From Anaerolineaceae bacterium (GTDB lineage Bacteria > Chloroflexota > Anaerolineae > Anaerolineales > Anaerolineaceae), in contig JAJUGU010000013.1 in assembly GCA_029265815.1 (NCBI GenBank), positions 1 through 33,588 of the forward strand: a stretch of 33,588 bases of DNA, written 5' to 3'. The position numbers and the translations under genes were made by a program. Shown in pieces: positions 1 through 33,588 of the stretch (positions are counted from its first letter, which is position 1; each line of letters opens with the position of its first letter). The notes beneath the pieces are model-generated. The model had not been told where the DNA came from and searched no databases. It saw nothing but the letters and a program-made list of their open reading frames with translations.

Positions 1-172
1 GACGGGAGCGATCAAGCTGCCGGAAGGTGTTGAGATGGTTATGCCGGGTGACGATGTGGCCATGGAATGCGACCTGATCATTCCGGTGGCGTTGGAGCAG
101 GGCTCAAAGTTTGCTATTCGTGAAGGTGGTCTGACGGTCGGTGCCGGTGTGATCACAAAAATCATTGCATAG
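1..172 (+). CDS. tuf: Elongation factor Tu, C-terminal fragment (5' end outside window)
   Basis: Reading from base 2 gives the last 56 residues of EF-Tu domain III, ending in [17 protein letters not shown] and a TAG stop. EF-Tu is the GTPase that brings aminoacyl-tRNA to the ribosome. The family signature here is normally REGGRTVGAG; the Arg is Leu in this copy, an oddity seen directly. The gene is cut by the window edge, so start and GTPase domain are not visible. rpsJ begins 10 bases after the stop, the usual join between the str operon (tuf) and the S10 operon, so the two are probably co-transcribed. Confidence 0.95.
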
Positions 173-182
173 GTAGAAGAAG

Positions 183-491
183 ATGGCAAAACAAAAAATT
201 CGAATTCGCTTGAAAGCTTTTGATCATCGGGTACTCGACCAATCTGCAAAACGGATTGTCGAGACCGCGGAACGCAGTGGTGCTCAGGTTGTAGGACCTG
301 TTCCATTGCCCACACGTGTTGAGCGTTTTACAGTTCGCCGCTCATCATTTATTGACAAGGATTCTCACGAACATTTCGAGATCCGTACTCACAACCGATT
401 GATTGATGTTCTTGACCCTGATTCCAAAACTATCGACATGCTCATGCGGTTAAACATGCCTGCAGGTGTCGATATTGAGATCAAGATCTAA
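183..491 (+). CDS. rpsJ: 30S ribosomal protein S10
   Basis: The 102-residue product is the normal length for S10 and shows the family pattern from the [14 protein letters not shown] start through [12 protein letters not shown] near the end. S10 sits in the 30S head and in many bacteria also acts with NusB in antitermination. The start ATG at 183 is preceded by a purine-rich GGTAGAAGA. It follows tuf closely but is separated from rplC by 263 bases holding a promoter and structured leader. S10 is therefore probably expressed with tuf, while the rest of the operon has extra transcription. Confidence 0.98.
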
Positions 492-552
492 AATAGCGTA
501 CCGCGAATTCGATTCTTTAAACGGTAGATCACCTTAAAAATTTATCAAACCC

Positions 553-581
553 CTGACATATATCGCAAAATGCGGTATAAT
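553..581 (+). promoter_or_regulatory. Sigma70-type promoter ahead of rplC
   Basis: A -35 box CTGACA (553-558, five of six consensus bases) and a perfect -10 box TATAAT (576-581) are separated by exactly 17 bases. Transcription would begin near 588. It lies in the rpsJ-rplC gap and would drive the long ribosomal string from rplC onward. This is the best-matching promoter in the window. Confidence 0.85.
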
Positions 582-587
582 GTCTAG

Positions 588-754
588 GTTTTGGGCGAAA
601 GCCCGAAAATTGGCAATTCAAGAGCGGTTTTGTGGGCGCACCAGACAAATACTCACCAGTGCCGCAGCAAGCTGCTGACTGAATTGTACAGGGATGATGC
701 AGCCAAGCCCAGGCTGACAGTCTCTATAAAATATTATGAAGGAGAACAACTGAG
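588..754 (+). promoter_or_regulatory. Structured 5' leader of rplC, candidate autoregulatory RNA
   Basis: The stretch from the predicted transcription start to the rplC ATG can form at least three hairpins. At the 5' end, TTTT-GGGC (589-596) pairs with GCCC-(G)-AAAA (601-609) around a GAAA tetraloop. CAGT (657-660) plus GCAGC (664-668) pair with GCTGC (671-675) and ACTG (678-681). CAGCC (700-704) pairs with GGCTG (712-716). The SD AAGGAG is at 739-744. No open reading frame of note is present. Ribosomal operons often carry leaders bound by one of their own products (L4 in E. coli S10), but I cannot match this one to a named family, so its role is inferred. Confidence 0.55.
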
Positions 755-1384
755 ATGTTTAAAGGGCTGATCGGAAAGAAAATCGGCATGACCCAGATTT
801 TCGATGAAAATGGCGCGGCTCACCCAGTCACGCTTATCGAAGCTGGGCCATGCTTCGTTACCCAGATCAGGAATGCTGAAAAAGAAGGTTATTCGGCTGT
901 TCAGTTGGGTTACGAAGAGGTCAAACCAAAACGGTTGACTGGTGGTGAATTAGGCCATCTCAAACGCAACAATTTACCTCCTCTTAAGTATTTGCGCGAA
1001 TTTCGTGCTAAAGAGATCCAGGTAGCTGAAGGCGACAAGATCGATGTCAGCCTGTTTGCGGTTGGAGAGAAAGTGGATGTCTCTGGCCTAAGCAAAGGTA
1101 AAGGTTTTGCGGGTGGTGTGAAGCGTTATCATTTCCGGGGTGGACCAAAAACGCACGGTCAATCTGACCGGTTGCGCGCTCCCGGCTCGCGTTCATCAAC
1201 CACTACACCTGGTCGTGTATTCAAAGGTTCTCGCGGACCTGGTCATATGGGCAATGACGCTGTTACCGCACAGAACCTAAAAGTTGTCTTGGTAGACGCC
1301 GAAAGAAACGTTATCGGTGTTAACGGCTCCGTACCTGGTGCGCGCGGCGGCCTAGTTATTATTAAAGAGTCCCGGAAAGCTTAA
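755..1384 (+). CDS. rplC: 50S ribosomal protein L3
   Basis: The 209-residue product starts MFKGLIGKKIGMTQIF, the L3 hallmark, and carries the loop GGPKTHGQSDRLRAPGS at about residues 129-145. Gln136 corresponds to the residue methylated by PrmB in E. coli. L3 binds 23S rRNA domain VI and its loop reaches toward the peptidyl transferase centre. An AAGGAG SD (739-744) supports the ATG at 755. It is the first gene after the promoter and leader in the rpsJ-rplC gap and is followed 42 bases later by rplD. Confidence 0.98.
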   Translation: MFKGLIGKKIGMTQIFDENGAAHPVTLIEAGPCFVTQIRNAEKEGYSAVQLGYEEVKPKRLTGGELGHLKRNNLPPLKYLREFRAKEIQVAEGDKIDVSLFAVGEKVDVSGLSKGKGFAGGVKRYHFRGGPKTHGQSDRLRAPGSRSSTTTPGRVFKGSRGPGHMGNDAVTAQNLKVVLVDAERNVIGVNGSVPGARGGLVIIKESRKA

Positions 1385-1426
1385 TCCGGTGATTCCTGGA
1401 ACCGTTTACCTGGACTAAGGGAGCTT

Positions 1427-2059
1427 ATGACAATGGAAGTTGAAGTCTTAAACATGGAAGGCAAAAAGGTCAGCACGGTAGAATTACCTGCGGCGATCTT
1501 TGAAGCCCCTATTAATATTGATTTGATGCATCAGGCATTTGTGCAGCAAATGGCCAATGCCCGCCTGGGAACCCATGAGACCAAAGTCAAGAGCGATGTA
1601 GCTGGCGGTGGTCGAAAACCGTGGCGCCAAAAGGGAACCGGCCGTGCCCGTCAGGGTTCCACGCGTTCTGCGCAGTGGAAGGGTGGAGGAAAGATTCATA
1701 CACCTCACATGCGGTCATATATTCAGTCTATGCCGAAGAAAATGCGTCAGGCAGCTCTACGTTCCGCGCTTTCTGTGAAAGCGGCTGAGTCAATGATCGT
1801 AGTCGTTGATGAACTCAAAGTCAGCGAGCCTAAGACACGTTTGATGGCTGGAGCTTTGAATACTCTGGTTGGTGAGGCAAGCGCCTTAGTATTAATTCCT
1901 TCGACTGAAGAATATGAAGGTGTGATCCGCTCGACCAACAATATTCCCGACGCTAAAGTCTTGAACGCGAATTACATCAATATTCGCGACCTCATGGTCT
2001 TCGATAAGCTAGTTCTGCCCATGGCAGCGCTTGATCTCATCAAGGCTAACCTGGGATAG
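1427..2059 (+). CDS. rplD: 50S ribosomal protein L4
   Basis: The 210-residue product has the L4 pattern: [19 protein letters not shown] near residue 35, then the Gly/Arg-rich exit-tunnel loop [19 protein letters not shown] (about residues 60-78). L4 lines the peptide exit tunnel; in E. coli it also represses the S10 operon, which makes it the first candidate ligand for the leader upstream of rplC. The start is ambiguous: ATG 1427 lies only 3 bases after AAGGGAG (1417-1423), while in-frame ATG 1433 has 9 bases of spacing and gives the more usual [11 protein letters not shown] start. Confidence 0.97.
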
Positions 2060-2072
2060 GTAGGAGAATACG

Positions 2073-2375
2073 ATGAGCACAATATATGATGTACTCCGCC
2101 GCCCGATCGTGACTGAAAAATCAAATTATATGGTCACCAAACTTCATCAGTATGTTTTCGAAGTTGCCATGGATGCCAATCGGACTCTGGTGAAAGACGC
2201 GGTCGAGAAATTATTTGACGTTACTGTTGTACGGGTGAATATCATCAATGCACCGGCAAAACGCTCTCGCAGGGCTCGCAGCCGTCGGTTGATGATCAGC
2301 AACCCTGCTTATAAGAAGGCAGTGGTTACCCTCACCCCTGAAGATCGAATCCCTATTTTTGAAGGGGTAGAGTAA
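2073..2375 (+). CDS. rplW: 50S ribosomal protein L23
   Basis: The 100-residue product shows the L23 pattern: [12 protein letters not shown] at the start, [22 protein letters not shown], and a basic loop RSRRARSRR around residues 65-73. L23 sits at the tunnel exit and is the docking site for trigger factor and SRP. A TAGGAG-type SD lies about 8 bases before the ATG. Its stop overlaps the rplB start by one base, indicating translational coupling. Confidence 0.97.
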
Positions 2376-3211
2376 TGGCTATCAAGATTTATAAACCAAC
2401 AACTCCAAGCCGCCGTGGGATGACCGGTTATGGCTTTGAAGAAATCACCAAGGATACCCCTGAGCGATCGTTGATTGTTTTACGCAAGGCGCATTCTGGC
2501 CGCAATAATTATGGCCGTGTCACTGTTCGCCATCAGGGTGGCGGCAACCGCCAGTTCATCCGTGTGATCGATTTCAAACGCGATAAGCTGAATATTCCTG
2601 CTCGCGTTTCAGCGATCGAATATGATCCTAACCGCACTGCTCGACTGGCTTTGCTCGTTTATGCAGACGGTGAAAAAAGATACATTATTGCACCTATCGG
2701 TTTGAAAGTGGATGATACAGTGGTTGCTGGTCCTGCAGCAGAAATTCGACCAGGAAACAGTCTTCCTATATCCAATATTCCGGTTGGTACGCTGGTACAT
2801 AACATTGAGTTGAAAGAAGGCAAAGGCGGCCAACTGGTGCGTTCAGCCGGAACAAGCGCTCAATTGATTGCCAAAGAAGGTGACTTCGCTCAGATTCGTA
2901 TGCCTTCTGGTGAAGTCCGTCTTGTCCGACAGAAATGCTATGCAACCATCGGACAGGTGGGCAATTCAGATCACAGCAACATCAAACTTGGTAAAGCCGG
3001 CCGTAAACGCCACATGGGAATCAGACCCACCGTTCGTGGAACTGCGATGAGTCCCCGCGACCATCCGCATGGTGGTGGTGAAGGTCGCCAGCCTGCTGGT
3101 ATGCCCGGGCCAAAGAGTCCGTGGGGCAAACCCACCCGCGGGTATCGAACTCGCCGGAATAAGAAGACTGACCAGTACATTGTTCGCCGCCGGAATGCCG
3201 GCAATCGGTAA
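2375..3211 (+). CDS. rplB: 50S ribosomal protein L2
   Basis: The 278-residue product is normal length for L2. It carries the conserved [20 protein letters not shown] near residues 52-71 and the C-terminal [14 protein letters not shown] at about residues 225-238. His230 corresponds to the conserved His near the peptidyl transferase centre (E. coli His229). L2 helps subunit association and tRNA binding. The ATG overlaps the rplW stop by one base, and the SD AAGGGG lies inside the end of rplW. Confidence 0.98.
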
Positions 3212-3251
3212 GACGAGCGATAGATCTTAACCGAGAAGAAGGGACGAAAAT

Positions 3252-3530
3252 ATGTCTAGATCGCTTAAAAAAGGGCCGTTTGTTGACCCGAAACTACTAA
3301 AGAAAATTGAAGCAATGAATAGCCGCAGCGAAAAGAAAGTTGTTCGCACCTGGAGTCGGGCAAGTACAATCTTCCCCCAGATGGTGGGTCATACCATTGC
3401 TGTGCATGACGGTCGCCGCCATGTACCCATCTACATTACCGAGAACATGGTTGGGCACCGCCTGGGTGAGTTTGCACCCACCCGCCACTTCCGCGGCCAC
3501 ATGTCAGAAAAATCAACGGGAGCGAAATAA
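3252..3530 (+). CDS. rpsS: 30S ribosomal protein S19
   Basis: The 92-residue product starts [18 protein letters not shown] and contains [20 protein letters not shown] and [10 protein letters not shown], all diagnostic of S19. S19 forms a head complex with S13 that touches the A-site tRNA and bridges to the 50S. The ATG at 3252 follows a purine-rich AAGAAGGGA. rplV starts two bases after its stop. Confidence 0.98.
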
Positions 3531-3532
3531 CC

Positions 3533-3874
3533 ATGGCAACCGAAATTCGTGCTGAATTAAAGAATTGCGGAGTGTCTGCTCAGAAGACCCGCCTGGTTGT
3601 TGACCTTGTGCGCGGCAAGCCGGCAGTGGAAGCATTGACAACTTTGAAATTTACCAATAAAGTTGCTGCCCGTCATGTAGGAAAACTACTTGCGTCAGCA
3701 GTTGCCAATGCTGAAGAAAACTTTGGCATCAGCCGTGATGATCTTGTGGTTTATAAGATCACTGCCGATGAAGCCCCGACCCGCAAATGGCGCCGTTTTG
3801 GTGCCCGCGGCCGCTTCAAACCGTTGTTAAGGCGTTTCTCTCACATCACGGTTGTGCTGCGCGAGAAAGGATAA
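3533..3874 (+). CDS. rplV: 50S ribosomal protein L22
   Basis: The 113-residue product has the L22 core, with SAQKTRLVVDLVRGKPAVEA at about residues 15-34 and the extended beta-hairpin region APTRKWRRFGARGRFKPLLRR near 82-102. That hairpin lines the peptide exit tunnel, and changes in it are known to give macrolide resistance in other species. The start lies two bases after rpsS. Downstream is a 59-base gap with a strong hairpin before rpsC. Confidence 0.97.
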   Translation: MATEIRAELKNCGVSAQKTRLVVDLVRGKPAVEALTTLKFTNKVAARHVGKLLASAVANAEENFGISRDDLVVYKITADEAPTRKWRRFGARGRFKPLLRRFSHITVVLREKG

Positions 3875-3881
3875 ATTCAAG

Positions 3882-3909
3882 CAGGGCAGCAGGATAAATC
3901 TGCGCCCGC
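3882..3909 (+). promoter_or_regulatory. Intergenic hairpin between rplV and rpsC
   Basis: GGGC (3884-3887), bulged A, GCAG (3889-3892), a 7-base loop GATAAAT, then CTGC (3900-3903) and GCCC (3904-3907) form an 8-bp stem. Allowing one more bulged A on the 5' side, it extends by a GC pair of bases. There is no U-run after it, so it is not a standard terminator. It ends 14 bases before the SD of rpsC (AGGAGA, 3924-3929). It could be an RNA processing or translational control site; no function can be assigned. Confidence 0.5.
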
Positions 3910-3933
3910 ATGAAAAGGACACCAGGAGAAATT

Positions 3934-4611
3934 ATGGGTCGAAAAGTACATCCAATTGGTTTTCGTCTTGGAATCAATCAGCCTTGGGAAGGTCGCTGGT
4001 TCGCTGAGGGATCAGATTACCGTACACAGCTGCATCAAGATATTGTCATCCGCCGTATGATCCAGAACGAAGGAGACAAAGCTGGCATCTCAATGGTTGA
4101 AATCGAGCGTTTCCCGGGCAAAGTTAAGGTTGTGGTACATACTGCAAAACCAGGAATTTTGATCGGACGCAAGGGTGATTCTGTCAAGAAGATCCGCACT
4201 GAACTAGAAGCATTAACCGGTAAGAAAATTGATCTTGAGATCAAAGAGATCAAGGCTCCAGATTGCGATGCATACCTGGTTGCCAAAAATATTGCCGGGC
4301 AGATCGAACGCCGTGTAAGTTATCGCCGTGCGATGAAACGAGCACTACAACAGGCTATGCGTCAGGGAGCGGAAGGAATTAAGGTTTCTGTTTCAGGTCG
4401 TTTGAGCGGTGCTGAAATGGCTCGTATTGTCTGGCTGCGAGAAGGACGCGTTCCTCTGCAGACTCTGCGCGCAAATATCGATTTTGCCCGTGCAGAAGCC
4501 CTAACCACCTACGGTCGCATCGGCGTTAAGGTCTGGGTTTATAAAGGTGAAGTCATCTCCGGAATGGAAGAGAAAGTTGAATCCACCGAAGGTGTATACG
4601 TTAGTGAATAG
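3934..4611 (+). CDS. rpsC: 30S ribosomal protein S3
   Basis: The 225-residue product begins [18 protein letters not shown], typical of S3. The KH type 2 domain carries [19 protein letters not shown] at about residues 74-92, and the C-terminal domain ends with [14 protein letters not shown]-type sequence and [15 protein letters not shown]3 lines the mRNA entry channel and has helicase activity there. I chose ATG 3934 because AGGAGA (3924-3929) sits 4 bases ahead and the family starts with MG(R/Q)K. An in-frame ATG at 3910 would add eight residues but lacks an SD and abuts the hairpin. Confidence 0.97.
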
Positions 4612-4658
4612 ACTCTACACCGGGTGCGAATCCGGGTAATTTGAAAGAGGTAGCAGCT

Positions 4659-5087
4659 ATGTTGATGCCAAAACGTGTTAAATGGCGTAAAACGATGCGC
4701 GGGCGCATGACCGGCAAAGCTTTGCGCGGTGCAGAAATGACATCCGGCGAATATGCCCTTCAGGCACTTGAGCCGGGGTGGGTAACCGCCCGTCAGATTG
4801 AAGCCGCCCGGCGTGCCATCGTGCATCGGATGAAACGCGCTGGAAAAGTATGGATCAGGATCTTCCCTGATAAGCCGTATACCCACCGTCCTCCAGAAAC
4901 CCGTATGGGTAAAGGCAAGGGCAATGTGGAATACTACGTGGCTGTGGTTAAACCGGGAAGGATCATGTTCGAAGTCAGTGGTTTGGCGCATGAAGAGGCT
5001 ATTGAAGCTTTGAATCAGGCTTCTTATAAGTTCTCAATCAAAACCAAAGTTATTGCACGCAACCAGGGTGCGGGAGAGAGCGCATGA
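4659..5087 (+). CDS. rplP: 50S ribosomal protein L16
   Basis: The 142-residue product starts [19 protein letters not shown], the L16 signature, and contains [20 protein letters not shown] and [17 protein letters not shown] in mid-protein. L16 helps place A-site tRNA in the 50S. I chose ATG 4659, which has GAAAGAGG (4643-4650) 8 bases upstream; an in-frame TTG at 4641 would add six residues not found in the family. Its stop overlaps the rpmC start by four bases (ATGA). Confidence 0.97.
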
Positions 5088-5296
5088 AAACTTCAGAAAT
5101 TCGCTTAATGTCCACTGAGGAAATCAAAACCAAACTTTCAGATGCTCGTAATGAGTTGATGAACTTCAGATTTCAGGTGGTTACCGGTCAGTTGACTGAT
5201 ACCAGTCGATTAAAAATCACCCGCCGGCAGATCGCCCTGTATGAAACCATCTTGCGAGAACGAGAGTTAGGAAAGAATTTGGAAGGTGGAAAATGA
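5084..5296 (+). CDS. rpmC: 50S ribosomal protein L29
   Basis: The 70-residue product shows the two-helix L29 pattern: [18 protein letters not shown], then [17 protein letters not shown] and a long helix [18 protein letters not shown]29 lies beside L23 near the tunnel exit. Four-base overlaps with rplP before it and rpsQ after it point to tight translational coupling. Confidence 0.96.
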
Positions 5297-5571
5297 ATCA
5301 ACGACGGCGTATGACTGGTATTGTAACCAGCAACAAAATGATGAAGACCGTGGTGGTCGAAGTTTCTCGAAGCTATCGCCACCCTCTTTACCGAAAAGTC
5401 GTTCATGCAACGCACAAAGTCAAAGCTCATGATGAGCTGAACTGTGCGATAGGCGACCAGGTTGTCATCGTTGAATGTGCTCCTCTTTCCCGGGAGAAAT
5501 CCTGGATGGTCCAGTCGATTATCAAGAAAGAAGGAAAGACTCTGGACGTTGCAGAGGAGACAGTGGAATGA
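5293..5571 (+). CDS. rpsQ: 30S ribosomal protein S17
   Basis: The 92-residue product has the OB-fold S17 pattern: [40 protein letters not shown] and [20 protein letters not shown]17 is a primary 16S rRNA binding protein of the 30S body. It overlaps rpmC by four bases and rplN by four bases. The C-terminal tail after KSW is about 15 residues and rich in acidic and lysine residues. Confidence 0.97.
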
Positions 5572-5939
5572 TACAACATGAGACTCGTTTAAAAGTCGCC
5601 GACAATACCGGCGCTCGTGAACTGCTGGTGATGCATGTCACCGGAGGATCCACACGCAAGTATGGTGCCGTTGGTGATATCGTGGTCGCAACAGTGAAAT
5701 CCGCCGCACCACAAGGTTCGGTCAAAAAGAGCGAAGTTGTGAAAGCGGTAATTGTTCGCGCCGCCAAAGAATGGCGCCGCGAGGATGGTTCCACGATCCG
5801 TTTCGATGACAATGCTGCTGTGATCCTTGATGTGGATGGTCAGAACCCGAAGGGTACTCGCATCTTCGGACCTGTCGCCCGTGAATTGCGCGAAAAAGGG
5901 TTCATGAAGATCGTTTCTCTGGCCCCCGAAGTGTTATAG
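5568..5939 (+). CDS. rplN: 50S ribosomal protein L14
   Basis: The 123-residue product starts [20 protein letters not shown] and includes a [17 protein letters not shown] stretch and the ending [23 protein letters not shown], matching L14 over its full normal length of about 122. L14 forms a bridge to 16S rRNA and is the docking site for the silencing factor RsfS. I chose ATG 5568, which overlaps the rpsQ stop as ATGA. The frame is open further upstream, to 5475, but that part only shadows rpsQ. Confidence 0.98.
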
Positions 5940-5961
5940 CCGGAGATAAAGGAGCGATTGA

Positions 5962-6294
5962 ATGAAAGTAAAAATTCGCAAAGGTGATCAGGTAGAAATC
6001 ATCAGCGGCCTGATGGAAGATAAAGGCAAACGCGGTGAAGTTATTAGAGTACTGCCGGATGAAGAGCGAGTGGTTGTGCAGGGAATCAATATGCGCACAA
6101 AACACCAACGGCAGGTTCAATCTCAAGGTCGCACAGTCAATCCTGGTATTGTTCGCTTTGAAGCACCGATCAGTATTTCTAACGTCATGCTTGTTTGCAA
6201 GAAATGCAATAAGCCTACACGTGTAAAACTGGTTCGCGAAGCTGATAAAACAAAGCGTCAATGCAAGGAATGTGACTCGCTGATCGACGAATAA
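5962..6294 (+). CDS. rplX: 50S ribosomal protein L24, with zinc-ribbon-like C-terminus
   Basis: The 110-residue product starts with the KOW segment [16 protein letters not shown] and [20 protein letters not shown], then NMRTKHQR. L24 is an assembly initiator of the 50S. The C-terminal region carries two CxxC knuckles, CKKC (Cys79/82) and CKEC (Cys101/104), as in many bacterial L24 proteins, so a zinc ribbon is likely. The SD AAAGGAG lies about 7 bases before ATG 5962. Confidence 0.97.
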
Positions 6295-6314
6295 GCCGTT
6301 TGGGAGAGTGTTTG

Positions 6315-6857
6315 ATGAATGTCTTGAAAGAACGTTATACAAATGAAATCTCACCGGCTCTGATGAAGTCCCTCGGACTGAAAAACGTGATGGAAATTCC
6401 ACGTATCAAGAAGGTCGTCATCAATATCGGTATGGGTGAAGCAATGGATAACCCGAAAGCCCTTGATGCCGCCGTTCAAGATTTAAGTGCCATCACTGGT
6501 CAGAAACCAGTCATTACCAAAGCACGCAAAAGCATCGCTAATTTCAAATTGCGCGAAGGCCGTGCGATTGGTACGTCTGTAACCCTGCGGGGCGATAAGA
6601 TGTGGGCTTTTTTGGACCGATTGATGAATATCGTGCTTCCTCGTGTGCGTGACTTTCGCGGTGTATCTGCAGAGTCGTTTGACGGACGCGGGAATTACAC
6701 CCTCGGTCTTCGGGAACAGATCATCTTCCCCGAAATCGAGTATGACAAAGTTGATAAAGTACGTGGCATGGAAATTACCATAGTAACTTCTGCATCAACT
6801 GATGAACAGGCCGCAGCACTGCTGCAAATGCTTGGCATGCCTTTCAGGAAGGACTAG
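6315..6857 (+). CDS. rplE: 50S ribosomal protein L5
   Basis: The 180-residue product matches L5: [12 protein letters not shown] near residue 34, [38 protein letters not shown], and [21 protein letters not shown]5 binds 5S rRNA and contacts P-site tRNA. I chose ATG 6315, giving [16 protein letters not shown] and a GGGAGAG SD about 6 bases upstream; a TTG at 6300 would extend the frame into the SD itself. rpsN starts one base after the stop. Confidence 0.97.
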
Positions 6858-6858
6858 T

Positions 6859-7041
6859 ATGGCTAAGAAATGCATGGAATATCGTGAACTAAGGCGGAAA
6901 TATCCCACTCAGGTACGCAACCGCTGCAAGCGCTGCGGTCGCCCGCGTGGTTATTTGCGACGGTTCGGCTTGTGCCGTATTTGTTTTAGGGAACTCGCTC
7001 TCGAAGGTGAAATTCCCGGCGTAACCAAGTCATCCTGGTAA
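6859..7041 (+). CDS. rpsN: 30S ribosomal protein S14, zinc-binding short type
   Basis: The 60-residue product is the short type Z (C+) form of S14. Cys23 and Cys26 (CKRC) and Cys39 and Cys42 (CRIC) form the zinc site, followed by the typical ending [20 protein letters not shown]14 sits in the 30S head. I chose ATG 6859, one base after rplE; the frame stays open to 6802 inside rplE but that part is a shadow. The N-terminal 20 residues are less conserved than the zinc region. Confidence 0.97.
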
Positions 7042-7062
7042 TGCCAATTCGGAGGAAGAAAC

Positions 7063-7476
7063 ATGAGTGTTAATGATCCAATTGCTGATATGTTGACCCG
7101 TATCCGGAATGGCGTCATGGCCAGCCAATCCGTGGTTGCCATGCCTCACTCAAAGATCAAGGCAGAAATTGCCCGCATTTTGAAAGAGGAAGGATTCATC
7201 GAAGGATATGAAGTGGTTGAAAGCGAGAAACCCGGTATCATGACGCTGCGCGTCAAGATCAAATATGTGGGCGAACGCCGCCAACGCACGCCAGTAATTA
7301 CTGGTCTCGAAAGGATCAGTCGCCCTGGTCGCCGTGTTTACACCCAAAAACAGGACATTCCCTGGGTTTTAGCAGGGATGGGTGTTGCGATCCTGTCCAC
7401 ACCAAAGGGTGTGATGACCGGACAGAGAGCCCGCCAGCTTGGTATTGGCGGTGAAGTCCTCTGCAAGGTCTGGTAA
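7063..7476 (+). CDS. rpsH: 30S ribosomal protein S8
   Basis: The 137-residue product begins SVNDPIADMLTRIRNG and ends with the S8 signature GVAILSTPKGVMTGQRARQLGIGGEVLCKVW-like block split across residues 107-137. S8 binds 16S rRNA helix 21; in E. coli it also represses the spc operon. A GGAGGA SD precedes ATG 7063. It is slightly longer than the common 130-132 residues. Confidence 0.97.
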   Translation: MSVNDPIADMLTRIRNGVMASQSVVAMPHSKIKAEIARILKEEGFIEGYEVVESEKPGIMTLRVKIKYVGERRQRTPVITGLERISRPGRRVYTQKQDIPWVLAGMGVAILSTPKGVMTGQRARQLGIGGEVLCKVW

Positions 7477-7502
7477 CCCATTGGAAAAGGAGGATTGACA
7501 AC

Positions 7503-8051
7503 GTGTCTCGTATAGGTAAATTACCCATAACAATTCCTGCGTCTGTTCAGGTTGAGATTAAAGGCTCCACAGTGACTGTAAAAGGTCCTAAAGGAGAAAT
7601 GAAAAAAGAGTTTTCACCTTTGATCTCGATCGTGAATGAAGACGGCAAAATTGTCGTCACACGCAGTTCAGATGCACCAAATGTGCGCGCATTGCATGGC
7701 ACTACCCGTGCTTTGTTAAACAACATGATTACCGGCGTGTCCACCGGTTTTACCACCGAGTTGGAAGTTGATGGTGTTGGCTATCGTGTTGAACTTGATG
7801 GACCGAAACTGGTTCTGTATGTTGGTTACTCGCATCCGTTCGTCATTGAACCACCAGCTGGAGTATCTTTTGAAATCGATAGTAAAACCCGCCTGGTTAA
7901 GATCAACGGAGCAGACAATGAAGTAATCGGTCAACTTGCAGCAGATATTATCAAGATCCGTCCACCGGAACCATATCTGGGCAAGGGAATCCGATATAAA
8001 GGTCAGGTTATTCGCCGCAAAGCTGGTAAAGCTGGCAAGGCGAAGGCCTAG
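7503..8051 (+). CDS. rplF: 50S ribosomal protein L6
   Basis: The 182-residue product starts MSRIGKLPITIPASVQVEI and ends with the conserved RPPEPYLGKGIRYKGQVIRR followed by a Lys/Ala/Gly tail. L6 lies near the factor-binding site and sarcin-ricin loop. The start codon is GTG at 7503, supported by AAAGGAGG about 8 bases ahead and by the exact family N-terminus. The order rpsH-rplF-rplR is the standard spc order. Confidence 0.97.
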   Translation: MSRIGKLPITIPASVQVEIKGSTVTVKGPKGEMKKEFSPLISIVNEDGKIVVTRSSDAPNVRALHGTTRALLNNMITGVSTGFTTELEVDGVGYRVELDGPKLVLYVGYSHPFVIEPPAGVSFEIDSKTRLVKINGADNEVIGQLAADIIKIRPPEPYLGKGIRYKGQVIRRKAGKAGKAKA

Positions 8052-8066
8052 GATAGGTGAGGGCAT

Positions 8067-8432
8067 ATGGCTAAATATACACGCAGTGAAGCAAGAATTC
8101 ACAGGCATCGCCGTGTTCGTAAGAACATCAGCGGTACCGAATTGCGGCCCCGCCTGAGCGTTTACCGCAGTTTAGCTGAAATTTACGCCCAGGTGATCGA
8201 CGACCAGGCCGGTGTCACACTGGCATCTGCTTCTTCGATCGATCATGAGCTTCGTGAAAAGGTGCAGAATCTGAAGAAATCAGAACAAGCCCGCATGGTG
8301 GGTGAGCTTGTGGCCAAACGCGCAAAAAGCAAGGGTATCACCCAGGTAGTTTTTGATCGCGGTGGTTTCAGGTTCAGTGGTCGTGTTAAAGCGCTTGCCG
8401 ATGCGGCTCGCGAAGCTGGCCTCGAGTTTTAG
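8067..8432 (+). CDS. rplR: 50S ribosomal protein L18
   Basis: The 121-residue product has a basic N-terminus ([17 protein letters not shown]), [20 protein letters not shown], and the ending [20 protein letters not shown], all typical of L18. L18 binds 5S rRNA with L5 and L25. The SD is a GGTGAGGG stretch ahead of ATG 8067. Another frame (7936-8157) overlaps here but has no family match and is a shadow. Confidence 0.97.
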
Positions 8433-8462
8433 GCAACCAAGAGAAGATAGAGGGCCTTATTT

Positions 8463-8993
8463 ATGGATATGATGGACTACCAACCCTTAGAAACGCAATA
8501 TGATGAACGCGTGATCGAAATTGCTCGCGTAGCCAAAGTGGTCAAAGGCGGCCGCCGTTTCCAGTTCCGTGTAACTGTAGTGGTCGGCGATAATCACGGC
8601 AAAATTGGAATCGGTATTGGTAAAGCCAATGCTGTGCCTGACGCGATGCGTAAAGCGACAGAGCGTGCTCATAAGAACATTCAACAGATCGTTCTGACCA
8701 ATACCACCATTCCGCATGAAGTGATTGGCCGGACAGCTGGAGCTGTTGTTTTGCTCAAACCCGCATCTGCCGGTACAGGTGTTATTGCTGCAGGCGGCGT
8801 TCGCGCAGTGCTTGAAGTTGCAGGCGTGCATGACATCCTTACCAAGTCACTAGGCAGTGCTAATGTGCTGAATGTGGTCAAAGCCACATTCGAAGCTTTG
8901 GGCAAATTGAAATCTCCGGAAACTGAAGCTGCCCGCCGCGGAAAACCAGTGAAGGATTTGATCCCTTACTGGGAACGGAGGAAGAATGCCTAA
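8463..8993 (+). CDS. rpsE: 30S ribosomal protein S5
   Basis: The 176-residue product carries the double-stranded-RNA-binding-like N-domain [20 protein letters not shown] with [20 protein letters not shown], then the C-domain with [20 protein letters not shown] and [20 protein letters not shown]5 helps keep decoding accurate and lines the mRNA entry. Start ATG 8463 follows AGAGGGCC; two more in-frame ATGs lie within the first five codons, so the exact start may shift slightly. It overlaps rpmD by eight bases. Confidence 0.97.
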
Positions 8994-9195
8994 GAAAAAA
9001 GAAGCTGTGAAAAAACTCCGCATCACACTCGTAAAGAGTGTGATCGGATACTCTGATAAACATAAAGCCACCATTCGCGCCCTGGGGCTGCGCCGTTTGA
9101 ACCAGAGCGTTGAACAGGTCGATTCACCTGTAGTGCGTGGTATGTTGATGAAAGTCAATCATCTTGTCAAAGTGGAAGAGCAGGAAGTGCAATGA
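8986..9195 (+). CDS. rpmD: 50S ribosomal protein L30
   Basis: The 69-residue product shows [40 protein letters not shown] and VNHLVKVEE, matching bacterial L30 with about ten extra lysine-rich residues at the start. The ATG overlaps the end of rpsE by eight bases and its SD (CGGAGG) lies inside rpsE. The stop overlaps rplO by four bases. Confidence 0.96.
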
Positions 9196-9644
9196 AACTA
9201 CACGATCTCATGCCAAATGAAGGCGCAAAAAAAGAACCAAAGCGCAAAGGGCATGGCATTTCCGCCGGCCAGGGAAAGACCTCAGGCCGCGGAACCAAAG
9301 GCCAGGGCTCACGCGCAGGCTCCGGCGGTAATCTTTACCGCCAGGGCGGCAACCTTCCTTTCTACCGCCGACTGCCGTTCATCCGTGGTGAAGGGTTTAC
9401 CCCACCCGCAAGTGTCGAATATAACATCGTTAACCTGGATCAACTTGAGCGGTTCCAAAAAGGAAGCATTGTCAGCAATGAATCCTTGAAAGACGCAAAA
9501 TTGCTCCATAAACCCGGCAACCCGGTTGCTATTCTTGGCCGTGGTGAAATTAAAGTGGCGTTAACCGTAAAAGTTCAACGCGTCACAAAATCTGCCCGGG
9601 AAAAGATCGAAGCAGCTGGCGGCACCGTAGAAATCGTCGCCTAA
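9192..9644 (+). CDS. rplO: 50S ribosomal protein L15
   Basis: The 150-residue product starts [20 protein letters not shown] and has the Gly-rich [20 protein letters not shown]-type N-terminal stretch, then [17 protein letters not shown]15 is a late assembly protein of the 50S. The ATG overlaps the rpmD stop (ATGA). secY follows after 21 bases, the conserved spc order. Confidence 0.97.
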
Positions 9645-9665
9645 ACGTAACCTAAGGAGTAACGA

Positions 9666-11000
9666 ATGAAGCGATCAGCCTGGCGCTACCTGTGGACATC
9701 TCAAGACATCCGGAAAAAACTGGTGATCACCATCATTTTGCTGGTGATCTACCGGTTAGCGGCGAATATTCCCGTTCCCGGTATCGACCGCGATGTGATC
9801 CGTTCACTTGCCGAGATGGGAGGGGCTGGTGCATCCCTGGTCAACCTGTTAGACATGTTGTCTGGAGGCACCATTACCAACTTTTCAATCTTGGCGATGG
9901 GAGTTTATCCTTACATCACAGCGCAAATCATCATTCAGCTTCTCGTTCCAATCATCCCTGCTCTTGACCGCAGGCTGAAAGACAATCCACGCGAAGGCCG
10001 CAGCTTGATGGAAAAATGGACTACACTGTTGACTATTCCGATGGCACTTTTATCTGCCATCGGACAGGTCAATGTCTTCAATTCCATGGGCAGCGGAAAT
10101 GTATTAAACACGCCCTTTGGTTTCACCGGCGCGTCTCTTCTACCTACTCTCACTTTACTGATCAGTATGGTAGCAGGTACGATGTTGGGCATCTGGCTTG
10201 GGCAACTTATTTCAGAGTTTGGTATTCCAAATCAGGGTCTTTCACTGATCATCTTTGCCGGTATCATTTCGAAAATTCCTTCCAACCTGGTCAAAATCCT
10301 TGCTGATAAGGAAAATGGATGGTGGGTTTTATTAGTCATCCTCGTCTTGCTTGCATTGATCATCTTTTCGATTGTTTATGTGCAGCAAGGCCGACGAAAT
10401 GTGCCCGTTCTTTTCCCGGGCCGCAGGGTTGGCAACCGCATGTCCATGCCGGTGCGCAGTAATCTGCCGCTCATGGTGAATATGGCAGGCATGATCCCGT
10501 TGATCTTTGCGCAGACTTTTCTGTCTTTTCCAGCATTGATCGCAAGTCAATTCCATGAAAAAGTGGCTTCTGGCGAGGGATTCTGGTACTGGGTTTACAC
10601 CAATTTCAGTGGTGGTGGAGTGATTTACCCCATCATCTTCTTCATCCTGGTTGTAGCCTTCACCTTCTTCTACACAGATGTCCTCTTTTCTCAGCAGAAT
10701 TATGGTGAAACGCTCAAGAAGCAGGGTGCCCAAATCCCGGGCGTTGTCAGAGGCGGCCCTACGCAAAAGTACCTGACCAAGGTACAGCGCCGCATCACCT
10801 TCCCGGGCGCTTTCTTCTTGGGATTTGTGGCTGTGCTGCCGTATATCATCGGAGCAATCCTGCCAATCTCACAATCTACTGCATTTGTGATTTCCGCTGC
10901 TGGATTGTTGATTGTGGTGGGCGTGGTTCGTGATACCTTCACCATCATCGAAACCGAACTTAAAGTTCACGGTTACGACGAAAGTATCATTAAAGGTTAA
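9666..11000 (+). CDS. secY: Protein translocase subunit SecY
   Basis: The 444-residue product is a polytopic membrane protein with about ten hydrophobic segments. It starts with the DIRKKLVITIILLVIYRLAA segment and contains IPVPGID, GVYPYITAQIIIQLL, the loop KNQ-type GRRVGNRMSMPVRSNLPLMV, and near the C-terminus GFVAVLPYIIGA. SecY forms the channel of the SecYEG translocon. The SD TAAGGAG lies 5 bases ahead of ATG 9666. Only one base separates its stop from adk, so the two are translationally coupled. Confidence 0.98.
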   Translation: MKRSAWRYLWTSQDIRKKLVITIILLVIYRLAANIPVPGIDRDVIRSLAEMGGAGASLVNLLDMLSGGTITNFSILAMGVYPYITAQIIIQLLVPIIPALDRRLKDNPREGRSLMEKWTTLLTIPMALLSAIGQVNVFNSMGSGNVLNTPFGFTGASLLPTLTLLISMVAGTMLGIWLGQLISEFGIPNQGLSLIIFAGIISKIPSNLVKILADKENGWWVLLVILVLLALIIFSIVYVQQGRRNVPVLFPGRRVGNRMSMPVRSNLPLMVNMAGMIPLIFAQTFLSFPALIASQFHEKVASGEGFWYWVYTNFSGGGVIYPIIFFILVVAFTFFYTDVLFSQQNYGETLKKQGAQIPGVVRGGPTQKYLTKVQRRITFPGAFFLGFVAVLPYIIGAILPISQSTAFVISAAGLLIVVGVVRDTFTIIETELKVHGYDESIIKG

Positions 11001-11001
11001 T

Positions 11002-11658
11002 ATGGCGAAATACATTGTCCTTCTTGGCCCCCCAGGAGCTGGCAAGGGAACACAGGCACAGATCATCGCTGAAAAGTATCAACTGGTGCATGTTTCATCA
11101 GGTGATCTCTTCAGAGAAAATTTGAAGAACCAAACAGAGTTGGGTAAGCATGCTCAGACTTTTATGAGCCGCGGAGAACTGGTTCCTGATGATGTGACGA
11201 TCGCCATGGTACGTGAACGGTTGGCCAGACCCGATTGCCGGAATGGCGCTTTACTGGATGGGTTCCCGAGAACTCCGGCACAGGCAAGTGCACTAGCTGA
11301 AATGTTAAAGGAATTCAACGGTGCAGTGAATGTTGTCCCTTATATCTGTGTCCCGGCTGAAGTGCTGATCGAGCGATTAAGTGGAAGATGGACCTGCCGG
11401 TCTAATGGTCACGTATTTCACGAAAAGTTTAATCCACCTGCTGTTGCTGGAATTTGTGATCTGGATGGATCGGAATTGTATCAACGGGACGATGATAAAG
11501 CAGAAACGGTGAAAAACCGCATCAAGGTATATCAGGAACAAACCTCTCCGTTGATTGACTATTATCGGAAGAATGGTTTACTGGTAGAAATCGATGGTAC
11601 GAAACCCATCGAAGAAGTCACGAAAGACATGTTGACTGCTATCGAGGACGCAAAATAA
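11002..11658 (+). CDS. adk: Adenylate kinase
   Basis: The 218-residue product interconverts ATP + AMP and 2 ADP. It has the P-loop GPPGAGKGT (9-17), SSGDLFRE (32-39), LLDGFPRT (84-91) and the LID domain with QRDDD (161-165). It is the long-LID form. The LID metal positions read Cys132, Asn135, Cys152, Asp155, where zinc-binding relatives have Cys-Cys-Cys-Cys/Asp, so metal binding is uncertain. I chose ATG 11002, one base after secY; earlier in-frame starts fall inside secY. map starts one base after its stop. Confidence 0.97.
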   Translation: MAKYIVLLGPPGAGKGTQAQIIAEKYQLVHVSSGDLFRENLKNQTELGKHAQTFMSRGELVPDDVTIAMVRERLARPDCRNGALLDGFPRTPAQASALAEMLKEFNGAVNVVPYICVPAEVLIERLSGRWTCRSNGHVFHEKFNPPAVAGICDLDGSELYQRDDDKAETVKNRIKVYQEQTSPLIDYYRKNGLLVEIDGTKPIEEVTKDMLTAIEDAK

Positions 11659-11659
11659 T

Positions 11660-12463
11660 ATGTCGTGGGATCGCCAGATTACTTTAAAAACCCCACGCGA
11701 GATTGAAATTATGCGCGAAGCCGGTAGAATTAATGCAGAAGCATTAGCAGCTGCGCGGGCAATCATCCGACCTGGCGTTACCACAGCAGATTTAAATGCA
11801 GCTGCTGAAGAAGTGCTGCGCAAGTATGGTTGTACCAGCCCTTTCAAAGGTTACCCGGGACCTTATCCTTATCCCGCAAGCACTAATGTAAGTGTGAACT
11901 ACGAACTGGTGCACGGGATTCCTGGAAAGCGTAAGCTTAAGGAAGGGGATATCGTTTCTGTTGATTGCGGGACAATCTACGAAGGGTTTGTTGGCGATGC
12001 CGCATTTACTGCCGAAGTTGGAGAGGTTGCACCAATTGCAAAAAAATTAGTGCAGGCTACCGAAGGTGCATTATTTGCCGGGATCGAAAAAATGGTGGCT
12101 GGAAATCATTTAGGTGATGTATCAGCGGCCATACAAAACTATGCTGAAAGCCGGGGTTTCTATGTCACGCGCGAATATACCGGGCATGGTGTAGGTAGAG
12201 CCATGCATGAGGGCCCGCAAGCCCCCAATTATGGTACGCCGGGACGAGGACTTCTGCTTCGGGTGGGAATGACCATAGCACTGGAACCAATGTTACTGGT
12301 CGGTACGCCTTACACCAAGGTGCTCCCCGACCAATGGACAGTTTCATCGGCAGATGGATCATTAACTGCCCATTTTGAACATACCGTGGCCATTACAGAA
12401 AACGGTCCTTTAATCCTCACTACGCAGGGAGACGGGACTGTTCTGGACGGAAAGTGGAAGTAG
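11660..12463 (+). CDS. map: Methionine aminopeptidase type I
   Basis: The 267-residue enzyme removes N-terminal Met from new proteins. The pita-bread fold metal ligands are all visible: Asp102 and Asp113 (VSVDCGTIYEGFVGDAAFT), His176 in TGHGVGRAMHEGP with His183, Glu209 in ALEPM, and Glu240 in HFEHTVAITENGP; the substrate His is His85 (LVHGIPG). It lacks the N-terminal zinc-finger extension found in some type Ic enzymes. It follows adk by one base; in most genomes infA comes next, but here rpmJ follows instead. Confidence 0.97.
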   Translation: MSWDRQITLKTPREIEIMREAGRINAEALAAARAIIRPGVTTADLNAAAEEVLRKYGCTSPFKGYPGPYPYPASTNVSVNYELVHGIPGKRKLKEGDIVSVDCGTIYEGFVGDAAFTAEVGEVAPIAKKLVQATEGALFAGIEKMVAGNHLGDVSAAIQNYAESRGFYVTREYTGHGVGRAMHEGPQAPNYGTPGRGLLLRVGMTIALEPMLLVGTPYTKVLPDQWTVSSADGSLTAHFEHTVAITENGPLILTTQGDGTVLDGKWK

Positions 12464-12512
12464 TAGTAAAATTACAACTTCGGATTAAAAGCAGTGTGAA
12501 GGAGCTCGTAAC

Positions 12513-12626
12513 ATGAAAGTTTCACCATCCATTCGCAAACGTTGTGCGAAATGCAAAATTGTAAAACGCAGTGGTATTCTGTTTGTTATCTGCGAAAACC
12601 CAAAGCATAAACAGCGACAGGGGTAA
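12513..12626 (+). CDS. rpmJ: 50S ribosomal protein L36, zinc-binding type
   Basis: A 37-codon frame starting at ATG 12513 encodes [20 protein letters not shown] and a tail ending NPKHKQRQG, the exact L36 pattern. Zinc ligands are Cys11, Cys14, Cys27 and His32. L36 is a small late-assembly protein of the 50S. The SD GAAGGAG lies about 8 bases ahead. rpsM starts six bases after the stop, as usual; infA, normally between map and rpmJ, is missing. Confidence 0.97.
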
Positions 12627-12632
12627 GGACAT

Positions 12633-13022
12633 ATGGCGAGAATTGAAGGTGTTGATCTTCCGCGAAATAAGCGGATCGAAGTAGGTTTGACCTACATTTT
12701 TGGGATTGGTCCCACGCGCGCAGCACAGATTATTAAATCCACACAGGTCAATCCGGATACCAGGGTCAAAGACCTGACGGAAACGGAAGTTGCTGCATTA
12801 CGTGAGTACATTTCCAAAAATTACAAAGTTGAAGGCGATCTGCGCAGAGAAGTGCAGATGAATATCAAACGCCTTATCGAAATTGGTTGCTACCGTGGAA
12901 TGAGGCATCGACGCAATCTTCCATCACGCGGCCAGCGCACACGCACGAATTCCCGAACTGCCAAGGGTCCTAAGAAGACTGTGGCCGGTCGCGGACGTCG
13001 CCGTGGAGCAGCTAAGAAGTAA
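12633..13022 (+). CDS. rpsM: 30S ribosomal protein S13
   Basis: The 129-residue product begins [20 protein letters not shown] and contains [31 protein letters not shown] and the basic tail [18 protein letters not shown]13 sits in the 30S head, contacts P-site tRNA and bridges to L5. The SD GGGGTAAGG falls at the end of rpmJ. A 112-base gap with a hairpin and a possible promoter separates it from rpsK. Confidence 0.98.
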
Positions 13023-13037
13023 TCTGGACAATGCAAA

Positions 13038-13079
13038 TGGTCAGGTGGGGTGCCTTCTCCCCCCGCGGCAACCTGGCCA
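13038..13079 (+). promoter_or_regulatory. Stem-loop in the rpsM-rpsK gap
   Basis: TGGTCAGGT (13038-13046) pairs with ACCTGGCCA (13071-13079), nine pairs with one G-U. Inside, TGCC (13051-13054) can pair with GGCA (13067-13070), or GGGG (13047-13050) with the C-run at 13059-13064. There is no T-run after the stem, so it is a weak candidate terminator and may instead be an attenuator, processing site or protein-binding leader (S4 regulates the alpha operon in E. coli and Bacillus). Confidence 0.5.
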
Positions 13080-13080
13080 C

Positions 13081-13109
13081 TTGAATGACCGGATATACGA
13101 TAGGATATT
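13081..13109 (+). promoter_or_regulatory. Possible promoter ahead of rpsK
   Basis: TTGAAT (13081-13086) and GATATT (13104-13109) are 17 bases apart, with 4 of 6 consensus matches in each box. It lies just after the stem-loop in the rpsM-rpsK gap and 26 bases ahead of the rpsK ATG, so it could start an rpsK-rpsD-rpoA-rplQ transcript. Matches are moderate, so this is a tentative call. Confidence 0.4.
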
Positions 13110-13134
13110 GAAATAAGAGGTTTAACGAGGAATT

Positions 13135-13539
13135 ATGGCTCAAAACGTACGCTCGACGCGCCGTACCAGCACGACCCGCAAAACCAAACGAACTCTGTCA
13201 TCGGCTCAGGTTCACATTTTCGCATCGTTTAACAACACGATCGTTACCGTGACCGACCAACAGGGTAACGCGCTTTGTTGGGGAAGTGCAGGATCGGCAG
13301 GATTTAAAGGCTCTCGCAAGAGCACACCATTTGCGGCTCGTCTCGCTGCCGAACAGGCTGTTAAATCAGCGCAAAACATGGGAGTCCAGGAAGTCGATAT
13401 GATTATCAAAGGACCCGGACCTGGACGTGAATCAGCCATTCGTGCTGTACAGTCTTTGGGGCTGAAAGTACGCTCCATTACTGATATCACACCGGTACCC
13501 CATAACGGCTGCCGGCCTCCGAAAAAACGCCGCGTGTAA
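13135..13539 (+). CDS. rpsK: 30S ribosomal protein S11
   Basis: The 134-residue product has the S11 core: [60 protein letters not shown] and the invariant tail [16 protein letters not shown]11 lies on the platform near the Shine-Dalgarno helix. The usual ALSWASAGSLGF segment reads [12 protein letters not shown] here, a small local variation. The SD is GAGGA about 5 bases ahead of ATG 13135. Confidence 0.98.
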
Positions 13540-13557
13540 TACAGGAGAAGGTAACTT

Positions 13558-14199
13558 ATGGCTAAATATATTGGTCCGGCTTGTAGAATCTGCCGGCGTG
13601 AAGGTGAAAAATTATTCTTGAAGGGAAGCCGTTGCTTCTCGCCTAAGTGCGCAATGGACAAACAGAGGAATTTTGCCCCTGGTCAGCATGGACGCACTCA
13701 TCAGGGTCATGGTGAACGTGAATCTGACTATGCTCGCCAACTGCGTGCAAAACAGCGCGCTCGCCGTATCTATGGCATGACAGAACGCCCCTTCAGACGT
13801 TTCTTTGGTATTGCTGAACACACACGTGGTCAAACAGGTTTGATCTTGCTTCAAACACTTGAAACCCGCCTCGATAATATTGTCTTTCGCATGGGATTCG
13901 CTGAAAACCGTGCTCAGGCAAGGCAGCTGGTTAATCATGGTCATTTTACGATCAATGGCCGCCGCGCGGATATCCCTTCAATGCTGGTCAAGCCTGGCGA
14001 TATTGTTGAAGTCGCGGAAACTTCAAAGAAGCTCACCTATTTTAAAGAATTGGCAGACCTGGCTGAAAAGCGTGTATGTGCCGTTTGGATGGATAGAGAT
14101 CTTAAGAAACTTTCCGGTCGTGTAATTAGGCTTCCTGAGCGATCAGAGATCGATGGTAGCCTGAACGAGCAACTGATCGTTGAGTATTACTCACGCTAA
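13558..14199 (+). CDS. rpsD: 30S ribosomal protein S4, zinc-binding (C+) type
   Basis: The 213-residue product starts MAKYIGPACRICRREGEKLF; Cys9, Cys12, Cys26 and Cys31 form the zinc knuckle of the C+ form. The S4 RNA-binding domain includes LETRLDNIVFRMGFAENRAQ and ARQLVNHGHFTINGRR at about residues 101-139. S4 nucleates 30S assembly and is the classical alpha-operon repressor. The SD AGGAGAAGG precedes ATG 13558. rpoA follows 52 bases later. Confidence 0.98.
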   Translation: MAKYIGPACRICRREGEKLFLKGSRCFSPKCAMDKQRNFAPGQHGRTHQGHGERESDYARQLRAKQRARRIYGMTERPFRRFFGIAEHTRGQTGLILLQTLETRLDNIVFRMGFAENRAQARQLVNHGHFTINGRRADIPSMLVKPGDIVEVAETSKKLTYFKELADLAEKRVCAVWMDRDLKKLSGRVIRLPERSEIDGSLNEQLIVEYYSR

Positions 14200-14251
14200 G
14201 GTTCGTTGACCCGATGAGAGGATACGATTTGGTATCGGAAAGGGGTAAAGT

Positions 14252-15217
14252 GTGTGCGCTCTAATTAATATGGTTACACCCAAGGTGGAACGGGACGCAG
14301 AAGCCCGCAACTACGGGAAATTCATTATCAGCCCGCTTGAAAGAGGAATGGGAGATACGCTTGGTAACGCATTGCGCCGGGTGCTTCTTTCTTCCTTGGA
14401 TGGAGCTGCGATCTCATCTATTCGAATCTCTGATGTGACTCACGAATTTGCTGATATCCCTGGCGTGCGTGAGGATGTCATTCAGGTCATCCTGCAAGTT
14501 AAGCAGATTCGCATGATCTTGCATGAGGGCGAGACTGCTCATTTGCACCTGGATGTACGCGGCGAGGGTGTGGTAACAGCTGCTGACATTCAAGCACCCG
14601 CAGAGGTAGAGATTGTTAACCCGGAACTCTATCTCTTCACAGTGGATGATGCAAAGACAAAACTGGATATTGACTTCACCGTAGACCGCGGCCGTGGTTA
14701 TTCACCAGCCACTGATCGAAGTGGAAAACTTCCTATTGGTGAGCTGCCTGTGGATGCGATTTATAGTCCGGTAAAGAGAGTCAATTTTACGGTCTCGTCA
14801 GCCCGCGTTGGTCACAGCACAAATTATGATCGTTTGATCCTTGAGATCTGGACCGATGGAACGATTTCTCCTGAAAAAGCTCTGGGGGCGTCATCCAAAG
14901 TTATTATCGATCATTTACGCCTAATCTCAGGCATCAGTGATGAGACTGTACTGCTGGGAGTTGAAAAAGAAATTGCCGGCAGCCATCTGACAAGCGAAGC
15001 GGTTGAGACACCCATTGAAAACCTTGATCTTTCTGTGCGTGTCTTTAATTCCTTGAAACGCACAGGTATCCGAACCGTCGGAGATGTGCTTGAGCTGTTG
15101 GATAAAGGTGAAGAAGCCGTTATGTCCATCCGTAACTTTGGCGAAAAGAGCCTGGATGAGTTGCGCGAAAAGATGAAAGAAAAAGGCTTCATGCAAGACG
15201 AAAAAGATGTGGAGTAG
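14252..15217 (+). CDS. rpoA: DNA-directed RNA polymerase subunit alpha
   Basis: The 321-residue product has the alpha N-terminal dimerisation domain (FIISPLERGMGDTLGNALRR, VLLSSLDGAAISSIRI) and the C-terminal domain from about residue 250 (LDLSVRVFNSLKRTGIRTVG, SIRNFGEKSLDELREKM) that contacts UP elements and activators. The GTG start at 14252 has AAAGGGG about 6 bases ahead; the in-frame ATG at 14270 would remove six residues but has no SD close by. rplQ follows after six bases, the standard alpha-operon end. Confidence 0.97.
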   Translation: MCALINMVTPKVERDAEARNYGKFIISPLERGMGDTLGNALRRVLLSSLDGAAISSIRISDVTHEFADIPGVREDVIQVILQVKQIRMILHEGETAHLHLDVRGEGVVTAADIQAPAEVEIVNPELYLFTVDDAKTKLDIDFTVDRGRGYSPATDRSGKLPIGELPVDAIYSPVKRVNFTVSSARVGHSTNYDRLILEIWTDGTISPEKALGASSKVIIDHLRLISGISDETVLLGVEKEIAGSHLTSEAVETPIENLDLSVRVFNSLKRTGIRTVGDVLELLDKGEEAVMSIRNFGEKSLDELREKMKEKGFMQDEKDVE

Positions 15218-15223
15218 GAAGAT

Positions 15224-15601
15224 ATGCGTCATCAAATCGCTGGTTATAAATTAGGACGACAAAAAGATGCACGTGCTGGTTTGCGCCGCACGATGGTTAA
15301 ACAGTTGTTCGCTCATGAAAGAATTCAAACAACACACGCAAAGGCGTTGTTCATTCGTGGTGAAGCTGAAAAGTTGATCACGCTGGCTCGCCGCAGCGGT
15401 AAGGGAACGGATGCTGAGAAAGTACATGCACGCCGTTTAGCAGCTGCCCGAATCGGAGATGCAACACTGGTTAAAAAATTGTTTGACGAGATTGCACCCC
15501 GCTTTGAGAATCGCAATGGTGGTTATACGCGCATCTATAAATTGGGACCACGTCTCGGCGACGCTGCAGATATGGTCTTGATTGAGCTTGTAGAAGAGTA
15601 A
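15224..15601 (+). CDS. rplQ: 50S ribosomal protein L17
   Basis: The 125-residue product begins MRHQIAGYKLGRQKDARAGL and contains RRTMVKQLFAHERIQTTHAKA and a GGYTRIYKLGPRLGDAADM block, typical of L17. L17 sits near the exit-tunnel side of the 50S. The SD is TAGGAAG ahead of ATG 15224. truA follows 29 bases later. Confidence 0.97.
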   Translation: MRHQIAGYKLGRQKDARAGLRRTMVKQLFAHERIQTTHAKALFIRGEAEKLITLARRSGKGTDAEKVHARRLAAARIGDATLVKKLFDEIAPRFENRNGGYTRIYKLGPRLGDAADMVLIELVEE

Positions 15602-15630
15602 CCTATCCGGCCAGATCTGGGCGGATCGGA

Positions 15631-16416
15631 ATGGCACTTTACCAACTTATCCTCGCTTACGACGGAACCGATTTCTCTGGGTTCCAACGCCAGGGAACAA
15701 GAAGGACTGTGCAGGGTGTGTTTGAAGAGGTCTTAAGAGGGTTCGGCTGGAATGAACCAGCGATACTCTTTGCAGGGCGCACCGATGCAGGTGTTCACGC
15801 TTCTGGACAGGTTGTTTCCTTTTCATTGAACTGGCAACACTCATCTGCCACACTTCAAAACGCGTTGAACTCAAAACTTCCTGATGATGTTTCTGTGTTG
15901 AAAGTATCTAAAGCCAAAGCTGATTTCCATCCCCGTTATGATGCTTTGAGCCGCACATACCGATACACAATTTATCAACTACCAGGAAGGCAGCCATTAC
16001 TTGAGAGGTTTGCCTGGAGAATCTGGCCTGAGATAAACGGAAGTGATTTGAATGATGCTGCACGGCTATTCATTGGAAGACATGATTTTTCTGCTTTTGG
16101 GCGCGCCATGAAACCAGGCAGTTCAACAGTGCGAGAAGTCATGATCAGTCAGTGGAGCCCAGTGCAGGACGGCTGGCAATATGAGATCAAAGCAAATGCT
16201 TATCTTTATCACATGGTCAGACGATTCGTTTACGTTCAGGTTAGTTACGCCAAGGGCAGGCTGCAATTATCCGACATCGAACAGGGATTAAACTCTCAGG
16301 TAAAGATCAAACCGGGAATTGCTCCAGCGCATGGATTGGTTCTAACACATGTTGAATATGATGGTCAACGATGTGAAAAATTCGAGGATGATGGAAATTT
16401 GGAAGACTTGGCTTAA
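15631..16416 (+). CDS. truA: tRNA pseudouridine synthase TruA (positions 38-40)
   Basis: The 261-residue enzyme converts U38-U40 of tRNA anticodon arms to pseudouridine. The catalytic motif FAGRTDAGVHASGQV (Asp at about residue 52) is intact. Other family marks are AYDGTDFSGFQRQ at the start, HPRYDALSRTYRYTIY, and YLYHMVRRFVYV. The order rplQ-truA-rplM-rpsI is common in several bacterial phyla (often with ecf transporter genes between, which are absent here). SD for ATG 15631 is weak (GGCGGATCGGA). Confidence 0.97.
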   Translation: MALYQLILAYDGTDFSGFQRQGTRRTVQGVFEEVLRGFGWNEPAILFAGRTDAGVHASGQVVSFSLNWQHSSATLQNALNSKLPDDVSVLKVSKAKADFHPRYDALSRTYRYTIYQLPGRQPLLERFAWRIWPEINGSDLNDAARLFIGRHDFSAFGRAMKPGSSTVREVMISQWSPVQDGWQYEIKANAYLYHMVRRFVYVQVSYAKGRLQLSDIEQGLNSQVKIKPGIAPAHGLVLTHVEYDGQRCEKFEDDGNLEDLA

Positions 16417-16440
16417 GCACATTATGCCGATGGAGAAGAT

Positions 16441-16869
16441 ATGGTGGACAAGACTTACGTCCTAAAAGGAAAACAAGAACCAGATTGGTTGCTGGTGGAT
16501 GCCGCAGGCCAGGGAGTTGGCCGACTTGCAACACAAATTGCCAGCTACCTGATGGGAAAACATAAACCAACTTATACCCCCGGTGTGGATATGGGTGATG
16601 TAGTGGTTGTGATCAATGCATCGCAGCTCGACATCTCCGCAAAACGCCTGGAAGAAAAGAACTATTACAGACATTCCAATTATCCGGGTGGTCTAAAAAC
16701 CGTGAACATGAAAGACCAGATGAAGAACCATCCTGATCGGGTGATCGTTTCCGCTGTCTGGGGAATGCTTCCGCACAACCGCCTGGGCCGATCGCTGTTG
16801 AAGCGGTTGAAAGTCTATGCGGGCAGCGAACATCCGCATACTGCACAAAACCCGAAACCGGTGGCATAA
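16441..16869 (+). CDS. rplM: 50S ribosomal protein L13
   Basis: The 142-residue product contains WLLVDAAGQGVGRLATQIAS, LMGKHKPTYTPGVDMGDVVV, the YYRHSNYPGGLK block and VWGMLPHNRLGRSLLKRLKV, all diagnostic of L13. L13 is an early assembly protein of the 50S. SD GGAGAAG lies directly ahead of ATG 16441. rpsI follows 15 bases later, the near-universal L13-S9 pair. Confidence 0.98.
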   Translation: MVDKTYVLKGKQEPDWLLVDAAGQGVGRLATQIASYLMGKHKPTYTPGVDMGDVVVVINASQLDISAKRLEEKNYYRHSNYPGGLKTVNMKDQMKNHPDRVIVSAVWGMLPHNRLGRSLLKRLKVYAGSEHPHTAQNPKPVA

Positions 16870-16884
16870 AGGAGCAAGAGAAAT

Positions 16885-17280
16885 ATGTCGGTTCAATATT
16901 ATGAAGGTGTTGGTCGCCGCAAGGAAAGCACTGCCCGTGTGCGTTTGATGAGCGGAACAGGCAAATTTACTGTAAATGATCGCCCCGTGGAAGAATATTT
17001 TCCGCGTACTGGCGACCTTGAAGCCATTCTTGGCCCTCTGACCGCAGCTGCACAGGATCGGTCTTCATTTGACATCACAGCCACCGTGCGCGGTGGTGGA
17101 GTGACCGGTCAGACCGATTCAGTGCAATTAGGCCTGGCTCGTGCACTGGTCAAACTCAATGCTGAAAACACTGCTCTACTGCGTAAAGGCGGCTATCTGA
17201 CCCGGGATCCACGCGTGAAAGAACGCAAGAAACCTGGTCTCAAGAGAGCCCGCAAGGCACCTACCTACACAAAACGTTAA
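16885..17280 (+). CDS. rpsI: 30S ribosomal protein S9
   Basis: The 131-residue product starts MSVQYYEGVGRRKESTARVRL and ends with LTRDPRVKERKKPGLKRARK and a KR terminus that reaches P-site tRNA. The middle has VRGGGVTGQTDSVQLGLARAL. SD AAAGGAG precedes ATG 16885. It is the last gene of the long ribosomal string; a strong hairpin follows 41 bases after the stop. Confidence 0.98.
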   Translation: MSVQYYEGVGRRKESTARVRLMSGTGKFTVNDRPVEEYFPRTGDLEAILGPLTAAAQDRSSFDITATVRGGGVTGQTDSVQLGLARALVKLNAENTALLRKGGYLTRDPRVKERKKPGLKRARKAPTYTKR

Positions 17281-17321
17281 TCTTCAGGTTATTCCTGATC
17301 ACTCGAGGTGCAGTCACTTAT

Positions 17322-17367
17322 GGCTGATCGGAAATGATCGAATGACAATTCGATCTTCCGGTCAGCC
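17322..17367 (+). terminator. Long hairpin after rpsI, probable terminator
   Basis: GGCTGATCGGAA (17322-17333) pairs with TTCCGGTCAGCC (17356-17367), and GATCGAAT (17336-17343) pairs with ATTCGATC (17348-17355) around a GACA loop, with one AT bulge. That makes about 20 pairs with a single G-U. The following bases are TTGAGTCAG, not a T-run, so it may act as a factor-assisted terminator or mRNA 3'-end stabiliser. It closes the ribosomal string ahead of mazG. Confidence 0.7.
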
Positions 17368-17409
17368 TTGAGTCAGATTGCATCTCTTTGTTTAATAATC
17401 GGAGTTCAC

Positions 17410-18543
17410 ATGCCTAATAAAACACAACAAATTGTTAATCTTCTAGCAGAAAATTCGAGTGAATTGGAGAAGTTATTTCCGGGAGAGTTCGATAAAGGAA
17501 TTCAATTGATTAGCGGAAGTATTTTAACTAGAAGTCATTTTCTTCCATTTTCTCCAGAATTTCCTGTGTTGATCGAATTGCAGCCTGAAGGGTTGGACAT
17601 ACAGCAGTTAAAAAACCTGCTCCTATTAAACTATTCAGTTGAAACTCGCGCGTGTGTACTTCAAGAGCTGGATAACCTGAATATTGCATGGATATTGACA
17701 ACAATTTCTGAAATTAATTTGATTGACCATCCGATAAGAGCAATATTCATTCCTGCTGGGAACTCTGGTTCGTCACTGGAGGGATTCATGGACATCATTG
17801 CCCGTCTGCGGGCACCTGATGGATGTCCGTGGGATCGTAAACAGACTCATGCCAGCCTGCGCCCCTATTTACTTGAAGAAACCTATGAAGCACTTGACGC
17901 GCTTGATCGTGGTGATCTTGTGGATCTTAAAGAAGAACTTGGAGATATTTTGCTGCAAATCGCGCTCCACGCTCAGATCGCCAGTGAGAATGGAGATTTT
18001 ACGATCACTGAAGTGTTGGCAGCAATTTCAAACAAGATCGTATCCCGGCACCCGCACGTTTTTGGCGATGTCAGTGTTCGAGACGATCGCGATGTGGTTA
18101 AAAATTGGGAAAAATTAAAAGAAATCGAACGAGCTGAAAATGGTCGGGACCAATCTAAAGGACTGCTGGATGGCATCCCAACCACATTGCCAGCCCTGTC
18201 ACAGGCACAGGTTATCCAGGACCGCGCCGCAAGGGTGGGATTTGACTGGCCAGAAATTGCACCTGTTGTCGATAAGGTAATGGAAGAACTGCAGGAAGTG
18301 AAGAATGCCTCCACAGAAAAAGAACGTGCCGGGGAACTGGGTGATCTTCTATTTGCAGTGGTAAATCTGATCAGATGGTATCGGGTGGATGCAGAATCAG
18401 CATTGCGACAGACGAATCAAAAATTCCGCCGACGATTTGCCTACCTGGAGGAACACTCAAAGTCGACCGGAAAAGATTTGCCAAAGATGACCCTTGAAGA
18501 GATGGATGCGCTCTGGGAAGAAGCCAAACGATTGGAAGAATGA
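17410..18543 (+). CDS. mazG: MazG-family nucleoside triphosphate pyrophosphohydrolase with unusual N-terminal extension
   Basis: The 377-residue product hydrolyses NTPs/dNTPs to monophosphates by family homology. Two MazG modules are visible: residues 124-240 with GCPWDRKQTHASLRPYLLEE (Glu156, 157, 160) and EELGD (175-179), and residues 280-340 with EELQEV and GELGDLLFAVVNLIRW. The first 120 residues are not MazG; FPVLIELQPEGLDIQQLKNL and the ending AIFIPAG resemble the last part of the tetrapyrrole-methylase domain fused to MazG in YabN-type proteins, but the SAM-binding half is absent. I chose ATG 17410 with GGAG five bases ahead; TTG 17368 abuts the terminator hairpin. Confidence 0.9.
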   Translation: MPNKTQQIVNLLAENSSELEKLFPGEFDKGIQLISGSILTRSHFLPFSPEFPVLIELQPEGLDIQQLKNLLLLNYSVETRACVLQELDNLNIAWILTTISEINLIDHPIRAIFIPAGNSGSSLEGFMDIIARLRAPDGCPWDRKQTHASLRPYLLEETYEALDALDRGDLVDLKEELGDILLQIALHAQIASENGDFTITEVLAAISNKIVSRHPHVFGDVSVRDDRDVVKNWEKLKEIERAENGRDQSKGLLDGIPTTLPALSQAQVIQDRAARVGFDWPEIAPVVDKVMEELQEVKNASTEKERAGELGDLLFAVVNLIRWYRVDAESALRQTNQKFRRRFAYLEEHSKSTGKDLPKMTLEEMDALWEEAKRLEE

Positions 18544-18596
18544 ACGAATGATTTACCTCATGACAGGCAGACTGGTGAAACTGTTCACCGCTCGAT

Positions 18597-18602
18597 TATA
18601 AT
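18597..18602 (+). promoter_or_regulatory. -10-like TATAAT ahead of the FTCD gene
   Basis: A perfect TATAAT sits 28 bases ahead of ATG 18631 in the 87-base gap after mazG. No good -35 box is visible at 16-18 bases upstream (GGTGAA or TGGTGA), so an activator or only a weak promoter may operate here. Confidence 0.4.
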
Positions 18603-18630
18603 TACACCATCACATTATTCGAGGAGACCC

Positions 18631-20166
18631 ATGGCGCAACCTTTGATCGAGTGTATTCCAAATTATTCTGAAGCCAGGCGTCCAGAAGTGATGGATGCCA
18701 TTGTAAATTCCATTCTCTCCGTTCCGGGTGTGACTGTTCTGGATCGCCATTCAGACATTGACCACAACCGCACCGTGATCACTATGGTTGGATCTCCGGA
18801 TGCGGTTGAGGAAGCGGCGTTTCAATCGATTAAAAAAGCACAGGAATTAATTGATCTCAATGAGCATGAAGGTGCTCATCCGCGTATTGGAGCAACCGAT
18901 GTTGTACCGTTTGTGCCTATCTCAGATGTGACAATGGGTGAATGCGTTGAACTGGCCAGAAGACTAGGAAAAAGGGTAGGAGAAGAGCTTTCAATACCAG
19001 TTTATTTATATGAAGAAGCCGCAACCAGACCTGAGCGGCAGAACCTTGAAAATATTCGAAAGGGTCAGTTTGAGGGATTAAAAGGTGAAATTGAAACCAA
19101 CCCTGAACGATTTCCTGATTTTGGCCCTGCAAAGTTAGGATCTGCGGGCGCAACGGTGATTGGAGCGAGGGCACCGCTGATTGCGTTCAATGTTTACCTT
19201 AACACAGCAGATGTTACCATCGCGCAGAAGATAGCCAAAGCTGTGCGCAATTCTTCAGGTGGGCTGCGTTTTGTAAAAGCAATGGGTGTCATGGTGGAAG
19301 GTTTGGCTCAGGTCTCAATGAATCTGACGAATTTCACTAAAACTCCAATCCCGCGAGTGGTCGAAATGGTCAGGCGCGAAGCCCAGCGGTACGGTGTCGG
19401 TATTCATCACAGTGAACTTGTGGGGCTCATTCCACAGGCTGCATTAATAGATACAGCTGTCTGGTATACACAGCTTGACCAATTCGAACCACAGCAGATT
19501 CTCGAGAGCCGGTTGTTTAATGTAATGAAATCCGAATCTGCAGCACCAGCAAAACCATATTCATTTCTTGATGATCTGGCCAGCGAAAATCCAACACCTG
19601 GCGGAGGGTCGGCGGCTGCATTTACTGCTGCAGAAGCCGCGGCGCTTGTGGCGATGGTGGGACGCGTGACGGTAGGGAAGAAGAAATATGCCCAGGTTGA
19701 AGCTGACATGTATAAGATAATAGAACGGGCAGATACATTGCGCCGGGAGTTGACTGCAGGTGTGGATGAAGATGCTGCTTCTTTTGAAGAGTATCTTCAG
19801 GCAATTCGCTTGCCTAAAAATACTGAGCAGGAGATAAAAGAGCGTGAGCGCGCAATTGAAGCCGCGACTCTACATGCGGCACAGGTTCCGCATCACACAG
19901 CTGGACTGGCGATGGAAGTGCTTTCACTGGCCATTACAGCTGCAACTATCGGTAATGTCAATGCCATCTCCGACGCTGCATCGGCTGTTAATATGGCTGC
20001 TGCAGCGGTAAAAAGCGCGGGTTTAAATGTATTGATCAATCTCAAGGGATTACAGGATCAATCAAAAGGAAAACCAATGGCCGACGATATCCGAAGGTAT
20101 TGCGAAGAAATTAAGACCGCAGAAACTAGAATTAATGAAATCTTTTACGATCGCGCCGGATTCTAA
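18631..20166 (+). CDS. ftcD: Bifunctional glutamate formimidoyltransferase / formimidoyl-THF cyclodeaminase
   Basis: The 511-residue product joins two enzymes of histidine-derived one-carbon transfer. Residues 1-300 are the formimidoyltransferase: LIECIPNYSEARRPEV, HSDIDHNRTVITMVG, and EHEGAHPRIGATDVVPFVP, where His83 matches the catalytic His of the mammalian enzyme. Residues 312-511 are the cyclodeaminase: SFLDDLASENPTPGGGSAAA and later TAATIGNVNAISDAASA. The fused form is known in animals and many bacteria. SD CGAGGAGA lies 7 bases ahead of ATG 18631. No other hut genes are nearby, so its histidine-degradation partners must be elsewhere. Confidence 0.95.
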   Translation: MAQPLIECIPNYSEARRPEVMDAIVNSILSVPGVTVLDRHSDIDHNRTVITMVGSPDAVEEAAFQSIKKAQELIDLNEHEGAHPRIGATDVVPFVPISDVTMGECVELARRLGKRVGEELSIPVYLYEEAATRPERQNLENIRKGQFEGLKGEIETNPERFPDFGPAKLGSAGATVIGARAPLIAFNVYLNTADVTIAQKIAKAVRNSSGGLRFVKAMGVMVEGLAQVSMNLTNFTKTPIPRVVEMVRREAQRYGVGIHHSELVGLIPQAALIDTAVWYTQLDQFEPQQILESRLFNVMKSESAAPAKPYSFLDDLASENPTPGGGSAAAFTAAEAAALVAMVGRVTVGKKKYAQVEADMYKIIERADTLRRELTAGVDEDAASFEEYLQAIRLPKNTEQEIKERERAIEAATLHAAQVPHHTAGLAMEVLSLAITAATIGNVNAISDAASAVNMAAAAVKSAGLNVLINLKGLQDQSKGKPMADDIRRYCEEIKTAETRINEIFYDRAGF

Positions 20167-20193
20167 CCGAGAAACGCAATTAGGAGAGTTGGC

Positions 20194-20748
20194 ATGGGAA
20201 TCAAATCAGATCGCTGGATAAGAAAAATGGCTCTTGAGCAGCATATGATCGAACCGTTTGTTGAAAACCAGGTACGTGATGGAGTGATCTCTTATGGTCT
20301 CTCTTCTTATGGATATGATATCCGAGTAGCGGATGAATTTAAAATATTTACCAATGTTTACAGCGCTATCGTAGATCCAAAGAAATTCGATACTCGTTCT
20401 ATGATCGATTTTCAAGGTGAGGTTTGTGTTATCCCTCCTAATTCCTTTGTTTTAGCCCGCACAGTAGAATACTTTCGTATTCCACGTAATGTTCTCACCA
20501 TTTGTGTCGGCAAGAGCACTTATGCCCGCTGTGGAATCATCGTCAATGTAACCCCGTTCGAACCTGAATGGGAAGGGTATGTTACGCTCGAAATCTCTAA
20601 TACCACTCCATTGCCGGCGAAAATTTATGCAAATGAAGGAATTTCTCAGGTTTTATTCTTTGAAGGCGATGAAGAATGTGAAATCTCTTATGCGGATCGT
20701 AAGGGAAAATATCAGAAACAACAGTCAATTCTCTTACCACGGCTATAG
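20194..20748 (+). CDS. dcd: dCTP deaminase
   Basis: The 184-residue product deaminates dCTP to dUTP (or, in the bifunctional form, to dUMP). Family motifs: [13 protein letters not shown] (38-49), [20 protein letters not shown] with Ser108 and Arg112, and [11 protein letters not shown] with catalytic Glu133. The fold is that of trimeric dUTPases. The sequence is closest in style to mono-functional dCTP deaminases, but the bifunctional form cannot be excluded. SD TAGGAGAG lies about 6 bases ahead of ATG 20194. Confidence 0.95.
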
Positions 20749-20775
20749 TTGTTTGAGTCATTTTCACACATATCC

Positions 20776-22062
20776 ATGAGCAGAAAAATGATCCGAAAAC
20801 CATTATTGATCACATTCCTAAGCGTTGTGGCGGCTGTACTTTTGAGTGGATGTACCGTCGTGGAGTCTTTCCAACCGACTGTTACAGAGACACCTTCACC
20901 AACATTTACCTCATCACCACCGCCGCCAACACCAACGCCAACAGCGACAAAAATCCCGTATTATGCTAAAGCCACGGTGTTTTCAGGCGACCTTCAGGTA
21001 CCGATCCTGATCTATCACCGGTTCATTCCTGATTTTGACGGCGAAACGACCTCGATGAAAATGCAGTATTCAGAGTTTAAAAGGGAACTGCAAGCACTTT
21101 ATGACGCAGGGTTCAGTCTTATTTCACTTAAGAGCTGGATCGATGGTACCTTTATCGTGCCAGAGGGCAGGAAACCGCTAATCATTACTATGGATGATGC
21201 CTGGTTTGCTGATCAGATTTTTATCAACGAGGATGGTACACCATCGGAATACTCAGCGATTGGCATCATGTGGCGTTTCGCCAATGAACATCCAGATTTT
21301 GGCTTCCATGCAGCTTTGTTTGCCATTATGGGAGATAAGTTTTATGGCGATGTTTTTCTAGAGAGTTATCAACGTTTTATCGTCAGTGAAGGTACAGCCT
21401 GGAAGGATAAGCTGGGGAACACGATGGTCTGGGCATTAGAGAATGGAATCGAAGTCGGCAACCATACCTTCCTTCACCCCCGACTTTCGGAGATCAAAAA
21501 CAACTCTGACATTCAATATCAATTGAGTCAAAATGATATCTACGCGCGAACTTTCCTTGAGAGAGTAGGACGCAGCGATCTTTTTGAAAAAATGGATAAC
21601 ATTATCGCGCTGCCAGAAGGGAGGTGGCCTGCTACGCAATCTGGCAGGGATGTCATATTAAACTATATCAATCCCGAAGGGAAACCTGTTATGGCAGTTA
21701 TGGAAGCATACAATATGGATGCCGTTCAGTTTACCCCTTCCTATTTCAGCTCTGACTTTAATCCATACGCTATTCCGCGTATTACTGCATCACCGTTTTT
21801 TGTGAACTATATTGTAGAAAACAGGGATTTGATTCCCACAGCTTTAACCTGTGAACTTGGTCCTATGGATGAAGAAAAATCCAAAGACCAAACCTCATTA
21901 TCAATAGTAATTAAAAATGCTATAGAAACCGGATTGTGTCCGGAGGGCGTCTATCACGTAAATGGATTCATTTTCTATGTAGAAAATGAAAACTTGACTG
22001 TACATGCTACACCGACAGGTGAAATTGCTATTTCAGAAAATACTCAAACGCCGGCACCATAA
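20776..22062 (+). CDS. Polysaccharide deacetylase-like lipoprotein
   Basis: The 428-residue product has a lipoprotein signal: basic MSRKMIRK, hydrophobic segment, and lipobox LLSGC with Cys26. A Pro/Thr/Ser-rich linker (about 35-58) follows, then a CE4-like fold with IYHRF (79-83), LIITMDDAW (Asp140, Asp141) and GNHTFLHP (His230, His234). Canonical CE4 enzymes read TFDDG, so the Asp-Asp and His-x3-His metal motif is kept but the surrounding residues are divergent. It would act at the cell surface on a glycan. I chose ATG 20776 because a TTG at 20749 abuts the dcd stop; neither has a clear SD. Confidence 0.82.
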   Translation: MSRKMIRKPLLITFLSVVAAVLLSGCTVVESFQPTVTETPSPTFTSSPPPPTPTPTATKIPYYAKATVFSGDLQVPILIYHRFIPDFDGETTSMKMQYSEFKRELQALYDAGFSLISLKSWIDGTFIVPEGRKPLIITMDDAWFADQIFINEDGTPSEYSAIGIMWRFANEHPDFGFHAALFAIMGDKFYGDVFLESYQRFIVSEGTAWKDKLGNTMVWALENGIEVGNHTFLHPRLSEIKNNSDIQYQLSQNDIYARTFLERVGRSDLFEKMDNIIALPEGRWPATQSGRDVILNYINPEGKPVMAVMEAYNMDAVQFTPSYFSSDFNPYAIPRITASPFFVNYIVENRDLIPTALTCELGPMDEEKSKDQTSLSIVIKNAIETGLCPEGVYHVNGFIFYVENENLTVHATPTGEIAISENTQTPAP

Positions 22063-22068
22063 TCCCAG

Positions 22069-22096
22069 ACCGCTGAGAAATCAGCGGTTTTTCTTT
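22069..22096 (+). terminator. Rho-independent terminator after the lipoprotein gene
   Basis: ACCGCTGA (22069-22076), GAAA loop, TCAGCGGT (22081-22088) form a perfect 8-bp stem, followed by TTTTCTTT. It ends the dcd/lipoprotein unit. A TATAAT box (22098-22103) begins directly after and may be part of the promoter for the next gene, though no -35 box is clear. Confidence 0.9.
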
Positions 22097-22130
22097 GTAT
22101 AATATTGTCACCAATTGTGTTGGAGGGTGA

Positions 22131-23474
22131 ATGATAAAGATCAAGAATGTCATTAAACGCACAGGGGCAATCGTTCCATTTACCCCTGAACGGATCACCA
22201 ATGCAATCTACCGCGCAGCTGTCGAAGTCGGTGGGCGTGATCGGAAAACTGCCGAGGAATTAACCCGCTTGGTGATTGAAATCCTGGAGAGTAATCCTGA
22301 TCCTGATTACACGCCACATATTGAAGAAATTCAAGATGTTGTGGAAAAGGTATTGATTGAAACCGGCCATGCCCGAGTAGCGAAAGCATATATACTGTAT
22401 CGCGATGAGCGCGCCCGACACAGGAGACAGAAGGAAGCTCAAGTCGCACGCCCTTCTGAAAATATCCCCTGGGCTAAGATCTGGCATGTACTGGATTGGG
22501 CAGTGGATCATCGCCTAAACACGGTTGATGGGTTAAATTTCCGCATTCGAACCGGAGAACTCTCACAGGTTATCACTGAATCTGAGGCAGCTTACATAGT
22601 TGATATTGAGAATGCTGTAAAGAGCATTCTCGCACGGCGAGACGAATTGAAGATGGTGATCATTACTGGGCCTTCTTCTTCAGGAAAAACGACAACCACG
22701 ATCAGGGTGGGCGAAAAACTGAAACAAGCAGGGATGAAACTGGTTGCGGTAAATTTGGATAATTATTTCTTTGATCTTGAATTTCATCCCAAAGATGAAT
22801 TTGGCGATTATGATTTTGAAACCCCGCAAGCTCTCGACCTGGAATTAATCAACCAGCATTTACGACAATTGATTGCTGGTGAAGAAGTCTCGATCCCTTA
22901 TTATGATTTTAAAATCGGACACAGGATTCCAGATCAAACACGGTTACGGTTAAATAAAGATGAAGTGATCCTGATTGATTCATTGCACGGGTTGTTTCCA
23001 GCTATGACAAAAGGGATCGATGACGCCATAAAATTCAAACTTTACCTGGAGCCGCTATTGCAGATGAAGGGCAATGATGGTGAGTATATTCATTGGACAG
23101 ATATCCGATTGATAAGAAGGATGCTGCGTGATGCTGCTCACCGTGCATACGATCCACGGCAGACGCTGGAACACTGGCACTATGTTCGCACCAGCGAGAT
23201 GCGAAACATTATCCCTAATATCAACACAGCTGATGCGATCATTAATTCAGCCATGCCTTACGAATTAGCGATCTATGCTGCGCGTATGAAGACAGAATTT
23301 CAAAAATGGGCAATGGAATACAGAGATAATCCATTACGTGAAGATGCTTACAACCGGGCTGACCGTGTGGCAAAATTGCTTTCCTGGATTACTCCGGTTA
23401 CAGATGATTCTCTTGTCCCGACAGATTCAGTTGTCAGAGAATTTATCGGTGGATCGAGTCTAAAATATGAATAA
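22131..23474 (+). CDS. ATP-cone / uridine-kinase-like fusion protein
   Basis: The 447-residue product has an ATP-cone at residues 1-95 (IKNVIKRTGAIVPFTPERIT, then a helix-rich region ending KAYILYRDERAR), the allosteric nucleotide-sensing domain best known from ribonucleotide reductase and NrdR. After a linker, residues 170-400 form a P-loop kinase: GPSSSGKTTTT (180-190), LDNYFFD, DSLHGLFPAM and the PRK/uridine kinase-type IRRMLRDAAHR. Similar fusions occur in several phyla. The natural substrate is unknown; uridine or a related nucleoside is the first guess. SD GGAGG lies 5 bases ahead of ATG 22131. Confidence 0.88.
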   Translation: MIKIKNVIKRTGAIVPFTPERITNAIYRAAVEVGGRDRKTAEELTRLVIEILESNPDPDYTPHIEEIQDVVEKVLIETGHARVAKAYILYRDERARHRRQKEAQVARPSENIPWAKIWHVLDWAVDHRLNTVDGLNFRIRTGELSQVITESEAAYIVDIENAVKSILARRDELKMVIITGPSSSGKTTTTIRVGEKLKQAGMKLVAVNLDNYFFDLEFHPKDEFGDYDFETPQALDLELINQHLRQLIAGEEVSIPYYDFKIGHRIPDQTRLRLNKDEVILIDSLHGLFPAMTKGIDDAIKFKLYLEPLLQMKGNDGEYIHWTDIRLIRRMLRDAAHRAYDPRQTLEHWHYVRTSEMRNIIPNINTADAIINSAMPYELAIYAARMKTEFQKWAMEYRDNPLREDAYNRADRVAKLLSWITPVTDDSLVPTDSVVREFIGGSSLKYE

Positions 23475-23541
23475 ATATCGAACATGCAGAATTCTGAATG
23501 TGTAAGAATAATTGAGATAGAAGGGTAACAATTGGATTTAT

Positions 23542-23573
23542 AAAAAAACGAGAGCATTGCGCCCTCGTTTTTT
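23542..23573. terminator. Bidirectional terminator between converging genes
   Basis: AAAAAAACGAG (23542-23552) pairs with CTCGTTTTTT (23564-23573), with an 11-base loop. Both strands give a stem followed by a T-run, so it would stop the kinase gene (plus) and the DUF5667 gene (minus). Confidence 0.85.
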
Positions 23574-23593
23574 AATCAGTTGCTACGGTTTAT

Positions 23594-24487
23594 TTAATTG
23601 CCTTTGCCGCCAGGATTACCGTTTCCTCCAGGGGTGGGGATTCCCTGGTATCCATTCCCTTGAACCGGGGTGTTTTCAGAGGGTGGGTTACCAGACTGGT
23701 TTTCTGGTTCTCCAATCGGAGCTGCGGTTCCGTTCTGAGCTGGCTGCCCGCCATTTTGGGTTGCTTCATTTCCGGGTTCAGGAGTGTTCTCCCAACCAGA
23801 ACGAAATTCATTGTATGCTCCCTCCGGATCGGTGATGCCGGACTGGACGAGCTGGATGCGTTCCTGAAGGATAGTCCTTGTTCTTAGAAGGATTGGATCA
23901 TCTACTTGCTGATCCATTAATTGTTCTCTTGTTTGTAGTGTATCCCTGATGCGTAACAGAGCTTGAATTGCATCTTCTTTTTCAAGAGATAATGCCTGGT
24001 GAAGAGCAAGGTTGATCTGATTTTCAAGTCGTGCAAACACTGCATCAGGGGGCATGATACCAGCCTCTTTCAGATCGTTGATTTCATCGATCCTTCTGAG
24101 GGCATAATTCAATGCCAGTTCTACTTTTGTTTCTGGCGATTGGGTCAATTCCAGGGTTATGTCTTCTGTTAGTGTTTTTACTGGATACAGCAATTCATCT
24201 GGTGTACTGTCTTGTGCAGCATATACCGTGGCTGTCGAACCACCAAAAACCAAACCGATGGTAAGCAATATTGCTAATAATGTGCTCATTTTTCGCTCCT
24301 TTTTTGGTAACTTGTTCCAATTATTTAGACGATGTTCAGGAGCGTTTGTTATGGGTGATTTGCTGATCAGTTTTGCCTGAGCGAGGAAACGCAATTTTCC
24401 TTCTTTGGCTTTTTCTTTATCTCTGGGAGGAAATTGATTGAGCTGACTCAACGTTTCGAGAATCTCTTTCTTCCGCTTATTGAACAT
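23594..24487 (-). CDS. DUF5667-type membrane protein, probable partner of the upstream ECF sigma factor
   Basis: The 297-residue product has a basic cytoplasmic N-terminus (1-66), one membrane segment (68-91, STLLAILLTIGLVFGGSTA), then an outside domain that opens with STPDELLYPVKTLTEDITLE, the DUF5667 signature, and helical repeats. The last 75 residues are rich in Gly, Pro and Asn. By position and topology it is probably the anti-sigma or a membrane sensor for the sigma gene just upstream, which it overlaps by 11 bases. I chose ATG 24487, six bases after AAGGAGA; ATG 24490 is also in frame. Confidence 0.82.
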   Translation of the reverse strand: MFNKRKKEILETLSQLNQFPPRDKEKAKEGKLRFLAQAKLISKSPITNAPEHRLNNWNKLPKKERKMSTLLAILLTIGLVFGGSTATVYAAQDSTPDELLYPVKTLTEDITLELTQSPETKVELALNYALRRIDEINDLKEAGIMPPDAVFARLENQINLALHQALSLEKEDAIQALLRIRDTLQTREQLMDQQVDDPILLRTRTILQERIQLVQSGITDPEGAYNEFRSGWENTPEPGNEATQNGGQPAQNGTAAPIGEPENQSGNPPSENTPVQGNGYQGIPTPGGNGNPGGKGN

Positions 24488-25037
24488 CATATTTCTCCTT
24501 CTTTTGCAGCTCCTTGCGAAGTGCGTTTAATGCCCGGAATAATTGACCTCTTATCGCGCCATTTTTCTTTTTTAGAAGGTGAGCTATGTCTTCATTATCC
24601 CAACCTTCTAAATATTTTAAGATGATAATCTGTTGTTGTTCCATCGTTAGTGACAATAATGCTCTGCGTGCTTTTGAGATCATAATATTTTGATGCGCCT
24701 GATCATCAACAGTAATTGCTTCTGCAGGGAGATCATCTGTCAACTCTTCTGGCTCCAATTTGCTATGGCGGTAGTAATCAATGACCCAATTGTGGGCAAC
24801 TCGATACAGATAAGACTTGAGATGATCAACCGGGCCCTGTGAATTGTGCAACGCTCTCAAAAATCTCAAGAAAGTATCTGATAGGCACTCCTCAACGATC
24901 TGCTGGTTTCCCAAAAGACGCATGGCGTAGCGATACAATAGTGGACTATAAATTTCGTAGATTTCAGACAGCGCCTTTTCATCAAATTGCTGCGCCTGTC
25001 GAAGCAGTTCTTTTTCGTCAAATTTCATCGCATCCAT
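24477..25037 (-). CDS. ECF-family RNA polymerase sigma factor
   Basis: The product (186 residues from ATG 25037) shows region 2 (ALSEIYEIYSPLLYRYAMRL, DTFLRFLRAL, HLKSYLYRVAHNWVIDYYR) and region 4 (LTMEQQQIIILKYLEGWDNE, DIAHLLKKKNGAIRGQLFRA). It lacks other sigma70 regions, so it is an ECF sigma. The start is uncertain: TTG 25061, ATG 25037 and ATG 25028 are all in frame and none has an SD. It is paired with the DUF5667 gene. A good sigma70-type promoter lies upstream, so its own transcription appears to depend on the main sigma. Confidence 0.88.
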   Translation of the reverse strand: MDAMKFDEKELLRQAQQFDEKALSEIYEIYSPLLYRYAMRLLGNQQIVEECLSDTFLRFLRALHNSQGPVDHLKSYLYRVAHNWVIDYYRHSKLEPEELTDDLPAEAITVDDQAHQNIMISKARRALLSLTMEQQQIIILKYLEGWDNEDIAHLLKKKNGAIRGQLFRALNALRKELQKKEKYDVQ

Positions 25038-25073
25038 TAATAAAGACGTGCCATCTGGCAAACAGTTACGGTA

Positions 25074-25089
25074 GAATTATCGATAATTC
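25074..25089. promoter_or_regulatory. 16-bp perfect palindrome between divergent genes, operator candidate
   Basis: GAATTATCGATAATTC reads the same on both strands. It covers the predicted start of transcription of the sigma gene (about 25083) and lies directly upstream of the -10-like TATACT of the phosphatase gene. A dimeric regulator bound there would be placed to block both genes. No regulator is identifiable from the sequence. Confidence 0.5.
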
Positions 25090-25118
25090 ATTATACTAGG
25101 TGAAAATTATGGTTTCAA
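25090..25118 (-). promoter_or_regulatory. Promoter of the ECF sigma gene
   Basis: On the minus strand, TTGAAA (25118-25113) and a perfect TATAAT (25095-25090) are separated by exactly 17 bases; transcription would start near 25083. The -35 box falls inside the first codons of the phosphatase gene on the other strand. Confidence 0.75.
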
Positions 25119-25639
25119 AAGACATTCTGCCATACGCTGAATCCTACTGGGTGGTTCCAGGTAAAATCATAGCAGGTGAATACCCGGGAGTACCTGAAGA
25201 AGAAAAGGCCCGTAAACGCATTCAGGCATTATTGAAGGCGGGTGTGCGTATATTCATTGATCTCACTAAGCCTGGTGATTCTTTTCGCCCATACCAATCT
25301 CTTCTTTACCAAGAAGCAGAAGAATACGGAATAGATGTATCCTGGAAAAATTATCCAGTTGCTGATCTGGGGATTCCATCAAAATCACAAATGATTAATA
25401 TTCTTGATGAAATTGATCTAGCAGTTCGACAAGAGAAGATTCCGTATATCCACTGCCTTGCCGGTATTGGTCGAACTGGTACGGTTGTGGGTTGTTATTT
25501 AATCCGACATGGCGTTCCTGCTAGTGCTGTACTTGCGCAGATTGCTGAACTGCGTAAGGATGTTCCAACATGGTGGTGTACGAGTCCTGAAGTGAATACA
25601 CAGGTGCAGTTTGTTTTAGGATGGCAGGAAAGGATGTAA
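25109..25639 (+). CDS. Dual-specificity/tyrosine phosphatase-like protein
   Basis: The 176-residue product has the phosphatase P-loop HCLAGIGRTGT, with Cys116 and Arg122 of the CX5R motif. The N-terminal half (SYWVVPGKIIAGEYPG, VRIFIDLTKPGDS) is typical of small DSP-like proteins that act on phospho-Tyr, phospho-Ser/Thr or phosphoinositides/nucleotides. The substrate cannot be told. It is divergent from the ECF sigma gene. I chose ATG 25109, six bases after AGGTG; GTG 25100 also in frame. A TATACT box at 25092-25097 is so close that the mRNA may have almost no leader. Confidence 0.85.
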   Translation: MVSKDILPYAESYWVVPGKIIAGEYPGVPEEEKARKRIQALLKAGVRIFIDLTKPGDSFRPYQSLLYQEAEEYGIDVSWKNYPVADLGIPSKSQMINILDEIDLAVRQEKIPYIHCLAGIGRTGTVVGCYLIRHGVPASAVLAQIAELRKDVPTWWCTSPEVNTQVQFVLGWQERM

Positions 25640-25651
25640 TTTGTCAGTTGA

Positions 25652-25680
25652 TTGACCATTCACGTCGAATGGGGTAAAAT
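25652..25680 (+). promoter_or_regulatory. Promoter of rplI
   Basis: TTGACC (25652-25657, five of six) and TAAAAT (25675-25680, five of six) are separated by exactly 17 bases. Transcription would begin near 25687, giving a leader of about 52 bases before rplI. Confidence 0.75.
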
Positions 25681-25689
25681 TTGCGCCTA

Positions 25690-25731
25690 CATGTGTTGTA
25701 CCCTTCACATGAATCTACTATATGGAAAGGG
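25690..25731 (+). promoter_or_regulatory. rplI leader hairpin with loop complementary to the SD
   Basis: CATGTG (25690-25695) pairs with CACATG (25706-25711). The 10-base loop ends CCCTT (25701-25705), which is complementary to AAGGG (25727-25731), the core of the rplI ribosome binding site. The two pairings could coexist as a pseudoknot and hide the SD. This is a structural inference; no L9 autoregulation is assumed as known. Confidence 0.4.
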
Positions 25732-25738
25732 CTTGAAA

Positions 25739-26296
25739 ATGAAAGTAATGTTGTTGAAAGATGTATACAAGCTGGGACATGCAGGTGATGTAAAAAAGGT
25801 GGCTGACGGTTATGGCCGCAATTTCCTTCTACCTCAAGGACTTGCAGTTCTGGCCACTCCTGGTGCGCTGAAAACCGTTGAAAAAATCCGTGAAAAAGCT
25901 GCCATTGAACGCGCCAACCTTAATAAAGAAATGGGTGGGCTTGCGGAACGGTTGGCTGGCGTTGAATTGCAATTTGTCAGCAAGGCTGGCGAAACTGGCA
26001 AATTGTACGGATCGATCACCTCACAGATGGTTGTCGATGAACTGAATAAAGTTTTAGGTACAACTTTGAACCGCCACCAGGTTGAGATAGAACCAATTCG
26101 CACCCTGGGTGAGCATATCGCTATCATCCATCTGACTGTTGACTTGAATCCACGGATCAAAGTCATGGTGTACCGCGAAGGCGAGGCGATAAAATCTGCA
26201 CCCAAGAAAGAGACTCCTGCTAAAGCAGATGGATCAGTCGAAGTGAAAAATGAAGCTGCGTCGGCTGCTGAAGAGGCTAAGGAAAGCGCTGAATAA
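25739..26296 (+). CDS. rplI: 50S ribosomal protein L9 with acidic C-terminal tail
   Basis: The product begins [20 protein letters not shown] and [18 protein letters not shown], the L9 N-domain, then the long connecting helix and a C-domain with [12 protein letters not shown]. At 185 residues it exceeds the usual 148-150; the extra C-terminal part after [11 protein letters not shown] is rich in Ala, Glu and Lys. L9 reaches across between ribosomes and limits frameshifting. I chose ATG 25739 with GGAAAGGG 7 bases ahead; the frame opens earlier but only as a leader. The usual neighbours rpsF, ssb and rpsR are not here. Confidence 0.96.
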
Positions 26297-26322
26297 ATTC
26301 TGATTTTCTGATTTGTGCGATG

Positions 26323-26366
26323 AACCGGCCAAATCAGCCTGGGGGCTGGGTGGCCGGTTTCTCTTA
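26323..26366 (+). terminator. Terminator after rplI
   Basis: AACCGGCCA (26323-26331) pairs with TGGCCGGTT (26351-26359), nine perfect pairs, with an inner AGCC/GGCT stem in the loop, and is followed by TTCTCTT. It would end the rplI transcript. Confidence 0.85.
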
Positions 26367-26386
26367 AAATGGATTAAGATTAACCC

Positions 26387-27784
26387 ATGACAATTGGTGA
26401 ATACCTCAAGCGAATACGAGAAGAAAAAAAGATTACCCTTGAGCAGGTAGCTGAGGGTACAAAAATTCGTATCCAATTCCTTAAGGCGATAGAAGAAGAT
26501 CGTTTGCACGATTTGCCTTCTTTATCTCAGGCTAAAGGATTTTGCAGGCTTTACGCATCTTTTCTGGGACTAAATCCCGTGCAAGTTTTTGACGAAATTG
26601 AGAAAGCGAATCGCCAGGTAATAGAACCTGAACAGAATGTTGAATCTGGCGAAAAGCTGCCAATTCCGGTGGTGGTAGAAAATCATGAAACCCGACCGAA
26701 AAAGATCATTGCAAAAGTAACCAAACGCAAGCAAGAGGCTGCTGAACCCAGACGGGAACCATCTGCGTCAGTAAAAGAAAAACCACATTCACAAGTAATT
26801 TTTGAAGAGATCGGAAAAGAGCTACAAAATCAACGCGAAGCGCTGGGTCTTTCGCGTACAGACATTGAAAGGCAAATAAAAATACGAGAGTATTTTATCT
26901 ATTCGCTTGAACAAGGTCAGATCGATAACCTTCCATCAACAGTGCAAGGCCGTGGGATGTTGAATAATTACGCAGCGTTTATGAACCTGGATGCTGAATT
27001 CATGCAAATGCGATATGCAGAAGGGCTGCAGTTACGCAGGCAGGAACGTCACCAGGCTGAAGAAGAAGCTCGTAAAACTGGGATCACTGTGGTGGGTAAA
27101 GAACCACTCAGCGGTTGGCGAAAATTTCTTACCCCCGATCTATTAGTTGGTGGTAGTGTATTTATTATTCTTTTTTCCCTGGTCATCTGGGGAGCAATTC
27201 AGGTGATACGCACTAGCTTTCCTGATATAGAACCTACTGCCAGCCAGACCGTTGAGTTATTACCAGAAGCCACGCCGTCACCTTCAATTGTGCTAGAGGC
27301 TACCGAGAGCGCGACAGTCAATCAAAATGAACCAACTCAAACAGGAGGAACTCCTGGTACTGATTTACAGAGTGCGTTAACCGCTGTGAGCAGTAATCCG
27401 ATCCAACTGGTTGTGGTTGCCCATCAGCGGGCTTTTATGAAAGTAACGGTAGATGGCAAAGAAGAATTCTCTGGGCGGGTAATTCCCGGAAATGTATATT
27501 CATATTCTGGAAAGACAAAGATCACGTTATTAACAGGAAACGGCGCAGCCTTGCAGGTTTACTATAACCAGCAGGACCAGGGAATTATCGGATTTCTAGG
27601 AGAAGTGGTCGAATTGGAATTTACAACTCAGGCAATGGTCACCCCGACACCGAGATTTACCGCAACACCGACCCGCACCCAGCAGCCGACACTCACAGCG
27701 CTGCCGACACAAACATTACAGCCAACTGCAACAATCCCTACCATCACGATTACACCAGCACGAACGATTACACCCCAACCATGA
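26387..27784 (+). CDS. RodZ-like membrane protein with two HTH domains
   Basis: The 465-residue product has two helix-turn-helix modules of the HTH_25/RodZ kind: residues 1-70 (GEYLKRIREEKKITLEQVAE) and 137-205 (IGKELQNQREALGLSRTDIE). A single membrane segment lies at 252-275, then a DUF4115-like beta domain at 338-415 (QLVVVAHQRAFMKVTVDGKE) and a Thr/Pro-rich tail. RodZ links MreB to the cell-wall machinery, but its normal form has one HTH. The start has no SD, and a -10-like box lies just ahead. Its last four bases overlap rimO. Confidence 0.85.
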   Translation: MTIGEYLKRIREEKKITLEQVAEGTKIRIQFLKAIEEDRLHDLPSLSQAKGFCRLYASFLGLNPVQVFDEIEKANRQVIEPEQNVESGEKLPIPVVVENHETRPKKIIAKVTKRKQEAAEPRREPSASVKEKPHSQVIFEEIGKELQNQREALGLSRTDIERQIKIREYFIYSLEQGQIDNLPSTVQGRGMLNNYAAFMNLDAEFMQMRYAEGLQLRRQERHQAEEEARKTGITVVGKEPLSGWRKFLTPDLLVGGSVFIILFSLVIWGAIQVIRTSFPDIEPTASQTVELLPEATPSPSIVLEATESATVNQNEPTQTGGTPGTDLQSALTAVSSNPIQLVVVAHQRAFMKVTVDGKEEFSGRVIPGNVYSYSGKTKITLLTGNGAALQVYYNQQDQGIIGFLGEVVELEFTTQAMVTPTPRFTATPTRTQQPTLTALPTQTLQPTATIPTITITPARTITPQP

Positions 27785-29115
27785 AAAAGAAAACCTTTTA
27801 TCTTGTTTCTCTTGGCTGTGCCAAAAATAGTGTTGATTCTGACTCTATGGCTGAACTGCTGCAGCGAGATGGGTATACTGCGGTTGAAAACCCTTCCAGG
27901 GCTGAGATTTTGATTGTCAATACTTGTGGATTTATTCAACAGGCACGTCAGGAATCATTGGATGTATTGACTGAACTGGCAGCTGAGAAAAAAAACGATC
28001 AACTGTTGATCGCTGCCGGATGCCTGACAGAACGCTACCGGGAAAAGATCACTGAGTCTGTAACAGGTATCGACGGTATTATTGGTACTCGGCGCTGGAT
28101 GGATATCGTTGATCTGGTTCATGAGTTGAGATCCAATCCTCAAATCCCACGCTATCATCTTCCAGAAGCTGTCAGTATTGGAACAGATGAGCTAGGGGTG
28201 TTACGTGTGTCTGTGCAGGGAGAAAGCGCTTATTTGAAAATCGCCGATGGTTGCCGAAGGGCGTGCGCGTTTTGTTCCATTCCACTGATCAAGGGTCCGC
28301 CTGTCAGCCGGCCGATAGATTCCATTATCCATGAAGCTGAAGATTTGCAAGAAAACGGAATCATGGAACTGAATCTGATTGCGCAGGATACCACTGATTA
28401 TGGTTCTGACCTGGGTATGAAAGATGGCCTTGTGACCCTGCTGGAAAAGATGTTGCCGAAAATACCTGATATTCCGTGGGTGAGAGTGCTTTATGCTTAT
28501 CCTGGTTTTGTCAGCGATGCATTGATTGATCTCATGAGTGCAAATAACCAGCTTCTCCCGTATCTTGATATTCCACTTCAGCATGCTCATCCAGAAATGT
28601 TAAAACGTATGAAGCGTCCATCGGATATGGATTGGGTGCGCCGGACGATCGAAAAAATGCGCAGGCAGATTCCTAACCTGGCACTGCGTACTACTTTTAT
28701 CACCGGGTTTCCTGGTGAAACCGAACGCGAATTTCAAACCTTGCTGGATTTCATCCGAGAAATCGAATTCGATCATCTGGGTGTGTTTCCATATTCCTTT
28801 GAGGTGGGAACTACTGCAGAACCACTTGGGGATCCGATTTCAGAAAAGGAAAAGGAGAAACGAGTTGAGGAGATTATGCACTTGCAGGAGGGCATTTCTC
28901 TCAAACGCAATCAGCGCATGATCGGTAATCAACTCGATGTCTTGATTGAGGGTAATGGTGATGGGATCTCTGTGGGCAGGTCTTATCGTGATGCCCCCGA
29001 AATTGATGGGCTGGTCATTGTCGAAGACATAGCGGAAATTGGAGAAATCGTTCCTGTGCAGATTACAGGGGCACTGACGCACGATTTAATGGGTAAATTA
29101 ATAGAAAAAAAATAG
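27781..29115 (+). CDS. rimO: Ribosomal protein S12 methylthiotransferase RimO
   Basis: The 444-residue radical SAM enzyme adds a methylthio group to the Asp of S12. The N-terminal UPF0004 domain has Cys13 (SLGCAKNSVDS), Cys49 (NTCGF) and Cys81 for the second cluster. The radical SAM motif GCRRACAFC gives Cys158, Cys162 and Cys165. The C-terminal TRAM-like part ends with QITGALTHDLMGKL. SLGCAKN with VDSD rather than the MNxxDSE of MiaB favours RimO. It overlaps the RodZ-like gene by four bases (ATGA), a strong sign of coupling. Confidence 0.95.
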   Translation: MKKKTFYLVSLGCAKNSVDSDSMAELLQRDGYTAVENPSRAEILIVNTCGFIQQARQESLDVLTELAAEKKNDQLLIAAGCLTERYREKITESVTGIDGIIGTRRWMDIVDLVHELRSNPQIPRYHLPEAVSIGTDELGVLRVSVQGESAYLKIADGCRRACAFCSIPLIKGPPVSRPIDSIIHEAEDLQENGIMELNLIAQDTTDYGSDLGMKDGLVTLLEKMLPKIPDIPWVRVLYAYPGFVSDALIDLMSANNQLLPYLDIPLQHAHPEMLKRMKRPSDMDWVRRTIEKMRRQIPNLALRTTFITGFPGETEREFQTLLDFIREIEFDHLGVFPYSFEVGTTAEPLGDPISEKEKEKRVEEIMHLQEGISLKRNQRMIGNQLDVLIEGNGDGISVGRSYRDAPEIDGLVIVEDIAEIGEIVPVQITGALTHDLMGKLIEKK

Positions 29116-29138
29116 GCTGATTTCTCAGCCAATTTTTT
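29105..29138. terminator. Bidirectional terminator after rimO
   Basis: GGCTGA (29115-29120), TTTC loop, TCAGCC (29125-29130), with an A-run on the left (29105-29112) and AATTTTTT on the right. It serves rimO and the converging minus-strand TPR gene. The GGCTGA begins at the last base of the rimO stop codon, so the stem overlaps the coding end. Confidence 0.85.
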
Positions 29139-30316
29139 CAGCCTTCAGGGGTTGGCGTTGGTGCGTTTGGATCCAGCGTGGGGGTAGGGGTTGCAGGTGG
29201 ATGGGCACAATACTCTCGCGCTTGCGGGAGTTTCGCAGCCACGCTGGAGTAGGAATAAATGCTCTGAGATTTCTCGTACTGGGTAACCGCTCCGCACCAG
29301 TCAAAAGTCTGTTGGAGAAAATCGCCATAACCGTCCAACGCTTTGGCGTATCTCTGGGTAACTGTAATACCAGAACTGTCCATCAGTTGAGGCACCATTC
29401 CGTATAAAGTAGCAAACTGATCTACCGCCATTTGCCAGTTGACTGACCAGTATGAGCCAGCTGCCAGGTACATACGTGCCCACGAGCGATAAGATTCTGC
29501 ATCGACATCTATCGGAGCAATATCTTCGGCAAGAGCAAAGGCATAAAGACCGCTTTCCAGGTTTCCTGCCTGAATCTCGGCAATTCCATGATTGCGCAGA
29601 GCGGCATAATACAATCCATCAACTTTTACTGGTTCGTAAGTTGGATCGATATCGCGTAACGCAAGAACTGTGTTATAAAGACCGGTCCAATCACCAGCCT
29701 TATACTGATCTTGAGCCTGCTTGAGCAAAACACTGGTGGATTTTGTGTCTCTGGTGGGGACAGGGGTAATGACTGCCTGAACGGTAGGTTGTGGGGTAGT
29801 AACCTGCATACTGCCTTGACTTTGAGCGATCAGAACACCGATTTCCACCAGCTTCTGATCAATGTTTGGATAATCGGGATAAATTTGAAGAATATATTCA
29901 TAGCGCTGCTTAGCACTGTTGTAATTGCCGGCTTCTTGATCAATGATTGCTAGGGCATACTGTTTATTTGCCAAGGTCAATCTTTGTTCCGTTTCTGCTG
30001 CCTGCCTGGCTTGCATACCCAGGAGATATCCGATGCCAGATCCGATTGCGGAAAGCAGCAGAATTGTCAGAATCCCGAGCCAGATCCATTTTGCTCGTTT
30101 GGGTTTCATGATTGGCTGTGGTTCATTCTCGTTTTCTGAGGTTTGTGTTGTTTCAGCAGATACTAGAGATACATTGCTGGAAGGTTTGACCACACCCCTT
30201 ACCTTATTGGGACGGGTTTCATCTATAGACTGCTTTGTCCCTTTGGTGGGTTTGGTTTCTTCCATCGGTGATGGGATATTGATTGGTGATGTTTCTTCAA
30301 GTTTTTTCTTTGGCAT
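29138..30316 (-). CDS. Membrane-anchored TPR-like protein
   Basis: The 392-residue product has a charged, disordered N-terminus (1-75), one membrane segment (77-100, WIWLGILTILLLSAIGSGIG), then helical repeats of TPR type (ANKQYALAIIDQEAGNYNSA; later LLKQAQDQYKAGDWTGLYNT and DGYGDFLQQTFDWCGAV). A Pro/Thr linker lies near 175-195 and the C-terminus is PTPTP-rich. It should be exported with the repeats outside. No enzyme motif is visible; a scaffold role in the envelope is only a guess. It is transcribed away from murJ's end, from its own promoter. Confidence 0.75.
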   Translation of the reverse strand: MPKKKLEETSPINIPSPMEETKPTKGTKQSIDETRPNKVRGVVKPSSNVSLVSAETTQTSENENEPQPIMKPKRAKWIWLGILTILLLSAIGSGIGYLLGMQARQAAETEQRLTLANKQYALAIIDQEAGNYNSAKQRYEYILQIYPDYPNIDQKLVEIGVLIAQSQGSMQVTTPQPTVQAVITPVPTRDTKSTSVLLKQAQDQYKAGDWTGLYNTVLALRDIDPTYEPVKVDGLYYAALRNHGIAEIQAGNLESGLYAFALAEDIAPIDVDAESYRSWARMYLAAGSYWSVNWQMAVDQFATLYGMVPQLMDSSGITVTQRYAKALDGYGDFLQQTFDWCGAVTQYEKSQSIYSYSSVAAKLPQAREYCAHPPATPTPTLDPNAPTPTPEG

Positions 30317-30323
30317 GGCGACA

Positions 30324-30329
30324 ATTATA
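30324..30329 (-). promoter_or_regulatory. -10 box of the TPR gene, implying a leaderless mRNA
   Basis: On the minus strand TATAAT (30329-30324) ends seven bases before the ATG at 30316, so transcription should begin at or one base before the start codon. No SD is present. The -35 region is poor (CTAGTT or TAGTTC). Confidence 0.6.
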
Positions 30330-30362
30330 CCGTAAAGATTCCAATGAACTAGATTTTAGACG

Positions 30363-31913
30363 CTACAACCTGGCTAGTAGTTTCATTTCTCGCCAGATCC
30401 ACGGTAGAGCTGCGGTGAAACCTAATATCATTGGCAGTGTGGCCGAAACGAGAATCGGCAAACGACCTGTAAAGAGTTGCAGGCAACCCCAGGTGACTAT
30501 GGAAGCAGTTAACAAAGCCAGGAATGAACGGACCATTGTGGAACCCGGGTGAATGCGGATACCACCGATTTTTGAGAGTAAAACGAGAAGAGCCGCGGCT
30601 TCGAGCGTGAAGATGACCGAATCCGTGAGCGCAATCCCAGGTGCGCCAAGCACACGATAGAGAATACTGCCGAGAAGAATATAAAGAATCACGTTGGAGC
30701 CAGCAGTGATCAGCGGTATCCAGGCGTTCTGGCGGGCATAGAAAGAACGCGCACTGATTTCTTTTAGAGAATGACCAAATAAACCGACCATAAAGGCAGC
30801 CGTGACCCAGTTGAGCAGAGCAGTTCCTTCTTCACCGAAATCGAACGCCAGTTTTAACAGGGGCTGCAAACCAAAGGCCAGAACGGCTGCGATTGGCAGC
30901 GATAGAGCCATCAGCACCTTGACCGCTTTTTGCACCGTTTCTGTGAATGCCTGCCTGTCTTCTCTGGTGAAATGCTCCGAAAGGGTGGGCAGCAGGGCAG
31001 TGCCGATGGCTGTTCCAATGAGCGTTTCAGGAACCTGCTGGATCATCCATCCGTAGGTGAGAGAAGTGACTGCCCCGGCTGCCAGGCGCGAAGCCAGGTT
31101 ATCGCGGATGAGAAATATCAGTTGGATACAGAGCATGGTTAACAGGCGCGGACCCATAAGGGACAGTACTTTTCTGACATCCTCATTGTGCAAGCTGATG
31201 GATGGGATCCAGCGGAAGTGAAATTTGGCTAAACCGGGGATCTGAATGGCCAGGTGCAGAACGGCACCGATGATCACCCCGTAGACCAGGCCTTGCACAC
31301 CCAGCCCGAAGGCGGGGAGAGTAATCGATCCAATGGTATACCCGGCTTTAGGCGAGAGGATGGTGACGCCGAAGATCTGACCGATGTTGTAAAAGAGGGG
31401 AGCCATGGCTGGCAGGAGAAAATGCTGATTGGCCTGTAGACCGGCCATTACCAGCCCGCTAATAGAGAAAATGATCGTCGCGATCAGATTGAGGCGCATT
31501 AAGCGGATGACGAGGTGCTGTTGTTCGGTTGTGAAACCAGGGGCAATGCCAATTTCTGCTTTGACCATCGGGCTGGCAAAGATCGCTACCAGGACGGCGA
31601 GAAGAATCGTTACCACGAATGCCAGGTTTGCTATGCGGCTGAATAATTCCCAGGCAGAGCGCTGCCCAGATTTGGTGAGCACTTCGCTGAGTACAGGGAT
31701 GAATGCGATAGCGAGTGCACCACCAGAGATCAGTGCAAAAAGCAGGTCAGGGACGTTGTTGGCAACGTTGAACGCGTCGAGTTCGCGTGAAAGGCCGAAT
31801 TGACGAGCGATGAGAATCTGCCGAATGAATGCCAGCACCTTATCGAGCAGAAAAAAGAATGCCAGCAGCAGGGATATTTTTGTCAGCCGTGAAAGTTTCA
31901 TTGAATCATCCAC
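30363..31913 (-). CDS. murJ: Lipid II flippase MurJ (MviN family)
   Basis: The 516-residue polytopic membrane protein moves lipid II across the membrane for peptidoglycan building. The start segment LLDKVLAFIRQILIARQFG and NVANNVPDLLFALISGGALA are typical of MurJ, as is the MIQQVPETLIGTAIGTALLP block in mid-protein and about 14 hydrophobic helices. ATG 31913 gives MDDSMKLS; ATG 31901 is also possible, as neither has a strong SD. It sits upstream of the TPR gene and divergent from the RsmI-like gene. Confidence 0.93.
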   Translation of the reverse strand: MDDSMKLSRLTKISLLLAFFFLLDKVLAFIRQILIARQFGLSRELDAFNVANNVPDLLFALISGGALAIAFIPVLSEVLTKSGQRSAWELFSRIANLAFVVTILLAVLVAIFASPMVKAEIGIAPGFTTEQQHLVIRLMRLNLIATIIFSISGLVMAGLQANQHFLLPAMAPLFYNIGQIFGVTILSPKAGYTIGSITLPAFGLGVQGLVYGVIIGAVLHLAIQIPGLAKFHFRWIPSISLHNEDVRKVLSLMGPRLLTMLCIQLIFLIRDNLASRLAAGAVTSLTYGWMIQQVPETLIGTAIGTALLPTLSEHFTREDRQAFTETVQKAVKVLMALSLPIAAVLAFGLQPLLKLAFDFGEEGTALLNWVTAAFMVGLFGHSLKEISARSFYARQNAWIPLITAGSNVILYILLGSILYRVLGAPGIALTDSVIFTLEAAALLVLLSKIGGIRIHPGSTMVRSFLALLTASIVTWGCLQLFTGRLPILVSATLPMILGFTAALPWIWREMKLLARL

Positions 31914-32038
31914 TTGAAGTAATCATACAGAATACTATCATAAAAAAACGGCATGTGGATCGGGTTCGTGGAAGCCACAAAACCAGTTAAAATCAATTTA
32001 TCAGATCATAGCCAATTATTGGAATCCAGGAGTAGTAA

Positions 32039-32716
32039 ATGAACAAAAAAAAGGGAAAACTGTATATCGTGGCTACTCCCATCGGGAATATGGGTGACAT
32101 CACCCTGAGGGCTATTGAAGTATTGAAGAGTGTTGATGCCGTGATTTGCGAGGAATTAAAACCCGGCAGTTCTCTGCTGAAAAAACTCGGGATAACGGTA
32201 AAAGAGTTGGTGTTGCTCAATGAGCACAATGAAGCGGAGAAAGCAGCGGATCTTCTGGTGCGGCTACTCAATGGCGAATCGATGGCGCTGATCTCTGATT
32301 GTGGCACCCCAGTGTTTTCGGACCCTGGTTCGTACCTGATCCAGCTTGCGTCTAGCTCGGGTGTGGAGGTCTCCCCCATACCAGGAGCATCATCTTTGAG
32401 CGCAACACTCTCGCTCCTGGATACGAAGATCGAGCGTTTTGTCTTTGCCGGTTTTCTACCTCGAGAGGCTGAACAGCGCCGGAGGGAATTATCACGCTAC
32501 CGCAGTTACCGCATGCCAGTGGTAGCGATGGATACCCCCTACCGTCTGGCAGCCTTGCTGGAAGATGTGGCAAGAATTTTTGGTAAGGGGCAATGGGTGA
32601 TGGTGGCTTTTGATCTAACGCTGCCTTCAGAATGCGTCTTCCGCGGTGAAGTGGCAGAGGTGATCAAACAGGTGGGTTCGAAAAAAGGAGAATTTATGCT
32701 GGTGATTGGGCGCTAA
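32039..32716 (+). CDS. rsmI: RsmI-like 16S rRNA 2'-O-methyltransferase, short and divergent
   Basis: The 225-residue product is a tetrapyrrole-methylase-fold SAM enzyme: GKLYIVATPIGNMGDITLRA at the start, LISDCGTPVFSDPGSYLI, VSPIPGASSLSATLS and RFVFAGFLPRE. These match RsmI, which methylates C1402 of 16S rRNA. Two differences stand out: the usual AEDTRxTxxLL reads CEELKPGSSLL, and the C-terminal domain of standard RsmI (about 280 residues) is missing. It may be a variant family with another target. SD CAGGAG lies 6 bases ahead of ATG 32039. Divergent from murJ. Confidence 0.8.
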   Translation: MNKKKGKLYIVATPIGNMGDITLRAIEVLKSVDAVICEELKPGSSLLKKLGITVKELVLLNEHNEAEKAADLLVRLLNGESMALISDCGTPVFSDPGSYLIQLASSSGVEVSPIPGASSLSATLSLLDTKIERFVFAGFLPREAEQRRRELSRYRSYRMPVVAMDTPYRLAALLEDVARIFGKGQWVMVAFDLTLPSECVFRGEVAEVIKQVGSKKGEFMLVIGR

Positions 32717-32752
32717 TGAAGTGTCTTTTGTTCTAACAAATTGGAGGGTATG

Positions 32753-33430
32753 ATGAAGAAGTTTATGATGACACTTGGAGGGATTATTCTGATCATTATC
32801 CTCCTGGTAGGTAGTCTGGCTTTGTTACGTAAGTCCTACAGCCGTCCTTCGGTGATTCTCACCAGCAATTGTGATGCACCCTGTTGGAATGGCATCACTC
32901 CTGGGCAGATAGGATCATGGGATGTACATGAATCACTGTATGAAATTGAAGGCATTAGCGAGGTTGGGGGAGAATATAGCAGAGATGAAAAACTGGAACG
33001 CTACACATGGTATTTCAACCGGCCCATTGAAGACAGTGGCGGCTCGGTCTGGTTTGATGGCGAACGAGTAATGGCCATCGAAATCCTGTCTATAAACTCT
33101 CTGGACCTTGAGGATCTTTTCGAAAAACTGGGTGAACCAGAGACCTACGCGAAGGTACTAAGCAAAGGTGAACAGCGCGAATACCTGGATGTGTTACTCC
33201 TCTATCCTTCGAAAGGATGCCTGGCTGAAGTGTTACTGGATACAAAACCTGGCTCAGATGCAGTCCAAATCAAACCCGGCACCGGTGTGTTCAGGGTGGC
33301 TTACTTAGAACCGGAAAAGTTTTACGAGTTGATGAATACAAAAGTCTTTTTCGATGTACCTGTGAACATCGATACGCTGAGACTGGAGCCATGGACAGGG
33401 TATGGAGAGATCAAGTTTGAGAGGGAATGA
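32753..33430 (+). CDS. Unrecognised membrane-anchored protein with CxxxCWNGITPG motif
   Basis: The 225-residue product has an N-terminal membrane segment (about 6-25) and an outside domain that opens with SNCDAPCWNGITPGQ (Cys40, Cys44), a motif I associate with secreted proteins of Anaerolineae, from memory and not checked. No enzyme motif is visible; the domain looks like mixed beta/alpha with LEDLFEKLGEPETYAKVL. The start is either ATG 32750 or 32753; I prefer 32753, which has GGAGG five bases ahead. It follows the RsmI-like gene by 36 bases and is probably co-transcribed. Confidence 0.65.
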   Translation: MKKFMMTLGGIILIIILLVGSLALLRKSYSRPSVILTSNCDAPCWNGITPGQIGSWDVHESLYEIEGISEVGGEYSRDEKLERYTWYFNRPIEDSGGSVWFDGERVMAIEILSINSLDLEDLFEKLGEPETYAKVLSKGEQREYLDVLLLYPSKGCLAEVLLDTKPGSDAVQIKPGTGVFRVAYLEPEKFYELMNTKVFFDVPVNIDTLRLEPWTGYGEIKFERE

Positions 33431-33477
33431 TCGACACAGGTTTATGTTGTGGAGAGCGAATGTCCGAGTGAATAGAA

Positions 33478-33560
33478 AAAAACCGCCAGATTGGCGGTTC
33501 TTCGAGTGCCTCCACGGAGATTCCCGCAGGTCTGAGTGAAGAAATGAAAAACCGCCAGAT
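33478..33560 (+). repeat. Direct repeat of a terminator half-arm
   Basis: AAAAACCGCCAGAT occurs at 33478-33491 and again at 33547-33560. The first copy is the left arm of the hairpin at 33481-33499; the second has no right arm within the window, though the window ends 28 bases later. The remaining bases between 33500 and 33588 hold no gene that I can recognise. Confidence 0.6.
33481..33499 (+). terminator. Hairpin terminator after the last gene
   Basis: AACCGCCA (33481-33488), loop GAT, TGGCGGTT (33492-33499) form a perfect 8-bp stem flanked by an A-run on the left and CTTCG on the right. The T-run on the plus strand is short, while the A-run would give a T-run for transcription on the minus strand, so it may work mainly on a minus-strand gene beyond the window. 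Confidence 0.65.
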
Positions 33561-33588
33561 AGAACGGACGAGCACACGTATGAACTCC

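Follow-up and report, generated by a model that had tools for sequence, protein, structure and literature searches.

The stretch between rpsJ and rplC in the S10 operon of an Anaerolineaceae bacterium (contig JAJUGU010000013.1) encodes a leader that is a conserved folded RNA, with base pairs that covary among relatives. The window, which is the whole stretch of DNA that was analysed, comprises 33,588 nucleotides. This leader is very probably a cis-acting r-leader of the S10 operon, repressing the translation of rplC when a product of the operon binds to it, and the best reading of the comparisons described below is that it is a new r-leader. The locus is laid out as follows:

1 to 172, + strand: 3' end of tuf (EF-Tu); EF-Tu models match window positions 2-169, and this fragment scores below the cut-offs
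183 to 491, + strand: rpsJ (S10), NCBIfam rpsJ_bact above cut-off
499 to 526, + strand: small hairpin TACCG...CGGTA, then GATCACCTTAAAAA (whole region 499-540), identified by eye in the 13-member genus alignment
755 to 1384, + strand: rplC (L3), the first gene 3' of the leader, NCBIfam L3_bact above cut-off
1427 to 2059, + strand: rplD (L4), encoding a candidate ligand, NCBIfam rplD_bact above cut-off
2073 to 4611, + strand: rplW, rplB, rpsS, rplV and rpsC, the remaining S10 operon as far as checked, NCBIfam models above cut-off

The spacing of 10 bases between tuf and rpsJ given in the earlier note is correct, as tuf ends at 172 and rpsJ begins at 183, and the gap between rpsJ and rplC measures 263 nt. 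The small hairpin and GATCACCTTAAAAA just 3' of rpsJ are near-invariant by eye in the 13 genus members, with the arms shifting in some rows. Many related contigs (among L001-L025) start or stop in or near tuf, like the window, which would follow if tuf were a two-copy gene at which assemblies break.

Within the gap, the leader contains the following elements:

589 to 608, + strand: 5' hairpin of the leader, with a GAAA loop in the window (fold; pair count over 13 genus sequences)
613 to 687, + strand: leader module A, a long helix with the conserved internal loop AAG / GACU (alignment A1)
691 to 724, + strand: leader module B, the core hairpin GGGA-UGAUG-CAGCC-loop-GGCUG-ACAG-UCUC (alignment A2)
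694 to 699, + strand: AUGAUG, 5' side of the conserved internal loop (core alignments)
718 to 721, + strand: CAGU, 3' side of the conserved internal loop (core alignments)
739 to 744, + strand: Shine-Dalgarno sequence AAGGAG of rplC, unpaired in the predicted fold (fold and genus alignment)

A leader of about 167 nt with three hairpins, the first one capped by GAAA, had been described from the window, and the fold starting at position 588 agrees with it (-53.9 kcal/mol, z -2.84, with none of 200 shuffles as good). The first stem is kept in the genus, with 90.2% of the cells paired over the 13 sequences, a value that 27 of 500 shuffles reached. It shows little covariation (three cells with a double change) and by eye its GAAA loop is not kept.

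The evidence for a conserved RNA structure comes mainly from two alignments. A1 covers both modules and holds 25 of the 46 extracted sequences, picked for easy alignment; 94.6% of its cells are paired, 20 of the 31 pairs have changes on both sides and 93 cells carry double changes against 30.6 in shuffles. Its covariation score is 0.429 against 0.240 (sd 0.012) for shuffled alignments, and sliding the partner by one to three columns lowers it to 0.123 or less. The helices of module A (1-3) account for double changes in 15 of 22 pairs, and RNAalifold run on A1 alone returned nearly the same structure, with 32 pairs. A2 covers module B only, with 73 of 116 distinct cores; 91.5% of its cells are paired, 8 of its 10 pairs have double changes and 88 cells are doubly changed against 28.9 in shuffles. 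None of 500 shuffles reached the covariation score of either alignment and the slid versions of A2 gave at most 0.148, while the number of double-change pairs in A2 (8), one of five measures, was reached by 25 of 500 shuffles. The sequences in A2 were selected with GATGATG..CAGTC patterns, so that part of its invariance exists by construction and its two never-varying pairs are constrained by the selection pattern. One of these invariant pairs changes on both sides from G-C to A-U in L325, L344, L348 and L352, four loci which were found through rplC. The AUGAUG / CAGU internal loop of module B hardly varies.

The earlier note had proposed to look in related genomes for a conserved gap and for covarying pairs, and both were found. 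rplC was present in 56 of the 61 genomes searched and a recognisable rpsJ in 53 of the 56 loci cut around it; in these 53 loci the rpsJ-rplC gap ranges from 34 to 427 nt and is longer than 130 nt in most, while the end of tuf, where tuf lies on the stretch, is 7-27 nt before rpsJ (93 nt once). The gap is thus long in most order relatives, and the pairs covary (20 of 31 in A1, score 0.43 against 0.24). The core GATGATG..CAGTC occurs in 50 of the 53 order gaps, L054, L055 and L056 being without it. Among the 13 genus members the gaps have a mean column identity of 80%, and the leader is more strongly conserved than most of the upstream stretch.

A strict form of the core pattern, scanned over about 85,000 bacterial and archaeal species genomes, was found at no fewer than 118 loci, and at least 82 of these have the start of rplC (tblastn to L3) 8-147 nt behind the core, in the same orientation. 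All 82 rplC-linked loci among the matches listed belong to Chloroflexota by record title (Chloroflexi, Anaerolineae and their orders). The 36 pattern loci without rplC among the matches listed look like chance; 34 of them are from other named taxa, one is from an uncultured bacterium and one from a Thermoflexales (L149). Bellilinea caldifistulae (L132) is a cultured relative with the core. In 57 of the 82 listed rplC-linked loci all eight genes follow the order of the S10 operon of the window; the remaining 25 stretches are shorter and agree with it as far as they reach. It is very unlikely that the RNA is a riboswitch or some other ligand sensor located before the S10 operon by chance: two modules with invariant letters in their internal loops would also fit a small-molecule pocket, but rplC lies behind the core in 82 of the 83 listed Chloroflexota pattern loci (the exception being L149), there is no Rfam match, and the model searches, which saw part of the candidates, gave one match per genome in the genomes that matched.

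Outside the order module B becomes patchy. Upstream stretches of rplC were taken from the rest of the class and phylum, about one per family (n=95), and the module B model matched 18 of them, every one within class Anaerolineae. L344, with an E value of 0.18 and perfect stems, was counted as the nineteenth positive. Module B is therefore found in 19 of the 47 class loci outside the order, a set that leaves out the already positive families f28 and f38, and was not found in the other 28, where regulation would be lost or different. Of the 48 loci taken from the phylum's other classes (L261 and L270-L272 left out), none has module B above chance; with filters off the same loci gave three matches, with E values of 0.33-0.96, which were taken as chance. 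These L3-anchored stretches were relied on because model searches of whole genomes, which matched 29 of 298, 25 of 301 and 31 of 350 genomes, evaluate no more than 12-18 candidates in each genome and overlook some true cases. Model R2 of module B has a single match in the window's own genome. L3 is matched in two pieces in certain families of the phylum that do not belong to the class (G358, G370, G379, G387, G395, G403, G411, G418 and G425), with an open frame of about 270-340 codons against the usual 210 or so, which suggests an insertion in L3.

Module A is found mainly in the order of the window and fades outside it. Of 15 loci from outside the order that were scored with both models, every one scored higher with the module B model than with the two-module model; among loci there, L084 keeps a CAAG/GACUG helix and L085 has a similar one. 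Of the 82 listed rplC-linked loci, 37 have the first Shine-Dalgarno-like word at a distance of 1-7 nt from the core, 44 at 9-31 nt and one at 131 nt. A closing helix of at least six pairs resembling that of module A was detected, by a rough script that undercounts, in 3 of the 37 loci in which this word is near and in 16 of the 45 in which it is far.

The near invariance of AUGAUG also invites another reading, in which a short leader peptide would begin there and its translation would control rplC. In the window this gives an open reading frame, MMQPSPG, closed by the UGA of the 3' strand, and this length of seven codons recurs in 35 of the 122 distinct cores. Nevertheless, over those 122 cores the length of the frame runs from 2 to 200 codons, the core lengths are spread across all three frames (63, 38 and 21) and a Shine-Dalgarno-like word precedes AUGAUG in only seven, and this reading is disfavoured as exceedingly improbable.

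Under the preferred reading of a cis-acting r-leader, an operon product would become free when ribosomal proteins outrun rRNA and would bind module B, helped by module A where it is present. The bound protein would block the 30S subunit at the Shine-Dalgarno sequence of rplC, and the block would lower the expression of the genes behind it through translational coupling. A simple consensus scan found no terminator-like site on the + strand in 553-754 and the Shine-Dalgarno sequence is open in the predicted fold; translational control is thus favoured, and the default state of the leader would be on. In the family of the window the leader probably starts at its own promoter, which would leave rpsJ with tuf.

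Some points do not fit this mechanism easily. Mimicry of rRNA, which is usual in r-leaders although not universal, is not above chance here. Moreover the core of the window ends about 30 nt before the start codon of rplC, at the edge of the 30S footprint. The latter point would suit an r-leader working by transcription attenuation or through mRNA stability (5' hairpin, RNase cleavage) instead of a Shine-Dalgarno block, as would the hairpin at the inferred transcript start in the genus and the fact that L4 of E. coli regulates transcription as well as translation (PMC10931766). Such a mode of action is nevertheless unlikely, since the scanned region has no terminator-like site, the core all but abuts the Shine-Dalgarno sequence in 37 of the 82 listed rplC-linked loci, and a separate leader would not fit in some relatives, such as L340, in which only 55 nt separate rpsJ from rplC.

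As to the protein that would bind the r-leader, L4 is the leading candidate, at somewhat below an even chance. L3, the product of the gene nearest the leader, is possible with a clearly lower probability, and the rest of our estimate goes to another protein of the operon. Gene order is uninformative in naming the ligand, as L4 follows L3 in all 72 loci with enough DNA. L4 and L24 bind a 23S fragment that contains helix 20 (H20), and the core resembles the H20 loop, but decoys matched this resemblance in 202 of 300 and in 124 of 200 cases, so that it does not exceed chance; the 23S of the own genome was not found. A likeness of the core to a kink-turn or box C/D motif was considered by eye and rejected, as the covarying inner helix excludes the pairing needed.

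Upstream of the leader the following signals were located:

552 to 588, + strand: inverted repeat enclosing the promoter, then TTTT; its arms co-evolve in the genus (folds and arm permutation)
553 to 558, + strand: -35 element CTGACA (promoter scan)
576 to 581, + strand: -10 element TATAAT (promoter scan), kept in most genus members

The promoter had been called near-perfect (CTGACA, 17 bases, TATAAT), which holds, as 11 of the 12 consensus positions agree. It has the top score of 13 promoter-like sites in 12 kb; shuffled sequence gives a mean of 13.6 such sites at the scan threshold, so that the number of sites is meaningless and only the score of the site at 553-581 stands out. In the genus (n=13) the -10 element reads TATAAT in ten members, TAAAAT in two and TACAAT in one, and the -35 element is not conserved. 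For 36 order loci that have 60 nt or more ahead of module A, the mean of the best promoter scores is 9.1, compared with 7.3 for shuffles; eight of 44 loci dropped out of this test as too short, and L015 and L016 were left out. The proposal that the control region of the operon lies between rpsJ and rplC can be upheld in part: the conserved covarying leader is strongly supported and the promoter is plausible in the family of the window, but a promoter at this place is not plausible in all relatives, given the gap of L340 and the eight order loci with little room before module A.

Unexpectedly, the same stretch can also form a structure. Each of the 13 genus members is predicted to form a long hairpin here (z -2.3 to -8.3), and z < -1.5 is reached by 7 of the 14 stretches taken from outside the genus. 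A fixed-column pair count on a MAFFT alignment found only 65.4% of the cells paired and a covariation reached by 128 of 500 shuffles; this count fails because indels offset the 5' arm, and an arm-swap test was used in its place. Over eight genus clusters the own arms pair at a summed -141.6 kcal/mol, and only 4 of the 40,320 arm permutations, including the true one, are as stable, with a foreign 5' arm pairing better in three of the eight clusters. Changes in the -10 element are accompanied by changes in the other arm of the inverted repeat, and the element seems to be under two demands. We infer that the hairpin may form in RNA reading through from tuf-rpsJ. Long inverted repeats between rpsJ and the promoter were also seen by eye in other members of the family (L014, L017-L022, L024, L029 and L040), with no clear T run behind them, and these repeats look as if they ended or protected the tuf-rpsJ transcript.

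It could accordingly be argued that the site at 553-581 is no promoter and only part of an RNA hairpin in the read-through transcript. It lies within a co-evolving inverted repeat, and for 7 of the 13 genus members the highest promoter score (8/12) does not exceed that of shuffles. We consider this rather unlikely: the -10 element retains at least five of six consensus letters in all 13 genus members, and -10-like words recur 15-49 nt upstream of module A in many family members. Moreover the promoter role and the hairpin role are compatible and both can be true. A bolder combination, which we regard as a doubtful but conceivable one, would be that the core hairpin is an L3 operator and that the promoter DNA of the genus doubles as a selected hairpin that ends or cuts the tuf-rpsJ read-through RNA, by which rpsJ would be insulated and tuned apart from the remaining S10 operon. 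The promoter within a hairpin also offers an example, open to testing, of a single stretch that carries signals at both the DNA and the RNA level.

The S10 operon belongs to the long ribosomal operons, and the leader would represent another independent invention of its control in a large lineage, if the well-supported separate leader holds. The covariance models of the leader can be used for annotation, and module B, a small and defined RNA of 34 nt, can serve for finding the protein that governs the operon. The observation in the earlier note that the leader could not be matched to a known class agrees with Rfam 15, which gave no match in the window or in 20 related loci; a permissive scan of 480-800 returned three matches, all far below the cut-offs. 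In searches of the main texts of open-licence papers no paper was recognised as describing this leader, and no bacterial autogenous L3 leader was found in them.

In E. coli the S10 leader sits ahead of rpsJ. Both leaders are long folded 5' UTRs of the same operon with an operon protein as the likely ligand, but that of E. coli is the 5' UTR of the whole operon, whereas the Anaerolineae leader is placed behind rpsJ, between rpsJ and rplC. Control of the E. coli operon by uL4 acts through the 5' UTR, and the leader is thought to use an attenuator (PMC10931766); in this comparison by description, the Anaerolineae leader differs in having no terminator-like site. The S10 r-leader of Firmicutes and Clostridia, refound by Eckert and Weinberg in 2020 and named in PMC7247131, is likewise a predicted r-leader of the S10 operon, compared here by its description. 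Chloroflexi do not appear in the main text of that paper. Its table of novel r-leaders lists L2 of Alphaproteobacteria and L4 of Archaeoglobi, both rated borderline; these are also predicted r-leaders in the same gene cluster, although in other lineages, and the one of Archaeoglobi precedes rplC as the Anaerolineae leader does. Finally, the operators of L31 and L25 consist of one irregular hairpin in the 5' UTR and act on translation (PMC10931766), and module B is alike in being an irregular hairpin, a likeness of layout that spans other genes and other lineages.
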